From NCBI GenBank assembly GCA_947494445.1, contig CANLVD010000001.1, positions 620,001 to 684,000 of the forward strand: a stretch of DNA of 64,000 nucleotides. The letters are read 5' to 3'. The DNA comes from an uncultured Paracoccaceae bacterium. GTDB taxonomy: Bacteria; Pseudomonadota; Alphaproteobacteria; Rhodobacterales; Rhodobacteraceae. Below the pieces are notes generated by a model, which made no database searches, was not told the origin of the DNA, and saw nothing but the letters and a program-made list of their open reading frames with translations. This document shows, piece by piece, positions 1 through 64,000 of this stretch; position 1 is the first letter of the stretch, and every line of letters starts with the position of its first letter. The position numbers and the translations under genes are program-made.

Positions 1-168
1 GTTGGCTTTCTTTGGATTGCCATGCAGCCCGGTTCCAGTACCGAACGCGAGTATCACCTTCCCGGCAGCCACTATCTTGGCAAGATCACCCGCAAGTTTC
101 TGCAAAGCGAGGAGCAGAAGGCCAAGGTGCGAGAGCTTCGAAAATCCCGTGATCAGCGGCTGGACTGA
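1..168 (+). CDS. C-terminal fragment of an unrecognised protein
   Basis: The reading frame is open from the left edge and stops with TGA at 166-168, giving the last 55 residues of a longer protein. The fragment begins with a short hydrophobic run (VGFLWIAM) and ends in a strongly charged tail rich in Lys, Arg and Glu (EEQKAKVRELRKSRDQRLD). I do not recognise a family. Its 3' end overlaps the 3' end of the convergent moeB by 16 bases, which fits the tight packing seen elsewhere in the window. The start and most of the protein lie outside. Confidence 0.5.
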   Translation, partial: VGFLWIAMQPGSSTEREYHLPGSHYLGKITRKFLQSEEQKAKVRELRKSRDQRLD

Positions 169-920
169 AGCATACCGCAGGTCGGGCAATCAGGTCGCCT
201 GGTAATTTTCAGGACCCGGTTTTCGGCCCAGAGCGCGTCATAGACCAGCATTTGCCCCTTGAGCACCTGTCCGGCCCCCGTGATCAGTTTGATCGCCTCT
301 CCGGCCATCATGGAACCCATGACGCCGGCCAGCGCCCCCATGATGCCAGCCTCAGCACAGGATGGCGCAAGGCCGTCTGCTGGCGCCTCGGGGAAAACAC
401 ACTGGTAACAGGGGGTGCCGTTTGCGGGGTCATAGACGCTCAACTGCCCCTCCCACTGGCTCATGGCCGCTGCGATCAGGGGAATGCCAAGCCGGGCGGC
501 TGCCGCGTTTATGGTAAAGCGCGTGGCAAAGCTGTCCGAGCCATCAAGGATGACGTCATAGCTGACCATCAGCTGTTGCGCGTTGCTGTCATTCAAACGG
601 GTTGCATGGGATACCACCAACACATGCGGATTGATCCGGGCCAGGCTCTCGCGGGCGCTGTCGGTTTTCAGGCTTCCGACGGATTGTGTATCGTGCAGCA
701 CCTGACGCTGAAGGTTCGACAGGCTGACAACATCATCATCAACAATGCCGATTGTTCCCACGCCCGCTGCGGCAAGATACATCAGGGCAGGCGAGCCCAA
801 CCCGCCTGCACCGACACACAGCACTCGGGCTGCCTTCAGCTTTTGCTGGCCCGGCCCTCCGATTTCGCGCAGGATGATGTGGCGGGCGTAGCGTTCCAGT
901 TCCTCGGATGAAAAGCTCAT
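153..920 (-). CDS. moeB: MoeB/ThiF/HesA-family adenylyltransferase (molybdopterin-synthase adenylyltransferase)
   Basis: This E1-like enzyme would adenylate the C-terminal glycine of a small sulfur-carrier protein such as MoaD for molybdopterin synthesis. The 255-residue chain has the nucleotide-binding loop GAGGLG near residues 38-43, the conserved NLQRQVLH segment near 69-76, the DGSD motif near 126-129, and two zinc CxxC pairs (Cys171/174 and Cys245/248). The ATG at 918-920 is chosen because [15 protein letters not shown] is the usual start of MoeB; a longer in-frame extension runs into the upstream gene. It overlaps that gene by four bases, so the two are probably co-transcribed. ThiF for thiamine is the main alternative and cannot be excluded from sequence alone. 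Confidence 0.88.
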   Translation of the reverse strand: MSFSSEELERYARHIILREIGGPGQQKLKAARVLCVGAGGLGSPALMYLAAAGVGTIGIVDDDVVSLSNLQRQVLHDTQSVGSLKTDSARESLARINPHVLVVSHATRLNDSNAQQLMVSYDVILDGSDSFATRFTINAAAARLGIPLIAAAMSQWEGQLSVYDPANGTPCYQCVFPEAPADGLAPSCAEAGIMGALAGVMGSMMAGEAIKLITGAGQVLKGQMLVYDALWAENRVLKITRRPDCPTCGMLQSSR

Positions 921-1561
921 GTCAGATCCTTTTGCCACATCAGTGGGTCTGGCGTCCGGGTATAGCCGCAAGCGCTCCAAAATCCATCCAGCGATTTGTC
1001 AGTCACCGCGATCTGCGCCCGCATCGCACCATCGGTCAACGCCTCTTGCTCCAGCGTTTGCAGCAACGCTTTGCCATGACCCTGACGACGTGCGCCGGGA
1101 TCAACAAAGATCGCGTGCAAATCGGCCGTCTGGCCGGTGAGTGAACAAAGCCCGGCGCTTAACACTTCATTGCGGGATGTTCGTTTCACAATGCCAAAGG
1201 ATCTGCGCTTTGGTTCAGGCGCATCTTTCAGCCACTCTTCAAGATCTGCCGTCAAACCGGTGACGTTTGTAATGCGGCTGAAAACCGGTTCCTGCACCTC
1301 GGCCTGCACCAGACTTGCCCGGGACCGAAGCCGGGTGAGCAGCGCGCGGTAGCCCAAGACCGCAACCGCCAGAAAGGCAAGGATCACCACCATGCTGATC
1401 CGCTCGCCCTGATCGGGCTGGCCGATCCCGCGCACCAGATAGGACAGGGCGGCAAGTGTGGGAATGGCGTAGCGCAACAGGCGCAACAGAGGCGGCGGTG
1501 CGTTTTGCTGGCGCATCAGCAGGTAAAAGCCGATGCCACCCAAAAGGATCAGGGCCGTCAT
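917..1561 (-). CDS. GNAT-family acetyltransferase with N-terminal membrane segments
   Basis: The 214-residue protein has two parts. The first 80 residues are hydrophobic with about two to three membrane segments (roughly residues 2-16, 28-46 and 56-74). The C-terminal part is a GNAT domain with the acetyl-CoA loop near residues 153-164 ([14 protein letters not shown]) and the usual late FWSACGY segment. It overlaps dut by four bases on one side and moeB by four bases on the other. The substrate cannot be read from the sequence. A membrane tether on a GNAT domain is uncommon; the hydrophobic half resembles the membrane part seen in some DnaJ-like and TIM14-like small proteins of alphaproteobacteria, but that is only an impression. 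Confidence 0.72.
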
Positions 1562-2025
1562 GATTTCCCGGTTGAGCCAAAGCCACCGGTGCCGCGATCC
1601 GTCTCGGGCAGGGTGCCAACCAGCCGCAACTGACCCTGCACGACCGGAGCAAAGATCATCTGCGCGATGCGCATCCCATGGGTGACAATGAAATCATCGT
1701 GACCGTGATTGATCACAATCACACCGATGCTGCCGCGATAATCAGCGTCAATCGTACCGGGACTGTTGACGAGCGAGATGCCCGATTTGAGTGCCAGACC
1801 CGAACGCGGGCGTATCTGCGCCTCGAACCCCAGCGGGATTGCCATGCGCAGCCCGGTCGGGATCAGCGCGCGTGCTCCCGGCGCAAGCAACACGCCTGCT
1901 TCGCGTGTGTTTTCCGGAAAATTCGCGCGCAGGTCCATTCCGGCTGCGCCTGCGGTTTCATAGCCCGGCAACTCCAATGACGTGTCAGCGCCATCGGCCC
2001 AAATCAGGTCGACCACAAGGCTCAC
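1558..2025 (-). CDS. dut: deoxyuridine 5'-triphosphate nucleotidohydrolase (dUTPase)
   Basis: dUTPase hydrolyses dUTP to dUMP and pyrophosphate, keeping uracil out of DNA and supplying dTMP synthesis. All five trimeric-dUTPase motifs are present in a normal-length chain of 155 residues: AGMDLRA (28-34), PRSGLA (73-78), GTIDADYRG (90-98, with the catalytic Asp), RIAQ (119-122) and the glycine-rich [10 protein letters not shown] tail (144-153). Its start overlaps the end of coaBC by four bases. The coaBC-dut order is widespread in bacteria and supports both calls. Confidence 0.97.
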
Positions 2026-3218
2026 GTCAGTGTCTCGGCGATCTTGGCGGCAAGCCGGGTCGAGACATCTGCTTTCGGCATCCGTGGCCAGTCCTCAGCT
2101 CCATCAGCCGAGATCAGGGTCACCTGATTTTCTACACCTCCCATGATGCCTGTCTCAGGGCTCACGTCATTGGCGAGGATCCAATCGCAACCCTTGCGCT
2201 TTCGCTTCGCGGTCGCATTCTCGATCACGTCGTCGGTTTCAGCCGCAAATCCCACGACCAGTGAAGGCCTGTTCTTCTTGAGCTTGGAAATTGTGCTCAG
2301 GATGTCCGGGTTTTCGGCAAATTCCAGACGGGGCAAGGAACCCTTGCTGTCTTTCTTGATCTTGGAGGCCGATTGCCCGATCACTTGCCAGTCAGCCACG
2401 GCGGCGGCAAAGATCGCTGCATCCGCTGGTAGGGCCGCGGTCACAGCGTCCAGCATCTGGGACGCAGTTTGGATCTCGACAACAGTTGCACCTACGGGGC
2501 GGGCGGCGGAAGCCGGGCCGGTTACGAATGTCACCTCAGCCCCCAGCCGCATCAAAGCCTGAGCAATCGCCGAGCCTTGCGCGCCAGAGGAGCGGTTGGC
2601 AATGTAGCGTACCGGATCGATCGGCTCATGGGTGGGCCCCGATGTGATCAGGATGTGTTTGCCCGACAGGGGCCGCTTGCCAAGCGCATCCGCGATGGCA
2701 TCAACGATTTCCAATGGTTCGGCCATGCGCCCGGGACCAAATTCGCCACAGGCCATGTCACCCTCATTCGGTCCAACCACAAGGACACCATCTGCCTGCA
2801 ACTGTGCCAGATTACGCTGGGTTGCCGGGTGATCCCACATCCGCACGTTCATTGCAGGCGCAATCAGCACGCGCTTGTCGGTGGCCATCAGAAGCGTTGT
2901 CGCAAGGTCGGAGGCCAGACCGCCGGTCATCCGACCCATCAGATCGGCTGTTGCTGGTGCCACCACCACCAGATCAGCAGACCGGCTGAGCTGGATATGG
3001 CCCATCTCGGCCTCATCGGTCAGATCGAACAGATCGGTATATGCTTTCGTGCCTGCAAGCGCTGAAACCGACAGTGGCGTGACAAATTCCTGCGCAGCGC
3101 GGGTCAGGACCGGGGTTACCTGCGCACCGCTTTCCTTCAGGCGCCGGATCAGGTCCAGACACTTGTAGGCGGCGATCCCGCCACCGATGATCAGAAGTAC
3201 AGATTTTCCCGACAGCAT
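2022..3218 (-). CDS. coaBC: bifunctional phosphopantothenoylcysteine decarboxylase/phosphopantothenate-cysteine ligase
   Basis: CoaBC carries out two consecutive steps of coenzyme A synthesis: joining cysteine to 4'-phosphopantothenate and decarboxylating the product. In the 398-residue chain the N-terminal flavoprotein domain has GGIAAYK (13-19), the catalytic His74 in the GHIQLS segment, the PAMN motif (121-124) and Cys157 in the [10 protein letters not shown] lid. The C-terminal ligase begins near residue 188 with [18 protein letters not shown]. The start is placed at the ATG of [14 protein letters not shown] (3216-3218); an in-frame extension of 15 residues has no family counterpart. Confidence 0.96.
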
Positions 3219-3260
3219 CAGCCATCCCCGCCAGTTTTGCGTATCTTCTTCAGGTGTAGG

Positions 3261-3296
3261 CAAAACAAAGGGGCGCTACAAGCAGTGCAGCGCCCC
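3261..3296 (-). terminator. rho-independent terminator of rpoH
   Basis: A perfect 8-base inverted repeat (GGGGCGCT and AGCGCCCC, at 3270-3277 and 3289-3296) with an 11-base loop is followed, on the minus strand, by a T-rich run. It lies just past the rpoH stop codon and before the coaBC start, so it separates the two transcription units. Confidence 0.85.
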
Positions 3297-3314
3297 GGTG
3301 GCATGAGATCAGGT

Positions 3315-4202
3315 TCAGGCGTGGGCCAGCATCTCGGCAGCAGAGCCGGTTCTGGCTTCAAGTTCACGCCGCATTTTCTTAAGCGCCTGCGCCTCAAGCT
3401 GGCGAATGCGCTCTTTGGACAGACCCAGTTCCGAGCCGAGGCTTTCCAGAGTGCGTGGGTCATCCTTCAGCTTCCGCTCGATGATGATCATCCGCTCGCG
3501 GGCGTTCAGTGCATCCATCGCGTTTTTCAGCCAGGTGCGCGCAGTGCCAAGATCCTTGTTGCGGGTCACAGTCTCATCGGCCTGAGCACTTTCATCTTCC
3601 AACGCTTCGACCCATTCACGGCCCTCTTCACCCGCTTGCTGGGCATTGAGTGAGAAATCATTTCCCGCCAGACGCGCGTCCATCATCTCCACGTCGCGCA
3701 GGGGAACGCCCACTTCTTCGGCAATCATTTCGCGCAGACGCTGGCTGTCAATTGTCTCGCCATTGGCAGCGGCTTCCCGCTCCAACTTGGCACGGACACG
3801 GCGCAGATTGAAGAACAGTGCTTTCTGAGAAGACGTCGAGCCTGTACGCACCATCGACCAATTGCGCATCACATAGTCCTGGATGGAAGCCTTGATCCAC
3901 CACACCGCGTAGGTCGAAAAGCGCACGCCACGGTCGGGATCGAATTTTTCCGCGGCTTTCATCAAGCCCACTCCGGCTTCCTGAACCAGATCGGGCATCT
4001 GCGCCCCATAACGGCGGTATTTCGCAGCCATCGACACGGCGAGACGCATGTAGGCGTTCACCAGCCGGTGCAGCGATGCCTCACAACCTTTGTCGCGCCA
4101 CGCGCGTGCCAAATCCAACTCGGTATCGGCATCCAGCATTTCTGCTTTCATTGCTTGCCGTGCCATTGTTCTCAGGCCAGAAAGGTCCTCAGCCATCTTC
4201 AA
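3315..4202 (-). CDS. rpoH: alternative sigma factor RpoH (RpoHII-like)
   Basis: This is a sigma-70 family factor of the heat-shock (sigma-32) group. The 295-residue chain shows region 2 with RFSTYAVWWIKASIQ (94-108), the RpoH-specific box QKALFFNLR (126-134), and a region 4 helix-turn-helix near 250-278 (TLESLGSELGLSKERIRQLE). The start at 4200-4202 has GGAG seven bases upstream. Rhodobacteraceae usually carry two RpoH proteins; the short N-terminus and overall sequence resemble RpoHII, the one placed under SigE in Rhodobacter sphaeroides. A SigE-like promoter is visible upstream (4245-4273), which supports that reading. The RpoHI/RpoHII assignment is an inference from memory of the family. 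Confidence 0.93.
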   Translation of the reverse strand: MKMAEDLSGLRTMARQAMKAEMLDADTELDLARAWRDKGCEASLHRLVNAYMRLAVSMAAKYRRYGAQMPDLVQEAGVGLMKAAEKFDPDRGVRFSTYAVWWIKASIQDYVMRNWSMVRTGSTSSQKALFFNLRRVRAKLEREAAANGETIDSQRLREMIAEEVGVPLRDVEMMDARLAGNDFSLNAQQAGEEGREWVEALEDESAQADETVTRNKDLGTARTWLKNAMDALNARERMIIIERKLKDDPRTLESLGSELGLSKERIRQLEAQALKKMRRELEARTGSAAEMLAHA

Positions 4203-4244
4203 GCTCCGTCTGTTGAAAGGACATTTTTCTTGTTGTTCAGAACT

Positions 4245-4273
4245 GTCTACGTACCGTTACAAGGGTTGGATCA
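4245..4273 (-). promoter_or_regulatory. candidate SigE (RpoE/ChrR)-type promoter for rpoH
   Basis: On the minus strand TGATCC (4273-4268) is followed after exactly 18 bases by TAGAC (4249-4245). The R. sphaeroides SigE consensus, from memory, is TGATCC, about 18 bases, TAAGA. The -35 element matches fully and the -10 element partly. Transcription would begin near 4238, giving a leader of about 36 bases before the rpoH ribosome-binding site. Confidence 0.6.
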
Positions 4274-4293
4274 TCTGGAAAGGTGAGAAAGTT

Positions 4294-4836
4294 ATGAAAA
4301 AATCACCTTCAACTTTATACAATCACGGTTTGATCCTGGGGGGCGCGCGTTCCGGCAAGTCGGCATATGCCGAAAAATGTGCTGAAAATACAAAGTGTTC
4401 CGTGACATATATCGCCACGGCAGAGGCGTTTGATGACGAGATGAAGGACCGGATTTCAAAGCACAGGAAACAACGCGTTTCTGCTTGGGAGACGGTAGAA
4501 GCCCCGGTGGAGCTTTCGAAAAGTGTAATGCAGGTGCATGCCGAAGATGTGATTGTCATCGACTGTCTTACACTCTGGCTGAGCAACCTGATGCATGCAG
4601 AGCGTGACATAGACCGGGAAACAGCCCTTTTTCTTCAAGCGGTTGCAACACGTCAGGCTCCGGTTTTTTGCGTGTCAAATGAGTTGGGGATGGGGCTCGT
4701 GCCCGAAACCGCGCTTGGTCGTCGGTTCCGGGATGCTCAGGGACGTCTCAATCAAAGGGTTGCCGCAGCGTTTGACACGGTGGTTTTCGTTGCTGCCGGG
4801 TTGCCGTTGTGCCTGAAAGGACAGATGCCGGAATGA
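4294..4836 (+). CDS. cobU: adenosylcobinamide kinase/adenosylcobinamide-phosphate guanylyltransferase
   Basis: CobU (CobP) phosphorylates adenosylcobinamide and transfers GMP to it in late cobalamin nucleotide-loop assembly. The 180-residue protein has the P-loop GGARSGKS (16-23), the KHRKQR segment with the His (57) expected to accept GMP, the IDCLTLWLSN stretch (89-98) and VSNELGMGLVPE (127-138), all family hallmarks. The ATG at 4294 has GGAAAGG just upstream; a longer in-frame reading enters the rpoH promoter region and is rejected. The first 100 bases are clearly more AT-rich than neighbouring genes. It overlaps the next gene by the ATGA arrangement. No other cobalamin genes are in the window and the 91-base leader is too short for a cobalamin riboswitch. 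Confidence 0.93.
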   Translation: MKKSPSTLYNHGLILGGARSGKSAYAEKCAENTKCSVTYIATAEAFDDEMKDRISKHRKQRVSAWETVEAPVELSKSVMQVHAEDVIVIDCLTLWLSNLMHAERDIDRETALFLQAVATRQAPVFCVSNELGMGLVPETALGRRFRDAQGRLNQRVAAAFDTVVFVAAGLPLCLKGQMPE

Positions 4837-5417
4837 CCAAATTCTACTGGATCCGCCACGGCCCCACTCATGCAAAGGCTGCGGTTGGATGGCTTGACCT
4901 TCCAGCGGATTTGTCCGACACGGCGACCCTTTCGCGGCTTGATGACTATTTGCCCGATGATGCCCTTGTGGTGTCGTCAGATCTTGTCCGGGCCAGCGCA
5001 ACTGCCGATGCCATTGCCGGATCACGGAATCGGTTGGCGCACCGCCAAGCTCTGCGAGAGATGAACTACGGTGATTGGGACGGCCTGCCCTTCAAGGATG
5101 TGGCGAAGACCCATCCCGACCTGTCGCGTGCATTCTGGGAAGAACCGGGCGATGTCGCACCCCCGAACGGCGAAAGCTGGAATGGTCTGCACCGGCGGAT
5201 ATCTTCAGAGATCGCAGAGCTGACGAACCTCGCTGCAGGGCGGTCCATCGTGGTCGTGGCGCATTTTGGCGTGATCCTGACAGCGATCCAGCACGCAGCC
5301 AAACTGGCGCCGAAATCGGCCTTTGCCTTCAAGATCGACAACCTGTCGGTCACGGAGATTGACCATATTCCGTCCAGCCAGTCCTGGCGGGTCAACCGGG
5401 TCAATCACCATGTGTGA
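4833..5417 (+). CDS. histidine phosphatase family protein (possible alpha-ribazole phosphatase)
   Basis: The 194-residue protein starts with the branch-1 phosphoglycerate-mutase signature IRHGPTH (7-13), in which His9 would carry the phosphate. Arg53 in SSDLVRA, Glu76 in LREMNYGDWDG and His144 in VVVAHFGV complete the expected active site. The LREMNYGDWDG segment is typical of CobC-like enzymes. It is translationally coupled to cobU (the ATG overlaps the cobU TGA), which suggests removal of a phosphate from alpha-ribazole phosphate in cobalamin synthesis. That role is inferred from context; a general phosphatase is possible. A short imperfect hairpin (about 5410-5433) follows the stop. Confidence 0.8.
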   Translation: MTKFYWIRHGPTHAKAAVGWLDLPADLSDTATLSRLDDYLPDDALVVSSDLVRASATADAIAGSRNRLAHRQALREMNYGDWDGLPFKDVAKTHPDLSRAFWEEPGDVAPPNGESWNGLHRRISSEIAELTNLAAGRSIVVVAHFGVILTAIQHAAKLAPKSAFAFKIDNLSVTEIDHIPSSQSWRVNRVNHHV

Positions 5418-5495
5418 AGGACGTCCTCACATAAGCTGATTGGACCTGAGCGGTGGTCTGCGGTCTTTATTCAGCCAGTGTTGGAGGAGGATCAA

Positions 5496-6167
5496 ATGGC
5501 ACATTCGCTTGCGATTGGTGATTACATGTACTCAAGCTGGTCCCTGCGTGGCTGGCTGATGTTTGATGCGTTTGGCATCAATGTTGACGTTGATTACGCG
5601 CATATGCGGACACCGGAGTTCTTTGCTCTGCTGGATCGCTTTGCCCCAACGCGGCTGGTGCCCGCGATGCGCACGGACAACGGGGTCGTCTGGGACACCT
5701 TGGCCATGGGAGAAACTCTCAACGAGGAAAACCCTGACGCAGGCATGTTGCCCGCGAGCACTGCTGATCGGGCACAGGCACGCTCTCTGATCGCTGAAAT
5801 GCATTCGGGATTTACTGCTTTGCGGGGCGCATGTCCGATGAACCTGCGCCATACCTATCCTGACTTTGAACCATCAGACGAAGTGTCAGCTGACATTGCA
5901 CGGCTGGAGCATCTTTGGTCACGCTGCGCGGGTTATCAGTCCGGCAAATGGCTCTTTGGCGCCTACACACTGGCAGATGTGATGTTTGCGCCGGTGGCGA
6001 CCCGGATCGTGACCTATAACCTTCCGGTATCCGCACCTGCGCAGGCTTATGTGGCGGCCCATATGCAGCATCCATCTTTCCTGAAATGGCGCGCGTTGGC
6101 CGTGGCGGACGGACATGTGCAGGAGGGCTATGATCTGGAACTGCCAACAGCGAACTGGCCCGGTTGA
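5496..6167 (+). CDS. glutathione S-transferase family protein
   Basis: The 223-residue protein has a thioredoxin-like N-terminal domain starting MAHSLAIGDYMYSSWSLRGW, where the serine pair near residues 13-14 is the likely glutathione-activating site. The LVPAM segment (55-59) holds the cis-proline, and WDTLAMGETLNE (66-77) matches the glutathione-binding loop in related zeta-like GSTs. An all-helical C-terminal domain follows. A very strong GGAGGAGG lies five bases before the ATG at 5496, which decides the start over an upstream in-frame codon. The gene stands alone between cobU-phosphatase and comM; the substrate is unknown. Confidence 0.87.
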   Translation: MAHSLAIGDYMYSSWSLRGWLMFDAFGINVDVDYAHMRTPEFFALLDRFAPTRLVPAMRTDNGVVWDTLAMGETLNEENPDAGMLPASTADRAQARSLIAEMHSGFTALRGACPMNLRHTYPDFEPSDEVSADIARLEHLWSRCAGYQSGKWLFGAYTLADVMFAPVATRIVTYNLPVSAPAQAYVAAHMQHPSFLKWRALAVADGHVQEGYDLELPTANWPG

Positions 6168-6178
6168 GTGCACTTGCC

Positions 6179-6197
6179 GTTAACCGATCAGTAACCA
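6179..6197 (+). promoter_or_regulatory. candidate CtrA-like site before comM
   Basis: The sequence TTAACC at 6180-6185 is followed by GTAACC at 6191-6196, so the TAACC core repeats with an 11-base period (TTAA-N7-GTAA). This matches the TTAA-N7-TTAA CtrA site at all but one core base. It lies about 40 bases before the comM start. Confidence 0.5.
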
Positions 6198-6233
6198 CTG
6201 TTACGCTCAATGGTGCCTCAGGAAGGGGCATCC

Positions 6234-7772
6234 ATGACATCCATCGTCAAAACACTGGCGTTCGAAGGGGTAGAGGCCCGGCGGGTGGAAGTGCAATGCG
6301 CGCTCAGCCCCGGACTGCCCGCCTTTGCCATTGTCGGATTGCCGGACAAATCGGTGACCGAGGCGCGGGAGCGGGTGCGCTCGGCCCTTGGCGCCATGGG
6401 GCTTGCCCTGCCTGCCAAACGGATCACCGTAAATCTGTCGCCTGCGGATATGCGAAAAGAAGGGGCGCAGTTCGATCTGCCCATCGCGCTGGCCATTCTG
6501 GGCGCGATGGATGTGTTGCCAAATGACGCTCTTGAGGGGCTTCTCGCCCTTGGAGAGCTGTCCCTTGATGGCAAGCTGATCGCCATCAACGGCGCACTGC
6601 CAGCAGCACTTGATGCAAGCGAGGGCGATCTGACACTGGTCTGTCCCGAGGCCTGTGGGGCTGAAGCTGCATGGGTAGAGGTCGCCAAAATTCTGGCTGC
6701 ACCCACTCTTTTGGCGGTGGTCAACCACATCAACGGCCGTGCGGTTCTGTCTGAGCCTGTGCCCGGTGAGTTGGAACAGTCGGAAAGTTTTCGCGATATG
6801 CGCGACATTCGTGGTCAGGAACGGGCCAAGCGCGCGTTGGAAGTCGCAGCCGCCGGACGCCACCATCTGCTGCTGGTTGGACCTCCGGGGTCAGGCAAGT
6901 CGATGCTGGCCGCGCGGATGCCCGGACTCTTGCCGCAGATGAGTGCGTCCGAGACACTTGAAACCTCGATGATCCATTCGCTGGCCGGAGAGTTGAAGGA
7001 AGGGCGCATATCACGCGTGCGGCCGTTCAAATACCCGCACCATACCTCTTCCATGGCAGCTATGGTGGGCGGCGGACGTGGTGCCGGACCGGGCCAGATC
7101 TCTCTGGCCCACAATGGCGTGCTGTTTCTTGATGAGTTGCCTGAGTTTCAACGCCCGGTTCTTGAGACCCTTCGTCAGCCTCTGGAAACCGGCGATGTCG
7201 TGGTTGCCCGCGCCAACGCCCATTTCCGCTATCCCTGCCGGTTCCTGCTGGTGGCCGCCGCCAATCCGTGCCGTTGTGGATACCTCAGCGATCCGGGCCG
7301 GGCCTGCGCCAAGGTGCCGCTTTGCGGGCAGGATTATCTGGGACGGATTTCCGGCCCGCTTCTGGACCGCTTTGATCTGCGCATCGAAGTGCCAGCCGTC
7401 GCCATTGAAGATCTTGATGCCGAACCCGATGGAGAAGCCTCGGAGGCCATTGCTGCACGGGTCGCGGCTGCTCGCGCGCGTCAGGCAGAACGCTTTGCAG
7501 GCATCGAGGATGTATCCGTCAATGCCGATGCCGAAGGCAGCCTTTTGGAGCGGTTGGCTGAGGTGGAGGGTGAAGCCAAGGCGTATCTGCGCAAGGTCGC
7601 AGATCGCTACCGCCTGTCAGCGCGCGGCTATCACCGGGTTCTGAGGGTTGCCCGCACGCTTGCCGATCTGTCCGGCAGCGACAGTGTGACGGCTGGTCAC
7701 GTGGCTGAGGCGTGCGGCTATCGTTTGAGTTCTGCCTTGGGCGATGCTCCGGCCTTGCAGAAAACTGCCTGA
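6234..7772 (+). CDS. comM: YifB/ComM family Mg-chelatase-like AAA+ ATPase
   Basis: ComM is a AAA+ helicase that drives branch migration during natural transformation in Gram-negative bacteria. The 512-residue protein has an N-terminal ChlI-like domain (to about residue 170), the P-loop GPPGSGKS (216-223), Walker B GVLFLDELPEF (295-305), a cysteine cluster CRCGYLSDPGRACAKVPLC that probably binds zinc, and a C-terminal Mg_chelatase_C domain ending near RGYHRVLRVARTLADL. The ATG at 6234 is preceded by GGAAGGGG. A CtrA-like site precedes it, and dprA elsewhere in the window has a comparable array, in line with competence genes being part of the CtrA regulon in Rhodobacterales. Confidence 0.94.
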   Translation: MTSIVKTLAFEGVEARRVEVQCALSPGLPAFAIVGLPDKSVTEARERVRSALGAMGLALPAKRITVNLSPADMRKEGAQFDLPIALAILGAMDVLPNDALEGLLALGELSLDGKLIAINGALPAALDASEGDLTLVCPEACGAEAAWVEVAKILAAPTLLAVVNHINGRAVLSEPVPGELEQSESFRDMRDIRGQERAKRALEVAAAGRHHLLLVGPPGSGKSMLAARMPGLLPQMSASETLETSMIHSLAGELKEGRISRVRPFKYPHHTSSMAAMVGGGRGAGPGQISLAHNGVLFLDELPEFQRPVLETLRQPLETGDVVVARANAHFRYPCRFLLVAAANPCRCGYLSDPGRACAKVPLCGQDYLGRISGPLLDRFDLRIEVPAVAIEDLDAEPDGEASEAIAARVAAARARQAERFAGIEDVSVNADAEGSLLERLAEVEGEAKAYLRKVADRYRLSARGYHRVLRVARTLADLSGSDSVTAGHVAEACGYRLSSALGDAPALQKTA

Positions 7773-7779
7773 TGATTGG

Positions 7780-8709
7780 TCAGGTCTTGGCATCGTCCTT
7801 GGGCAGATGCTTGCGCAAAAAAGCAGCCGCCCTGTCCAGCGCCTGATCCGCTTCAGGCAAACGGCCTTGGAAAATCTGCCAGACATGCGGCGTATTGGGC
7901 CACAGCTCCAGTTCCACATCGCTGCCGGAACGCTCCAGCGCTTCGGCCATGCGCACGGCGTCGTCGAGCAAGATCTCGGTCCGGCTGGCCTGTATCAGAA
8001 CCGGTGAAACAGGCGCGGTGATGCCAAAAAGCGGAGAGGCACGCGGATCCGACGGGTCAGCACCTGCCAGATAACGGCCACTGATCTCTTCCATGCGTTC
8101 CGCGGGCAAGGTGACTTCGGTGTTGGCGTTGGTCCTGATCGATGCACCCGACAGGGTCAGATCGGTCCAGGGAGAAAAGGCAACAAGGCATGCTGGCATC
8201 GGCAGGCCGCGCAGGCTGAGCGTTCCCAGCAGCGACAGTGCAAGACCGCCGCCAGCAGAATCGCCAGCAATCGCGATACGATCGGGGCTGTAACCTGCCT
8301 CGATCAAAGCCATATAACTGGTCAACGCGTCATCAGGCGCAGAAGGAAACGGGTGTTCGGGCGCCAGCCTGTACTCCGCCAAAACCCCGCGCACCCCGGC
8401 CATGCCAGCTAACCGTGCAACCAGCGCCTTGTGTGTGTGCACCGAGCCGATGGTATAGGCCCCACCGTGGAAATACATCAGAACAGAGCGTCGGTCCGGG
8501 CTTTCCGGTGAGGCCCAGAGTACAGGCACACTGGCCCCATCATGGCGCAAAACGTCGTCTACATACTTCGAGTCCGGCGGAGATTTAAACGAGCGACGGG
8601 CTTGTGTTTCAAACCGGCTTCGGGCCTCGGCCACGGTGTCGATCCGCGCGAGTTGCGGCTTTTCGAACCAGCGCAGATAGAAATTGAGAAGTTTGAGCGT
8701 AAAGCTCAC
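7780..8709 (-). CDS. alpha/beta hydrolase, hormone-sensitive-lipase family
   Basis: This esterase-like protein of 309 residues carries the HSL-family oxyanion motif HGG (81-83), the nucleophile elbow GDSAGG (149-154, Ser151), an acidic residue in SRTEILLDDAV (Glu245 or Asp248) and His275 in NTPHVWQ. There is no obvious cleavable signal, so it probably acts in the cytoplasm on short acyl esters; the natural substrate is unknown. It overlaps gshB by four bases, so the pair is probably translated together. The stop lies seven bases from the convergent comM stop, with no room for a separate terminator. Confidence 0.88.
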   Translation of the reverse strand: MSFTLKLLNFYLRWFEKPQLARIDTVAEARSRFETQARRSFKSPPDSKYVDDVLRHDGASVPVLWASPESPDRRSVLMYFHGGAYTIGSVHTHKALVARLAGMAGVRGVLAEYRLAPEHPFPSAPDDALTSYMALIEAGYSPDRIAIAGDSAGGGLALSLLGTLSLRGLPMPACLVAFSPWTDLTLSGASIRTNANTEVTLPAERMEEISGRYLAGADPSDPRASPLFGITAPVSPVLIQASRTEILLDDAVRMAEALERSGSDVELELWPNTPHVWQIFQGRLPEADQALDRAAAFLRKHLPKDDAKT

Positions 8710-9650
8710 GCGGACAACCGTCTTTCGATGGCGTCCCAGATCAGGCCAGCGCCATTGGTGCCGTCGAACCGCTCAAGCTCCTGAAGACCGGTGGGGGAGG
8801 TGACGTTAATCTCGGTCAGATAGTCTCCGATCACGTCGATGCCCACGAAAATCTGGCCCTTTTCACGCAGCAAGGGGCCTATGGCCTCGCAGATCTCGCG
8901 ATCTCTCTCGGTCAACCCAATGGGCTCGGCCTTTCCGCCGACATGCATGTTGGACCGCACTTCGCCCTGCTGTGGCACCCGGTTGATCGCACCGATCGGT
9001 TCGCCATCAACCAGAATGATGCGCTTGTCTCCGTTTGTGACCATGGGCAGGTACTTCTGCATGATCAGAGGCTCATGATTGATGCCCGAAAACAGCTCGA
9101 AGAGCGAAGACAGGTTGTGATCCTCGGGCGCAAGGCGAAAGACGCCCGCACCGCCATTGCCATAGAGCGGTTTCAGGATCACGTCCTTGTGCCGGGCGCG
9201 GAATGCCTTGAGCGTTTCCAGATCGCGGGTCACCGCGGTTGGAGGCGTGAGATCCGGGAAATCGAGCACCAGAAGTTTTTCGGGATAATTGCGGACCCAG
9301 AACGGGTCGTTCACGACCAATGTGTCCGGGTGAACCCGGTCGAGAAGGTGGGTTGACGTGATATAGCCCATGTCGAACGGGGGATCCTGACGCAACCAGA
9401 TGACATCCTGAATGGACAGATCAATCTCGGTCTCAGGTGCCAGTATCGCGGGTGCGCCCGGAACGCGCTGTACCGTGACCGGATGGCCCTTTGCGGTCAT
9501 CTTGCCCTCGACATAGGCAAGCTGGTCCGGCTGATAGACGAAGAGAGCGTGTCCCCGGCTTTGCGCCTCTTCCATCAGGCGAAAGGACGAATCCGCATTT
9601 ATGTCGACGGCCTGAACCGGGTCCATCTGAAAAGCCACATTAAGATGCAT
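8706..9650 (-). CDS. gshB: glutathione synthase
   Basis: GshB adds glycine to gamma-glutamylcysteine, the last step of glutathione synthesis. The 314-residue chain starts MHLNVAFQMDPVQAVDINADSSF, the family start with the MDP motif, and continues with an ATP-grasp domain: ILKPLYGNGGAGVFR near 155-169, the QKYLP segment, and the late EINVTSPTGLQELER metal-binding and substrate segment. GAGGAGG sits seven bases before the ATG. The gene follows yraN on the same strand after an 80-base gap that shows no terminator. A GST gene is nearby but on the other strand. Confidence 0.96.
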   Translation of the reverse strand: MHLNVAFQMDPVQAVDINADSSFRLMEEAQSRGHALFVYQPDQLAYVEGKMTAKGHPVTVQRVPGAPAILAPETEIDLSIQDVIWLRQDPPFDMGYITSTHLLDRVHPDTLVVNDPFWVRNYPEKLLVLDFPDLTPPTAVTRDLETLKAFRARHKDVILKPLYGNGGAGVFRLAPEDHNLSSLFELFSGINHEPLIMQKYLPMVTNGDKRIILVDGEPIGAINRVPQQGEVRSNMHVGGKAEPIGLTERDREICEAIGPLLREKGQIFVGIDVIGDYLTEINVTSPTGLQELERFDGTNGAGLIWDAIERRLSA

Positions 9651-9730
9651 GCCCTGTCCTCCTCATGCCGCAACAACTTTGAGGTGGCGCAAATGATCAG
9701 GCTTTGCAAGAGGCAGAGGTCAGATCGGTC

Positions 9731-10180
9731 TTACCAGGTGTCAAATGACAGAGCGTTTTCGATGATCTTGAGGTGGCCTGCACGGTCAATCAAGGCCACG
9801 TCAAAGCGCATGGACCGATCAGGGCTTTGCTGATCGCTAAGCCACAGCAGGGCAGCCTGTCCAATCCGCTGGGCCTGTTTGGGGCTGACCGCATAAGCCG
9901 CGTCATCAAAAGACCTTCGTGCCTTGACCTCAACAAAGACGGTTTCGTCACCCTGATCAAAAATCAGATCAATTTCACCGGCAGCCGTGCGCACACGTCG
10001 CCCGCGACAAACGGCATTCTTTTCTGTGTAGCGCATGGCAACGGCATCTTCGGCCAACAGACCACGGGCGTGAGCCTGTTTGCCCTTCAGATGCCTGGTT
10101 TTTGATACTTCCGGGCAAGCAATCGTCGACAGGGGAGGTCCGGCGCTTGAATCTAGGCTGAAATCAAGGGAGAGTTGCAT
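9731..10180 (-). CDS. YraN family (UPF0102) nuclease-like protein
   Basis: The 149-residue protein belongs to the YraN/UPF0102 family, which has a restriction-endonuclease-like fold; the biochemical role is not settled. The core motif GEIDLIFDQGDETVFVEVKA is present, giving the Asp and Glu-x-Lys residues expected of that fold. The start is set at the ATG at 10178-10180 because an upstream in-frame extension would overlap rsmI. The order rsmI-yraN beside an LpoA-like gene is also known from Escherichia coli (yraL, yraM, yraN), which supports all three calls. Confidence 0.9.
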   Translation of the reverse strand: MQLSLDFSLDSSAGPPLSTIACPEVSKTRHLKGKQAHARGLLAEDAVAMRYTEKNAVCRGRRVRTAAGEIDLIFDQGDETVFVEVKARRSFDDAAYAVSPKQAQRIGQAALLWLSDQQSPDRSMRFDVALIDRAGHLKIIENALSFDTW

Positions 10181-10196
10181 CGTTTTTTGGTCTCCC

Positions 10197-11051
10197 TCAG
10201 GACGATGATGCCGCAATCGCCCGTTCATAAACCAGTTTCCGTGGAGCATCTAGCATGTCGCACACCAGAGTTACTGAATCCCTAACACTGTGGTTCTGCA
10301 GAACTTTTGCCAGCGCGTCGTCGATGTCTTCAACCGTCACGTCTCCTGCAACCTTGCCCTCAACCACCACCACGATCTCGCCCTTCGGATCGGGGCCGTC
10401 GGAAAACTGACTTACCAAGCCATACAAGCTATCCCTGTAGACCGTCTCGAATTTCTTGGTGAGTTCCCGGCAAACCGCCGCCCTGCGCGCGCCTCCCAGA
10501 ACATCGGCCATCAGGGAAAGTGTCTTTAAGAGACGCTTGGGGCTTTCGAAGAAAACCAGAGTGGCCTCAAGCCCTCGCAAGCCTTCAAGTGTCTTGCGCG
10601 CTGCCTGAGATTTGGGAGGTAAAAACCCCTCGAAGAGAAACCTGTCCGTCGGCAGACCTGCAACACTAAGGGCGCTCATCACGGCAGATGGTCCCGGGAT
10701 TGCGTGAACGGCAACTTCGGCCTCGACCGCCTCTGTCAGCAGTTTGTAGCCCGGATCGGCAATCAGGGGTGTTCCTGCGTCCGAGACATAGGCCACCCGC
10801 TGGCCCTCGGCCAAAGCTTGCAGCAGCCTTGGCCGAGCTTTGGCTCCGTTGTGGTCGTGATAGGCGACCATGGGCCGACCGGCCACAGGGATGCCGTGGA
10901 TGTCCATCAACTGGCGTGCACGCCTTGTGTCTTCGGCAGCCAGCACATCAGCCCCACGCAGCACGTCAAGCGCGCGCAGTGTAATGTCACTGGCGGTCCC
11001 GATGGGGGTTGCGACGAAATACAGGCCGGGATCCAGCGCTTTGTGAGCCAT
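10197..11051 (-). CDS. rsmI: 16S rRNA (cytidine(1402)-2'-O)-methyltransferase
   Basis: RsmI methylates the ribose of C1402 in the decoding centre of 16S rRNA. The 284-residue protein has the tetrapyrrole-methylase fold signatures VATPIGTASDITLRALDVL, ADVLAAEDTR, and YVSDAGTPLIADPG, followed by IPGPSAVMSALSVAGLP. The ATG at 11049-11051 is preceded on the minus strand by AAGGGGG, and the 13-residue upstream extension has no family match. It diverges from the LpoA-like gene across a 101-base gap that must hold both promoters. Confidence 0.95.
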   Translation of the reverse strand: MAHKALDPGLYFVATPIGTASDITLRALDVLRGADVLAAEDTRRARQLMDIHGIPVAGRPMVAYHDHNGAKARPRLLQALAEGQRVAYVSDAGTPLIADPGYKLLTEAVEAEVAVHAIPGPSAVMSALSVAGLPTDRFLFEGFLPPKSQAARKTLEGLRGLEATLVFFESPKRLLKTLSLMADVLGGARRAAVCRELTKKFETVYRDSLYGLVSQFSDGPDPKGEIVVVVEGKVAGDVTVEDIDDALAKVLQNHSVRDSVTLVCDMLDAPRKLVYERAIAASSS

Positions 11052-11152
11052 TGCGCCCCCTTGGGGTTGCTTGTTATGAGGTGCCGGCAAGATGCCTCTG
11101 GCAGGCCGGATCGGTGTAACATCGCTTCTGCCCTGTTACAAAAGGAGTTTCC

Positions 11153-12283
11153 ATGGTCGTGCGCACCATTGGCCCGATGATCAAGATGCTTGGCCTGGCA
11201 AGCCTTCTGGCAGCCTGCGAGCCGGTTCAGGCCCCTCAGACACCCACGCCTCCAGGCGCACCGATCCCGGTAGAAACACTGGAGGTGGTTCTGGTGAGTG
11301 CGCCTGCGTCGGGCGCGCTGCGCCGGGACCAGCTTGTTCAGGCTGCCCGGATGGCTGAACGTGATCTGGTGACGGTGCCGCTCGTTCTGAGCACTGCGCA
11401 GGATCCTGATCTAACCGAAACCGCGCAAGCCTATGTCGTGGATGTGGCCGGTGGCGTTTCGCTGCCCGACGGTCTTCAATCCGGCGACGGTCCTGTGATT
11501 GCGCTTGCGGCTCAGGGTTTGCTGCCCGGTCGCGCGGCCTATGGGATGGACATCACGACTGCCGATCAGGTCCGGGCCATTTTGGATCTGGCCAAGGCGC
11601 AACAGATCACCAGCTTGGCCGTCGTACGTCCTGCTGGTGCGTTCGGTGACGGTGTTTTGCAAGAAGTAAAGGCACAGGCCGGGCCCCGGAATATCAGCAT
11701 TGTCGAGCCTCGGGCCTATCCGTTCTCACGTGCAGGGATCGAAGGCGCACTGCCGCAGTTGGCGCGCGACCTTCGCGCAGCCGGCAGTCCGTTGGTTCTG
11801 CTGGCGGACCGAACCCCGGCTGGCCTGACGGCCATGGCATCGGGGTTGAGGGAGCGCGGTGTGATCAGCGGGCTTGCTTCGCTTCAGGACTGGGGACGGG
11901 ACGCGGGTGTGCTCAGCCAGCCGGCGCTTCAGGGCCTTTGGTTTCCGGCATCCGACCCTGCGCGCTCGGATGCTTTCGCGCGCAGGTTTGAGGCGGAATA
12001 CGGTTCGACCCCCCATCCGGACGCACGGTTGGCCTATGATGCGGTCGCAGCCCTTGGAGCGCTTGTTCAGGACGGAGCTGCCAAGGGGCGCAGTGGTGGG
12101 GAGGTGCTGTCCGATGCGGCCATGCAGACCGAACGCGGATTTGCCGGTGTCGCCGGAGTTTTCCGGTTTACGTCTGACAGACAGGCGCAACGCGGGCTTG
12201 CCGTCCTTCAGATTACCGATGGTCGGCCCAGACTGATCTCACCCGCCATCTCTGGATTTGGCCCGAAGGGATCGTCGCAATGA
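11153..12283 (+). CDS. LpoA-like penicillin-binding-protein activator, lipoprotein
   Basis: The 376-residue protein has a signal peptide ending in the lipobox LLAAC, with Cys22 as the probable lipidation site, then a proline-rich linker and a periplasmic-binding type-I fold like the C-terminal domain of LpoA. It lacks the long helical N-terminal domain of enterobacterial LpoA. A likely role is outer-membrane anchoring and activation of a peptidoglycan synthase; this rests on fold and on the rsmI/yraN neighbourhood, the same as that of lpoA in E. coli. AAAGGAG lies six bases before the ATG. The stop overlaps the glnD start (ATGA), and murJ follows, so envelope synthesis genes cluster here. Confidence 0.82.
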   Translation: MVVRTIGPMIKMLGLASLLAACEPVQAPQTPTPPGAPIPVETLEVVLVSAPASGALRRDQLVQAARMAERDLVTVPLVLSTAQDPDLTETAQAYVVDVAGGVSLPDGLQSGDGPVIALAAQGLLPGRAAYGMDITTADQVRAILDLAKAQQITSLAVVRPAGAFGDGVLQEVKAQAGPRNISIVEPRAYPFSRAGIEGALPQLARDLRAAGSPLVLLADRTPAGLTAMASGLRERGVISGLASLQDWGRDAGVLSQPALQGLWFPASDPARSDAFARRFEAEYGSTPHPDARLAYDAVAALGALVQDGAAKGRSGGEVLSDAAMQTERGFAGVAGVFRFTSDRQAQRGLAVLQITDGRPRLISPAISGFGPKGSSQ

Positions 12284-15057
12284 ACACCCGGGCAACGCTT
12301 GAGACATCAGAGAAGCTTTTTGCCGGATTTCTTCCCGATCAGAAGGCATTGCTTGCGCAACTGCGCATGACGTTGTCCCAGCATGGCTCGGCCATGGACA
12401 AGCGGTCTGCGGCAACAGAAGCGCTCAAGGAGGTTTACGACCAATCCCATGCGCAGATCTCCACGACGCTGAGAGCCAATCCCTGGCAATCCCAGCAGGC
12501 GATCGAGGCCTATTCCGATCTGACTGATAGCATCGTGACTTGCGCATTTGACATCTGCCGGTTCGAATTGATCCCGAACCCCAATCCGACCTCGGCCGAG
12601 CATCTGGCGGTGATCGCGGTGGGTGGCTATGGCCGGGCGGAAATGGCGCCCTATTCGGATGTCGATCTGCTGTTTCTGACACCCTGGAAACAGACCGCCT
12701 GGGGCGAAAGTATCATCGAGTACGTGCTCTACATCCTGTGGGACCTCAAAATGAAGGTCGGCCACGCGGTGCGCACGGTCGATGACTGCATTCGACTTGG
12801 CAAATCCGATCTGACGATCCGCACGGCCCTTCTGGAACACCGGTTTCTGGCTGGCCAACAGAAGCTTGCACGGGAGTTGCGCAAACGGCTTTGGGATGAT
12901 CTGTTTTCCACAACCGGGCCGGAATTCCTTGAAGCCAAGCTGGAAGAACGGGACCAGCGGCACAAGCGCAACGGAGGCGCGCGCTATGTGGTCGAACCCA
13001 ACGTCAAGGAGGGCAAGGGCGGGCTGCGTGACTTGCAGACGCTCTACTGGATCGCAAAATACCTCAACAATGTGCAAAGCCCCGATGAGTTGGTTGAAGC
13101 GGGTGTTTTCACTGCAGATGAGTTTCAGATCTTCTGCGATGCGGAGTCATTTCTGTGGACCACGCGCTGTCAGCTGCATCTTTTTGCCAAGCGCCCGGCG
13201 GAACAGATGACCTTTGATGCGCAAGTCGATATCGCAGCAAATCTTGGCTATGAGGACACCGAAGGCCGCCGTGGGGTCGAGATGTTCATGCAGGACTATT
13301 TCTCAAGAGCGCGCGGCGTGGGTGAGTTGACGCGGATCTTCCTGACCGATCTGGAAGCCAAGCATATCAAGTCCAAACCGACCCTGAAAACCAAGCTTCT
13401 CAAGGCGTTTGTCTTTTCAGAACCCGAAGTGGCGGATGGCTTTCTGCTGCGCAACGGGCGACTGGACTATGAGGATCCGGACTGCATCCAGACCGATCCC
13501 GTGAATATCCTGCGGCTGTTCAAGGAAGGGCTGGCATCGGGCAATCTGATACATCCACTGGCGATGCGCAATGTCACCGCAAATCTGGATCTGATCGACG
13601 ACCGGTTGCGCAACGACAAGCAGGCCAACGAGTTGTTCTTTTCAACCTTGCTGGATCATAACAATCCCGAGCGCGCGCTGAGGCGGATGAATGAATTGGG
13701 GGTCCTTGGGGCGTTCATCCCGGAATTTGGGCGCATCGTCGCGATGATGCAGTTCAACATGTATCACCATTACACGGTTGATGAGCACACCATCCAATGC
13801 GTCTCGAACCTCGCCAAGATCGAGCATGGCGACCTGATCGAAGAGCTTCCCATCGCCTCGGCCATTCTGAGCAAGGGGGTCAATCGCAAGGTGCTTTACA
13901 CGGCGCTGCTGCTGCATGACATCGGCAAGGGTCTGCCCGAGGATCATTCCATTGCCGGAGCCAAGATCGCAGAGAGTGTGGCACCCCGTCTGGGGCTGAA
14001 TGAAGATGACGCGGAAACGGTCATCTGGCTGGTTGAGAACCATCTCCTGATGTCCGATTTTGCCCAAAAGCGCGATGTGTCGGACCCGCGCACCGTTGCG
14101 CTTTTTGCAGAAGCCGTGAACAACCCGTCGCGTCTGAAACTGCTGACCGTCCTGACCGTCTGTGACATTCGCGGGGTCGGTCCTGGCGTCTGGAACAACT
14201 GGAAGGCGATGCTGCTGCGCGAGCTTTACGCGCTGACGCTGGCGCATCTGACAGGCGACACCAGTCGGACCCGGCCCGAGCGTGTGGCCGAGGCGAAAGA
14301 AGCCTTTGCAAATGCCCTGTCGGATTGGCCAGAAGATTTGATCGAAACCGAACTGGACCGGCATTATGATCCGTTCTGGCTGGGACTGGACACAGAAATT
14401 CAGGTTGAATTTGCCAATCTCCTGCAACGCCTGAAACCGTCCGAACCGATCTCTGAGATCAATCTTGACGAGTCCCGTGATGCCACGCGCGCGTGCTTCG
14501 TGATGCATGACCATCCAGGTATATTCTCACGTCTCGCAGGGGGGCTCGCACTGGCAGGTGCCAATGTGGTTGACGCGCGGACCTATACGACCAGCGACGG
14601 GATCGCGACGCCGGTCTTCTGGTTGCAGGACAAGGATGGCAAACCATTCGAGCGGGGCCGTCTGACCCGGTTGCGCAACATGATTGCCAAGACCCTGCGC
14701 GGTGATCTGGTGGCCCGTGAAGCCCTGACCGACCGGGATCGCGAGAAGAAACGCGAGCGTGATTTCATCGTGCCCACGGACATCACCTTCGACAATGACG
14801 GCTCGGAGATTTTCACGATCATCGAGGTCGACACCCGCGACCGGCCCGGGCTGCTGCATGACCTGACCCGCGCGCTGGCTGCCAACAACGTGACCATCTC
14901 CAGCGCGATCATCGCGACCTATGGCAAGCAGGCCGTAGACACGTTCTACGTCAAGGATCTCTTCGGGCTGAAGATCCATGCCAAAACCAAGCAGGACCGG
15001 ATCGAGGAGCGCTTGAGGGTCGCTATCGAAGAAGGTTTTGAGCGGTCCGCTCCTTGA
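12280..15057 (+). CDS. glnD: bifunctional [protein-PII] uridylyltransferase/uridylyl-removing enzyme
   Basis: GlnD senses glutamine and adds or removes UMP on PII proteins, controlling nitrogen assimilation. The 925-residue protein shows the nucleotidyltransferase motif GGYGRAE (115-121) with Asp127 and Asp129, the PII-UT linker domain, an HD domain (HHYTVDEHT and LLHDIGKG) for the removing activity, and two C-terminal ACT domains (about 733-810 and 845-920) that would bind glutamine. Length and order are typical. It is coupled at both ends: ATGA with the lipoprotein gene and TTGA with murJ. The GlnD-MurJ adjacency is common in alphaproteobacteria. Confidence 0.97.
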   Translation: MNTRATLETSEKLFAGFLPDQKALLAQLRMTLSQHGSAMDKRSAATEALKEVYDQSHAQISTTLRANPWQSQQAIEAYSDLTDSIVTCAFDICRFELIPNPNPTSAEHLAVIAVGGYGRAEMAPYSDVDLLFLTPWKQTAWGESIIEYVLYILWDLKMKVGHAVRTVDDCIRLGKSDLTIRTALLEHRFLAGQQKLARELRKRLWDDLFSTTGPEFLEAKLEERDQRHKRNGGARYVVEPNVKEGKGGLRDLQTLYWIAKYLNNVQSPDELVEAGVFTADEFQIFCDAESFLWTTRCQLHLFAKRPAEQMTFDAQVDIAANLGYEDTEGRRGVEMFMQDYFSRARGVGELTRIFLTDLEAKHIKSKPTLKTKLLKAFVFSEPEVADGFLLRNGRLDYEDPDCIQTDPVNILRLFKEGLASGNLIHPLAMRNVTANLDLIDDRLRNDKQANELFFSTLLDHNNPERALRRMNELGVLGAFIPEFGRIVAMMQFNMYHHYTVDEHTIQCVSNLAKIEHGDLIEELPIASAILSKGVNRKVLYTALLLHDIGKGLPEDHSIAGAKIAESVAPRLGLNEDDAETVIWLVENHLLMSDFAQKRDVSDPRTVALFAEAVNNPSRLKLLTVLTVCDIRGVGPGVWNNWKAMLLRELYALTLAHLTGDTSRTRPERVAEAKEAFANALSDWPEDLIETELDRHYDPFWLGLDTEIQVEFANLLQRLKPSEPISEINLDESRDATRACFVMHDHPGIFSRLAGGLALAGANVVDARTYTTSDGIATPVFWLQDKDGKPFERGRLTRLRNMIAKTLRGDLVAREALTDRDREKKRERDFIVPTDITFDNDGSEIFTIIEVDTRDRPGLLHDLTRALAANNVTISSAIIATYGKQAVDTFYVKDLFGLKIHAKTKQDRIEERLRVAIEEGFERSAP

Positions 15058-16598
15058 GCCGCCAGATCCGCCTTCTGCCAGCCTTTCTGACCGTGGGCGG
15101 CTGGACCATGGCCAGTCGTATACTCGGCTTTGTCCGTGACATCCTGATTGCGGCCTTCCTCGGCACTGGTCCGGTGGCAGAAGCCTTTCTGATTGCCTTT
15201 GCCCTGCCAAACATGTTCCGTCGCTTCTTCGCGGAAGGAGCGTTCAACATGGCCTTTGTGCCGATGTTTTCCAAGAAACTGGAAAGCAGGGACGGCGCGG
15301 ATGAATTCGCGCGTGATGCTTTTACCGGACTTGCCACGTTGCTGATTTCCTTCACCGTGATTGCGATTTTCGCCATGCCCTGGCTGGTATTGGCCATGGC
15401 GTCGGGTTTTCGCGGGGATGAGCGGTTTGATCTGGCGGTATCCTTTGGCCGGATTGCCTTTGCCTATATCCTGTTCATCTCGCTTGCAGCACTTGCCAGC
15501 GGAGTTCTGAACGCAACTGGCCGCTTTGCGGCTGCGGCTGCAGCGCCCTTGCTGCTCAACATCATACTTGTGGGGGCAATGCTGCTGGCCGATGCAACCG
15601 GCGCTAACATCGGATATGCGCTGACCTGGGCGGTGCCGGTTGCAGGGATTGCGCAACTGGCGCTGGTGTGGTGGGCGGCAAAGCGTGCGGGTTTTGCCCT
15701 GATCCCGAAACTTCCGCGCATGACGCCTGAATTGAAGCGGCTGGCCATCATCGCAGCCCCTGCCGCCCTTGCTGGTGGTGTGGTCCAGATCAACCTGCTG
15801 GTTGGCCGTCAGGTAGCCTCTTTCTTTGAAGGGGCAGTGGCCTGGCTTTCCTATGCGGACCGGCTGTATCAACTGCCTTTAGGTGTCGTGGGCATCGCCA
15901 TCGGCATCGTTCTTTTGCCGGATCTGTCGCGCAAACTGGCCGCCAATGACGCGCAGGGCGGGCGCGATGCAGTCAACCGGGCCATCGAGTTTTCGCTGTT
16001 GCTGACCCTGCCAGCTGCCGTTGCCCTTTTGGTGATCCCGCAGGCTTTGGTTTCGGTCTTGTTTGAACGGGGTGCTTTCGACGCCGAGGACGCCCGAGCA
16101 ACCGCGCTGGCCGTTGCAATCTATGGCCTGGGTTTGCCGGCATTTGTCCTGCAAAAGGTCTATTCGCCGGTGTTCTTTGCCCGCGAAGACACACGAACCC
16201 CGTTTCGCTATGCGCTGGTGTCCATGGTGGTCAATGCGGTGCTCGCGATCGGGCTGAGCCCGGTGTTCGGTTATCTGGCCGCAGCCATCGGCACCAGCAT
16301 ATCGGGCTGGGTGATGCTTGCGCTGCTGTGGCGCGGTGCCGGACGGTTTGAGGGGGCATCCGACATGGATGTCAGATTGCGGGGCAGACTGCCGCGCATT
16401 GCCATGGCCTCCGTCGGGCTTGGGCTGGTCCTGTGGATTGCTTCCCTGATGCTGGGTACAATGCTTGAGGCACCGGGTTTGCGTTATCTTGCTCTCGCCG
16501 CATTGGTGGCGCTGGCGCTGCTGTCCTATGCGGTGCTCTGTGCTGTGACCGGGGCGGCCCGGCCTGCCGACCTGAAGACCATGCTGCGCCGGTCGTGA
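15054..16598 (+). CDS. murJ: murein biosynthesis integral membrane protein MurJ (lipid II flippase)
   Basis: MurJ moves lipid II across the inner membrane for peptidoglycan synthesis. The 514-residue chain is a MOP-superfamily membrane protein with about 14 helices and the typical start LLPAFLTVGGWTMASRILGF, RDILIAAFLGTGPVAEAF, and FRRFFAEGAFNMAFVP. The only start that retains the conserved N-terminus is TTG at 15054, whose last two bases are part of the glnD TGA; no clear ribosome-binding site precedes it, so translation probably depends on re-initiation after glnD. The stop abuts the convergent rhomboid-like gene. Confidence 0.95.
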   Translation: MSRQIRLLPAFLTVGGWTMASRILGFVRDILIAAFLGTGPVAEAFLIAFALPNMFRRFFAEGAFNMAFVPMFSKKLESRDGADEFARDAFTGLATLLISFTVIAIFAMPWLVLAMASGFRGDERFDLAVSFGRIAFAYILFISLAALASGVLNATGRFAAAAAAPLLLNIILVGAMLLADATGANIGYALTWAVPVAGIAQLALVWWAAKRAGFALIPKLPRMTPELKRLAIIAAPAALAGGVVQINLLVGRQVASFFEGAVAWLSYADRLYQLPLGVVGIAIGIVLLPDLSRKLAANDAQGGRDAVNRAIEFSLLLTLPAAVALLVIPQALVSVLFERGAFDAEDARATALAVAIYGLGLPAFVLQKVYSPVFFAREDTRTPFRYALVSMVVNAVLAIGLSPVFGYLAAAIGTSISGWVMLALLWRGAGRFEGASDMDVRLRGRLPRIAMASVGLGLVLWIASLMLGTMLEAPGLRYLALAALVALALLSYAVLCAVTGAARPADLKTMLRRS

Positions 16599-17297
16599 TC
16601 AGGAGCGGCGGGCACGGTCTCGCATGCGGGTAACCCGCGACAGACCTCCGGGACCGAAAACAAAACTCATCAGAAAACCGCAAAGCAACCCGGCCATATC
16701 GGCCACCAGTCCGTCCATCGCACCGAACAGCACCCAGAAGGTGACCTGGAACAGCAGAAGGAACCCCGGCAGGCGGAAAGCCAGAAGCGGGTTCGTTCCC
16801 TCATGCCGGGCTTTCATCCACAGAATCCAGGTAAAAGCCCCCATCAGACCGTAGACCGGTGGAAACGGCCCGTTGAGCGGTTGGTCGGTCGTCATGACCA
16901 ACCCATAGGCCAGCGCACCCACAGCGGCGCTGACAAAGAAGATCAGCAGGATGGCCCAGCTTGAAAAAACCCGCCCGACCACATTGCCGATGGCCAGCAG
17001 GATGACGCAGCCGATCAGGACGGTGGTGAACGATCCGCCGATGAAGGGATGGGTGAAAAACCGGTAGATCCCGTCCAGTGGCAAACGTCCCGTGGTCAGC
17101 ATCCAGTCGAAGTACCGGTCAAAGAACGCGAAGTACCGCAGGAGTTCGATCCGCCAGCCGATGGCCTCAGGCCCGCCGATGATCCCGCGCGCGCCCAGTT
17201 GCAATCCGATCTCGATCACGGCCAGAGCACCAGCCAAGATCAGAATGACCGCGGGCACCGGGTTGACGGGGGAAGCATCGGCATCGGGATTGAACAT
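16599..17297 (-). CDS. rhomboid-fold membrane protein lacking the catalytic Ser/His
   Basis: The 232-residue protein has about six membrane helices and the rhomboid layout: a HPF segment (83-85) before a long helix, a glycine-rich motif before another, and a last helix ending in AGLLCGF. The serine position of GxSG reads Y149-G-L-M-G-A154, so a methionine stands where the nucleophile should be, and the catalytic histidine position reads V198-A-D-M-A-G, giving aspartate. It is therefore probably a non-proteolytic rhomboid. The ATG at 17295-17297 has AAAGGA ten bases upstream; a start at 17357 is also possible. It is divergent from trpS with an 83-base gap. Confidence 0.72.
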   Translation of the reverse strand: MFNPDADASPVNPVPAVILILAGALAVIEIGLQLGARGIIGGPEAIGWRIELLRYFAFFDRYFDWMLTTGRLPLDGIYRFFTHPFIGGSFTTVLIGCVILLAIGNVVGRVFSSWAILLIFFVSAAVGALAYGLVMTTDQPLNGPFPPVYGLMGAFTWILWMKARHEGTNPLLAFRLPGFLLLFQVTFWVLFGAMDGLVADMAGLLCGFLMSFVFGPGGLSRVTRMRDRARRS

Positions 17298-17380
17298 TCT
17301 GCTGCGGTCCTTTGCGTTGACGCGCCTGATCCAGCGCGCGATAAGCAGCTCGTCCATAACCGATTGAGAAGCCCGATACC

Positions 17381-18409
17381 ATGGCCGAAACCGCCCACAC
17401 CCGCCGCGTGTTCTCAGGCGTCCAGCCGACTGGCAACCTGACGCTTGGCAACTATCTTGGTGCCGTGAAACGCTTTGTCGAGATGCAGAAAGAGGATTGC
17501 GAGACGATCTACTGCATGGTCGATCTGCATGCGGTGACAGCAAGCTGGCCCGGGCGCGAGGCGATCAAGGATGCCACGCGGGAGCTTGCGGCCGCCTTTA
17601 TCGCCTGTGGTCTCGATCCGGCGAAATCGATCCTGTTCAACCAGAGCCAGGTTGCTTCGACCACGCAACTGGCATGGGTGTTCAACTGCACGGCACGGCT
17701 GGGCTGGATGAACCGCATGACCCAGTTCAAGGACAAGGCCGGCAAGAATGCCGAGGCTGCAAGCGTTGGTCTTTACACATATCCCGTGCTGATGGCGGCC
17801 GACATTCTGGTCTATCACGCAACCCATGTGCCAGTGGGCGAGGATCAGCGCCAGCATCTGGAACTGACCCGTGACATCGCGATCAAATTCAACAATGACT
17901 ATGATGCACCGGGTTTCTTTCCAGTGACCGAGCCGATCATCGAAGGGGCGGCGACCCGGGTGATGTCGCTGCGCGATGGCACCAAGAAGATGTCGAAGTC
18001 CGATCCGTCTGACATGAGCCGGATCAACCTGACCGATGACGCAGATACAATCGCCAAGAAGATCCGTAAGGCCAAAACAGACCCCGAGCCACTGCCCGAG
18101 ACGCTGGAAGGGTTGGAGGATCGGCCGGAGGCCCGCAATCTGGTGAATATCTACGCTGGATTGGCTGAGATTTCACCCGAAGCAGTTATTGCAGAACATG
18201 GCGGGTCGCAGTTCGGCAGTTTCAAGCCCGCGCTTGCGGAACTGGCAGTTGAGAAGCTTGGCCATATATCAGCCGAGATGACCAAGCTGATGGCTGATAA
18301 GGCCGAGATTGATCGCATTCTGGGGGATGGTGCGGACCGTGCTGCGGCCATTGCAGATCCAATTCTGGAAAAGACCTATGACATCATGGGTTTCTTGCGG
18401 TCGCGCTGA
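17381..18409 (+). CDS. trpS: tryptophanyl-tRNA synthetase
   Basis: This class Ic synthetase charges tRNA-Trp. The 342-residue protein contains the HIGH-region equivalent [13 protein letters not shown] (about residues 12-24), the conserved MVDLHAVT segment, [16 protein letters not shown], and the KMSKS loop as [10 protein letters not shown]. Length fits the bacterial family. The start codon follows closely the divergent rhomboid-like gene. Four bases after the stop a GTG begins an exported protein in another frame, so the two may be co-transcribed. Confidence 0.97.
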
Positions 18410-18413
18410 CCGC

Positions 18414-19565
18414 GTGAGGTCGATCTGGCCCAAAGCTCTGGCATGTCTGGCCTGTCTGGGCACGGCAGATGCGGCGATGACGCAGGATTTCCACTATTTC
18501 GGTCCCGAGGCTGAAACCGTCTTTGTCGAAGGTCTTGAAACAGACGCTCGCTCAAGGGCCGCTGAAGCGCTGTCCGAGGCTGAGTATTACAGCGCCTTTG
18601 CCGTCGGTCCACGCGGAGGAGAGGGGCTCTATACAGGTGCCCATGATCCGGCTCGTGCGCGGGACTATGCGCTGGCAGCCTGCGGAGCGGACTGCAGGAT
18701 CATTGCCTACAGGCAGCCGCTGCACAGATCAGACGTCGATGGCAATGTCCGACTGAACGTCGACATGGCGCGGGGACTGGCGGCACAATGGCCGTTCAAG
18801 GGCGCGGAGTTTTATGCGCGGGGCGGAGCAACAGCCTGGGGGTATGGACACTCCACAGGCAAGCTGTCTCAGGGCCGGGCAAGCCGCAGGGCGCTGGCAG
18901 AATGCGAGGCACGGCTCGCAAAGGAAGAGCGGCCCCGGGGTGTTGAGCCGCGTCCCTGTGAGGCCTTCCGCCTGAGCGATATTCATGATCAGAGACCAAA
19001 GCCGACACTTTACCCGGCTGCATTTATGGTTGATCTGGCCGAACTTGTCGATGCCGGAACCCCTGTTCTGACCCGACGCGAAGTTGATGCCGGGTTCTGG
19101 AAACCAGAATTCCTCAAAGACCAACCAAAAGAGCTTTTTGGTGCCCGGGCCGCCAGCCCGGACGGGGCGTCAGCAACGATGGGTTCTGGCGGCTGGCCCG
19201 GCTCGGGTGAAGTCATTGCGCTGCAGCTGTGTGGTCTGGACCGCCGATTTGGCGATGCCCCTTGCGTGGTGACCGATGTGATGGAGCCGGCAACCAAGCC
19301 AGCGCGGGGGTTCCTGGCGGTCTATCCCAGCATTCTTGAAGCTCATCGGTCATGGCAAGGGGGAGAGGGCGCCGGTGCCTTTGCAATCGGTCCCCTGGGT
19401 GACTGGGGATCATCACATGGTTTTGCAGCGCTGGAAGAGGCCCGTCAGAAGGCTGCGGACTGGTGCCTGTACCACACAAGGCGCAATTCCGAATTCCGCG
19501 TCATCCGGCGCAGTTTCCTTGAGCCGGATCTGTCCTGTCGCGTTGTGGACGAACGTATCAGATAG
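18414..19565 (+). CDS. exported protein of unknown function with three degenerate repeats
   Basis: I do not recognise this 383-residue protein as a named family. It starts at GTG 18414 with a probable signal peptide (VRSIWPKALACLACLGTADA). Three stretches share a layout of aromatic-small-Gly-x-Gly, a glycine-rich loop, an alanine-rich helix with RARDYALAAC-like spacing, and a cysteine: near residues 45-90 (YYSAFAVGPRGGEGLYTG), near 130-165 (TAWGYGHSTGKLSQG) and near 320-365 (AGAFAIGPLGDWGSSHG). This resembles DUF4189-type repeats, which are small secreted domains with paired cysteines. The GTG is preferred because earlier in-frame starts lie within trpS. It may be co-transcribed with trpS. 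The stop is three bases from the convergent pgk stop. Confidence 0.65.
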   Translation: MRSIWPKALACLACLGTADAAMTQDFHYFGPEAETVFVEGLETDARSRAAEALSEAEYYSAFAVGPRGGEGLYTGAHDPARARDYALAACGADCRIIAYRQPLHRSDVDGNVRLNVDMARGLAAQWPFKGAEFYARGGATAWGYGHSTGKLSQGRASRRALAECEARLAKEERPRGVEPRPCEAFRLSDIHDQRPKPTLYPAAFMVDLAELVDAGTPVLTRREVDAGFWKPEFLKDQPKELFGARAASPDGASATMGSGGWPGSGEVIALQLCGLDRRFGDAPCVVTDVMEPATKPARGFLAVYPSILEAHRSWQGGEGAGAFAIGPLGDWGSSHGFAALEEARQKAADWCLYHTRRNSEFRVIRRSFLEPDLSCRVVDERIR

Positions 19566-19568
19566 CTC

Positions 19569-20756
19569 TTACCCGAGCGCTGCAATGCCCGGCAGGGTCT
19601 TGCCCTCAAGCCATTCCAGAAATGCACCGCCCGCCGTCGAGACATAGGTGAACCGCTCAGCCGTGCCGCTGACGTTGAGGGCAGCGACGGTATCGCCTCC
19701 GCCTGCCACGCTCAGCAGCTTGCCTGCCTCGGTCAGCTCCGCTGCCTTGCTGGCAGCGGCGTTCGTGGCCATGTCGAAGGGCGGGATCTCGAAAGCACCC
19801 AAAGGGCCGTTCCAGACCAGCGTCTTCGAAGTCTCGAACACCTCTGCTATCCGTGCGACACTTGCAGGGCCGGCATCAAGGATCATCGCATCTGCAGGGC
19901 AAGCATCCGCTGCTACCACATCCGAGGCGGCATTGGCCTTGAACTCGCGTGCGACCACGACGTCAACCGGCAGGACCAGTTCGCAGGACTTGGCCTTCGC
20001 CTCCTCCATGATCTTGAGCGCGATATCTGCCAGGTCATGCTCGCAAAGCGACTTGCCGACATCGATGCCTTGTGCTGCCAGAAACGTATTGGCCATGCCG
20101 CCGCCAATGACCATCCGGTCGACCTTGTCAATCAGGTTGCCCAAAAGGTCCAGTTTGGTCGAAACCTTGGCCCCGCCAACCACCGCTGTCACCGGGCGTG
20201 CCGGATTGCCGAGCGCGGTCTCCAAGGCTGAAAGCTCAGCCTGCATAAGCCGACCTGCGCAAGAGGGCAGCAGACGTGCGATCCCTTCGGTTGATGCATG
20301 CGCCCGGTGGGCCGCAGAAAACGCATCATTGCAGAAGACATCGCCCAAAGCGGCCAACTGGGCTGCGAAATCCAGCATGTTTTTCTCTTCGCACGGGTGA
20401 AAGCGCGTGTTTTCCAGCAGCAACACCTCTCCCGCCTCCAGATCAGCAATGGCCGCCTCAGCCACATCGCCCACGCAGTCATCGGCAAAACGCACCGGGC
20501 TGCCAATGGCCTTGCTCAGCGCATCACGGGTGATCTCAAGGCTCATCTCGGGCACGACCTTGCCCTTTGGACGCCCGAAGTGGGCCAGCAGGATCGGCTT
20601 GCCCCCTGCGGCCAGAATGGACCGGATGGTTGGCACGATCCGCTCAATCCGTGTTGCATCCGTTACCTTGCCATCTTCCACGGGCACGTTGATGTCCACG
20701 CGGGTCAGAACGCGCGCGCCGTCCAGCGCCATGTCATCCAGGGTTTTCCAGGCCAT
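19569..20756 (-). CDS. pgk: phosphoglycerate kinase
   Basis: Pgk interconverts 1,3-bisphosphoglycerate and 3-phosphoglycerate with ADP/ATP in glycolysis and gluconeogenesis. The 395-residue chain has the family features [19 protein letters not shown] (substrate Arg and Asp), LAHFGRPKG, the [12 protein letters not shown] nucleotide segment, GGGMANTF and the C-terminal [10 protein letters not shown] loop. Length is normal. It lies one base away from dapE on the same strand. Confidence 0.98.
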
Positions 20757-20757
20757 G

Positions 20758-21921
20758 TCAGTCTCCGGTGGGGGTTGAAGTATTGGCGAAATAGTCGCGC
20801 AGGATGCGGGAGTAGATGGATTTCAGGGCTGTGATCTGGGCCACTTCCACACATTCATCAACCTGATGCATGGTCTTGCCGACCAGCCCGAATTCGACCA
20901 CGGGGCACATGTTTTTTATGAATCGCGCATCTGATGTGCCGCCGGTCGTCGACAGTTCCGGTGTGACACCGGTCTCAGCCTCAACTGCCCGGCCAATCAG
21001 ATCTGACAAAAGCCCCGGTTCTGTGACGAAGCTCTCGCCTGAAACCGTGATCGTCATCTCGAATGTGATCCCGGTTTCGTCAGCGATCTGGTCACATTGC
21101 TGCTGCAACCACTCCGCAAGGCTGTCCGAGCTGTGCGCATCATTGAAGCGGATGTTCACGGTCGCACGGCAATTGGCTGGGATCACGTTATTGGCCGGAT
21201 TGCCGGTGTCAAATGTGGTCACCGCGAGGGTCGAGGCCTGAAAGTGGTCTGTACCCTGATCCAGTTCAAAGCTGGCCAGCCGATCCACCAGCCGTGCGAG
21301 TGCGGGCACCGGATTTTTTGCGCGGTGCGGATAGGCAGAATGGCCCTGCACGCCGGTAGCCGTGAAATAGGCGGTCATCGAGCCGCGTCGTCCGATCTTC
21401 ATCATCTCGCCCATGGTCGAGGGGCATGTGGGCTCTCCGACCAGACAGTGATCCATCCGGTGGCCGTTCTCGGCCATCCAGTCAAGAATGGCGGTGGTGC
21501 CATGCTTTGCATCGCCCTCTTCATCGCCGGTGATGGAAATGACAATGGCGCCTTCCGGCGGCTCCGTTGAGACCATATCGACGGCTGCCGCGACAAAAGC
21601 CGCGACGCCCGACTTCATGTCCGTTGCGCCCCGGCCATAGAGAATGCCGTCGCGGATTTCACCCCCGAAGGGATCAACGGTCCAGTCATCCCGATCCCCG
21701 ATGGGCACCACATCCGTATGGCCGTTGAAGCCGAACACCGGGCCATTTCCGGCTGTGCCCCAGATCGCGAACAGATTGGCAATCCCGCCCCGATCAACGC
21801 GTGTGGTCTGAAAGCCGGCGGCACTCAGCAGATCGTCAAGCAGTACAATTGCGCCACCTTCTTCGGGGGTAACCGACGGGCAGCGGATCAGCGATTGTGT
21901 CAGGGCAACGGGGTCGGTCAT
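20758..21921 (-). CDS. dapE: succinyl-diaminopimelate desuccinylase
   Basis: DapE removes succinate from N-succinyl-LL-diaminopimelate in lysine and peptidoglycan precursor synthesis. The 387-residue M20 peptidase-family protein has the metal ligands in [19 protein letters not shown], the catalytic glutamate pair in [12 protein letters not shown], and the late His in [15 protein letters not shown] near the C-terminus is a DapE hallmark that separates it from ArgE. It overlaps the HAD phosphatase gene upstream by four bases, which puts the two in one transcript with pgk. Confidence 0.96.
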
Positions 21922-22577
21922 TCGTCTTCCAGCCCCAGCATATCGATGATGATCTCAGGCACGTCTTCGGGCTGGCTGGCCAGCGCGTCAGCTTCAGCCA
22001 TGTGCAGTTCCCCCGGCTCTCCAAACCCCCAGACAGCCCCGATCGAAGTAAGCCCCGTGTTGCGCGCGCCATCGATGTCAAACCGCCGGTCGCCGACCAT
22101 GAAGCTGCGCGACGGGTCGGATTCCGTGACATTGATCGCATGGGCCAACAGATCGGATTTGTCTGAGTTCGTACCATCCAGTTCCGAACCGAACAGTCCC
22201 TGCACATAGGACGAAATCCCGAAGTGATCGATGATGGTCTGGGCGTATGAGTGTGGTTTCGAGGTCGCAATATAAAGCGCAGCCCCAAGATCAGTCAGCC
22301 CTTCCAGCATCTCGCCGACCCCGTCATAGACATCCGCCTCATAAAGCCCTTCTGCCGTGAAGCGTTCGCGATAAAGCGCCACCGCTTCATCAAGATCGGC
22401 ACCGGCACCCAGCATGATCTCGAATGAGCCCCATAGGGGCGGACCGATGCACCATGTCAGTTCATCCTGATGTGGTACCTCTGCGCCAAGCTCGCGCAGG
22501 GCATGCTGGATGGACAGGGTAATCCCCTCTTTGGGGTCGATCAGGGTACCGTCGAGATCGAGAAAGACAGTGGTCAT
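21918..22577 (-). CDS. HAD-family hydrolase, phosphoglycolate-phosphatase-like
   Basis: The 219-residue protein is a HAD-superfamily phosphatase with a helical cap. Motif I is [11 protein letters not shown] (6-16) with the nucleophile Asp8, motif II is IATSKP, motif III is the later Lys near NSDKSDLL, and motif IV is [16 protein letters not shown]. The cap and the closing segment resemble Gph-like and PNPase-like enzymes such as 5'-nucleotidases of this family; the substrate is open. The ATG at 22575-22577 gives the conserved [11 protein letters not shown] start; the longer reading has no support. Its stop overlaps dapE by four bases. Confidence 0.86.
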
Positions 22578-22605
22578 GGTCAGCCTGCAATTGTTCGGCC
22601 AACCC

Positions 22606-22821
22606 TTACCGTTCCGCCCCGACCCCGTCCAGCCTGTCAGCAAAAGTCACGCGATACCATGCCCCACAGACAGCATGGTTGGGCATGCTTGCGCCAGTGT
22701 TGCAGATGGATTGTCCGGTTCTGGAAAGCCTCGCTGGAGCGATGGCATCAGCATAGGCATAGGTGGCGGCGAGATTGAGTACTCCTGCCAGAGACATAAG
22801 AATTGCGGTTCTGATTGCCAT
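22606..22821 (-). CDS. small exported protein of unknown function
   Basis: A 71-residue product begins MAIRTAILMSLAGVLNLAATYAYA, a convincing signal peptide with a cleavage site after AYA near residue 24, leaving a mature piece of about 47 residues with two cysteines (SICNTGA and HAVCGAW) that could form a disulfide. GGAGG lies a few bases before the ATG. I do not recognise a family. It lies between two minus-strand genes, only 28 bases from the HAD gene downstream. Confidence 0.55.
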   Translation of the reverse strand: MAIRTAILMSLAGVLNLAATYAYADAIAPARLSRTGQSICNTGASMPNHAVCGAWYRVTFADRLDGVGAER

Positions 22822-22882
22822 GTCGGCCTCCGGAGTTGCGTTCTTCTCCCTTAAACGCAACGCATCCGGGTTTCCGTCGTGA

Positions 22883-23209
22883 TCAGTCGGTAAACGGTGT
22901 GACCTGAGCAACGATGACGGCGTTTTCCGCCAGCGCGCGTGCCATCAAGTCACGCTCGTCATCACCGATTTCCACACCTTCGGCCAGTTGCTCCTCCAGC
23001 GAGCCGTAACCACTGACGTCCAGTGGTGCCATCTCGGCCTGCTTGAGGACCGCCACGGCCTCTCGCACGGCCTCTGCCTCGTCAATGCCGGTGGCATAGC
23101 ACAGGAGTGCCGCCCCGGTTGCGCCTTTTGGCAAACCATCACCCTTCGACCTGCCAACCTCGATCAGCAGGGTGAAGACTTTCTGGCGGGAGGGCTTCTT
23201 TTCGGCCAT
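22883..23209 (-). CDS. small cytoplasmic protein of unknown function
   Basis: The 108-residue protein starts MAEKKPSRQKVFTLLIEVGR at the ATG 23207-23209, with AGGAG seven bases upstream; a GTG two codons earlier would overlap that site. It is acidic, has no signal peptide or membrane segment, and is predicted mostly helical with a strand at the start (VFTLLIEVG) and end (VIVAQVTPF), suggesting an alpha/beta ferredoxin-like fold. One cysteine is present (LLCYATG). I do not recognise a family. It stands between the thioredoxin gene and the small exported protein gene on the same strand. Confidence 0.7.
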   Translation of the reverse strand: MAEKKPSRQKVFTLLIEVGRSKGDGLPKGATGAALLCYATGIDEAEAVREAVAVLKQAEMAPLDVSGYGSLEEQLAEGVEIGDDERDLMARALAENAVIVAQVTPFTD

Positions 23210-23254
23210 GGGCACGCTCCTGTCGGGCCCGCAAACACTGCGGGCGCGCAGGCC

Positions 23255-23665
23255 TTATGCCCCGGCGTTGATGCCTTTGTCCATCAGCGCGCGAATGTCC
23301 GAGGTTGAGGTGCCGGCAACGATCCGGCCAAGTTCTTCCTGACCACGAAGGACAATCAGTGTAGAGCGGCGCGGGATGTTGCGCTCAACGACCACGGGTG
23401 CGTTGCCGTAAAGATCCCAATCGACGCGGACAAAGACCATGTCCTCATAGGCTGGGTTCTCGGTGCGCAGTTCCTGAATGATCCGCTCCTGACGGCGGCA
23501 GGTGCTGCACCAGTCGGCGGCGAAATCGACAAAGACGGTTTTGCCCTCGGCCAGAGCCGCTTCGATCACGCCTTCTTCATAATCGACAGTGGTGCCTGCG
23601 GCAAAGGCCATGGGTGCCAAGGCTACCAGTGCAGTGGATGTCGCCAGAAAGGTTCTGCGGTTCAT
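23255..23665 (-). CDS. thioredoxin-fold protein with a twin-arginine signal
   Basis: The 136-residue protein starts MNRRTFLATSTALVALAPMAFA, a compact twin-arginine-type signal, so it is probably exported folded to the periplasm. The mature part has the thioredoxin site WCSTC (Cys53 and Cys56) within VFVDFAADWCSTCRRQE, as in the C-terminal domain of DsbD. AGGAG lies seven bases before this ATG; an ATG two codons upstream almost touches the AGGAG and is less likely. With the ccdA gene immediately upstream it would form a split DsbD: CcdA carries electrons across the membrane and this protein passes them to periplasmic targets. Confidence 0.85.
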   Translation of the reverse strand: MNRRTFLATSTALVALAPMAFAAGTTVDYEEGVIEAALAEGKTVFVDFAADWCSTCRRQERIIQELRTENPAYEDMVFVRVDWDLYGNAPVVVERNIPRRSTLIVLRGQEELGRIVAGTSTSDIRALMDKGINAGA

Positions 23666-23691
23666 ACTCATTCTCCTCTTTTGTCGTCTTG

Positions 23692-24405
23692 TCAGATGGC
23701 CACCGAAAGGTCGGTCAGCCAGTAGGGCAAATTGTCCAAAGCCCAGATGTCGATCATCTTGTTCACACCGGTCAGGATCATCAGACCCACGGCCAGAAAC
23801 ACCACACCCATGATCGGTTTTGATTTTGCGGCCAGTCCGCGCAGGGCGTTTGCCCGACTGCGCAGGCCTTCCCGCGTGCCAACGGCCAGTCCCAGAATGA
23901 GGGTTGAGACGCCGGCGGCAAAGGCCACCATGATCAGTCCGGCCCAGATCAGGTTTTCCCCCTGCGAGGCAAGGGCAATTGCCCCACCCAGCGTCGGGCC
24001 GATGCAAGGCGACCAGACCGCGCCGAGCAGCAGGCCGCCGAAGAACTGGCTTTGTACACCGGTCTGAGGCCCGGTGCCGATCTGCGCATCCGCGCGGGCA
24101 GCAAACCCGGCGGTGGCCGTTTCAAACCGTCGTCCGAAAGCGGGCACCAGCAACACCAGACCAAAGGCAATCATGATGATGGCACCGGTGCGCGACAGTG
24201 TCTCCTCTGTCAGGCCGATAGACCTCCCGAAGGTGGCAACGATCATTCCAAGTGCCACAAAGCTGATGCTCATGCCAAGTGCCAGCGCAAACGGACCACG
24301 CCGGTCGGCAGACAGGGCCGAAGCCAGAACGATGGGCAGAACAGGCAGAACGCAGGGGTTGATCAGTGTCAGCAGTCCAGCGCCATAGGCAAGGATGAGG
24401 TCCAT
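23692..24405 (-). CDS. ccdA: CcdA-family transmembrane thiol-disulfide reductase
   Basis: CcdA-like proteins move reducing equivalents from cytoplasmic thioredoxin across the inner membrane. The 237-residue protein has six predicted helices and the two functional cysteines in LINPCVLPVLP (Cys18) and VWSPCIGPTLGG. It is 26 bases from the Tat-thioredoxin gene and surely co-transcribed with it. The pair resembles SoxV/SoxW of sulfur-oxidation clusters, but no sox genes are in the window. Upstream, a perfect 8-base inverted repeat (24465-24485) lies in the gap shared with the divergent small exported gene. Confidence 0.93.
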   Translation of the reverse strand: MDLILAYGAGLLTLINPCVLPVLPIVLASALSADRRGPFALALGMSISFVALGMIVATFGRSIGLTEETLSRTGAIIMIAFGLVLLVPAFGRRFETATAGFAARADAQIGTGPQTGVQSQFFGGLLLGAVWSPCIGPTLGGAIALASQGENLIWAGLIMVAFAAGVSTLILGLAVGTREGLRSRANALRGLAAKSKPIMGVVFLAVGLMILTGVNKMIDIWALDNLPYWLTDLSVAI

Positions 24406-24464
24406 TCACATATCCGGTTCATATTTCAAGTCTTGCATATGAGCGGTGGCGGCGGGCGATCAAT

Positions 24465-24485
24465 ACACATCTCTGTCAGATGTGT
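24465..24485. promoter_or_regulatory. perfect inverted repeat, possible operator
   Basis: ACACATCT (24465-24472), five bases CTGTC, then AGATGTGT (24478-24485) form a perfect 21-base palindrome in the 164-base divergent gap between ccdA and the small exported gene. There is no T-run, so it is more like an operator for a dimeric regulator than a terminator. The regulator is unknown. Confidence 0.45.
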
Positions 24486-24569
24486 TGCAGGACGGTAAAG
24501 TTTTGCACTGGGCCGGTGGTATTTTCCCGGTGCCCACCCCATTCTCTGACCATCAAAGGAGTCTGACCG

Positions 24570-24818
24570 ATGAAAACCCGTCTTTTTCTGGCCACGTCTG
24601 TGACTGGCCTTGCTCTGGCAGGGGCCGCATTTGCAGGTGGCACCCAGTTGGAACGTCTGCTGCGTCTCGATCCGTCCGAGTATGGGCGTTACTCTGCAGT
24701 GCAACTGACCCATCTCAAGCAGGTCAATGACAGCGAGTTTCTGACCGAATACGAGAAAGAGGCAACCGCCCGCCGGATCAAGGAAGGCGGTCACATTCTG
24801 CTGGGATTGACCCGCTAG
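24570..24818 (+). CDS. small exported protein of unknown function
   Basis: An 82-residue protein begins MKTRLFLATSVTGLALAGAAFA, a clear signal peptide with cleavage after AFA (22), and leaves a 60-residue charged helical piece without cysteine (LERLLRLDPSEYGRYSAVQLTHLKQV). AAAGGAG lies eight bases before the ATG. Its 3' end overlaps the convergent MFS gene by four bases. I do not recognise a family. It is divergent from ccdA and may share the palindromic site at 24465-24485. Confidence 0.7.
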   Translation: MKTRLFLATSVTGLALAGAAFAGGTQLERLLRLDPSEYGRYSAVQLTHLKQVNDSEFLTEYEKEATARRIKEGGHILLGLTR

Positions 24819-26059
24819 GCGGCTTGCGGCGTCATCTCGCGTTCGCGGATCGGCAAATGTACGATGGCCGAGAAGGCGCCGACCCCGACGCCAACCCACC
24901 AGACCGTGTTGTAGGATCCATAGACGTCATAAAGCGTGCCGCCCAGCCAGACGCCCAGAAATGAGCCAAGCTGGTGGGAGAAAAAGACGATCCCGTAAAG
25001 CGTCCCCATGTAGCGCACGCCATAGATATGCGCGACCAGACCCGAGGTCAGTGGCACCGTTGCCAGCCAGAGCGAACCCATGGCTGCCGAGAAGATGATC
25101 ACGGTCGTGGGCGTCATCGGCGTCATGATGAACCACGCCCCAATGATTGTGCGCCCAAGATAGATCGCGGACAGAAGGTATTTCTTGGAATACCGCTTGC
25201 CCAACCATCCGGCAAACAGGGTGCCTGCGACATTCGTGGTACCAATCAGCGCGATTGACATGGCCCCCAGCGCAGATGTGGTGCTGACCCCCATAGATGA
25301 CAGAAAGCCATCGGGAGAGATCGGCCCGCAAGCCTCGGTGATGAAGGCCGGGAAATGCGCCGTCACGAATGACAGCTGATAGCCGCAGGCAAAGAAGCCG
25401 AGGAAAATCATGGTGTAGGATGGATCGCGAAAGGCCTTCATAAGAATCGCGCCCATGCTTTCTTCAAGCTCGGCCTTGGTTGCGGGGGGCTCTCCCTTCA
25501 TCATCGGCAGAACCGCCATGGCCAGCAGGATGATCACGGCAAAGACCAGAAACACGCCGGACCAGTTCATCTGAGTGAGAAGCGCTTCGGCAAACGGTGG
25601 GCCAACGATCTGCCCCCCAGATCCGGCCGCGGTGGCAATCGCCAAGGCCATGGAGCGATTCTCGGCTGATGCCGCTCGCCCGACAACTGCAAGGATCACC
25701 CCAAAGCCCGTCCCGGCGATGCCGAATCCGACCAGTATCGACAGAACCTGATGGGCAATCGGCGTCGTGGCAAAGGCCGTCAGCACCAGACCTGCGGCAT
25801 AGACAATCGCGCCCAGAAGGATCGCCTTGCGGTCGCCAATCTTCTCGGCCATGGCGCCGAAGATCGGTTGGCCGATCCCCCAGGCGAGGTTCTGAATGGC
25901 GATGGCCAGTGAAAACTCGGCACGTGGCCAGCCGAACTCCTGTGCGACAGGGATCTGGAAGACACCATAGGACGCTCGGATCGCGAAACCGATCAAAAGC
26001 ACGATGCAGCCACCGATCAGGACGGGCGTGATCAGATCGGATTGTTTCTGAGAGGACAT
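24815..26059 (-). CDS. MFS transporter
   Basis: The 414-residue protein is a major facilitator with 12 predicted helices, split by a charged loop near the middle (PMMKGEPPATKAELEESMG). The helix 2-3 loop carries GAMAEKIGDRKAILLG, a form of the family motif GxxxDRxGR. The first and seventh helices are typical (VLIGGCIVLLIGFAIRASYGVFQIP). The general sequence resembles oxalate/formate-antiporter-like and monocarboxylate-like carriers of proteobacteria, but the substrate is not readable. It is divergent from zapE across 95 bases and has only a weak ribosome-binding site (GGG) before the ATG. Confidence 0.88.
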   Translation of the reverse strand: MSSQKQSDLITPVLIGGCIVLLIGFAIRASYGVFQIPVAQEFGWPRAEFSLAIAIQNLAWGIGQPIFGAMAEKIGDRKAILLGAIVYAAGLVLTAFATTPIAHQVLSILVGFGIAGTGFGVILAVVGRAASAENRSMALAIATAAGSGGQIVGPPFAEALLTQMNWSGVFLVFAVIILLAMAVLPMMKGEPPATKAELEESMGAILMKAFRDPSYTMIFLGFFACGYQLSFVTAHFPAFITEACGPISPDGFLSSMGVSTTSALGAMSIALIGTTNVAGTLFAGWLGKRYSKKYLLSAIYLGRTIIGAWFIMTPMTPTTVIIFSAAMGSLWLATVPLTSGLVAHIYGVRYMGTLYGIVFFSHQLGSFLGVWLGGTLYDVYGSYNTVWWVGVGVGAFSAIVHLPIREREMTPQAA

Positions 26060-26154
26060 GTCGAACCCAACTGTTTGTCAGCTGCAGATTTGACTTGGCA
26101 CGGCCGGGCAGTCAAAAGAAATTCTGTTGGGCAGGCTATAGCAAGGCGTGATGG

Positions 26155-27255
26155 ATGGCGGCGACATTGCAACAGACCTACCGCGATCTGGTCGCCTCAG
26201 GCAGTCTGAGCGCGGATGCAGGCCAACGTCTAGCCATCGAAAAGCTTTCTATTCTGGCGGTGCGTCTGCGCGGTTACGAGGCCGCGCGTCCGACCAAGGT
26301 CAAGCTCGCCTTTTTCGGGTGGGGGCGCGAGAAGACAGAAATCCGCAATGTGCCGGGCCTGTATATCTACGGAGGCGTGGGCCGGGGCAAATCCATGCTC
26401 ATGGACATGTTCTTTGACCATGTCGAACTGGAGCAGAAACGCCGGGTCCATTTCCACGCTTTTATGCAGGAAATGCACGATCTGATCAGCCGGGCGCGCA
26501 CCGAAGGTGTTGATGACCCAATCCCGCGGGTGGCCGACAAGGTTGCGGATGAGGCAGCACTTCTGTGCTTTGATGAGATGCAGATCACCGACATAACGGA
26601 CGCGATGCTTGTCGGGCGATTGTTCGAGGCGCTGTTTGATCGCGGTGTGGTTATGGTTGCCACGTCGAACCGGCATCCTGATGATCTTTATAAGGACGGT
26701 CTTAACCGACAATTGTTTCTGCCGTTCATCGCGCTTTTCAAGGAAAAGATGGAAGTTTTTGAACTGGAAAGCCCAACCGATCACCGTCAGGCCCGCCTTG
26801 CCGGTCGCGATGTCTATCACGCGCCCCTTGGCGATGCCGCACATCAGGCCTTGCTGTCCAGTTGGAACGATCTGACGGAGAGCGCTTCGGGTGAGCCGCA
26901 AATCCTGATCCAGAAGGGACGCGAGATCACCATACCGCGCAGTCACAACGGCGTGGCCTGGGCCAGTTTTGCAGATCTATGCGAGGCATCGCTGGGTCCT
27001 GGTGATTACCTGCTCATCGCGGGCACCTACAGGGTGCTGATCCTTGAGGGCATTCCGATTTTGGGGGCAACGGATGCGAATGCCGCAAAGCGTTTCGTGA
27101 CCCTTATTGATACGCTTTACGAGGCGGGAACGGTGTTGATCGTCTCAGCGGCGGCGGAGCCTGACGGGCTCTATACTGACGGTGCAGGAGCGTTTGAATT
27201 TGAACGGACCGCCTCCCGACTGGCAGAGATGCGATCAGCCGATTGGGTCGGTTAG
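26155..27255 (+). CDS. zapE: cell division protein ZapE (AFG1-like ATPase)
   Basis: ZapE is a P-loop ATPase that associates with the FtsZ ring; the mitochondrial relative is AFG1/LACE1. The 366-residue protein has the Walker A GGVGRGKSMLMDMFFD, the HFHAFMQEMH segment right after it, Walker B LLCFDEMQITDITDAM, and sensor 1 VATSNRHPDDLYKDGLNR, all diagnostic. The ATG at 26155 is chosen over one four bases earlier in a different frame; AAGG lies eight bases upstream. The stop is four bases from the convergent lytic transglycosylase gene. Confidence 0.93.
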   Translation: MAATLQQTYRDLVASGSLSADAGQRLAIEKLSILAVRLRGYEAARPTKVKLAFFGWGREKTEIRNVPGLYIYGGVGRGKSMLMDMFFDHVELEQKRRVHFHAFMQEMHDLISRARTEGVDDPIPRVADKVADEAALLCFDEMQITDITDAMLVGRLFEALFDRGVVMVATSNRHPDDLYKDGLNRQLFLPFIALFKEKMEVFELESPTDHRQARLAGRDVYHAPLGDAAHQALLSSWNDLTESASGEPQILIQKGREITIPRSHNGVAWASFADLCEASLGPGDYLLIAGTYRVLILEGIPILGATDANAAKRFVTLIDTLYEAGTVLIVSAAAEPDGLYTDGAGAFEFERTASRLAEMRSADWVG

Positions 27256-27259
27256 CGGC

Positions 27260-28510
27260 TCAGGACCCGCGCAACCCCTGCAAAAGACTGGCCGAGGCAT
27301 AGCCGTCGGGGATCAGGCCACTGCGCGTCTGATAAGCCCGGATCGCGGCAATGGTATTGGGCCCGATCCGGCCATCGGCACCTTGAGTGTCATAGCCGCG
27401 CGCGGTCAGCAGTGATTGCAGTTCCTTCTTCTCGCTGCGGCTGAGCGCCCGGTCGCTGCGCGGCCAGGATGCCCTGAAATCTGGCTTTCCGTTGATCCGG
27501 TCTGCCAGATGCCCCACGGCCATCGCATAGGAATTGGCATTGTTGTAGCGCTTGATGACCCGGAAATTGTTGAAGGTGAGGAAAATCGGGCCACGCGCAC
27601 CGGCTGGTGCGAAAATCGACGCATCCCCGTGATTGGGCAGGGCAGCACCACTGGCCTGACGCAGGCCCATCCCTGACCAGAAGCTGACCGGACGACGAAT
27701 GCTGTTGTCCGCAAGCGCGAAATTGAAGCCTTGCGGCAGTGCGACCTCAACCCCCCAGGGCTGTCCCTTGGTCCAGCCGAAACGCGACAGATAGCTGGCG
27801 GTGGAGGCCAAGGCATCGGTCGGGTCATCAGACCAGACATCGCGTTTGCCGTCGCCGGTGAAATCCTGCGCATAGGCCAGATAGCTGGACGGGATGAATT
27901 GCGTATGTCCCATGGCACCCGCCCAGGAGCCGGTCATTGCGCGCGGCGAGATGTCACCTGATTGCAGGATGCGCAGGGCCGAGATCAGCTCTCCCTCCGC
28001 CCAGGCCTTGCGTCGCCCGTCATAGGCAAGCGTCGCCAGCGCCTCGATCACATTGGTCGAGCCGCGAAACCCGCCGTAATTCGTTTCCATTCCCCAGATC
28101 GCAACCACGACGCTGGCCTCAACACCATAGCGTGCCTCGATCGCTTCAACTGTCTGGCGGCGGGCGCGGTAATTGTCGCGTCCGTTGCTGATCCGACTGT
28201 CGGATACGGCTGTATCAAGATACTCCCAGATCGCCTTTGTAAATTCTGCCTGTGACCGGTCTAGCCGCTGTACTTCGCGATTCAGGCGCACGCCCTGAAA
28301 GGCCGTATCGAACACACCGGGCTGGATCCCGCGCGAGATTGACTGAGACCGAAAGGCAGACCGCCATTGTGCAAAGCCCTCTGGCACAGGCGCAAGCGAG
28401 GCGGGACGGATGTTCTCTGACGTCGGACGTGGCATGGGGCGCACCTCAGCACAGGCGGCCAGCGCAGTCACCCCGCAAAGGGCCAGACCAAGGATCAGAT
28501 TGCGTGTCAT
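27260..28510 (-). CDS. MltB-family lytic murein transglycosylase, lipoprotein
   Basis: The enzyme would cleave the glycan chain of peptidoglycan to form 1,6-anhydro ends. The 416-residue protein has a lipoprotein signal (VTALAAC, Cys20), an SLT_2 domain with the catalytic glutamate in AIWGMETNYGGFRGS and the GAMGHTQFIPSSY motif, and a C-terminal peptidoglycan-binding domain (LLTARGYDTQGADGRIGPNT). It would be anchored in the outer membrane facing the wall. About 85 bases upstream is a CtrA-like site (28593-28609), which would tie its expression to the cell cycle. Confidence 0.93.
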   Translation of the reverse strand: MTRNLILGLALCGVTALAACAEVRPMPRPTSENIRPASLAPVPEGFAQWRSAFRSQSISRGIQPGVFDTAFQGVRLNREVQRLDRSQAEFTKAIWEYLDTAVSDSRISNGRDNYRARRQTVEAIEARYGVEASVVVAIWGMETNYGGFRGSTNVIEALATLAYDGRRKAWAEGELISALRILQSGDISPRAMTGSWAGAMGHTQFIPSSYLAYAQDFTGDGKRDVWSDDPTDALASTASYLSRFGWTKGQPWGVEVALPQGFNFALADNSIRRPVSFWSGMGLRQASGAALPNHGDASIFAPAGARGPIFLTFNNFRVIKRYNNANSYAMAVGHLADRINGKPDFRASWPRSDRALSRSEKKELQSLLTARGYDTQGADGRIGPNTIAAIRAYQTRSGLIPDGYASASLLQGLRGS

Positions 28511-28591
28511 GCACGGCTCCCGCGTCTAAATATTCTGCCTGTGAATCTAGGCTGTCTTTGAGGCAAAAAAAAGGAACTTCGTAAAAGTCGC

Positions 28592-28610
28592 GTTAACAAT
28601 CCGGTAACCA
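28592..28610 (-). promoter_or_regulatory. candidate CtrA-like site before the lytic transglycosylase gene
   Basis: Read on the plus strand, TTAAC at 28593-28597 and GTAACC at 28604-28609 repeat with an 11-base period (TTAA-N7-GTAA), the same form as the site before comM. It lies in the 111-base gap between rnr and the transglycosylase gene. Confidence 0.5.
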
Positions 28611-28621
28611 TGTTTCACAGA

Positions 28622-30841
28622 TCAGGCACGTTTTCGCACCTTTCGCCGTTTGGTTTTCGCTTTTGTCAGCTTGCGTTTGGCAGGTTTTCCGCGCCGTGGT
28701 TTGGTGGCTGAGCGCGGCAGGGCCTTGCCGTCAAGCTCAAGAAGTTCCAGCAGCAATCCGCCGGTGATCGGCGTGGCCTCAGCCAGTCGGACCAGAACCG
28801 GTTGTCCGATGCCGATGGTCAGGCCGGTCTGATCCCCTGCAAGGGTCTGGCTGTCACGGTCATAGTGGAAATACTCCTGCCCGATGGACGAGATCGGGAT
28901 CAGCCCGTCAGCGCCCGTGTCCTGCAACCTGACAAAGAGGCCGAAGCGCGCGATGCCCGAGATCTTGCCGGTAAATTCATTGCCAACCCGATCCGCCAGA
29001 TAGGCTGCAAGGTATCGGTCATTGGTGTCGCGTTCAGCCGTCATCGAGCGGCGCTCGGTCTGGGAGATTGCTTCGGCAGTGGAAGTCAAGTTCTCGATGT
29101 CGAAGGTGCTCAGACCATCCTCACCCCAGCCATGGGCCGAGATCAGCGCCCTATGCACGATCAGATCTGCATAGCGTCTGATGGGCGAGGTGAAATGCGC
29201 ATAGGACTTCAGGGCCAGGCCAAAATGCCCGAAGTTCTGCGGCGCGTAATAGGCCTGCGTCATCGAGCGCAGAACGCTCAGATTGATCAGTTCGGCCTCG
29301 TCCTTGCCCGCAGCCTGATCCAGAAGTCGGTTGAGGTTGCGCGTTGTCAGCACCTGCCCCTTGGCCATAGTCAGGCTTGCAGCCTGTGCCGTCTCACGCA
29401 GCGCCTCCAGCTTCTCGGGTGCAGGCTCTTCATGCACACGGTAAAGCAATGGCGTGCGTTTGGCCTCAAGCGTCTGGGCAGCGCAGACATTCGCCAGCAC
29501 CATGCAATCCTCGATCACCTTGTGGGCGTCGAACCGGTCCCGAAATGCAACTGATGTGACCTGGCCTGTGTCTGACAAGACGATCTTGCGCTCGGGCAGT
29601 TCCAGATTGAGCGGTTGGCGGCGGTCCCGCTCCTGACCCATCACGCGCCATGCCGCAAACAGGGTTCTGACTGCAGTTGTTATGGCGTCCGGCAAATCCT
29701 CTGCCCCATCTGCTGCGGCCTGAGCCTGCTCATAGGACAGCGATGCTGGCGAGCGCATGAGCCCCCGCACAAACCTGTGAGATGACTTGGTGCCATCAGT
29801 CGCAATCGACATCTCGACCGCGATGCAGGGCCGGTCAACTCCCTCGTGCAAGGAACAAAGATCACCTGACAGCCCGTCCGGCAGCATCGGCACAACCCGG
29901 TCAGGGAAGTAGGTGGAATTCCCGCGACGACGCGCTTCGCGGTCCAGTTCCGATCCCGGCCTCACATAATGTGCAACATCCGCAATCGCGACCCAGACCT
30001 TCCAGCCCTCTCCGTCACTCAGGGCACAAACCGCATCATCATGATCGCGCGCGTCATGCGGATCGATGGTGACGAGCGGCAGGTCCCGCAAATCCGTGCG
30101 ATTTCCCAGATCCACAGGCTTGGCGGCCTCTGCCTCTTCCAGCGTAGCGGTCTCGAATGCATCCGGGATGCCCTGTTCATGTATGGCAATCAGCGAAACG
30201 GATTTGGCCTGCGACGGATCGCCCAACCGGGACGTGATGCGCGCCTTGGGCAGACCCATGCGGGTCTTTGGACCAACTCGTTCAGCCTCGACCAATTCGC
30301 CGTCACGCGCTGCACCCCGATCTCCGGGCATGACGCGCCATTCGCGGTCAGCCTTCTTGTCGATGGGCAGAATCCGATGTTCTTCGCGCCCTTGTCTGAA
30401 AATCCCTAGAATCTTGGAGGGGGCCAACCCGATCCGTCGAATAAGCCGTCCCTGATGGCTGATGTCGGGGTCATCTACGGCTGTGCAGCGGGCCAGAATG
30501 CGATCACCTGGCCCAAGCGTCGGTCCATCGGAGGTCGCGGTCATCAGGATGCGCGGGACTGGCCCTGCGCCCGTCCACTCCACCGGTTCGGCCAGCACGT
30601 CTCCGTCGGCATCCATCCCCGCGACCCGTAATACGGCCACGGGAGGCAGGGTTTCAGGATCGCGCAGGGTCTTGCGATCCCGCCGGATTTCGCCATCGGC
30701 CTCCAGTTCCCGGAGGATGCGCTTCAACTCGATCCGGTCCGCGCCCTTGATCCCGAAAGCTTTTGCGACATCGCGTTTGGACACGAGGTTCGGGTTGTCA
30801 CGGATCCAGTCGCGGATCTGGTCTTTTGTGGGGTTGCTCAT
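28622..30841 (-). CDS. rnr: ribonuclease R
   Basis: RNase R is a 3'-5' exoribonuclease that degrades structured RNA. The 739-residue protein has an N-terminal helix-turn-helix-like region (SKRDVAKAFGIKGADRIELKRILREL), cold-shock domains, the RNB catalytic core with the Asp cluster DPHDARDHDDAV, and an S1 domain (GNEFTGKISGIARFGLFVRL) followed by a strongly basic tail rich in Lys and Arg, as usual for RNase R rather than RNase II. The start has only a weak ribosome-binding site. Two copies of the intergenic repeat lie between it and topA upstream. Confidence 0.96.
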   Translation of the reverse strand: MSNPTKDQIRDWIRDNPNLVSKRDVAKAFGIKGADRIELKRILRELEADGEIRRDRKTLRDPETLPPVAVLRVAGMDADGDVLAEPVEWTGAGPVPRILMTATSDGPTLGPGDRILARCTAVDDPDISHQGRLIRRIGLAPSKILGIFRQGREEHRILPIDKKADREWRVMPGDRGAARDGELVEAERVGPKTRMGLPKARITSRLGDPSQAKSVSLIAIHEQGIPDAFETATLEEAEAAKPVDLGNRTDLRDLPLVTIDPHDARDHDDAVCALSDGEGWKVWVAIADVAHYVRPGSELDREARRRGNSTYFPDRVVPMLPDGLSGDLCSLHEGVDRPCIAVEMSIATDGTKSSHRFVRGLMRSPASLSYEQAQAAADGAEDLPDAITTAVRTLFAAWRVMGQERDRRQPLNLELPERKIVLSDTGQVTSVAFRDRFDAHKVIEDCMVLANVCAAQTLEAKRTPLLYRVHEEPAPEKLEALRETAQAASLTMAKGQVLTTRNLNRLLDQAAGKDEAELINLSVLRSMTQAYYAPQNFGHFGLALKSYAHFTSPIRRYADLIVHRALISAHGWGEDGLSTFDIENLTSTAEAISQTERRSMTAERDTNDRYLAAYLADRVGNEFTGKISGIARFGLFVRLQDTGADGLIPISSIGQEYFHYDRDSQTLAGDQTGLTIGIGQPVLVRLAEATPITGGLLLELLELDGKALPRSATKPRRGKPAKRKLTKAKTKRRKVRKRA

Positions 30842-30896
30842 GGCAGGGCGGTATCACGACCATTTCAAAAGGTCACGCCCGGGGTGGGCACTGGAT

Positions 30897-30931
30897 GCCT
30901 CCGGGGAGGATATTTTTTGCCAAGAAGTGAG
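30897..30931 (+). repeat. dispersed intergenic repeat, CAAGAAG subtype
   Basis: The stretch starts GCCTCCGGGGAGGATA and continues through a run of T to CCAAGAAGTGAG. The last part is nearly the same as minus-strand 49156-49135. It lies in the gap between topA and rnr. Confidence 0.6.
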
Positions 30932-30959
30932 GGGCAAGCAGCACTTGGAAAACCCGCCC

Positions 30960-30982
30960 CTTCGATTTTCGAAAAATACTCA
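30960..30982 (-). repeat. dispersed intergenic repeat, AAAATCGAAG subtype
   Basis: On the minus strand the 23-base element reads TGAGTATTTTT, C, GAAAATCGAAG. It differs from 34941-34963 at one base and from 44100-44122 at three. It faces the copy at 30897-30931 in the same 153-base gap. Confidence 0.7.
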
Positions 30983-30994
30983 ACAGCGCAGCGC

Positions 30995-33541
30995 TCAATC
31001 TGCTTTGGCAGCCTTTTTCTTCGCAGGAGCCTTCTTCTTGGCAGGCGCGCGTTTCTTCTTGGCACCGGCCTTGGCTGCGATAAGCTCAAGCGCCATGTCC
31101 ATGTTCACATCCTCGGGCTTGGTTTCCTTGGGGATCGTGGCATTGACCTTTTCCCATTTCACGTAAGGCCCGTATTTGCCGTCCATGATGTTGATTGCAC
31201 CGCCATCGGGGTGTTCACCCAGTTCATGCAGCGGTTTGGCAGCAGCGCCGCGCCCGCCCCGGCTGGCGAGTTTCTGGGCCAGAAGTTCCACCGCCCGATT
31301 CATGCCCATTGTGAAGATCTCGTCCTGATCCTTGATGTTGGCGTAGATCTTGCCCCATTTCACATAGGGTCCGAAACGCCCGATGCTGGTTTCTACCGGT
31401 TCGCCATCCTCTGGGTGCGGGCCGATCAGGCGTGGCAGGGATAACAACTCAAGCGCCTTGGCCAGATCGACCGCTGCCAGATCAAGGCCTTTCGGGATCG
31501 AGGCGCGCTTTGGTTTCGGTTCTTCTTCCGTTGCCTCTCCGCGCTGCACATAGGGCCCGAACCTGCCCGAGCGCAGAGTGATCTGGTTGCCCTCATCATC
31601 CAATCCCAGAAGCTTCCCGTCAGGGCCGGCGATATCGCCGCCCTCGACCTCTCCGCCCAAGGGTCTCGTGTAGCGGCACTCGGGATAATTTGAGCAGCCG
31701 ATGAAAGCCCCGCCGGAGCGTGCTGTGCGCATGCTCAACCGGCCATTGCCGCAATTCTTGCAGATCCGCGGGTCCGAGCCATCCTCGGTTGCGGGGAACA
31801 GATGCGGTGCGAGCACCTCGTTGATCTTTTCCAGAACATCCGTGATGCGCAGTTCCTTGGTCTCGTCCACATGGGCGGAGAAATCGGTCCAGAAGCGCGA
31901 CAGAACGCCCTTCCACTCCTTGTCACCGGCCGAGACTTCATCCAGTTCCTCTTCCAGACCGGCAGTGAAATCATAGCCCACGTACTTGCGGAAATAATTC
32001 TCGAGGAAGGCCGTCACCAGACGCCCCTTGTCCTCCGGGATCAGGCGGTTCTTTTCCTTGCGGACGTAATCACGCTCCTGAATGACCGAGACGATGGAGG
32101 CATAGGTCGAGGGGCGCCCGATGCCCAGTTCTTCCATGCGCTTGACCAGAGTGGCCTCGGTATAGCGTGGCGGGGGCTGGGTGAAGTGCTGCTCGGGCGT
32201 GACACTGCGTTTCTCGGCCGTCTCGCCCTGAGTGATCTGGGGCAGGCGCTTGTCATCCTCGTCGACCACGTCCTCGTCCCTGCCTTCGGTGTAGACCTTC
32301 ATGAAGCCGTCGAATTTGATGACCTGACCGGTCGCGCGCAGGCCGACCTGTTTGTCGGCGCTGGTGATGTCAACGGTGGTGCGCTCCAGCTTGGCCGCTT
32401 CCATCTGACAGGCGATCGAACGCTTCCAGATCAGGTCGTACAACTTGGCCTGATCGGCCTCCAGCTTAAGCTGATCGGGGGATTTGGCCATGTCCGTGGG
32501 CCGGATGCACTCATGGGCTTCCTGCGCGTTCTTGGCCTTGTTTTTATAGATCCTTGGGCTGCCGGGCACATATTCCGCACCATAGCGGTCCTTGATCACG
32601 TCGCGCGCAGCCATCACGGCCTCTTGCGCCATATCGATGCCATCGGTCCGCATATATGTGATGTGACCTGCCTCATACAGGCGCTGGGCGGTGCTCATGG
32701 TCTGGCGGGCACCAAAACCGAACTTGCGGCTGGCTTCCTGCTGGAGGGTCGAGGTCATGAAAGGGGCAGACGGGTTGCGGGTGGCGGGTTTGGCCTCGAC
32801 GCTGTCAACCTTGAGGTCACGCGAAGTGATCGCGGCAACCGCCAGTTCGGCGGCCTCAGCCGTGCCGATGTCGAACTTGTCGAGCTTGTCGCCTGCAAGA
32901 ACGGTCAGGCGGGCCTCGTATTCCTGCCCCCGGGGTGTGCTCAGGAGCGCCTTGACGGACCAGTATTCGCGGGCCTTGAACGCCTCGATCTCCATCTCGC
33001 GTTCAACGATCAGGCGCAGGGCGACTGACTGTACGCGGCCTGCGGATTTTGCGCCGGGCAGCTTGCGCCACAGGATCGGCGAGAGGTTGAAGCCGACGAG
33101 ATAATCCAGCGCGCGGCGGGCCAGATAGGCCTCGACCAGTTCCATGTCCACATCGCGTGGATTGGCCATGGCTTCGGTGACGGCGGTTTTGGTGATGGCG
33201 TTGAACACAACGCGCTTGACCTCTGTGGATTTCTTGATTGCACGGCGCTTTGTGAGCGCTTCCTGAAGGTGCCAGGAAATCGCCTCGCCCTCACGATCCG
33301 GGTCGGTTGCGAGGATCAGCGTGTCGTCGTCTTTCAGGGCCTCGGCTATGGCGCGGACATGTTTCTGGGACTGGGAGGCGACCTCCCATTTCATCTCAAA
33401 CTCATGCTCGGTATCGACCGAGCCGTCCTTGGGTGGCAAGTCGCGTACATGGCCGTAGGAGGCGAGCACGGTGTAGTCTTTGCCAAGGTATTTGTTGATC
33501 GTTTTGGCCTTTGCAGGGCTTTCGACAACGACAACGGCCAT
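30995..33541 (-). CDS. topA: DNA topoisomerase I
   Basis: TopA relaxes negative supercoils through a transient 5'-phosphotyrosine. The 848-residue protein begins with the TOPRIM domain (VVVESPAKAKTINKYLG and DPDREGEAISWH), carries the active tyrosine in ITYMRTDGI, one four-cysteine zinc finger (CKNCGNGRL to CSNYPEC), and three C-terminal repeats with the core RFGPYV or KYGPYV. It ends in a Lys/Ala-rich tail, typical of alphaproteobacterial TopA. AGGAGC lies eight bases before the ATG. The dprA gene is 79 bases upstream on the same strand; dprA-topA is a widespread order. Confidence 0.97.
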   Translation of the reverse strand: MAVVVVESPAKAKTINKYLGKDYTVLASYGHVRDLPPKDGSVDTEHEFEMKWEVASQSQKHVRAIAEALKDDDTLILATDPDREGEAISWHLQEALTKRRAIKKSTEVKRVVFNAITKTAVTEAMANPRDVDMELVEAYLARRALDYLVGFNLSPILWRKLPGAKSAGRVQSVALRLIVEREMEIEAFKAREYWSVKALLSTPRGQEYEARLTVLAGDKLDKFDIGTAEAAELAVAAITSRDLKVDSVEAKPATRNPSAPFMTSTLQQEASRKFGFGARQTMSTAQRLYEAGHITYMRTDGIDMAQEAVMAARDVIKDRYGAEYVPGSPRIYKNKAKNAQEAHECIRPTDMAKSPDQLKLEADQAKLYDLIWKRSIACQMEAAKLERTTVDITSADKQVGLRATGQVIKFDGFMKVYTEGRDEDVVDEDDKRLPQITQGETAEKRSVTPEQHFTQPPPRYTEATLVKRMEELGIGRPSTYASIVSVIQERDYVRKEKNRLIPEDKGRLVTAFLENYFRKYVGYDFTAGLEEELDEVSAGDKEWKGVLSRFWTDFSAHVDETKELRITDVLEKINEVLAPHLFPATEDGSDPRICKNCGNGRLSMRTARSGGAFIGCSNYPECRYTRPLGGEVEGGDIAGPDGKLLGLDDEGNQITLRSGRFGPYVQRGEATEEEPKPKRASIPKGLDLAAVDLAKALELLSLPRLIGPHPEDGEPVETSIGRFGPYVKWGKIYANIKDQDEIFTMGMNRAVELLAQKLASRGGRGAAAKPLHELGEHPDGGAINIMDGKYGPYVKWEKVNATIPKETKPEDVNMDMALELIAAKAGAKKKRAPAKKKAPAKKKAAKAD

Positions 33542-33620
33542 GGGGCGATGCTCCTGAAAAAAGGGGGTCGGGCTGGCGCTGGAAGATGTGGTCGCAGGTC
33601 GGGCTTGTCAACCAAGCAAA

Positions 33621-34754
33621 TCAAATGCGTGACACAAGGCCGCCGGGGTGGCGTTCGATCTGGCCATTGATCTCCAGTTCGGTGAGTTGTTGCAGAACTT
33701 GCGCGGCAGAGGCGCTGGTCTGGCGGATGAGAAGATCCTCGGACACCGGTGACGGGCCCAGCAGATTGAGCAGATCGGGCATCGGTTGCGCGGTCGGCTG
33801 TGTCGGGGGTTTCCGTTTGTTTTGAGAGGGTTGAGGGACCGCTCTGGGCGCTGTCGGGCGGGCTGTGGCTTGCAGGATATCCTGGGCTGAGCGGATCAGG
33901 GTAGCGCCGTCGCGGATCAGGAGATTGCAGCCTGAGGCGCGGGCGTCCATGGGGTGGCCGGGGACGGCCATGACCTCGCGGTTTTGATCGGCGGCGTCGC
34001 GGGCGGTGATCATGGAGCCTGATTTTGCGGCTGCCTCCACCACCACGAGACCGATGGACAGACCGGAGATCAGGCGGTTGCGGCGGGGGAAGTGGCGGGC
34101 TTGCGGGCGCAGGCCGAAGGGCTGTTCGGAGACGATCAGGCCATGGGTTGCAATGTCGGTTTGCAGAACGCTGTTTTCTCGCGGATAGACCACATCCAGC
34201 CCGCCGGCGACCACCGCGATGGTGCCTGAGGCGAGGGCTGCGCGGTGACATTCGGCATCGATCCCGCGCGCGAGACCGGATGTCACGACAAGACCGGATT
34301 TGCCCAGATCAAGCGCCAGATGGCGGGCCATGCGCAGGCCCAGAGAAGAGGCGTTGCGGGCCCCGACCATGGCAATCGATGGCTTTGAAATCAAAGCGGA
34401 ATTCCCTGTGACCCACAGGCAGGGCGGCGGGTCGGGGATGGCGCTGAGTTGATCTGGATAGGACGGCTCGCCCAGATGCAGAAGATGCGCGCCATGACGT
34501 TTGCCAGCGGCCAGTTCGGCCATGGCGACGCCTTCGGGGCAGGGCTGGTAGTCCCTGGCACCAGAGGCGGCTGCGAGCGCAGGCAAAGCTGCAAGTGCGG
34601 CCTGTCCCGAGCCGTGTTCGCCGAGCAATCTGCGGAAGGTTTGCGGGCCGACGCGGGCCGAACGGATGAGGCGCAGACGAGCCAGAACCTCAGCCTCGGC
34701 AGCGGTGCCGGGGGGCAGAGGGGGCGGTGCCGGAGACTCGAAAAACCCATCCAT
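33621..34754 (-). CDS. dprA: DNA-processing protein DprA
   Basis: DprA protects incoming single-stranded DNA and loads RecA during natural transformation. The 377-residue protein has a helical N-terminal domain, the Rossmann-like core with VGARNASSLGLRMA, VTSGLARGIDAECHRAAL, FPRRNRLISGLS and VVEAAAKSGSMITA, and a C-terminal winged-helix DML1-like domain after a proline-rich linker. Upstream is an array of three 7-base repeats at an 11-base period (34861-34889), and comM in this window has a related site, in keeping with competence functions also used for gene-transfer-agent uptake in Rhodobacterales. Confidence 0.95.
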   Translation of the reverse strand: MDGFFESPAPPPLPPGTAAEAEVLARLRLIRSARVGPQTFRRLLGEHGSGQAALAALPALAAASGARDYQPCPEGVAMAELAAGKRHGAHLLHLGEPSYPDQLSAIPDPPPCLWVTGNSALISKPSIAMVGARNASSLGLRMARHLALDLGKSGLVVTSGLARGIDAECHRAALASGTIAVVAGGLDVVYPRENSVLQTDIATHGLIVSEQPFGLRPQARHFPRRNRLISGLSIGLVVVEAAAKSGSMITARDAADQNREVMAVPGHPMDARASGCNLLIRDGATLIRSAQDILQATARPTAPRAVPQPSQNKRKPPTQPTAQPMPDLLNLLGPSPVSEDLLIRQTSASAAQVLQQLTELEINGQIERHPGGLVSRI

Positions 34755-34860
34755 GGGGCAGTGTGATGTCAGCTTGGTTAATGGCCGGTAAAGAGGGATT
34801 CTAATCGTTAAATGCGGGCGGCAGACCGGCAGATCGGCGCGTTTTCAAAAGAGTTCTTCC

Positions 34861-34889
34861 ATAACTCAAACGTAACTCTTTCATAACTC
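34861..34889 (-). promoter_or_regulatory. three direct repeats at 11-base period before dprA
   Basis: ATAACTC (34861-34867), GTAACTC (34872-34878) and ATAACTC (34883-34889) are separated by four bases each. Seven-plus-four spacing is the usual footprint of OmpR/PhoB-family winged-helix regulators, and the TAA core with N7 spacing resembles a degenerate CtrA array. It lies about 107 bases before the dprA start. Confidence 0.5.
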
Positions 34890-34940
34890 GACCGGTTTTG
34901 CCCAAATGCCTGTCTTGCCCGTTAACACAGGTTGAGATTT

Positions 34941-34963
34941 TGAGTATTTTTGGAAAATCGAAG
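34941..34963 (+). repeat. dispersed intergenic repeat, AAAATCGAAG subtype
   Basis: The 23-base element starts TGAGTATTTTTGG and ends AAAATCGAAG. It lies between dprA and tldD and differs by one base from the minus-strand copy at 30960-30982. Confidence 0.7.
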
Positions 34964-34985
34964 GGCTTTGGGGCGTCCGGTGTCG

Positions 34986-35019
34986 GCATCCCCGGGGCGC
35001 GCGCTGCGGCCGGGGATGC
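34986..35019 (-). terminator. long hairpin after tldD
   Basis: GCATCCCCGG (34986-34995) pairs perfectly with CCGGGGATGC (35010-35019) across a GC-rich 14-base loop, 14 bases past the tldD stop. There is no T-run, so it may stabilise the 3' end instead of ending transcription by itself. Confidence 0.45.
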
Positions 35020-35032
35020 GAAAGCGTCATGT

Positions 35033-36457
35033 TCAGCCGGTGGCCGAGCCGCCGACGGTCAGGCCGCCGATCATCAGGGTGGGCAGGCCGACGCCCACCG
35101 GAACCCATTGGCCGTTCTTGCCGCAATTGCCCATGCCGGGATCAAGAGCCATGTCATTGCCGATGCCGCGCACATGTTTGAGTGAGGTGGCGCCATCGCC
35201 AATGAGGGTCGCGCCCTTGACCGGGTTGAGGACCTTGCCGCCTTTGACCCGGTAGGCCTCGGTGCAGGAGAAGACGAATTTCCCGTTGGTGATGTCGACC
35301 TGCCCCCCGGCAAAGCCCACTGCATAGATGCCATCCTTGAGATCGGCGAGAATGTCGGCAGGTGCGCTGTCGCCGCCAAGCATGAAGGTGTTGGTCATGC
35401 GCGGCATGGGGCGATGGGCGTAGGACTGGCGGCGGCCGTTTCCGGTGGGTTCCACCCCCATGAGGCGGGCGTTCTGGCGGTCCTGCATGTAGCCCACGAG
35501 CACGCCGTCATCGATCAGCACATTGCGGGCACTTGGCGTGCCCTCGTCATCGACGGTGATCGAGCCGCGGCGGTCGGGGATGGTGCCGTCATCAACAACG
35601 GTGACGCCCCTGGCCGCGACCTGCTGGCCGAGAAGGCCCGCAAAGGCGGAGGATTTCTTGCGGTTGAAATCACCCTCAAGCCCGTGGCCCACGGCCTCGT
35701 GCAACAGGATCCCGGGCCAGCCGGGGCCAAGCACGACATCGAAGACGCCTGCAGGTGCCGGTTCGGCCTTGAGATTGACCACAGCGATGCGCAACGCCTC
35801 ACGGGCAAGGTCCTGCCAATGTTCGGGCTTGATCAGGGAGGCCAGACCATAGCGCCCGCCACCCCCTGCCGAGCCGTTTTCGCGCCGCCCATCCTGTTCG
35901 ACGATGACGGAGACATTGATCCGGGTCATCGGGCGGGCATCGGTGGTGCGCAGACCGTCGGGGCGCAGGATCTCGACCTCCTGCATCGAGGCGGCAACCG
36001 AGGCTGAGACCTGCACGACGCGCGGATCGAGCGCGCGGGCGAAGGCATCGATTTCGCGTAAAGTGTCGACCTTGACCGGGAAGGTCGCGTCATCGAAGGG
36101 GTCGGCATCGGTGTAGAGCTTGCGATTCGTGGCCTGAGGCGCCTTGGCCAGCGTCGCACCGCCATCACCCACAGCCAGACGCGCGGTTTCAGCCGCACGT
36201 TTCAGGGAGCTTTCGGAAATTTCCGTGGAATGGGCATATCCGGCGGTTTCCCCGCGCACGGCGCGCAGGCCAAAACCCTCGGCAGCGTCGTAATTTGCAG
36301 TCTTGAGGCGGCCATCATCGAACATGAGTGATTCTGATCGCCGGCGTTCGAGAAACAATTCGCCATCATCCGCGCCGTCTGTCGCGGATTTGAGGACGCT
36401 GAGCGCGGTCTCTTCGTCGATCATCGTCTCAAAGGGGCGGAATCTCTCGTCTGTCAT
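35033..36457 (-). CDS. tldD: metalloprotease TldD
   Basis: TldD is the catalytic half of the TldD/TldE metalloprotease, which trims unstructured peptides and matures some ribosomal peptides. The 474-residue protein has the zinc motif HEAVGHGLEGD (HExxxH) in the middle, PGWPGILLHEAVGHG context, the QSYAHRPMPRMTN segment and the C-terminal SCTEAYRVKGGKV. AGGAG lies five bases before the ATG at 36455-36457. An in-frame extension to 37459 is antisense to ctaC and is rejected. No TldE/PmbA partner is seen in the window. Confidence 0.95.
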   Translation of the reverse strand: MTDERFRPFETMIDEETALSVLKSATDGADDGELFLERRRSESLMFDDGRLKTANYDAAEGFGLRAVRGETAGYAHSTEISESSLKRAAETARLAVGDGGATLAKAPQATNRKLYTDADPFDDATFPVKVDTLREIDAFARALDPRVVQVSASVAASMQEVEILRPDGLRTTDARPMTRINVSVIVEQDGRRENGSAGGGGRYGLASLIKPEHWQDLAREALRIAVVNLKAEPAPAGVFDVVLGPGWPGILLHEAVGHGLEGDFNRKKSSAFAGLLGQQVAARGVTVVDDGTIPDRRGSITVDDEGTPSARNVLIDDGVLVGYMQDRQNARLMGVEPTGNGRRQSYAHRPMPRMTNTFMLGGDSAPADILADLKDGIYAVGFAGGQVDITNGKFVFSCTEAYRVKGGKVLNPVKGATLIGDGATSLKHVRGIGNDMALDPGMGNCGKNGQWVPVGVGLPTLMIGGLTVGGSATG

Positions 36458-36643
36458 GCTGGCTCCTGCCGGTTGCGTATGCGATTGTGCACGTAAGAGG
36501 CGGCTGAATGCCGCGCTCTGTGACCATTGTATGCAAGTATGGTTTGTGTATGGTCCGTTGCAAGAGCGGCGCGGTCGGTTTAAGGCCACGTCCAAGGGTA
36601 CGACGGCACTTAAATGCTGCCACCAACTGACGGGATAGATGAG

Positions 36644-37507
36644 ATGCGGATTGGATCGATTGTTGCGGGTCTGGGCTCGGCAATGGCTCTCTTGGGGACA
36701 CCGGCCGGTGTTTTTGCGCAAGAGGTGCTGGGAGAGCTTGAGTCTGTAGGTAAACCCTGGGCCAAGGGCGTGGCCTTTCAGCCTGCAGTGACCGAGATCG
36801 CACGCGACATTCACTGGCTGGACAACATGCTGCTGATCGTGATCACGCTGATCACGCTGTTCGTGACCGCGCTGATTGCCTGGGTTGTGATCCGCTACAA
36901 TGCGAAATCGAACCCGAATGCAGGCACATTCACCCATAACTCCGTGATCGAAGTGATCTGGACCGTGGTACCGATTGTCATTCTGATCGTGATCGGTGCG
37001 TTCTCGCTGCCTGCGCTGTTCAAGCAGCTGGAAGTGCCCGAGCCGGATCTGACGATCAAGGCGACCGGATACCAGTGGTATTGGGGATATGAGTATCCCG
37101 ACAGCGAGTTTGCCTTCGACAGCTACATGCTGGCCCGCGATGAATTGGCTGAATACGGCTATGCCGATGACGAGTTCCTGCTGGCGACCGATACCGCCGT
37201 GGTGGTGCCGGTGGGCGCTGTCGTGAAGATGCAGGTGACCGGTGGTGACGTGATCCATTCCTGGAAGATCCCGGCTTTTGGCGTGCACATCGATGCGGTT
37301 CCCGGTCGTCTGAACGAGACCTGGTTCAAGGTCGAGCGGGAGGGCATCTATTTCGGACAGTGTTCCGAGCTGTGCGGCAAGGACCATTCCTACATGCCGA
37401 TCACGGTCAAGGCTGTCAGCCAGGAGAAATACGATGCCTGGCTTGAGGAAGCTGTGCAAGAGTTCGCGGGCACTATGCCGGCCATCACTGTTGCATCGGC
37501 TGACTGA
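36644..37507 (+). CDS. ctaC: cytochrome c oxidase subunit II (CuA)
   Basis: This subunit of the aa3-type oxidase accepts electrons from cytochrome c. The 287-residue precursor has a signal peptide ending VFA near residue 25, two membrane helices (about 61-83 and 102-124), the YQWYWGYEYP electron-entry segment, and the CuA ligands His205, Cys240, Glu242, Cys244, His248 and Met251 in CSELCGKDHSYMP. The ATG at 36644 gives the signal peptide start; one ten codons earlier is possible. It is the first gene of a cta block; subunit I (ctaD) is not in the window. It is divergent from tldD across 186 bases. Confidence 0.97.
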   Translation: MRIGSIVAGLGSAMALLGTPAGVFAQEVLGELESVGKPWAKGVAFQPAVTEIARDIHWLDNMLLIVITLITLFVTALIAWVVIRYNAKSNPNAGTFTHNSVIEVIWTVVPIVILIVIGAFSLPALFKQLEVPEPDLTIKATGYQWYWGYEYPDSEFAFDSYMLARDELAEYGYADDEFLLATDTAVVVPVGAVVKMQVTGGDVIHSWKIPAFGVHIDAVPGRLNETWFKVEREGIYFGQCSELCGKDHSYMPITVKAVSQEKYDAWLEEAVQEFAGTMPAITVASAD

Positions 37508-37512
37508 CGCGG

Positions 37513-38469
37513 ATGACGGATGCGGCCTGGATAAGCGGTGAACCGGCGCGGGAAGCGGAGTTTCGGGACTATTACGAGCTTCTGAAACCGCGTGTCATGC
37601 GGCTGGTGGTGTTTACGGCTGCTGTTGGGTTGCTGACGGCTCCGGGGATGGTGCATCCGGTCATCGCATTTGCAACGATCCTGTGCATTGCAGTGGGTGC
37701 GGGTGCATCTGGTGCGCTGAACATGTGGTGGGACGCCGATATTGACGCGGTGATGGGGCGTACGGCCAAGCGGCCGATCCCGTCGGGCCGGGTTTCGGGC
37801 GATGAGGCGCTGGCCATTGGGCTTGCACTGTCGGGCTTTTCGGTTGCGTTCCTGTTCCTGTTCGGCAATGCGCTGGCCGCTGGTCTGCTGGCCTTCACGA
37901 TCTTCTTTTACGCTGTGATCTACACGATGTGGCTGAAACGTGCGACACCGCAGAACATCGTGATCGGGGGGGCTGCTGGTGCGTTCCCGCCGGTGATCGG
38001 CTGGGCTGTGGTCACGGGCAACACCTCCATCGAGCCATGGCTGATGTTCGGCCTGATCTTCATGTGGACGCCACCACATTTCTGGGCGCTGGCGCTGTTC
38101 CGCAACGATGACTACACCGATGCTGCCGTGCCGATGCTGCCTGTCATCAAGGGCACGCGGGCGACCCGCAATCAGGTCTGGTGGTATTCGCTGGCGCTTG
38201 CGCCGGTTGCGATCCTACCGGCCTTCACGCAAGTGGGCGGCCCGGTCTATCTGATTGCCGCAACCGTGCTGAATGTGATGTTCCTGAGCGGTGCGTGGAA
38301 AATCTATCGCCGCAATGACGAGGGTGCACGGGCCGACAAGTTCAAGGTAGAGAAGAAGTTCTTCGGCTTCTCCATCCTGTATCTGTTCCTGCATTTCGTT
38401 CTGCTTCTGCTTGAGGCGGCGCTGAAAGCCGTGGGTCTGGTGATATCCGGCTGGCCGGTGATCCTATGA
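37513..38469 (+). CDS. ctaB: protoheme IX farnesyltransferase (heme O synthase)
   Basis: CtaB (CyoE) joins a farnesyl group to heme b to make heme O, the precursor of heme A for the oxidase. The 318-residue UbiA-family protein has about nine helices, the first aspartate motif NMWWDADIDAVMGRTAKRP, and the loop KRATPQNIVIGGAAGAFPP. It begins six bases after ctaC and overlaps the next small gene by four bases, showing tight coupling with subunit II and the assembly factors. Confidence 0.96.
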   Translation: MTDAAWISGEPAREAEFRDYYELLKPRVMRLVVFTAAVGLLTAPGMVHPVIAFATILCIAVGAGASGALNMWWDADIDAVMGRTAKRPIPSGRVSGDEALAIGLALSGFSVAFLFLFGNALAAGLLAFTIFFYAVIYTMWLKRATPQNIVIGGAAGAFPPVIGWAVVTGNTSIEPWLMFGLIFMWTPPHFWALALFRNDDYTDAAVPMLPVIKGTRATRNQVWWYSLALAPVAILPAFTQVGGPVYLIAATVLNVMFLSGAWKIYRRNDEGARADKFKVEKKFFGFSILYLFLHFVLLLLEAALKAVGLVISGWPVIL

Positions 38470-38663
38470 CCAAGAACGGCATCACCCCTGACACCCATGA
38501 GATCTACGGGCGGCGCAAGACCCGCAACATCGGCGTTGGTGTCATGCTGATCGCCACGGTGGGCATGATCTTCGCGGTCACCATCGTGAAACTGTCCGAT
38601 GGCGTGAACATTCAGGGCTATGACCACACATTCGAGACCACACCGGGCGAGGGGGAGCGATGA
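38466..38663 (+). CDS. small single-helix protein of the cytochrome c oxidase cluster
   Basis: A 65-residue protein with a basic N-terminal segment (YGRRKTRN) and one membrane helix (about residues 22-42, IGVGVMLIATVGMIFAVTIVKL), ending in a short periplasmic tail. It is coupled by 4-base overlaps to ctaB upstream and ctaG downstream. Small ORFs at this place are common in Rhodobacteraceae cta clusters and are taken to be assembly or stability factors. I cannot name a proven function. Confidence 0.78.
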   Translation: MTKNGITPDTHEIYGRRKTRNIGVGVMLIATVGMIFAVTIVKLSDGVNIQGYDHTFETTPGEGER

Positions 38664-39247
38664 GCGTTGCTGCCAAGCGCAATACGGCTGTAAAGCTGGT
38701 CGGCATCGTGGTTGTCATGGCCTCGCTGTCTTTTGCTGCCGTGCCGTTTTACGACTGGTTCTGCCGGGTGACCGGCTATGGCGGACAGACCAATACAGCC
38801 GAGGCGCAAGCGTCAGATGTGATTCTCGACCAGACCATGTCGGTGCGTTTTGACGCCAATGTGGAACGCGACATGCCATGGTCGTTCAAGCCGATGCAGC
38901 GCGAGATGACCGTGCGGCTGGGCGAGACCGGACTGGCCTTCTACGAGGCCACGAACCTGAGCGACAAGCCGATTGCAGGCACCGCAAGTTTCAATGTGGC
39001 CCCCTATTCTTCGGGCAGCTATTTCACCAAGATTGCCTGTTTCTGCTTCGAGATGCAGGTGCTGCAACCCGGTGAGAGCGTGCAGATGCCCGTGACCTTC
39101 TACGTGGCCCCCGAGATCATTGACGACGCGGAAGCCAAATACGTCAACCAGATCACCCTGTCCTACACATTCCACAAGACAGACCTGCCAGAAGAGGTGA
39201 CCCAGCTTGACACCGGGGCCGCGCTGGCAGAGACAACAGTAAACTGA
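38660..39247 (+). CDS. ctaG: cytochrome c oxidase assembly protein CtaG (Cox11 family)
   Basis: CtaG/Cox11 inserts copper into the CuB site of subunit I. The 195-residue protein has one N-terminal membrane helix (about 11-29), the family start [14 protein letters not shown] with a conserved Cys, and the copper-binding CFCFEMQ motif in the periplasmic beta domain, followed by [10 protein letters not shown]. It overlaps the small gene before it by four bases, and ctaE follows after 40 bases. Confidence 0.96.
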
Positions 39248-39287
39248 CGACAAGAGCGAACGACGCCGTTTGAGGGAACTTAAGACC

Positions 39288-40097
39288 ATGGCTCACGAGA
39301 AAAACCACGACTACCACATTCTGGCACCGAGCATCTGGCCATTCGTAGGTGCCGTTGGCGCCTTCGTGATGCTGTTTGGCGGCGTGTTGTTCATGAAGGA
39401 TCATTCCAACCCGTGGATGATGCTGATCGGTCTGGCGCTGGTGCTTTACACAATGTTCGCCTGGTGGTCCGAGGTCGTCGTTGAAAGCAAGGTCGGCGAT
39501 CACACACCGGTGGTGCAGATCGGTCTGCGCTACGGCGTGATCATGTTCATCATCTCGGAAGTGATGTTCTTTGCCGCATGGTTCTGGTCGTTCTTCAAGC
39601 ACGCCATGTACCCGATGGGCGAGATTGCCGGCACCGAGGTTCTGGCCGCACAATGGCCCCCTGTGGGCATCGAGACGTTTGATCCCTGGCATCTGCCGCT
39701 GATCAACACGCTGATCCTGCTCTGCTCGGGCTGCGCCGCAACATGGGCGCACCATGCGATTGCCCATGACAACGACCGCAAGAGCCTTGTCTGGGGTCTG
39801 GCACTGGCCATCGGTCTGGGCGTGATCTTCACCATTACGCAGGCCTATGAGTACAGCCATGCGGCCTTCGGCTTCTCCGGCAACATCTACGGCGCGAACT
39901 TCTACATGGCGACCGGGTTCCACGGCTTCCACGTGATCATCGGCACGATCTTTCTGGCGGTCTGCCTGCTGCGCGCGCTGAAGGGCCATTTCACGCCCGA
40001 GAAGCACATCGGCTTTGAAGCGGCTGCATGGTACTGGCACTTCGTTGATGTGGTGTGGCTGTTCCTCTTTGCGGCGGTCTATGTCTGGGGTGGCTGA
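39288..40097 (+). CDS. ctaE: cytochrome c oxidase subunit III
   Basis: Subunit III stabilises proton uptake and carries no metal. The 269-residue protein has seven predicted helices and the family features [13 protein letters not shown] at the start, the [13 protein letters not shown] segment with the conserved Glu, HAMYPMGE, and the final [18 protein letters not shown]. The ATG at 39288 has GAGGGA about ten bases upstream; an ATG-like start six codons before it would include that site. A strong terminator follows at 40121-40151. Confidence 0.97.
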
Positions 40098-40120
40098 CGC
40101 CGCCAGAGCCTGAAAGATCA

Positions 40121-40151
40121 AAGCGCGGGCCATAGAGCCCGCGTTTTTATT
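40121..40151 (+). terminator. rho-independent terminator after ctaE
   Basis: CGCGGGC (40124-40130), loop CATAGA, GCCCGCG (40137-40143), then a T-run from 40144. It ends the ctaC-ctaE unit. The SURF1 start codon is only 12 bases further on, so SURF1 must depend on read-through or on a promoter inside this region. Confidence 0.9.
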
Positions 40152-40162
40152 GGAGAGCCCTG

Positions 40163-40822
40163 ATGCGCAAATTCCTCGCACCCTTGGTGATCGGTCTGGG
40201 TGGCGTTGCCATCCTGATCACGCTGGGCCTGTGGCAGGTGCAGCGGCTTGGCTGGAAAGAGGCGCTGATTGCCGAGTTCGAGGCCAAGCGCACGGCGTCA
40301 CCGGGCGCGTTGCCAGCGGTTGCGGATGAGGCGGATGCCTATCTGCCGGTGCGGGTGCACGGCACGTTTCAACCCGGCGAGGTGCATGTGCTGACCAGTG
40401 CAAAACCGGGGGGACCGGGGTTTCGGATCATTGCGCCTTTTCGCAGTGTTGACGGGCGCCGGGTGATGGTGGACCGGGGCTATGTGCCCGAGACCCAGAA
40501 AACCGACAACCGCCCGCTGAACACGGTGATCGTGGAGGGGCATCTGCTCTGGCCCAAGGAGACCGACAGCTTCACGCCGGAAGCCGATGAGACCAAGAAC
40601 ATGTGGTTTGCCCGCGATGTGGCGCTGATGGCCGATGCGCTGGAGGCCGAGCCATTGCTGGTCGTTGCAAGCAGGCCGACAGGGCCCGGCAGCCCGCGCC
40701 CCTTGCCTGCGACAGCGAATTTTGCAAACAACCATCTGCAATATGCGATCACATGGTTTTCACTGGCCGTTGTCTGGGCGGGCATGTCGCTGTATTGGGT
40801 TCTGCGCTTGCGTCGCGTCTGA
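40163..40822 (+). CDS. SURF1 family cytochrome c oxidase assembly protein
   Basis: SURF1 proteins help heme A insertion into the oxidase. The 219-residue protein has the expected helix at each end (about residues 6-24 and 194-213), LGLWQVQRLGWKEALI after the first helix, a central periplasmic domain with PGFRIIAPF, VMVDRGYVP, and NNHLQYAITWFSLA before the last helix. GGAG lies nine bases before the ATG. It is separated from ctaE by a terminator and is followed after 13 bases by thrC, so it forms the first gene of the next unit. Confidence 0.92.
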   Translation: MRKFLAPLVIGLGGVAILITLGLWQVQRLGWKEALIAEFEAKRTASPGALPAVADEADAYLPVRVHGTFQPGEVHVLTSAKPGGPGFRIIAPFRSVDGRRVMVDRGYVPETQKTDNRPLNTVIVEGHLLWPKETDSFTPEADETKNMWFARDVALMADALEAEPLLVVASRPTGPGSPRPLPATANFANNHLQYAITWFSLAVVWAGMSLYWVLRLRRV

Positions 40823-40835
40823 CAGGAATTTGGCA

Positions 40836-42221
40836 ATGAAATACATCTCGACCCGTGGAACCGCTCCTGCGCTGAGTTTCGAGGAGGCGATGCTGACCGG
40901 GTTGGCACGCGACGGCGGCCTGTATGTGCCCGAAAGCTGGCCACAGATGAGCACGGCCGAGATCGCGGCGCTGGCCGGTCTGAGCTATGAAGAGGTGGCT
41001 TACCGGGTGATGCGGCCTTTCGTGGGCGAGACCTTCACCGACGACGCGTTTCGCGGGATCATCGAGAGGGCCTATGCGGTCTTTGGCCATGCGGCGCGCT
41101 GCCCGCTGGTGCAGATCGAGCCAAATCACTATCTGCTGGAACTGTTCCACGGACCGACGCTGGCGTTCAAGGACGTGGCCATGCAGTTGATCGGGCAGAT
41201 GTTTCAGGTCTCGCTCAGCCGCTCGGGCCGCCGGGTGACGATTGTGGGCGCGACCTCGGGCGATACCGGGTCGGCGGCGATCGAGGCATTCAAGGGGCTG
41301 GACGCGGTCGATGTGTTCATCATGTACCCCCATGGGCGGGTGTCCGAGGTGCAGCGGCGGCAGATGACCACGCCCGTTGAGGACAACGTGCATGCGCTGG
41401 CCGTTGCGGGGGATTTCGACGATTGTCAGGCCCGCCTGAAGGACATGTTCAACGATTTCGAGTTCCGCGACGAGGTGGGGCTGGCGGGTGTGAATTCCAT
41501 CAACTGGGCGCGGGTGCTGGCGCAGGTGGTGTATTATTTTACCTCGGCCGTATCGCTGGGCGCGCCGCACCGTCCGGTCTGCTTTACCGTGCCGACGGGC
41601 AATTTCGGGGATATTTTCGCGGCCTATGTGGCCAAGCGGATGGGTCTGCCGATTGAGCGGCTGGTGATTGCGACCAACCAGAACGACATTTTGCACCGGA
41701 CCCTGCAGACCGGTGCGCATGAGAAGGCGGGGGTTAGGCCCTCGATCTCGCCCTCAATGGACATTCAGGTCTCGTCGAATTTCGAGCGGCTGGTGTTCGA
41801 TCTTTACGACCGCGAGGGCGGGGCTGTGGCGCAATTGATGGATGCGCTGAAAACCGACGGGCGGTTTGACCTCAGCCAGGGCGCGCTGGCGCGGTTGCGT
41901 GATGAATTCGACAGCGGACGGGTCTCGGAAGAGGAGTGCTCAGCCGCGATCCGTGACGGGTTTGCCAGTTTCGGCGAAGTTCTGTGCCCGCATTCGGCCA
42001 CCGGTGTGAAAGTGGCACAGGATCATCTGGGCGCGGTTCCGATGATCACGCTGGCCACGGCCCATCCGGCCAAATTCCCGGCCGCCGTGAAGGATGCAAC
42101 CGGCATCCACCCTGACCTGCCACAGCGGATGGCCGATCTGTTTGACCGCGATGAGCGGGTGACCCCTGTAGACAATGACCTTGCTGCCATCGAGGCAGTT
42201 ATCCGAAAGGCACGTGCATGA
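40836..42221 (+). CDS. thrC: threonine synthase
   Basis: ThrC converts O-phosphohomoserine to threonine with pyridoxal phosphate. The 461-residue protein starts MKYISTRGTAPALSFEEAML, carries the PLP lysine in HGPTLAFKDVAMQ (Lys112), and GATSGDTGSAAIEAFKG for phosphate binding; length fits the long (class 2) form found in proteobacteria and yeast. AGGA is nine bases before the ATG. A longer in-frame reading overlaps SURF1 and is rejected. It overlaps the M16 peptidase start by four bases, an arrangement common in Rhodobacterales. Confidence 0.96.
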   Translation: MKYISTRGTAPALSFEEAMLTGLARDGGLYVPESWPQMSTAEIAALAGLSYEEVAYRVMRPFVGETFTDDAFRGIIERAYAVFGHAARCPLVQIEPNHYLLELFHGPTLAFKDVAMQLIGQMFQVSLSRSGRRVTIVGATSGDTGSAAIEAFKGLDAVDVFIMYPHGRVSEVQRRQMTTPVEDNVHALAVAGDFDDCQARLKDMFNDFEFRDEVGLAGVNSINWARVLAQVVYYFTSAVSLGAPHRPVCFTVPTGNFGDIFAAYVAKRMGLPIERLVIATNQNDILHRTLQTGAHEKAGVRPSISPSMDIQVSSNFERLVFDLYDREGGAVAQLMDALKTDGRFDLSQGALARLRDEFDSGRVSEEECSAAIRDGFASFGEVLCPHSATGVKVAQDHLGAVPMITLATAHPAKFPAAVKDATGIHPDLPQRMADLFDRDERVTPVDNDLAAIEAVIRKARA

Positions 42222-43480
42222 CTGAACAGCTTCACACCCTCGCAAATGGCATGCGCATCGTGACCGAACATATGCCGGGTCTGGAAAGCGCATCCATCGG
42301 GATCTGGGTGGCGGCAGGCGGGCGCAACGAGACGCCTGCGCAGAACGGCATCGCGCATTTTCTGGAGCATATGGCCTTCAAGGGCACCGCGCGCCGCTCG
42401 GCCCTGCAGATTGCCGAGGAAATCGAGGATGTGGGCGGGTTCATCAACGCCTATACCAGCCGCGAGATGACGGCCTATTACGCGCGTGTTCTGCGTCAGG
42501 ATGTGCCGCTTGCGCTGGATGTGATTGCCGACATCCTCACCAGCCCGGCCTTTGACCCGCGCGAAATCGAGGTCGAGCGGGGAGTGATCCTTCAGGAGAT
42601 CGGCCAGAGCCTTGATACGCCGGATGATGTGATTTTCGACTGGTTGCAGGAAGTGGCCTATCCCGATCAGGCCATCGGGCGGACCATTCTGGGACCGACC
42701 GAGCGGGTGAAGGCGTTTTCGGCGGATGATTTCCGCACCTTCGTCGGCCAGCATTACGGGCCCGAGCAGTTGATCCTGTCGGCAGCCGGTGCGGTGGATC
42801 ACGACGAGATCGTGAAGACCGCCGAGGCACTGTTTGGCGGGATTGCCCGGCGTTCGGCACCTGCACCGCAGGAAGCAAGCTATCTTGGCGGGATGCGCCG
42901 GGAGATAAAGGATCTGGAGCAGGCGCATTTTGCGCTCGCCCTGCCGGGACCGGCCTATGGCGATCCCTATTTCTATGCGGCTCAGGTCTATTCCGGTGTG
43001 ATGGGGGGTGGCATGACCTCACGTCTGTTTCAGGAAGCGCGTGAGAAACGCGGGCTGTGCTATACGATCTTTGCGCAGGCTGGCAGCTTTTCGGACAGCG
43101 GCATGATGACGATCTATGCGGGGACAAGCGGGGCACAGATCGCGGAGTTGACGGAAGTGACGGCGGATGAGCTGCGCCGGGCTGCCGGTGACATCTCGGA
43201 GCGTGAGGTGATGCGGGCACGGACCCAGATGAAGGCGGGCATGATGATGGGGCTGGAAAGCCCGTCGGCGCGTGCCGAGCGGATGGCGCGGGCGCTGTCG
43301 ATCTGGGGACGGGTGCCGCCTTTGAGCGAAACCGTCGAGAAGATCGACGCGGTCACAGCCGAGCAGGTCCGGGCCTTTGGCGAGACGCTCTTGGCTGATC
43401 CCAAACCGGCGCTGGCACTATACGGTCCGGTCGAGGGCGCACCCGATCTGGACGCGCTGAAGACCCGGCTGGCGGCCTGA
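42218..43480 (+). CDS. M16 family zinc peptidase, mitochondrial-processing-peptidase-like
   Basis: The 420-residue protein belongs to the pitrilysin clan. Its inverted zinc motif HFLEH (47-51) with a later Glu in the EIEVERGVILQEI stretch marks it as the active type, like the beta subunit of mitochondrial processing peptidase. The glycine-rich segment GGGMTSRLFQEAREKRGLCY matches the substrate-binding loop of that family. There is no signal peptide, so a cytoplasmic or membrane-side role is likely. It is coupled to thrC by a 4-base overlap, with no known functional reason. The natural substrate is unknown. Confidence 0.93.
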   Translation: MTEQLHTLANGMRIVTEHMPGLESASIGIWVAAGGRNETPAQNGIAHFLEHMAFKGTARRSALQIAEEIEDVGGFINAYTSREMTAYYARVLRQDVPLALDVIADILTSPAFDPREIEVERGVILQEIGQSLDTPDDVIFDWLQEVAYPDQAIGRTILGPTERVKAFSADDFRTFVGQHYGPEQLILSAAGAVDHDEIVKTAEALFGGIARRSAPAPQEASYLGGMRREIKDLEQAHFALALPGPAYGDPYFYAAQVYSGVMGGGMTSRLFQEAREKRGLCYTIFAQAGSFSDSGMMTIYAGTSGAQIAELTEVTADELRRAAGDISEREVMRARTQMKAGMMMGLESPSARAERMARALSIWGRVPPLSETVEKIDAVTAEQVRAFGETLLADPKPALALYGPVEGAPDLDALKTRLAA

Positions 43481-43489
43481 GGCGGGCGC

Positions 43490-44074
43490 TTGTTCCTGCG
43501 CAAACCCACCCCGGTCGTGCCGACCGCCCGGCTGAGCCTGAGGCCGCCGAAGATGGCGGATCATCTGCATTGGGTGCGGTTGCGGCAATCCAGTGCGGTG
43601 TTTCTGGAAGCCTGGGAGCCGGTGCGCAGCGACGACCAGTTTTCGCGCCGGGCGTTTCGCAACCGGGTCTATTGGGCGACGCGCTCCATCGAGCAGGGCC
43701 GCGCGGTGCCGTTTTTTCTGGAACGCCGGAGCGATGGCGCGCTTCTGGGCGCGATCACGCTGGACAATATCCGGCGCGGCCCGGCGCAGGCGGCCACTGT
43801 TGGCTATTGGATCGGCGCGGCCCATGCCCGCGAAGGTTTCATGTCGGAAGCCTTGCGCGCGGTGGTGCATTTTGCCTTTACCGAGTTGGATCTGAGCCGG
43901 GTCGAGGCGGCCTGCCTGCCCGAGAACAAGCCCTCACGCGGGTTGCTGGAGGGCTCGGGCTTCAAATACGAGGGCGTGGCACAGTCCTATTTGCAGATCG
44001 CGGGCCGGTGGCGGACCCATGTGCTTTATGCGAACCTGCGCAATGACCGGCGGGGCCGCACAGACGCTGTCTGA
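43490..44074 (+). CDS. GNAT-family N-acetyltransferase, RimJ-like
   Basis: The 194-residue protein has the layout of RimJ/RimL enzymes: TARLSLRPPKMADHLHWVRL at the start, GYWIGAAHAREGFMSEALRAVVHFAF for acetyl-CoA binding, and EAACLPENKPSRGLLEGSGF. The start is TTG at 43490, needed to keep the first strand; GGCGGGCG precedes it. An ATG at residue 22 would remove part of the domain. RimJ acetylates a ribosomal protein, and this protein is often placed there by homology, but a specific substrate is not shown. It lies nine bases after the M16 gene. Confidence 0.87.
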   Translation: MFLRKPTPVVPTARLSLRPPKMADHLHWVRLRQSSAVFLEAWEPVRSDDQFSRRAFRNRVYWATRSIEQGRAVPFFLERRSDGALLGAITLDNIRRGPAQAATVGYWIGAAHAREGFMSEALRAVVHFAFTELDLSRVEAACLPENKPSRGLLEGSGFKYEGVAQSYLQIAGRWRTHVLYANLRNDRRGRTDAV

Positions 44075-44099
44075 GCCACGCGGGGCGGGCGTTGGTATC

Positions 44100-44122
44100 T
44101 GAGTATTTGGGGAAAATCGAAG
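44100..44122 (+). repeat. dispersed intergenic repeat, AAAATCGAAG subtype
   Basis: The element begins TGAGTATTTGGGG and ends AAAATCGAAG, two bases different from 34941-34963. It lies in the 137-base gap after the RimJ-like gene. Confidence 0.7.
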
Positions 44123-44211
44123 CAGCGGGTTGGTGGGGTCCGTCTGGACCTGTTCAAGCGCGCGCTGCGGGCTATCATCTTGGGAAACGCCTTTTTGAAC
44201 AGGAGATTTGC

Positions 44212-45024
44212 ATGCGCCTGATGTCTGTTGTTTGCCTGTGTCTGATGCCTTTCGCGGGCCTTGCGCAAGGGTTGCAGAGCCATTGCTTTGCCTTGGCGCA
44301 GGCCACGCCGGGTTTGTATTACGCAGCCCTTGGCGATGGATTGGAACGTGATGAGCTGCGGCTGAATTATGTCGGACATTCGACCTATCTGATCGAGACC
44401 GCCTCGGGCCTGTCGGTGGCGACGGATTATACGGGCTTCGTGGGACCGGGCATCGTGCCGGATGCGGTGACGATGAACAACGCGCATTCTTCGCATTGGA
44501 CGGCCTATCCCGATGCAGCGATCCCGCATGTTCTGAAAGGGTGGGCCGAGGCGGGTGTGGCTGCGGATCATCATCTGACGCTGGGCGATTTCGAGATGCT
44601 GATCCGCAATGTGCCAACGGACGTGCGATCCTGGGGCGAGGCGCGCGAGAACGGCAATTCGATCTTCGTGTTCGAGGCAGCCGGTCTGTGCATCGGGCAT
44701 CTGGGGCATCTGCATCACGAGCCGTCGGATGCGCAATATGCGGCCATCGGGCGGCTGGACATCGTGATGGCGCCCGTTGATGGCGGCATGACCCTGCCTC
44801 TGGCGGATATGATCCGGGTGCTCAAGCGGGTGCGGGCGCAGATCGTTTTGCCGATGCACTGGTTCGGGGATGGCACTTTGGAGTTGTTTCTGGAAGGCAT
44901 GTCGGATGAGTTTGCCATTGAGCGGATGGGGGCGAGCGATCTGGTGGTCAGTCTGAAGGATCTGCCGCGCACGCCGGTGGTGCGTGTGCTCAGGCCGAAG
45001 GCCGTGCGCAGCGCGTTTGATTGA
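44212..45024 (+). CDS. exported metallo-beta-lactamase-fold protein with altered metal motif
   Basis: The 270-residue protein has a signal peptide (MRLMSVVCLCLMPFAGLAQG) and a UlaG/RomA-like hydrolase fold: YVGHSTYLIE (53-62), ATDYTG (70-75), IGHLGHLHH (161-169), APVDGG (187-192) and LPMHWFG (213-219). The position of the HxHxDH motif reads N90-A-H92-S-S-H95, so the first His and the Asp are replaced while other metal ligands remain. AGGAG lies seven bases before the ATG. It is followed after 15 bases by an FAD-linked dehydrogenase gene. The function and whether it binds one or two metals are open. Confidence 0.82.
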   Translation: MRLMSVVCLCLMPFAGLAQGLQSHCFALAQATPGLYYAALGDGLERDELRLNYVGHSTYLIETASGLSVATDYTGFVGPGIVPDAVTMNNAHSSHWTAYPDAAIPHVLKGWAEAGVAADHHLTLGDFEMLIRNVPTDVRSWGEARENGNSIFVFEAAGLCIGHLGHLHHEPSDAQYAAIGRLDIVMAPVDGGMTLPLADMIRVLKRVRAQIVLPMHWFGDGTLELFLEGMSDEFAIERMGASDLVVSLKDLPRTPVVRVLRPKAVRSAFD

Positions 45025-45039
45025 GAGGAACTGCCAGAG

Positions 45040-46455
45040 ATGACTTTGAGGGATGCGGGGCCGGAGGTGCTGTCCGCGCTTGAGGCGGCGTTGCCCGACG
45101 GCACGCTCAGCCAGCCGACGGAGGCTTATCTGGAAGAGCCACGCGGGCGCTATCACGGCAGGGCAGCATCGCTTTTGCGGCCGCGCACCACTCATGAGGT
45201 GGCCGAGGTCCTGCGGATTGCGCATCGGCACCGGGTGGGTGTCGTGCCCTATGCGGGCGGCACCGGGCTGGTTGGCGGGCAGACTTTTGAGGCAGGTCCC
45301 GTGCCGATCCTGCTGTCGGTGGAACGGATGGCCGCGATCCGGGAGGTCAACCGCGAGGACAATCTGCTGATCGCCGAGGCCGGTGCAATTCTGGCCGATG
45401 TGCACAAGGCTGCCGAGGCCGAGGACCGGTTGTTCCCGCTCTGGATCGCATCAGAGGGGACTTGCCGGATTGGCGGCAATCTGGCGACCAATGCGGGCGG
45501 CGTGCAGGTGCTGCGCTATGGCAATGCGCGCGATCTGTGTCTGGGGCTTGAAGTGGTCCTGGCCGATGGGGCGGTCTGGAACGGGCTGAGCCGGTTGCGC
45601 AAGGACAACACAGGCTATGATCTGCGCAACCTGATGATTGGATCGGAGGGCACGCTTGGGGTGATCACGGCGGCCTCGCTCAAGCTTTATCCGAAACCGG
45701 CGGTGCAGGGCACGGCCTTTGCCGCGGTGGGCAGCCCTGAGCAGGCAATCGCGCTTCTTGGAATGCTGCGCGACCGGCTTGGCGATGCTGTGTCGGCGTT
45801 CGAGTTGATGCACCGGCAGGGGCTGGAGTTTCTGGCAGAGACCCTGCCGCAGACCGCCCAACCCTTTGCCGATGCGCCGGAATGGTCGGTTCTGATGGAG
45901 GTGGGGTCAGGCGACCGGCAGACGCTGGGTGCGCGTCTGGAAGAGGTTCTGGGCGAGGCAATGGAGCGTGGTCTGGTCAGCGACGCGCTGATCGCCCAGT
46001 CCGAGGCGCAGCGGCAGGCGTTCTGGGCCGTGCGCGAGATGATCCCGGAGGCCAACCGCCGGATCGGGGCGGTATCATCCCATGACATTTCGGTTCCCGT
46101 GAGCCGCATACCGGAGTTTGTGACCCGGGGCGGGCCGCTTCTGGCGAAACTGGATTCCAGTCTTCGGATCAATGCGTTCGGGCATCTGGGCGATGGCAAT
46201 CTGCATTACAACGTCTTCCCTGCGGAAGGGCGCAGCCGCGCGGATTACGAGGATCTGCGCCCGGCCATCAAGCGGATCATTCATGATCTGGTGGATGCGC
46301 TTGAGGGCTCGGTCAGTGCGGAACACGGGATCGGGCGGCTGAAGGTCGATGATCTGGCGCGATACGGCGATCCGGTGGCGCTGGGCGCGATGCGGGCGAT
46401 CAAGGCGGCCCTTGACCCAAGGGGCATTCTGAACCCGGGTGTATTGTTCAAGTGA
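45040..46455 (+). CDS. FAD-linked oxidase, GlcD/D-lactate dehydrogenase type
   Basis: The 471-residue protein is a 2-hydroxyacid dehydrogenase of the PCMH/VAO fold: VVPYAGGTGLVGGQ for FAD binding, GTCRIGGNLATNAGG, and the C-terminal FAD-oxidase domain with HLGDGNLHYNVFP and SAEHGIGRLK. These mark the GlcD/D2HGDH group that oxidises D-lactate, D-2-hydroxyglutarate or glycolate and gives electrons to a flavoprotein or the chain. Without GlcE/GlcF neighbours, it is more likely a stand-alone D-2-hydroxyglutarate or D-lactate dehydrogenase; that is inference. A hairpin follows the stop (46459-46488). Confidence 0.9.
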   Translation: MTLRDAGPEVLSALEAALPDGTLSQPTEAYLEEPRGRYHGRAASLLRPRTTHEVAEVLRIAHRHRVGVVPYAGGTGLVGGQTFEAGPVPILLSVERMAAIREVNREDNLLIAEAGAILADVHKAAEAEDRLFPLWIASEGTCRIGGNLATNAGGVQVLRYGNARDLCLGLEVVLADGAVWNGLSRLRKDNTGYDLRNLMIGSEGTLGVITAASLKLYPKPAVQGTAFAAVGSPEQAIALLGMLRDRLGDAVSAFELMHRQGLEFLAETLPQTAQPFADAPEWSVLMEVGSGDRQTLGARLEEVLGEAMERGLVSDALIAQSEAQRQAFWAVREMIPEANRRIGAVSSHDISVPVSRIPEFVTRGGPLLAKLDSSLRINAFGHLGDGNLHYNVFPAEGRSRADYEDLRPAIKRIIHDLVDALEGSVSAEHGIGRLKVDDLARYGDPVALGAMRAIKAALDPRGILNPGVLFK

Positions 46456-46458
46456 ATA

Positions 46459-46488
46459 CGCCCCTCCCGGGGAAGGAGGGGCGTTGAT
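46459..46488 (+). terminator. terminator-like hairpin after the FAD-linked oxidase gene
   Basis: CGCCCCTCC (46459-46467) pairs perfectly with GGAGGGGCG (46475-46483) over a 7-base loop, followed by TTGATAT. It starts four bases past the stop codon. The T-run is short. Confidence 0.7.
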
Positions 46489-46583
46489 ATCAGACTAGAG
46501 GGTCTGAGGGGTCGAACGGGGTGGTTCAACCTTTTGCAAGCAACACCCGAATACACCGGGCAAGGCCTGTGTAGCGCCGATAT

Positions 46584-46601
46584 GGTTACCGAGAGGTTAC
46601 C
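46584..46601. promoter_or_regulatory. orphan GGTTACC direct repeat, CtrA-like
   Basis: GGTTACC occurs at 46584-46590 and again at 46595-46601, an exact 11-base period (GTAA-N7-GTAA on the minus strand). It lies in a 260-base gap between convergent genes, so no annotated gene starts near it. AAAGGA follows at 46604, but no convincing ORF begins after it. Confidence 0.45.
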
Positions 46602-46632
46602 GTAAAGGAATTCAGTACGGAAAAGGTCGAAT

Positions 46633-46677
46633 TGTTCCCAAATAAAATGGAACACCGGTTTATTGGGAGAATAAACC
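46633..46677. other. two consecutive perfect inverted repeats in a convergent gap
   Basis: TGTTCC/GGAACA (46633-46638 and 46649-46654, 10-base loop) is followed at once by GGTTTATT/AATAAACC (46657-46664 and 46670-46677, 5-base loop). The stretch is much more AT-rich than its surroundings. It may be the 3' end of apt on the minus strand or part of a small RNA; neither hairpin is followed by a clear T-run. Confidence 0.4.
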
Positions 46678-46715
46678 TCAATTATCAGATGGTAAGGGGC
46701 GTGATCAGGCGCGCG

Positions 46716-47255
46716 TCAATGCCCGCCAAAACTGCTGAGCGCGTGAACATCCAGCCCCATCGCCTCAAGCCGCGCGCGCCCGCCCAGATCGGGCAGATCG
46801 ATCACGAAGCCGCAGCCGATGACCTTGCCGCCAAGCCGTTCGATCAGGGAGACACCGGCCTCTGCCGTGCCGCCTGTGGCAATCAAATCGTCGACCAGCA
46901 ATACGGTCTCGCCCGGCGCAATGGCATCTTCATGGATCTCCATGATCGCCTCGCCATATTCCAGCTGATAGGCCTGTTCCAGGGTTTTGCCCGGCAGTTT
47001 GCCTTTCTTGCGGATCGGCACAAATCCGGTGGACAGCTGGTGCGCAACAGCCCCGCCCAGAATGAAGCCACGTGCCTCAAGCCCTGCGACCTTGTCGATG
47101 CGGATGCCGGCAAAGCCGTGCAGCAACTGGTCAATGGCCATGCGAAACCCGCGCGGGTCGCCGAACAGCGTGGTGACATCGCGGAACATGATGCCCGGTT
47201 CGGGAAAATCAGGGATGGTGCGGATGTAATCGGTCAGGGTCTTGGTGCGGCTCAT
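46716..47255 (-). CDS. apt: adenine phosphoribosyltransferase
   Basis: Apt salvages adenine to AMP with PRPP. The 179-residue protein has the PRPP-binding signature [17 protein letters not shown], the flexible loop preceding it ([14 protein letters not shown]) and [20 protein letters not shown]. It starts [22 protein letters not shown], the usual N-terminus. It overlaps the NadR-like gene by four bases, and mtnP precedes that, so adenine released from methylthioadenosine could be handled by genes of the same transcript. Confidence 0.96.
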
Positions 47256-48191
47256 GGGATCCTCAGGTCGGGTATCAGGGCGTGATAGAGCGCATCGGCC
47301 TGAGCCTCACGCGCTTCATAATTGCCATCAAGAACGCGGTAATGCGCGCCGTAGGCGATCAGTTTAGCCTCAATCAGGTTAAAAAACCGGCGACGGTCTT
47401 CGGGTGTTGCGAAATAGCGCAGAGGATCGTCGGCCCAGGGCACGTCCCAATGCAGCAGCGCATAGAGGTCGGGCAATTCGATCAGGTCCTCGACCTCCGG
47501 GAGAGGGTGGCCGAGCAGCATTTCAGCCCAGACAGCGGTCAGGAGGGGATCGGTGTCCTCGATCAGGACGGGACCGGCGTATTGGGCAAGGGCCGCACGA
47601 TGGGCGGTGTGGGTGCGCGCGATCTCTATCAGTTCTTCGGCACGGTAGTCGCCCTTGGGGCGGTATTCCTCGAACGGGCGGCCATATTCTGGCACCAGCG
47701 GGCCGCCGTATTTATCAACCAGCTTGCGTGCAAGCGTCGATTTTCCGGAACTCTCCGGCCCGACCAAGATCAGGTGTTTTTGCAGGCTCATGGCGGCTGC
47801 GGGTGCAAGATCCTGCCAGTGTGCCGCCGGGTTGGCACGTATGGCCGCGGCTGCGATGGGCAGGGCAAAGCGGTCGGGGTCGAGCACGGTATGTGCGCAG
47901 TTCAGGTGATCGGCGATCTGGACCACGGCAGGGTGGGAGCCGATGACCCGGGTCACGTCATGCCCGGCTGCGGCCTGTGCGATGGTCTGCGTGTGGGTGA
48001 TGTCGGGGATGTCAGGTGCCTCAAGCGGCGGAGTGTCCGGGCAGTGATGGGCAAGCCAGCCGGTGCGCGCGGCCCAGTCCGGTGACGGTCCAAGGATCAT
48101 CGGCAGCGGCTTGCCAAAGGTGCGGGCCGTGTCGATGAGGCTCAGATGACCCTTGTGGAGCGGCAGAAACCGGCCCGGGATCAGGACTGTA

Positions 48192-48199
<8 letters not shown>
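47252..48199 (-). CDS. NadR-like bifunctional nucleotidyltransferase/ribosylnicotinamide kinase
   Basis: The 315-residue protein joins an N-terminal nucleotidyltransferase domain with the motif [10 protein letters not shown] (9-18, HxGH form) to a C-terminal P-loop kinase ([14 protein letters not shown] near residue 145) of the NadR_NrtR type, with [10 protein letters not shown] and the [16 protein letters not shown] segment. NadR enzymes phosphorylate nicotinamide riboside and adenylate NMN to NAD. The N-terminal domain is short and its second ATP motif is altered ([11 protein letters not shown] in place of ISGTxIR), so adenylyltransferase activity is uncertain. There is no DNA-binding domain. 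It overlaps apt by four bases and mtnP by eight. Confidence 0.8.
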
Positions 48200-49067
<868 letters not shown>

Positions 49068-49134
49068 TGCCCGGTCGCCCCCTTGATTCCTGTCACGCAA
49101 AGCTACCCAAGATGTCTGCAAAGAACCAGATCAA

Positions 49135-49156
49135 CTCACTTCTTGGATTAAGTATC
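49135..49156 (-). repeat. dispersed intergenic repeat, CAAGAAG subtype
   Basis: On the minus strand the element reads GATACTTAAT, then CCAAGAAGTGAG; the closing twelve bases are the same as at 30920-30931. It directly follows the hairpin at 49164-49180 in transcription direction. Confidence 0.6.
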
Positions 49157-49163
49157 CCGGGGT

Positions 49164-49180
49164 CCGGGGCAGAGCCCCGG
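49164..49180 (-). terminator. GC-rich hairpin after the flavin reductase gene
   Basis: CCGGGGC (49164-49170), loop AGA, GCCCCGG (49174-49180) forms a perfect 7-base stem six bases past the stop codon of the flavin reductase gene. It is followed by a repeat element in place of a T-run. Confidence 0.5.
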
Positions 49181-49186
49181 CCGCTT

Positions 49187-49798
49187 TCAGCTTTGTCCGG
49201 GGCGGGCAAGGGAAAACAGCGTCTCGACGCGCGCATAATCCTTGTACCCAAGCCGCGACACAGGCTGGTAGCGGGTCACGTCGAAAATCCCGTTGTTCAG
49301 CATGTCGTCGGCGATGTGGATCCCCACAACCTCGCCGATTACCATCACATTGGATGCCCCCGGCAGATCGATGACCTTCCACAGTTTGCACTCGAACGCG
49401 CCGGGGCTTGCGGCCACGCGCGGCGGCTTGACCTCGTGGCACTGGCCTTTCTCAAGACCTGCCAGATCGAATTCGTCAACGCCTGCATCATAGCCGCCTG
49501 AGCTGACATTCATCGCGTCCACCAGCGCGGAAGACACGATGTTGACCACGAACTCGCCAGTGGCGCGGATGTTGGCGACACTGTCCTTGGCCGCAGGCTG
49601 GTCGGGCTTGGAGCCGGTGTTGGAAAACATCACCATCGGCGGCTCGTCAGCCAGCGCGTTGAAGAAGGAATAGGGCGCGAGATTGGCGCGGCCTTGCGCA
49701 TCCAGTGTCGAAATCCAGCCGATCGGGCGCGGGCTGACCATGGCCTTGAACGGGTTGTGGGGCAGGCCATGAGGATCCTGTGAGGGGCGATAGAACAT
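49187..49798 (-). CDS. flavin reductase family protein (FMN-binding split barrel)
   Basis: The 203-residue protein has the flavin-reductase fold features PFKAMVSPRPIGWISTLD, NLAPYSFFNALADEPPMVMFS and the Gly-rich ATGEFVVNIV, which bind FMN. Related proteins of this subgroup serve as reductase partners or bind flavin for esterase-like reactions; the substrate is unknown. The ATG at 49796-49798 has AGGAG seven bases before it, which decides the start over one eight codons upstream. It is divergent from the GNAT gene across 156 bases in which no strong motif is visible. Confidence 0.9.
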   Translation of the reverse strand: MFYRPSQDPHGLPHNPFKAMVSPRPIGWISTLDAQGRANLAPYSFFNALADEPPMVMFSNTGSKPDQPAAKDSVANIRATGEFVVNIVSSALVDAMNVSSGGYDAGVDEFDLAGLEKGQCHEVKPPRVAASPGAFECKLWKVIDLPGASNVMVIGEVVGIHIADDMLNNGIFDVTRYQPVSRLGYKDYARVETLFSLARPGQS

Positions 49799-49954
49799 AC
49801 CGGTGCTCCTGACACTTTGCATTTGCCCCCCACCTAGCCCCGTGCTAGGCCAAAGTCGAGAGGCGAGGACCGGGCAAGATGGCTGAGACAGGACTGCGAC
49901 GAGGCTGACACGCCACCCGACACAGCCATTCCTGCCGCCAGCACTCGAGCGCCC

Positions 49955-50470
49955 ATGTTTCGCCTGACCAAAGAAACCCCCGATGATGAATATGAGGTCG
50001 AGTACCTTTTCGATCTGGCCTTCGCGCCGGGCCGGGAGGCGCTGAGCTCGTACCGGTTGCGCGAGGGCGTGCCGCCTGTGGGTGATCTGTGCACCATTGC
50101 GCGTGATGACTACGACGTGCTGGCAGGTGCGATCCGGTTCTGGCCTGTGACGGTCGGGGATGGCGGCCACGCGGCATTGTTGCTGGGGCCCATCGCCGTG
50201 CACCCGACCCGTCAGGGCGAAGGGCTGGGCGGGTTGATCATGACCCACAGCCTTGAAGCGGCACGGCATGCCGGTTGGGACCGTGTTATTCTGGTGGGTG
50301 ATGCGCCCTACTACAGTCGTTTCGGGTTTGAACGGGACCTTGCAACGGGCATCGACTTCCCCCCTCCGACCAACCCGGATCGTCTGCTGGCCCAAGCACT
50401 GCGCCCGGGCGCGTTCGAAGGCGTGACCGGTGCGGTGCGCAAATGGCAGCCCAAAACCTCAGGCGGTTGA
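49955..50470 (+). CDS. GNAT-family N-acetyltransferase
   Basis: The 171-residue protein is a GNAT domain of the kind often called YhbS-like: AGAIRFWPV, LLLGPIAVHPTRQGEGLGGLIMTHSLEAAR (acetyl-CoA loop with the RxGxG/A form), VILVGDAPYYSRFGFER and a C-terminal tail EGVTGAVRKWQPK. It overlaps the convergent LysE-type gene by 12 bases at the 3' ends. The acceptor is unknown; PYYSRFGF suggests an internal pseudo-tyrosine position as in related enzymes. Confidence 0.86.
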   Translation: MFRLTKETPDDEYEVEYLFDLAFAPGREALSSYRLREGVPPVGDLCTIARDDYDVLAGAIRFWPVTVGDGGHAALLLGPIAVHPTRQGEGLGGLIMTHSLEAARHAGWDRVILVGDAPYYSRFGFERDLATGIDFPPPTNPDRLLAQALRPGAFEGVTGAVRKWQPKTSGG

Positions 50471-51091
50471 TCGCCGCAGCAGGGCCGTGGCCAGCCCCAT
50501 GGCAACCAGCGCACCACCGCCCAGACGGGTCAGCCACTGGATTACGGCAGGCCGTTCGATCCTTCGACGCAGACGGTCAGCCAGAAGCGCATAGGCCAGC
50601 GCATTGAGCGCAGCCAATCCGACAAAACTGCCGATCAGGATGGCAAACTGGGGCAGGAGCGGTGCGTGCGGCGCGATGAACTGCGGCACGAAGGCAATGA
50701 AAAAGGCGATGGATTTGGGGTTGAGCGCGGTCACCATGGCGGCATGGCCGAAGACCGCGCGCGCAGTGACGGCGTTGCTCGTGCCGACAAGATCGGTGAT
50801 GCCCTCGGGGCGGCTGCGCAACAAGCCAATGCCCAGATAGATCAGATAGGCCGCACCTGCCCATTTCAGCACTGTAAAGAGCGTGGCCGAGGCGAGCACC
50901 AGCGCCCCCAGCCCCAGAAGTGATGCGCTCATCGCGATCAGATCCCCAAGGGCCACACCAGCGGCTGTTGCAACCGCCACCTTGCGCCCCTGACTGAGCG
51001 CATAGCTGAGCACCAGAAGAACCGTCGGTCCCGGGATCAGCAACAGGGCGGTGGAAGCGGCCAGAAAGGTTAGCCAGAGGTTTAGGTCCAT
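50459..51091 (-). CDS. LysE/RhtB family exporter
   Basis: The 210-residue membrane protein has six predicted helices and the RhtB features LLIPGPTVLLVLSYALSQGRKVAVATAAGVALGD at the start and ALNPKSIAFFIAFVPQFI in the middle. Members export amino acids such as homoserine, threonine or lysine; the specificity is unknown. The ATG at 51089-51091 gives the usual MDLNLWLTFLAAS start, with GGAGC and AAGAG close upstream. It is divergent from hisC across 136 bases. Confidence 0.92.
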   Translation of the reverse strand: MDLNLWLTFLAASTALLLIPGPTVLLVLSYALSQGRKVAVATAAGVALGDLIAMSASLLGLGALVLASATLFTVLKWAGAAYLIYLGIGLLRSRPEGITDLVGTSNAVTARAVFGHAAMVTALNPKSIAFFIAFVPQFIAPHAPLLPQFAILIGSFVGLAALNALAYALLADRLRRRIERPAVIQWLTRLGGGALVAMGLATALLRRSTA

Positions 51092-51227
51092 GTCTCTTGC
51101 TCCGTTGGATTTGCGCCAAGCCAGCCACGCAGCAGAGCGAAAGTAAAGCGGGGATGCGTTGGCTCTGGCCAAAACCGGGTATGGACGGTAGAGATCGGCG
51201 AAACCCGTGACCAGCCATGGACCCGTC

Positions 51228-52313
51228 ATGCCCATCGACCCACAACCCGGCATCATGAGCATTGCCGCATATGTGCCCGGCGCCTCAAAGCTGTCAGGCA
51301 CCAATTCGGTGACCAAGCTGAGTTCAAACGAGAACCCGGCAGGACCCAGCGCACAGGCGATTGCCGCCTTTCGAGCGGCGTCGGATACATTGGGGGTCTA
51401 TCCGTCGTCCGATCATGCGGAACTGCGCGCAGCCATTGGCCGGGTCGAGGGGCTGGAGCCTGAGCGGATCATCTGCGGTGCGGGCTCGGATGAGGTGATT
51501 GCGATGCTCTGCAACGCCTATGCAGGGCCGGGCACGGAAGTGATCCACACCGAGCATGGCTTTGCGATGTACGAGATTTCCGCCCGCGCAGCCGGTGCCA
51601 CACCCATCGAGGTGCCCGAGCGGGAGCGCACGGCGGACGTGGATGCGATCCTTGCCGCGATCACCGATGCGACGCGGCTGATTTTCATCGCCAATCCCAA
51701 CAATCCCACCGGCACGATGATCCTGGGCGAGGACTTGGCGCGTCTGGCCGCAGGCGTGCCCGAGACCTGCCTTCTGGTGATCGACGGGGCTTATGCGGAA
51801 TACGTGCCGGGCTATGATGGCGGTGCGGGGCTGGTCACGGCAGACGGCAATGTGGTGATGACGCGGACATTCTCGAAGATCCACGGGCTGGGCAGTCTGC
51901 GGGTCGGTTGGGGCTACGGCCCTGTTCATGTGATCGATGCGCTGAACCGTATCAGGGGCCCGTTCAATGTCTCGGCGGCCGGGTTGGCTGCGGCTGAAGC
52001 GGCCATTCTGGATACGGAGTACACACGTGCCTGCCGGGATGCGAATGCGCGCTGGCGGGACTGGCTTGCCGGTGCGCTCGACAGCATCGGGATCCCGTCA
52101 GATCCGTCTTACGGCAACTTCATTCTCGCGCGGTTCACGTCTGCGGCCATGGTGGAAGTGGCGGATGCACATCTCAAGCAGAACGGCTTTCTTGTGCGCA
52201 AGGTGGGCGGCTACAAACTGCCCGAAGCGCTGCGCATCACCATCGGCGACGAGATTGCCTGCCGCAGGGTTGCCTCGCTGCTGGGTGAGGTCATGAAGAG
52301 ATCGAGCACATGA
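51228..52313 (+). CDS. hisC: histidinol-phosphate/aromatic aminotransferase
   Basis: This class-I aminotransferase converts imidazole-acetol phosphate and, in many alphaproteobacteria, aromatic 2-oxo acids. The 361-residue protein has SSNENPAGP for substrate binding, [10 protein letters not shown] (153-162), the PLP lysine Lys217 in [15 protein letters not shown] and the IRGPFN segment. The ATG at 51228 gives the typical [14 protein letters not shown] start; a GTG seven codons upstream is less likely. It overlaps tyrA by four bases. The coupling points to a role in tyrosine and phenylalanine synthesis beside, or in place of, histidine. Confidence 0.94.
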
Positions 52314-53233
52314 GCGGGATTGTCTACAAACGGGTGGCCCTGATCGGACTGGGCCTGATTGCATCATCTGTTGCACTGGCCCTGCGGCGCGCAGGCTTTG
52401 AGGGCGAGGTCGTCGGCACCGCGCGGTCCGCTGAGACGCGGAAGGTGGCCGGACAGCTGGGCTATTGCACGGAAATTGTCGAGACAGCGCAGGCCGCGAC
52501 AAAGGGTTCGGATCTGGTGATCCTGTGTGTGCCTGTGGGTGCGATGAGGGCGGTGGCTGAGGATATTGTGGGTTGTTTGGAACCCGGTGCGACACTCACC
52601 GATGTCGGCTCGGTCAAGGCGCAGGTGATTGCCGATCTGGCACCGATTATCCCCGATGGCGTGCATTTCGTGCCGGGCCACCCGATCGCGGGAACCGAGC
52701 ATTCCGGACCGGCCTCGGGCTTCGCCTCGCTTTTTGACGATCGCTGGCTGTTGCTGACGCCGCTGGAAGACAGTGATCCAACGGCGGTGCAGAACCTGCG
52801 CAGTTTCTGGGAGACGCTGGGTGCCAATGTCGATGAGATTGAGCCTGAGCATCATGATCTGGCGCTGGCGGTCACATCGCATGCGCCCCATCTGATTGCC
52901 TATACGATGGTCGGCGTGGCCGATGATCTCGGCCGGGTGACGGCGTCCGAAGTGATCAACTATTCGGCTGCCGGCTTTCGGGATTTCACCCGGATTGCCG
53001 CGTCTGATCCGGTCATGTGGCGCGATGTCTTCCTGAACAACAAGGCTGCGACGCTGGAGATTCTGGGCCGCTTCACCGAGGAGCTGTTTTCCCTGCAACG
53101 GGCCATCCGGCAGGGTGACGGACCGCTTCTTGAGGAGTACTTTACCCGCACGCGCGCCATCCGGCGTGGCATCATCGATGCGGGTCAGGACACGGCTGCG
53201 CCCAATTTCGGCCGCGCAAAGACACCGGACTAG
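52310..53233 (+). CDS. tyrA: prephenate/arogenate dehydrogenase
   Basis: TyrA oxidatively decarboxylates prephenate or arogenate in tyrosine synthesis. The 307-residue protein has a Rossmann NAD(P) loop GLGLIASS (13-20), VGTARSAET near the end of the second strand, [33 protein letters not shown] with the catalytic His, and the helical C-terminal domain with [12 protein letters not shown]. It is translationally coupled to hisC. Without a chorismate mutase domain, it is the stand-alone cyclohexadienyl form seen in alphaproteobacteria. The stop overlaps the convergent DUF2125 gene. Confidence 0.94.
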
Positions 53234-54231
53234 ACCCGTGGTGCAGGTCCGATGGGGATCGGGCCGAGATAGGTGATCCGCTCGGAAAATCTGAGCGGGA
53301 CATTGATCACCCGCTCGTCCCCGCCAAGACGTGCAATCAGGCCAAGACCGCGTTCCACCGTGCGGGCGCTGTCGGCAGACAGAACGCCGCCCGCGACCGC
53401 AACCTGCAGCATCTTGCGCCAGTTGCGCGCGGTCACATCCAGGTTTCCATCAAGATAGCGGTCGGCCCGGACCTCGACCTCGCCCCGTGCCTTCAGGTTC
53501 AGCACGCCCCATGTGACGTTCAGGTCAGTGACACTGGCGGCTGTCATGCGCGGTTTGCGCCCTTCGATGGCCAGCCGGTCCCATGGACCGTCAAAGGCAA
53601 TGGTGCCCTGAAGTTTGGCCTCGCTGAGGGTCTTGGGAAGGTTGCCAGCCTTGTCGATCAGATCGCGCAGGCCTGAGGGCAGGGTCACGTCCTGCAGATC
53701 AATTGAAACGTCATGCGCATCGTCAGGCGCGGTTCCGTCCTCGGCCCGGCGGGTGGCGAGCAGGCCGCTGGTGATCTCGGCCTCCCAGCCGTCTACGCCT
53801 GTCAGGGACAGATCAGCGATCTCGATGGCGGTTTCATCAAGCGTCAGACGGGTGTTGGGCACAAATTTGACCGAGCCGCGCAAGGTCTCGCTGGTGATTG
53901 TTGCATTGCCAAGCGGCGTACCGATGATCTGTTCGCCGGGCCAGACCGCAATCACGTGGTTGGGCTGGTAGGACAGGGCTAGGATCTGGAAGACCGGTGC
54001 CTGCCAGGCCCAGCCCGAGCGTGGGTCGGCGAGCGCCAGACCGGTGGCGGTGACATCGAAACGGGAAGGGTAACCGCGCACGGTCAGGTCCTGTGTCTCG
54101 GCCACCCAGCCCTTCTGGCGCTGCGTATCGAGCCATCCGGCAAGAGCGGTTTCCTGCGCCTTTGCGCCGATGAACCAATAGGCGCTGTAGGCAAGAACGG
54201 CGGCGATGACGACGAAGAAAAGGGTACGCAT
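53230..54231 (-). CDS. DUF2125 domain protein, probably exported or membrane-anchored
   Basis: The 333-residue protein starts with a hydrophobic segment (about residues 3-21, LFFVVIAAVLAYSAYWFIG) that anchors it to the membrane or acts as an uncleaved signal. The remainder is a beta-rich domain of the DUF2125 type of alphaproteobacteria, with the family segment VRGYPSRFDVTATGLALADP. No enzymatic motif is evident. It is divergent from the ChaC-like gene across 102 bases. The function of the family is not established. Confidence 0.85.
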   Translation of the reverse strand: MRTLFFVVIAAVLAYSAYWFIGAKAQETALAGWLDTQRQKGWVAETQDLTVRGYPSRFDVTATGLALADPRSGWAWQAPVFQILALSYQPNHVIAVWPGEQIIGTPLGNATITSETLRGSVKFVPNTRLTLDETAIEIADLSLTGVDGWEAEITSGLLATRRAEDGTAPDDAHDVSIDLQDVTLPSGLRDLIDKAGNLPKTLSEAKLQGTIAFDGPWDRLAIEGRKPRMTAASVTDLNVTWGVLNLKARGEVEVRADRYLDGNLDVTARNWRKMLQVAVAGGVLSADSARTVERGLGLIARLGGDERVINVPLRFSERITYLGPIPIGPAPRV

Positions 54232-54333
54232 GACGGGTCCGGTTGATGGTCTGTATTGCGCCTGTTTAGCCTGCTGGACAGGCTATGCCCATAGCGACTT
54301 TCCCCGCGCTGCACGACGCGCTATAGGGCTGAC

Positions 54334-54894
54334 ATGATGGATGCCGAGACAATCGAAGGGCCACTTTGGGTTTTTGCCTATGGCTCGCTGATCTGGAAGC
54401 CGGGTTTTGCGCCTGTGCAGACAGAAATTGCACGGCTTGCGGGGTTTCAGCGTTCGTTCTGCATGGATTCAGTGGTTTATCGCGGCACGCCGGAGACCCC
54501 GGGTCTGGTGCTGGCACTCGATCGGGCGCCGGGTCATTGCGAGGGGCTGGCCTACCGTGTGGCAGAAACCGAAGCCAGCCATGTTCTTGGATATCTGCGC
54601 GAGCGCGAATTGGTGTCGGCGGCCTATAAGGAGCATTGGCTGGATGTTGATCTGCGTGATGGTCCGTCGGTGCGGGCGGTCACTTACGTGATCGACCGGG
54701 ACCATTCGCAATATTGCGGGCAGATGAGCCTAGAGGAACAGGCCCTGCGGATCGCGCGCGCCCATGGTCAGGCCGGGCCGAATGATGAATACCTGCACAA
54801 CACCCGCAAGGCGCTGCGGGACTGGAACCTGCCGGATCCGCATCTTGATGATCTGGCCGAACGGGTTGTACAGATCACAGGACGCGGTGGCTGA
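54334..54894 (+). CDS. gamma-glutamylcyclotransferase, ChaC-like
   Basis: The 186-residue protein has the ChaC hallmark FAYGSLIWKPGF near the start, which forms the glycine-rich substrate loop, the segment GFQRSFCMDSVVYRGTPETPGL, and the later GQAGPNDEYLHNT with the conserved Glu. ChaC enzymes cleave glutathione to 5-oxoproline and Cys-Gly. The presence of gshB and a GST gene elsewhere in the window fits an active glutathione system. The start has two adjacent ATG codons (54334 and 54337). The stop abuts the convergent LysM gene. Confidence 0.92.
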   Translation: MMDAETIEGPLWVFAYGSLIWKPGFAPVQTEIARLAGFQRSFCMDSVVYRGTPETPGLVLALDRAPGHCEGLAYRVAETEASHVLGYLRERELVSAAYKEHWLDVDLRDGPSVRAVTYVIDRDHSQYCGQMSLEEQALRIARAHGQAGPNDEYLHNTRKALRDWNLPDPHLDDLAERVVQITGRGG

Positions 54895-56187
54895 TCACTC
54901 TGTCGACGACACTTCCACCGGGGCAGCGCCGAGCACCTCGGGGTCTTCCAGATGAGCATCCATGATGTCGAACCAGACCCCGTTTTCCGACAGAAGTTTC
55001 AGCCCCTCATTGACCAGTTGGATGTTCTCTTGCGCATTGACCGCAATCCGGGGCGCAATCGCATGGAAGGATGAAACAGCCGTCAGCGCATCAAGCACCA
55101 GAAGCGGGTTCTGCACTTCCATCGTCTTGACCGCGGCCCGGGCAACCGTGCCGTCCATGGAGGCAAAATCGACGGCCCCGCTGTCCAGCATCTCCAGACA
55201 TTCGCGGGCCGATACCGGGCGGATCAGGGTCATCCGGTCGGGCAGAAGGCCCATCTGGAAGAGATCATCTGTGGCATAGCCTGCGGGGCGACAGATCACG
55301 CCGGTGCCCAGTTCCTCTGCCGTGACAGCTTCGGAGCGGGGATTGTCGGCGCGGACATAAAATTCGCGGATGTGGGAGAAGATCGCGTCAGATGCAACAT
55401 AGTGATCGCACAGGGTTTCTTCAGAAGCGGTCAGGGTGTCCAGCGCGCAGTCGGGGTAGATCCAGGGAAAGCCGATGTCGAAGCCGCCGCGTGGCAGCAG
55501 GATGGTCAGATGGGCATCGCGGTCATTGACGAAGGCGATGTCCACCTCGGGCGCGTCATCGACCAGTGCGATTGCGCCGCTCAGGATCTCGGTGATCAGG
55601 CCGCCGTTCTTGAGGTCATCTCCGGCGAAGGGCGCGAAAGGCCCGCCGCTGAGCAGACGCAGGCTGGTAATCTTGGTCATCGGCTGGCCCAGCCGGGGCA
55701 GATCTTCCAACCCACCGGCTGCCAGTGTCATGACCGAGCCCGCCGGTTGGGCCAGTACGGATGCCGACATCTTGGGGGCCATGGCCGGGGTCTCAGCCGC
55801 GCCGCTGACCGGCTCTTCCGCGATGTCGATCAGGGTGGATTGGACGGCAGCAGGCTGGACCTGAGCGGCTGGTGTCTGGGGCGAGACCTGCGCCACGTCC
55901 ACCCCATCTGCATCTGCACGGAAGCAGGGCAGTGCCAGAACCATGCCGATGGTCAGCGTGTCGGGGTCAAAACCGATGCGATCCCGGTTGGCCGCATAGA
56001 TCGCCTCCATCCGGTCGGTGGTGCCGTAGTATTGCAGGGAAATCCGCGAGAGATGATCGCCTAGGGCCACCTTGTGGGTTCCGCAATTGTCCGCCTGAGC
56101 CAGAGCTGGGGGAGCGGTTCCGATCAGGGGTGCCGTTGTCGCCAGCGCGACAAGCGCGCATGCATTAACCAGTTTTCGTCCAAACAT
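54895..56187 (-). CDS. exported fusion of LysM and a solute-binding (SBP_bac_3-like) domain
   Basis: The 430-residue protein has a signal peptide cleaved after ALA near residue 30. A LysM domain (about 37-89: HKVALGDHLSRISLQYYG to IGMVLALPCF) binds peptidoglycan. After a Pro/Ala-rich linker (about 90-150) comes a domain like family-3 periplasmic solute-binding proteins (about 165-415), with DIGFPWIYPDC, ELGTGVICRPAGYATDDLF, RPVSARECLEMLDSGAVDFASMDGTVA. No transporter membrane or ATPase genes are close by. It may therefore be a wall-tethered sensor instead of a transport component; that is an inference. The gene is minus-strand, ending next to the ChaC-like gene. Confidence 0.85.
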   Translation of the reverse strand: MFGRKLVNACALVALATTAPLIGTAPPALAQADNCGTHKVALGDHLSRISLQYYGTTDRMEAIYAANRDRIGFDPDTLTIGMVLALPCFRADADGVDVAQVSPQTPAAQVQPAAVQSTLIDIAEEPVSGAAETPAMAPKMSASVLAQPAGSVMTLAAGGLEDLPRLGQPMTKITSLRLLSGGPFAPFAGDDLKNGGLITEILSGAIALVDDAPEVDIAFVNDRDAHLTILLPRGGFDIGFPWIYPDCALDTLTASEETLCDHYVASDAIFSHIREFYVRADNPRSEAVTAEELGTGVICRPAGYATDDLFQMGLLPDRMTLIRPVSARECLEMLDSGAVDFASMDGTVARAAVKTMEVQNPLLVLDALTAVSSFHAIAPRIAVNAQENIQLVNEGLKLLSENGVWFDIMDAHLEDPEVLGAAPVEVSSTE

Positions 56188-56274
56188 TCTTGGCTCCTCC
56201 TCGATTTGGAGAAGGAATACGGCAAGGAATGCTTACGAATCGTTAATGTAGAACGGCTGATCTTTGGCAGGTGA

Positions 56275-56742
56275 TCACGTTTGCGCAGGCGCCTCAACCG
56301 TCAGCATCATGCCGTCAGCGGCTGTAATCGTGACCAGACTGCCTTCGGGAACGACCCCGTCCGGACCTGTCGCGCGCCACTGCATGCCGTCGATTTCGAC
56401 CGTACCTTCCGATCCGGTGAAACTGATGACCTTGGCCCGGCGGCCCACCAGTTGGGTGGAGCGCTGGTTCAGCCCCGACACCGGCTCGCCCCCGTCGCCA
56501 AAGCGTGCCATCAGCGCACGGCCCACAAGGGTCAGGATGACCGAGAGCATGGCAAAGAGCGCCACCTGGATCTCTCCGGGCATGTCGGGCGCAAAGGGCA
56601 GGATCACCGCCATCAGCAATGCCGCGAGGCCTGGCCAGATCAGAAAGAACGAAAGTGTCACCATCTCGATCGCGCCAAGCGCAATCCCGAAAGCCACCCA
56701 CCACCAGGGTGAGAGGCCTTCCAGCATGTCGAAATAGGGCAT
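56275..56742 (-). CDS. NfeD-like membrane protein
   Basis: The 155-residue protein has three predicted helices (about 13-70, WWWVAFGIALGAIEMVTLSFFL and following) and a C-terminal OB-fold domain (QLVGRRAKVISFTGSEGTVEIDG), the layout of short NfeD proteins. These work with SPFH/stomatin-like proteins in membrane quality control, and the partner qmcA lies directly upstream on the same strand. The start is placed at the ATG 56740-56742, eight bases after GAGG; an ATG two codons earlier is almost touching the GAGG. Confidence 0.9.
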   Translation of the reverse strand: MPYFDMLEGLSPWWWVAFGIALGAIEMVTLSFFLIWPGLAALLMAVILPFAPDMPGEIQVALFAMLSVILTLVGRALMARFGDGGEPVSGLNQRSTQLVGRRAKVISFTGSEGTVEIDGMQWRATGPDGVVPEGSLVTITAADGMMLTVEAPAQT

Positions 56743-56752
56743 GTCCATGACC

Positions 56753-57673
56753 TCAGCCCTCCCCTTTGACGGCTTTCGTGAGGTCGGTGATCCCTGCAAT
56801 CGAACCGATCAGGCTGGCCGCTTCAAGCGGAACCATGATCGTTTTGGCATTGGGTGCAGAGGCCACATCGCGCAGCGCTTCGGTATATTTCTGGGCGACA
56901 AAGTAGTTGATCGCCTGCACATCACCGGTGGCAATCGCTTCCGAGACCATGCGGGTCGCGGTCGCTTCGGCTTCGGCAGACCGCTCGCGTGCCTCGGCAT
57001 CCAGAAAGGCAGCTTCCTTGCGGCCCTCAGCTTCGCGGATCTGACTTTCGCGCAGACCTTCGGCCTTGAGGATCGCGGACTGCTTCTGACCCTCGGCCAT
57101 CAGGATCTCGGCCCGGCGGTCACGTTCGGCCTTCATCTGGCGGCCCATCGCTTCCGTGATGTCCTTGGGAGGGGCGAGATCCTTGATCTCGACCCGCGTA
57201 ACCTTCACGCCCCAGGGATTGGAGGCCTGATCGATCACCGCCAGAAGACGGGAGTTGATGACATCGCGGTTCGACAGGCTTTCGTCCAGATCCATCGCGC
57301 CGATCACGGCACGAATGTTGGTCTGGCTGAGATTGGTCAGAGCGCGTTCAAGATTGCGAACTTCATATGCTGCCTGAGCGGCATCGACGACCTGATAGAA
57401 GGCAACCGCATCAGCCACCACCATGGCGTTGTCCTTGGTGATCACTTCTTGGCTGTCCACGTCCAGAACCGTTTCCATCATGTTTATCTTGGCCCCGACC
57501 TTGTCCATGATCGGCACCAGAAAACGCAGCCCGGGTTTCAATGTGCGGGTGTAGCGGCCAAATCTTTCAACGGTCCATTCCTCGCCCTGAGGCACGGATT
57601 TGACCGTCATGTAGACAAAGACGAGTGCGAAAACGAGAATTGCGATTGCAGGTGCGCCGAAGGCTTCTAGCAT
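56753..57673 (-). CDS. qmcA: SPFH/Band 7 (stomatin-like) protein, QmcA family
   Basis: The 306-residue protein has an N-terminal membrane anchor (about residues 5-22), the Band 7 domain (VPQGEEWTVERFGRYTRTLKPGLRFLVPIMD) and an Ala/Glu-rich coiled coil (AERDRRAEILMAEGQKQSAILKAEG), which drives oligomer formation as in stomatin. AAGGGA lies seven bases before the ATG. It is coupled with the NfeD-like gene. QmcA-NfeD pairs form membrane complexes that influence membrane-protein turnover. It diverges from the MotA/ExbB-like gene across 194 bases. Confidence 0.94.
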   Translation of the reverse strand: MLEAFGAPAIAILVFALVFVYMTVKSVPQGEEWTVERFGRYTRTLKPGLRFLVPIMDKVGAKINMMETVLDVDSQEVITKDNAMVVADAVAFYQVVDAAQAAYEVRNLERALTNLSQTNIRAVIGAMDLDESLSNRDVINSRLLAVIDQASNPWGVKVTRVEIKDLAPPKDITEAMGRQMKAERDRRAEILMAEGQKQSAILKAEGLRESQIREAEGRKEAAFLDAEARERSAEAEATATRMVSEAIATGDVQAINYFVAQKYTEALRDVASAPNAKTIMVPLEAASLIGSIAGITDLTKAVKGEG

Positions 57674-57800
57674 ATATCTGTCCCTTTTTGTTTACGTTGT
57701 TAAAATATGTGGGTAGTAACCAGTGAAATTTCAATGACTTGGCCCTTAAGAGGTTAAGATGTGCCAAAAAACAACACGTCGCGGCAATGCAACCACAGGC

Positions 57801-57830
57801 TTGGCAAATGCCGCGCGTCTTGCGTATTGT
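57801..57830 (+). promoter_or_regulatory. candidate sigma-70 promoter for the MotA/MotB-like pair
   Basis: TTGGCA (57801-57806), an 18-base spacer and TATTGT (57825-57830) resemble a housekeeping promoter. Transcription would start about 30 bases before the ATG at 57868. Confidence 0.4.
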
Positions 57831-57867
57831 GGGGCCAATAAAACAAGGCTTGAGGACGAGTAGCCCC

Positions 57868-59058
57868 ATGATTGTGGATCGCGAGAAAGAGCCGCAGTTC
57901 TCCCAACCTATCCGCCAGATTTTGGTGATGGTGATCATTCTTGCGCTGGTCGGCGTTGGTGTGTTTTTCGCCTATCCCACGATCTCGCCGATCTTTCTGG
58001 CTTCACCCTATCTGAACGGGGTGATCGTCGCGGTCTTCGTGTTCGGGGTTTTGTCGTGCTTCTGGCAGGTGCTGACGCTGATCTCGTCGGTCAGCTGGAT
58101 CGAAGGCTTTGCGCTGGACAGGCCGGGGCATGAGTTCACATCCTCGCCCGGTCTTCTGGCGTCGCTTGCCGCCCTGCTGAAATCGAAATCGGCGCGCAAG
58201 GCGCTGACCTCAACCTCGACCCGGTCGATCCTGGATTCGGTCGCCACCCGGCTGGATGAGGCGCGGGACATCACGCGCTACATCATCAACCTGCTGATTT
58301 TCCTTGGCCTTCTGGGCACCTTCTATGGTCTTGCCACCACAGTTCCGGCTGTTGTGGACACCATTCGCTCGCTCGCCCCTCAGGAGGGTGTGGGCGCGAT
58401 GGAGGTGTTTGACAACCTGATGACCGGTCTGGAAGAGCAGTTGGGCGGCATGGGCACGGCCTTTGCATCGTCGTTGCTGGGGCTTGCGGGCTCGCTGGTG
58501 GTCGGTCTGCTGGAGCTTTTTGCGGGGCACGGGCAGAACCGGTTCTACCGGGAGCTTGAGGAATGGCTGTCCTCGATCACGCGGATCGGGATCGTCAGCT
58601 CGGAATCTGAAGGCGAGGGCGGATCCTCGCTGGTTGCCGGCATGATGGAACAGACCGGAATGCAGATCGAGGACCTCAAGGAAATCGTGATGCGCGGCGA
58701 AGAACGCCGGATCGACACGGAAACCAAGATCGGCCAGTTAACCGATGCCATCGGCGCCATGACCGGGCGGATCGGCGCAGGCGGCGTGGCGGCAGGGGCC
58801 ACCGTCAGTTCAGCCGATCCCGCATCGATGGACCGGTTGGCCCGGGCACAGGAACGACTTGCCGAGGCGCTGGAAGCGCAGGAAGACAGCGGATCGGTGC
58901 TGGATGGCGAGGCCCGTACGCGACTGCGCAACATCGATGTGCAGCTTGTGCGCGTGCTGGAAGAGATGTCGGCAGGGCGACAGGACAGCATGGCGGAGCT
59001 GCGCCATGACCTGCATGGCCTGACCGAGGCGATCCGCGTATTGGCCGAGCGGCGCTGA
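57868..59058 (+). CDS. MotA/TolQ/ExbB-like proton-channel protein with C-terminal coiled coil
   Basis: The 396-residue protein has four predicted membrane helices (about 17-36, 51-72, 138-160, 198-219). Helices 3 and 4 carry the MotA/ExbB signature: IINLLIFLGLLGTFYGLATTVP and EEQLGGMGTAFASSLLGLAGSLVV. The C-terminal 170 residues are cytoplasmic and charged with coiled-coil character (MDRLARAQERLAEALEAQED). No flagellar or TonB genes are close. It is four bases upstream of the MotB/OmpA-like gene, which supplies the plug partner, so the two very likely form one ion-driven complex. The ATG at 57868 follows GAGGACGAG; a longer reading lacks support. Confidence 0.88.
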   Translation: MIVDREKEPQFSQPIRQILVMVIILALVGVGVFFAYPTISPIFLASPYLNGVIVAVFVFGVLSCFWQVLTLISSVSWIEGFALDRPGHEFTSSPGLLASLAALLKSKSARKALTSTSTRSILDSVATRLDEARDITRYIINLLIFLGLLGTFYGLATTVPAVVDTIRSLAPQEGVGAMEVFDNLMTGLEEQLGGMGTAFASSLLGLAGSLVVGLLELFAGHGQNRFYRELEEWLSSITRIGIVSSESEGEGGSSLVAGMMEQTGMQIEDLKEIVMRGEERRIDTETKIGQLTDAIGAMTGRIGAGGVAAGATVSSADPASMDRLARAQERLAEALEAQEDSGSVLDGEARTRLRNIDVQLVRVLEEMSAGRQDSMAELRHDLHGLTEAIRVLAERR

Positions 59059-59062
59059 CGCG

Positions 59063-60832
59063 ATGGCACTGGCACGACGCTCTGGCAGACGGTTCGAGGC
59101 CAACATCTGGCCCGGCTTTGTCGATGCCATGACAGCGCTTCTGCTGGTGCTGTTTTTCGTGCTCACCATCTTCATGATCGTCCAGTTCGTGTTGCGCGAT
59201 ACGATTACCCAGCAGGATGACCGGCTGGATGACTTTTCCAATCAGATCGCTGATCTGGCGCAGGCTTTGGGACTTGAACAGCAAAGCAATTTCGAGTTGG
59301 AAAACGAGCTTGGCGCGGTCAACCAGTCGCTTGATACGGCCGAAGATCAGGTCGCCCGTCAGACCAGTCTGATCGCGACGCTGAGCGCGGAGCGGGACAG
59401 TCTGAACGCTGAGGCTGCGGCAGCGGCAGCCCGGATTTCGAATTTCGAGGAACAGGTAGCCGGTCTTCTGGCGCGCAACCGTGATCTTGATGCGTCGCTC
59501 GTGGCGGCACGCGGTCGGGCCGAGGAACTGGACACTGAACTGGCTTCGGCCACGGCTCAGGCTGATGCAGCAGAGCGCGATCTGAGTGCTGCACGCGCCT
59601 CCATCGCGGCATTGGAAGACGCCAACAGCCGCGAGATCTCGGCCAAGGAAGCGCTGCAACTGGCTCTTGCACAGGCGCGCGACGAGGTTGACGAGGGTAC
59701 GGAAGCCGCGCGTCTGGCCGCAGCACAGCGCGAGGCCATGGAGGCGTTGCTGGCAGATCTGCGCGCACAGGCCGAGCAGGATGCGGCAGAACTGGCAGAG
59801 AACGAAACGGCTTTGGCCGAACAGCAAGCCGCACTGACGGAGGCGGAACGTGCTCAAGCGCTGGATGCAGCGGCGGCGGCGGCTCTGCGCAGACGTCTGG
59901 CGGAAAGCTCGGAAGAACTGACCGCAATGACGCTGAACCTTGAGGCCGAGCGCAAGAAGGCTGAGGATACGCTCACTCTTCTGGCGTCGGCCCGCGCGGC
60001 ACGTGCAGCGCTTGAGGCCGAGAAAGAGGCATTGAGTGCCGAGGTCGCGGCCAATCTCAGCGACACGGAACGCGATCGCGCACTGCTCGCGCTCGCGCAA
60101 CAGGAACTGAGCGACGAGCAGCAGCTGTCGCTGGAAAACCAGCGCCGGGTTGCACTGCTGAACCAGCAGACAGAGGCGCTGCGCAATCAGTTGAACGCCC
60201 TGCAGGGACTTCTGGATGAGGCCAAGGCCAAGGATGACGCGGCGCAGGTGCAGATGAGCCTTCTGGGTCAGAACCTGAACACTGCACTGGCCCGAGCCGC
60301 TGCCGAGCAGAAGAAGCGCGCCGAATTGGAAGAGGCCGAGCGCAAGCGGCTTGAAGTCGAAGCGCAGGATCTGGCCAGCTACCGGTCGGAGTTTTTCGGT
60401 CGGGTGCGGGAGATCATCGCCGGGCGTGAGGGCATTCAAGTCGTTGGCGACCGCTTTGTCTTCTCATCAGAGGTTCTGTTCGGACGCGGTTCCGCCACGC
60501 TGGGGTCCGGCGGGCGGGCGCAATTGGCTGATGTGGCTTCGGTCATTCGTGAGATTGCACCGGAAATCCCGCCCGAGATTGACTGGGTGCTCAGGGTGGA
60601 TGGGCATACCGACAACATTCCGCTGTCAGGTGGCGGGTCATTTGCGGACAACTGGGAACTGAGCCAGGCGCGAGCCCTGTCGGTTGTGCGCTACCTGATT
60701 GCCAATGAGAACATCCCGGCAGACAGGCTGGCGGCCAATGGATTTGGCGAGTTCCAGCCCATTGACACTGGCACCACGCCGGACGCACTGGCGCGGAACC
60801 GGCGGATCGAGTTGAAGTTTACCGAGAAATAG
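59063..60832 (+). CDS. MotB/OmpA-like protein with a very long periplasmic coiled coil
   Basis: The 589-residue protein starts with a single membrane helix preceded by the motif WPGFVDAMTALLLVLFFVLT, in which Asp21 is placed like the proton-binding Asp of MotB. A coiled coil of roughly 400 residues follows (about 47-445), extremely rich in Ala, Glu, Leu and Arg. The last 140 residues are an OmpA/MotB peptidoglycan-binding domain (HTDNIPLSGGGSFADNWELSQARALS and RNRRIELKF). A canonical MotB is about half as long and has no such coil. It is partner to the preceding gene and ends at a bidirectional terminator (60844-60879). Confidence 0.9.
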   Translation: MALARRSGRRFEANIWPGFVDAMTALLLVLFFVLTIFMIVQFVLRDTITQQDDRLDDFSNQIADLAQALGLEQQSNFELENELGAVNQSLDTAEDQVARQTSLIATLSAERDSLNAEAAAAAARISNFEEQVAGLLARNRDLDASLVAARGRAEELDTELASATAQADAAERDLSAARASIAALEDANSREISAKEALQLALAQARDEVDEGTEAARLAAAQREAMEALLADLRAQAEQDAAELAENETALAEQQAALTEAERAQALDAAAAAALRRRLAESSEELTAMTLNLEAERKKAEDTLTLLASARAARAALEAEKEALSAEVAANLSDTERDRALLALAQQELSDEQQLSLENQRRVALLNQQTEALRNQLNALQGLLDEAKAKDDAAQVQMSLLGQNLNTALARAAAEQKKRAELEEAERKRLEVEAQDLASYRSEFFGRVREIIAGREGIQVVGDRFVFSSEVLFGRGSATLGSGGRAQLADVASVIREIAPEIPPEIDWVLRVDGHTDNIPLSGGGSFADNWELSQARALSVVRYLIANENIPADRLAANGFGEFQPIDTGTTPDALARNRRIELKFTEK

Positions 60833-60843
60833 GTGTGACCATC

Positions 60844-60879
60844 AAAAAACCCCGGTGAGCGGATCACCGGGGTTTTTCT
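60844..60879. terminator. bidirectional rho-independent terminator
   Basis: CCCCGGTGA (60850-60858), loop GCGGA, TCACCGGGG (60864-60872), flanked by six A on one side and five T on the other. It can serve both the OmpA-like gene on the plus strand and clpA on the minus strand. Confidence 0.93.
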
Positions 60880-60884
60880 TTGGT

Positions 60885-63203
60885 TTATTCTGCCGTCAGA
60901 AGAGGAGGCTTGCGTGAGGTGATCCTCGGCGCGCCTGCCTCTTCGATCTTGAGCACAAGCGCACCATCCTTGACGCCGACCTGAACAGTGCCGCCTTTGG
61001 ACAGCTTGCCAAAGAGCAGCTCTTCGGCGAGCGGCTTCTTGATGTGCTCCTGTATCACGCGGCCCAGTGGGCGCGCGCCCATCTTCTCGTCATAGCCACG
61101 CTCGGCCAGCCATTCGGCTGCAGGGCGAGTCAGTTCGATGTGGACGTTACGGTCGATCAATTGCGCCTCAAGCTGGAGCACGAACTTCTCGACCACCTGC
61201 AGGATCACCTCCTTGGGCAGTGCGCCGAAGGAAATGACTGCATCCAGACGGTTGCGGAATTCCGGCGTGAATTGGCGCTCGATCGCGGCAGTATCCTCGC
61301 CATCGCGACTGGAGCGGCCGAAGCCCATGGCATTCTTGGCAAGCTCGGACGCACCGGCATTCGAGGTCATGATCAGGACCACATTGCGGAAATCCACCGT
61401 GCGGCCGTTGTGATCAGTCAGCTTGCCGTGATCCATCACCTGCAACAGGATGTTGTAGACGTCCGGATGCGCCTTCTCGATCTCGTCGAGCAGCAGGACG
61501 CAATGCGGATGCTGATCGACGCCATCGGTCAGAAGACCGCCCTGATCGAACCCGACATAGCCCGGAGGCGCGCCGATCAGACGAGAGACGGCGTGCTTTT
61601 CCATGTATTCGGACATATCAAACCGCAGCAGTTCCACGCCCAGCGTATCGGCCAGTTGTTTGGCCACTTCGGTTTTGCCGACGCCTGTGGGGCCAGCAAA
61701 CAGATAGTTGCCGATGGGCTTTTCAGGCTCGCGCAAACCGGCGCGGCTGAGCTTGATCGCCGAAGACAGCGCAACAATGGCGTCGTCCTGCCCGAAGACC
61801 ACCCGCTTGAGGCTGTCTTCGAGATCTTTCAGCACCTCGGCATCATCCTTGGAGACGTTTTTGGGCGGGATGCGAGCGATCTTGGCCACAACCGCTTCGA
61901 TGTCTTTCGCGCCGATGGTCTTGCGCCGCTTGCTTTCCGGCAACAGCATCTGTGCCGCACCGGCCTCATCAATCACGTCGATGGCCTTGTCCGGCAGCTT
62001 GCGGTCGTGGATGTAGCGTGCCGACAGATCGACGGCGGATTTGATCGCCTCATGGGTGTAGCGGATTTCGTGGTGGTCCTCAAAATAAGGCTTGAGGCCT
62101 TTAAGGATCTTCACGGCATCATCCACAGTCGGTTCGTTCACGTCGATCTTCTGGAACCGGCGGCTGAGTGCGCGGTCCTTCTCGAAGTGTTGACGGAATT
62201 CCTTGTAGGTCGTGGATCCCATGCAGCGCAGTTTGCCGCCCTGCAAGGCAGGCTTCAGCAGGTTGGAGGCATCCATCGCACCGCCTGACGTGGCGCCGGC
62301 GCCGATCACGGTGTGAATTTCATCGATGAAGAGAACCGCGTCGGGATGATCCTCAAGCTCTTTCATGACGGCTTTCAGCCGTTCTTCGAAATCGCCGCGA
62401 TAGCGCGTACCGGCCAGCAGCGCGCCCATGTCGAGTGAGAAGATAGTAGTGTTCTCCAGAACGGCAGGTGTCTCACCATCAACGATCTTGCGGGCCAGAC
62501 CCTCGGCAATGGCGGTTTTGCCGACACCGGGATCACCGACCAGCAGAGGGTTGTTCTTGCGACGGCGGCAGAGGACCTGAATGCAGCGCTCGACCTCTGA
62601 GTCGCGCCCGATCAGCGGATCGACATTGCCCTCGCGCGATTTGGCGTTCAGATCGACGCAATATTTCTCAAGCGCTGTTTCTTCGCTTTCCTTGGCAGGC
62701 TCAGCCCCTTCGCTGGAGACGTCTTCAGCGCCTTGAATGGGGCGCGCCTCGCCAAAGGAGGGATCCTTGGCCACACCATGCGAGATGTAGTTCACCGCGT
62801 CATAGCGGGTCATGTCCTGCTCCTGCAGGAAGTAGGCAGCATGGCTTTCACGCTCTGCAAAGATGGCAACCAGAACATTTGCGCCGGTCACCTCGGTGCG
62901 TCCGGAACTTTGCACATGGATTGCTGCCCGCTGGATCACCCGCTGGAACCCGGTGGTTGGCGCAGCCTCGGATCCGTCGATGTCCGACACCAGACTGTCC
63001 AGTTCCTCATCCAGAAACTTGGTCAGTTTTGTGCGCAGCTCGCCCAGATCGACCGAGCAGGCGTTCATCACCCGTGCGGCGTCAGGCTCGTCCAAGAGGG
63101 CAAGCAGAAGGTGTTCAAGCGTGGCAAGCTCGTGCTTGCGCTCATTTGCCAGACCAAGCGCGGAGTGAATTGCGGTTTCCAGCGTGCTTGAAAAAGATGG
63201 CAT
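60885..63203 (-). CDS. clpA: ATP-dependent Clp protease ATP-binding subunit ClpA
   Basis: ClpA unfolds substrates, including those delivered by ClpS, for ClpP. The 772-residue protein has the N-terminal Clp_N domain (about 1-145), AAA+ module 1 with P-loop GDPGVGKT (223-230) and [13 protein letters not shown], and module 2 with [13 protein letters not shown] and [15 protein letters not shown]. The VGF-like tripeptide loop LTDGVDQHP and the absence of a ClpB-type middle coil mark ClpA. AAGGA is seven bases before the ATG at 63201-63203; a longer in-frame reading includes an untranslated leader. A sigma-32-like promoter lies about 75 bases upstream. ClpS is not adjacent. Confidence 0.97.
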
Positions 63204-63278
63204 GTCTGCGTCCTTATCCATATCGACATATACAGGATGGTACATGTCTCTCGTGTCTCTATGAGACCTTAATCTATA

Positions 63279-63306
63279 ATTTCGGGTTATTTGCGGCGGC
63301 TTCAAG
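63279..63306 (-). promoter_or_regulatory. candidate RpoH (sigma-32) promoter for clpA
   Basis: On the minus strand CTTGAAG (63306-63300) is followed after 13 bases by CCCGAAAT (63286-63279), close to the heat-shock form CTTGAAA, 11-16 bases, CCCATNT. A leader of about 70 bases would follow. Confidence 0.5.
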
Positions 63307-63388
63307 GGCAAACTTGTGAGAAGTTTTGCATCCTGCCCAAAGAGTGATCAGAAATGAACCGATCTCGACGTCCGATTATGGACGGGGA

Positions 63389-63431
63389 ACGCCGAAAACG
63401 CGTTCGAAAACCGGCAAAAATACCGGTTCAG
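63389..63431 (-). terminator. paired hairpins at the end of the Alph_Pro_TM gene
   Basis: AACCGG and CCGGTT around a short loop (about 63412-63429) overlap the stop codon and are followed on the minus strand by TTTTCG. A second perfect stem, GAACGC/GCGTTC (about 63389-63407), comes next. Together they form a plausible end of transcription. Confidence 0.5.
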
Positions 63432-64000
63432 CGGCGCAGCATGCGGAAGGCTTCCGATGCACCCCAGCCAGCGGCCAATGCCACAAGGATGGACAGAATG
63501 CCGTAAAGCAGGGGCTGTTCATGGGCCATATTGTAGATCAGACGCTCCAGCCCGGATTTGTGCACGACGATTGTGGTCTCGGCGACGCTGATCACATCCC
63601 GGTCGCGCATCAGGTACATGCGTGTGCGGTAGTCGCCTTCAACCAGATTGGCAGGCAGGGCGATGGTCGTGCGAAACAGGGTCTCTTCGGTCAGATCGAC
63701 GGTACGTTCCTGAATGGAGTACAACCCCTGATCCTTCTTGATGCGCACAACCGCATCAGTGAAGCGTTCGGGCATGTCGATGTTGCTGGGGGCGCCCACG
63801 AGCCGGACAACCTTGTCCAGACCGATCCCATGGCGCAGCCGGTCGGTGGCCGAGATGATCTGCTCCAGGGGGCCGGTGGTCGCAACCGTATAGAAGGCCG
63901 GTGCCTGATCAACCTCCACCGCCTCGGAGTTCACCCAGATGCCAAGTTTGCGTTGCTTTTCGCGAACCATGATCGGCTCGCTCGGGCCTTCGATGGTGAT
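63428..64000 (-). CDS. Alph_Pro_TM (TIGR02186) family protein, N-terminally truncated by the window
   Basis: The frame is open to the right edge, so the 5' end is missing; 190 residues are visible. The first visible residues (ITIEGPSEPI, then MVREKQRKLGIWVNSEAV) are inside a beta-rich periplasmic domain, and one membrane helix lies near the C-terminus (about 20 residues in LLYGILSILVALAAGWGASEA). This matches the Alph_Pro_TM family, proteins of around 260-270 residues known mostly from alphaproteobacteria and often placed beside a TauE/SafE-type sulfite exporter gene. An internal ATG at 63968-63970 is not the true start. The function is not established. Confidence 0.85.
   Translation of the reverse strand: MTIEGPSEPIMVREKQRKLGIWVNSEAVEVDQAPAFYTVATTGPLEQIISATDRLRHGIGLDKVVRLVGAPSNIDMPERFTDAVVRIKKDQGLYSIQERTVDLTEETLFRTTIALPANLVEGDYRTRMYLMRDRDVISVAETTIVVHKSGLERLIYNMAHEQPLLYGILSILVALAAGWGASEAFRMLRR

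Follow-up and report, generated by a model that had tools for sequence, protein, structure and literature searches.

The window analysed here is a 64,000-nucleotide stretch from an uncultured Paracoccaceae bacterium (GCA_947494445.1, contig CANLVD010000001.1, positions 620,001 to 684,000), toward the end of which two adjacent genes, termed A and B, lie on the forward strand. An ORF check recovered both where the preliminary description had placed them, with the 4 bases it reported between the stop of A and the ATG of B, and the following features were delineated:

57868..59058, forward strand: gene A, a four-TM channel subunit of the MotA/TolQ/ExbB/ZorA type, 396 aa (ORF, profiles, hydropathy, alignment, structure comparison)
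59063..60832, forward strand: gene B, a PRK09039 (NF006542) protein, 589 aa (ORF, NCBIfam, Pfam, alignments)
59198..60418, forward strand: long coil of B, residues 46-452 (sequence composition, periodicity, AlphaFold)
60446..60829, forward strand: C-terminal MotB-like OmpA domain of B, residues about 462-589 (Pfam, alignments, PDB profile matches)
60845..60877, forward strand: putative terminator separating B from the convergent clpA: 14-pair stem, T-rich at its ends (consensus scan)

As this likely terminator lies between B and clpA, the two genes are probably transcribed as a single operon comprising A and B alone. The neighbours named in the preliminary description, qmcA (Band 7), nfeD and clpA, are indeed present at the locus, and a PADLOC scan of 9 neighbours returned no ZorC/D/E-like gene, in line with their claimed absence; the only PADLOC matches among these 9 are AAA-type matches of clpA. 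Of 156 loci (two places being counted twice, as the duplicates L027/L093 and L053/L060), 151 have A and B adjacent and in the same orientation, and housekeeping neighbours recur around the pair across the loci of relatives.

Channel subunit and coiled-coil partner

Gene A encodes a protein with four hydropathy peaks (residues 18-36, 51-69, 139-157 and 197-215) that rises above no Pfam or NCBIfam cut-off in profile searches: Pfam MotA_ExbB (PF01618) reaches 19.1 bits (E 0.0012), below its gathering cut-off of 22.9, and two relatives reach 24.9 and 25.4 bits, neighbouring stretches in frame included. Structurally, the core matches TolQ (Z 11.8), ExbB (11.6), ZorA (10.2) and MotA (9.1) in the VIA list; as a Z of 9.8 is reached in the same list by a designed three-helix bundle, the fold match is weak when taken alone, and the rows beyond the superfamily, all generic helical proteins, were left unused. 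The first helix of the model (15-45) overlaps little with the segment that aligns to ZorA (34-254), and Foldseek returned nothing for A at E <= 0.001, its best match being ExbB at 0.026. When aligned, T151 (TM3) and S202 (TM4) fall on Thr residues in ExbB and TolQ and on Thr/Ser in ZorA3; S202 further coincides with the Thr in TM4 of MotA, MotA having no Thr at the position matching T151. Both residues are invariant in two alignments (14 of 14 and 45 of 45 rows). The core fold and the aligned ion-path Thr/Ser uphold the initial assignment of A to the MotA/ExbB type, with Pfam remaining sub-threshold. The long coiled-coil tail also ascribed to A was not recovered: for its cytoplasmic tail (245-396, ~150 residues) AlphaFold models five helices, each 23-24 residues long and of low confidence, with loops between them; the 33 distinct tail lengths give no 3.5-residue periodicity (R 0.14), and tails are shorter still in relatives such as L041, L042 and L049. 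B alone has the long coil, with short predicted helices making up the tail of A.

In NCBIfam, B qualifies as a full member of NF006542, scoring 696.8 bits over the whole protein against a cut-off of 388, and also passes NF006543 (339.5 bits against 305). PRK09039 (NCBIfam NF006542-NF006546, 'peptidoglycan -binding protein') covers B alone and is silent on A, on gene C and on the coil rule described below; no functional study of it was found in the literature searched, so that it provides a name without a role, and with A below cut-offs the profiles did not place both proteins in a characterised family. B carries a single hydrophobic helix (26-44), and its Asp21 is invariant in two alignments (10 of 10 and 20 of 20 rows), within a D-A-M-T-A motif that compares with D-F-M-T-A in E. 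coli MotB; the single-helix partner with a MotB-like Asp21 described initially is thus confirmed, D-x-M-T-A being shared with the E. coli protein. At the other end, the Pfam OmpA domain scores 57.9 bits against a cut-off of 27.2, with H515-T516-D517, L533, R537 and R580-R581 invariant; ZorB counterparts of residues in this domain were matched by motif order in the portion of PMC11890865 used here. The best PDB profile matches of the B end are MotB structures (3khn, E 9.5e-14; 6ysl; 6ysf), substantiating the OmpA domain described initially and marking it as MotB-like, with peptidoglycan binding predicted.

Distribution and the upstream gene C

On the question of whether the pair is core or accessory, a search found the system widespread in the class, A being present in 250 of 385 alphaproteobacterial genomes sampled, or about two thirds. 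It is absent from G023, G028, G036 and G063, genomes rated 100% complete, and from several so rated in families f13, f63 and f146, and A is therefore dispensable. No phage record matched the system, and the plasmid collection yielded matches only in three records, of 3.5-4.6 Mb. In a set of 14 named control genomes that included Caulobacter vibrioides, neither NF006542 nor NF006543 passed its cut-off.

Of 51 non-Rhodobacteraceae loci, 43 have a further gene, C, upstream of A and co-oriented with it, and in 42 of these 43 the two are no more than 500 nt apart; a first pattern had matched 30 of 56 loci and the 43 were found with a profile built from these 30, so that the seed loci within the 51 match by construction. 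C encodes a signal peptide, a proline-rich rod (roughly 23% Pro and 20% Ala on a rough cut, with 42 of 43 measured) and an OmpA-like domain. By eye, the signal peptide is an ordinary one with a cleavage-like site, and C has no inner-membrane anchor like that of TonB. A short motif follows the signal peptide in 31 of 43 sequences, compared with 0.9% in shuffles; a stricter first pattern had matched 13 of 43 and was widened once, the shuffle control being run on the widened form. C was found at none of the 100 Rhodobacteraceae loci (the duplicates given above again count two places twice), weak generic OmpA matches occurring in two only, and in one search its best match in 25 genomes of the same family was 9.7e-12, as against 2.5e-26 or better in eight A-bearing genomes of the class. 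As C is retained in G026 and G028 with neither A nor B in the sequence examined there, it need not belong to the motor; in most other alphaproteobacterial loci sampled it is a probable third part of the machine.

Length and continuity of the periplasmic coil

The coil of B comprises 407 residues (24% Ala, 13% Glu, 15% Leu), in agreement with the very long Ala/Glu-rich coil of about 400 residues initially described, and B lacks proline from residue 18 to 499. As one straight coiled coil it would extend about 60 nm, and relatives, if straight, up to about 187 nm. Among B homologues the span from the membrane motif to the OmpA domain ranges almost eight-fold, from 163 to 1296 residues, as determined in the 184 of 212 sources (L023-L233 plus the window, L001-L022 being excluded) where both end motifs were found. 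The 160 distinct spans, with 104 distinct lengths, follow 3.5-residue steps (R = 0.65 at period 3.50), as against R of at most 0.31 in 300 random sets; C rods lack this step (26 distinct lengths, R 0.03), their lengths being few, with R rising by chance to as much as 0.47 at other periods. The hydrophobic period of the B coils is 3.51, prolines number 3 in 55,736 residues, the N-terminal part of the coil shows exact heptad steps, and long coils contain internal repeats that keep the seam, with a 28-residue repeat in 5 of 14. B length thus varies mostly in steps that keep the coiled-coil pattern in register, as is expected of any continuous coiled coil, torque-bearing or not.

AlphaFold draws helices of 118 and 119 residues in B and breaks the coil at 207-213 and 332-333, with pLDDT under 50 near both and a pTM of 0.34, so that hinges or a fold-back are possible; a single continuous rod remains likely. 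A fixed fold-back hairpin, suggested by these two helices, is disfavoured by segments that change length independently of one another: 137-459 from the start to block 1, 70-350 from block 1 to block 2 and 162-1047 from block 2 to the end, with the block patterns recognised in 61, 50 and 37 of 94 rows, respectively. Hinges would fit these lengths; the value of 459, from L060, is probably a false pattern match, as block 1 would then fall after block 2. The median span is 482.5 residues in the Rhodobacteraceae, which lack C (n=94), versus 297.5 at loci with C (n=58). We dropped the idea that a long B coil compensates for the loss of C, as eight non-Rhodobacteraceae sequences without C have a median span of 282, indicating that family rather than C tracks B length; the Rhodobacteraceae are the long-coil branch.

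Relation to known ion motors and a proposed mechanism

The known motors with this fold use ion flow to power flagella, gliding, Ton/Tol transport, type 9 secretion or phage defence. By profile and tree the nearest relative of A is ZorA of Zorya, whose B-type subunit likewise has a TM Asp and a wall-binding OmpA domain: ZorA 8vvn is the best MotA-type match among solved structures (E 0.0033, ranking below a designed coil), and a quick tree (73 rows, a single ZorA type, long-branch warnings on A_L238, A_L252 and on group joins) groups A with ZorA3, apart from TolQ, ExbB and MotA. In PADLOC, which has no curated cut-off, the best match of A is ZorA1 at 41 bits. The PADLOC signal is biased, ZorA being the MotA-type library entry that answered. 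The likeness to ZorA noted at the outset holds for the membrane core and fails for the tail. ZorA3 open frames run to 698-1295 aa in the five tested and that of ZorB to only 217-251 aa in 8 of 11 ZorA3 loci, so that Zorya combines a long ZorA tail with a short ZorB, whereas here a short A tail meets a long B coil; Zorya also has effectors and occurs sporadically (ZorA1 matches at E <= 1e-20 in 8 of 372 genomes), while the A-B pair has a core distribution and no effectors beside it. Zorya proper is ruled out by these differences and by the scores of A, 14.9 bits to NCBIfam ZorA_4 against a cut-off of 500 and 41 bits where five ZorA3 proteins reach 786-1226 at best. ZorB D24 is required for defence, according to the portion of PMC11890865 used here.

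The pair resembles MotAB/PomAB in the four TM helices of A, in the D-x-M-T-A motif as in E. coli MotB and in the MotB-type periplasmic domain of B, and differs in that MotA forms a separate clade in the tree. The MotB linker is short, compared with hundreds of coil residues in B. Pfam found no MotA N-terminal domain in A, and the genome encodes a separate MotA (C5:44351, at 201 bits against the E. coli protein) and a separate TolQ (C5:223806). The core fold of A is like that of TolQR/ExbBD (Z about 11-12), with B carrying an OmpA domain instead of the TolR/ExbD domain, for which no match was seen among the Pfam and NCBIfam families shown. Flagellar or Tol/Exb membership is thus rejected on the basis of the tree and the missing domains, and together with the housekeeping neighbourhood the tests made sustain the original view of a non-flagellar, non-Tol/Exb, non-Zorya pair. 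Generic ion transporters (GIT) are, in the part of Puente-Lelievre et al. 2025 (PMC12505986) drawn on here, non-flagellar A-B pairs with varied extensions whose B subunits have no domain homologous to OmpA; by that account B, with its clear OmpA domain, would be an exception if counted as GIT.

On balance we lean slightly toward A-B being a housekeeping ion-driven wall motor related to ZorAB, a member of the 5:2 superfamily with a long periplasmic rod. By analogy with that superfamily, two B helices would be encircled by a ring of five A subunits, which would turn about B as ions pass B Asp21 and A T151/S202. The two periplasmic B chains would pair into a rod ending in peptidoglycan-binding domains, placing the lever in the periplasm, the reverse of Zorya with its long cytoplasmic A tail. 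As such a rod would exceed the width of the periplasm, it is expected to run parallel to the wall, where it may anchor the motor at a distance or exert a sideways drag on the wall. The secreted, Pro-rich, OmpA-like C would probably be added as a third part in the majority of the other alphaproteobacterial loci sampled.

A Ton/Tol-like energiser, with A-B driving C as a transducer whose Pro-rich rod pushes on the outer membrane like TonB or TolA, would account for the rod itself, for the position of C upstream of A in 43 of 51 non-Rhodobacteraceae loci, for its post-signal motif (31 of 43) and for TolQ and ExbB being structurally nearest to the A core; yet C seems by eye to lack a TonB-like inner-membrane anchor, A and B persist without C, as in the 100 Rhodobacteraceae loci, and the OmpA domain of B is of MotB rather than TolR/ExbD type, and we regard this as rather unlikely. 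A further rival is a passive or gated tether that has lost ion flow and ties the inner membrane to the wall, the coil serving as a flexible leash. The breaks in the AlphaFold coil agree with it, and free coil length, repeat expansion included, suits a leash better than a rigid shaft, but Asp21, T151 and S202, invariant across 10-45 rows, would hardly be kept in a dead channel, and the exact heptad steps speak against a floppy leash in the N-terminal part of the coil, making a tether quite improbable.

That the pair is a Zorya-kind anti-phage system without known effectors is suggested by ZorA being nearest to A by profile (PADLOC ZorA1, 8vvn) and by tree (ZorA3), and is made very improbable by 41 bits against 786-1226, by the lack of effectors among 9 neighbours, by recurrent housekeeping genes around the pair, by an occurrence of 250 of 385 genomes against 8 of 372 for ZorA1, and by finding no phage record and only the three plasmid-collection records. 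A variant or auxiliary flagellar stator would fit four TM helices as in MotA and a B end nearest to MotB; with a separate MotA in the genome, A standing apart from MotA in the tree, no MotA N-terminal Pfam domain in A and non-flagellar identified neighbours, we give it hardly any credence.

Were the pair such a wall motor, the label 'peptidoglycan -binding protein' would have hidden a fundamental machine of the envelope, for which no task was found in the literature searched, and Zorya would gain a non-defence relative that bears on its origin. A wider reading, which we offer tentatively and consider doubtful, is that the pair represents an old motor class, vertically inherited within the Alphaproteobacteria and a sister of Zorya that serves the envelope, with a periplasmic rod that would follow the wall over tens of nm up to nearly 200 nm, its length free through seam-keeping duplication (of 28-residue units in several) with phase kept, and with C as the outer Pro-rich part of a three-part machine; if true, Zorya would be a defence offshoot of a housekeeping wall motor, or the two would share a common ancestor. 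New here are the B span range with its 3.5-residue steps, the seam-keeping coil repeats and the placement of gene C before A outside the Rhodobacteraceae. B offers a natural length series, one coil of 163 to 1296 residues between two fixed ends, which makes it testable whether a periplasmic shaft carries torque or tension and what length is permissible.

The A-B pair, its neighbours and its distribution

The adjacent pair claimed in the preliminary description, with a spacing of four bases and with qmcA-nfeD and clpA as neighbours, is borne out at 57868-60832, where gene A (a channel subunit of MotA/TolQ/ExbB/ZorA type) and gene B (its partner with a transmembrane Asp, a long coil and an OmpA domain) share the + strand.

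54895-56187, unnamed gene, 430 aa, start LysM-like as judged by eye
56275-57673, qmcA and nfeD, upstream of A and divergent
57868-59058, + strand, A, 396 aa
59063-60832, + strand, B, 589 aa, 4 bases after A
60845-60877, strong stem with T-rich ends, separating the pair from convergent clpA

Beyond qmcA and nfeD lie the unnamed gene and then a ChaC-family gene. The 430-residue protein has no Pfam match; a relative of it (38% identity) adjoins nfeD in a same-genus locus, L023. For comparison we used 100 Rhodobacteraceae loci, 20 from same-family genomes and the best 80 among the matches listed, of which a few carry broader or other titles (e.g. L072, L074, L081, L095); the family name rests on two places that same-family genomes share with named records, L027/L093 (Phaeovulum) and L053/L060 (Marinosulfonomonas), each pair being one place. 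Genes at these loci typically run hisC, prephenate dehydrogenase (pdh), DUF2125, ChaC, A, B, clpA, with ChaC in 91 of the 100 loci, DUF2125 in 84, clpA in 65, pdh in 58 and hisC in 54, contig ends cutting many loci. As qmcA and nfeD occur near A in only 5/100, they are probably a recent arrival in the window. Several Rhodobacteraceae also carry an M23 peptidase gene near B and clpA (L033:3084-4076, a Pfam match; BLAST-related ORFs in L026, L029, L030 and L035).

At E <= 0.001, A is found in 34/41 genomes, the window's own included, in 250/385 genomes of the class (214/315 of those of good quality; all but four of the 250 at E <= 1e-30) and in 122/398 genomes of the phylum. ZorA1, a Zorya anti-phage motor subunit, matches only 8/372 class genomes at E <= 1e-20. 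A and B are adjacent on the same strand in 151/156 loci (154 distinct places); the B pattern is unmatched in the other five, yet BLAST finds a B homologue in one of these, L172. Outside the class the phylum-level search gave 35 matches, seven of them strong (E <= 1e-30); A adjoins B in five of the six strong loci fetched (L234-L237, L253), the sixth, L238, having only a weak OmpA-type match 1.3 kb upstream of A. Eleven weak A matches have an OmpA-type neighbour (L239-L249), and the five scanned are ZorA3. No phage record matches A; its matches in the plasmid collection are three records, all non-mobilizable and 3.5-4.6 Mb long.

Class loci outside Rhodobacteraceae, counted over stretches of about 6 kb on either side, neighbour suhB (27/51), a reversed ABC transporter (23), efp (22), thiE (18), a DeoC-type aldolase (11) or sel1 (4). 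A third gene, C, is present in 43 of these 51 (e.g. L044, L165, L167, L178, L187), always upstream of A on its strand and within 500 nt of it in 42, with a sel1 gene between C and A in L184; Sinorhizobium meliloti Ak57 reads thiE-sel1-suhB-A-B-ABC-rpmE without an annotated C. The C protein has a signal peptide (seen by eye) and, in 31/43, a short V-x-V-[D/N]-like motif (0.9% in shuffles). Its rod, roughly delimited in 42/43, has a median length of about 216 residues and median contents of about 23% Pro and 20% Ala; its OmpA-like end exceeds the Pfam cut-off in 6/6 tested and lacks GHTD in 30 aligned rows. C was not found at the 100 Rhodobacteraceae loci, two of which gave weak generic OmpA matches, and the best match to C in 25 same-family genomes is at 9.7e-12. 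In two genomes, G026 (L274) and G028 (L276), suhB is followed by C, with neither A nor B in the 3.3 kb seen and no A found in the genome.

Channel-type core of A and OmpA domain of B

The hydropathy profile of A has four peaks, and its AlphaFold model (45 sequences; mean pLDDT 75, pTM 0.58) comprises helices at 15-45, 47-82, 115-168 and 177-244 plus short ones. A long coiled tail had been claimed for A; the model instead has loops and five helices there, each 23-24 residues long, at low confidence, and A-tail lengths lack the 3.5-residue step that we describe below for B (R 0.14, 33 lengths). In structure comparison the core matches TolQ at Z 11.8 (3.6 Å, 190 residues), ExbB at Z 11.6, ZorA at Z 10.2 and MotA at Z 9.1. 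Because a designed three-helix bundle reaches Z 9.8 in the same list, and Foldseek returns nothing for A at E <= 0.001, we take this modelled likeness as support rather than proof. A falls just short of the Pfam MotA_ExbB cut-off, and PADLOC ZorA1 matches with 41 bits (E 2.6e-11). Only one partner has a named family: B belongs in full to NCBIfam NF006542 (PRK09039.1-1; 696.8 bits, cut-off 388), whereas A, two further A proteins and four C proteins pass no NCBIfam model.

Ion-path residues were aligned among A, E. coli MotA, ExbB and TolQ, the genome's own TolQ and MotA, and ZorA3. T151 of A aligns with the Thr of GLFGTVWG in TolQ/ExbB and with Thr in the ZorA3 rows shown, the MotA residue being Ala, and S202 aligns with the TM4 Thr of ExbB, TolQ and MotA and with Ser of ZorA3; both are invariant (14/14 and 45/45 rows). 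In B, Asp21 within WPGFVDAMTA is likewise invariant (10/10 and 20/20 rows), and E. coli MotB has DFMTA at this place, as matched by motif. Among solved structures, the last 190 residues of B best match MotB (3khn, 9.5e-14); they match MotS and PomB as well. H515, D517, L533, R537 and R580-R581, invariant in 10 and 20 aligned rows, correspond by motif order rather than structure to H186, D188, L199, R203 and R254/R259 of ZorB I. Passages of PMC11890865 report that ZorB I mutants at H186, L199, R203, R254 or R259 lose wall binding and defence, and name D188 as the equivalent of ZorB II S143.

Coil length and rod continuity in B

The coil of B spans residues 46-452, between helix and OmpA domain, without a single proline; prolines number 3 in 55,736 residues of B coils overall. 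The span from the membrane-side motif WPGFVD to the OmpA-side motif GDRF, measurable in 184/212 sources (160 distinct sequences, 104 distinct lengths), ranges from 163 to 1296 residues, and its lengths step by 3.5 residues (Rayleigh R = 0.65 at period 3.50). Other periods from 2.5 to 20 give R <= 0.21, except shoulders at 3.49 and 3.51, and the highest R in 300 sets of random lengths is 0.31 (periods 2.5-12). Span modulo 7 equals 5, 1 or 2 in 145/160 distinct sequences, and the strongest period of hydrophobic residues is 3.51. The rule is found in Rhodobacteraceae (R 0.60, 71 lengths) and C-bearing loci (R 0.79, 39 lengths), and is absent from C rods (R 0.03, 26 lengths; other periods there give chance peaks as high as 0.47). 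Such a rule would be expected from any continuous coiled coil; it argues for continuity and, alone, not for torque.

Within Rhodobacteraceae, the stretch between WPGFVD and a first conserved block, near residue 202, follows the rule at R = 1.00 (nine distinct lengths, 61/94 rows) and that between this block and a second near 286 at R = 0.97 (twelve distinct lengths, 50 rows); the bulk of length variation falls after 286, where the rule is looser (block 2 to block 3, R 0.53, 27 lengths, 37 rows). Against one uninterrupted rod stands the AlphaFold monomer of B (20 sequences; mean pLDDT 71.5, pTM 0.34), in which the helix is broken at 207-213 and 332-333. A hinge may exist at the first break. There, a coil block at residues ~197-233 (window 59651-59761) shows strong conservation across 20 Rhodobacteraceae rows and is possibly a hinge or partner site; as the stretch from block 1 to block 2, in which this break lies, varies in length by nearly whole heptads, we give the break less weight.

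Of 14 B coils longer than 700 residues, five match themselves best at an offset of 28 residues (L203, L071, L104, L119 and L121, with internal repeats of four heptads each), and in eight of the remaining nine the best offset differs from a multiple of 3.5 by no more than 0.5; repeat offsets in other long coils are 35, 39, 53, 63 or 109 residues, mostly seam-keeping. Multiples of 7 account for 171/280 of the top 20 offsets per coil, and the DNA of L119 carries an 84-base tandem unit at 9103-9337 within the B frame. These offsets and the tandem unit suggest that B coils become longer through seam-keeping duplication.

At 0.1485 nm per residue, the 407-residue coil in the window would measure 60 nm, and rods across relatives 18 to 187 nm (each span minus 40 residues). 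The Gram-negative periplasm is about 20-30 nm wide. A straight B rod of 60 nm would exceed this width, would have no room to stand on end and would have to run along the wall.

Kinship and candidate tasks

In a quick-method tree of 73 rows (A family, ZorA3 as sole ZorA type, TolQ, ExbB and MotA), for which the program warns of long branches, one branch (SH-aLRT 100) splits the A family and ZorA3 from TolQ, ExbB and MotA, with the A family as one group (86) and ZorA3 as a separate one (96).

A-B is a real, widespread motor-like pair for which no task was found in the literature searched: open-licence PMC literature yielded no functional study, and the portions of PMC8508746 and PMC10246785 consulted hold nothing on its function. 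A passage of PMC12505986 describes non-flagellar B subunits as lacking OmpA homology, a statement to which B would be an exception. We propose that the pair would act as a motor that ions drive and that B fastens to peptidoglycan, with a lever on the opposite side of the membrane from that of Zorya; candidate tasks would be tension between membrane and wall, drag on the wall, or action with C on the outer membrane.

L238 and L252 encode A-like proteins that have diverged and sit on long branches of the tree (open frames of 451 and 573 aa), possibly further motor types; in L252 the B-like gene lies just upstream of the A-like gene instead of downstream.
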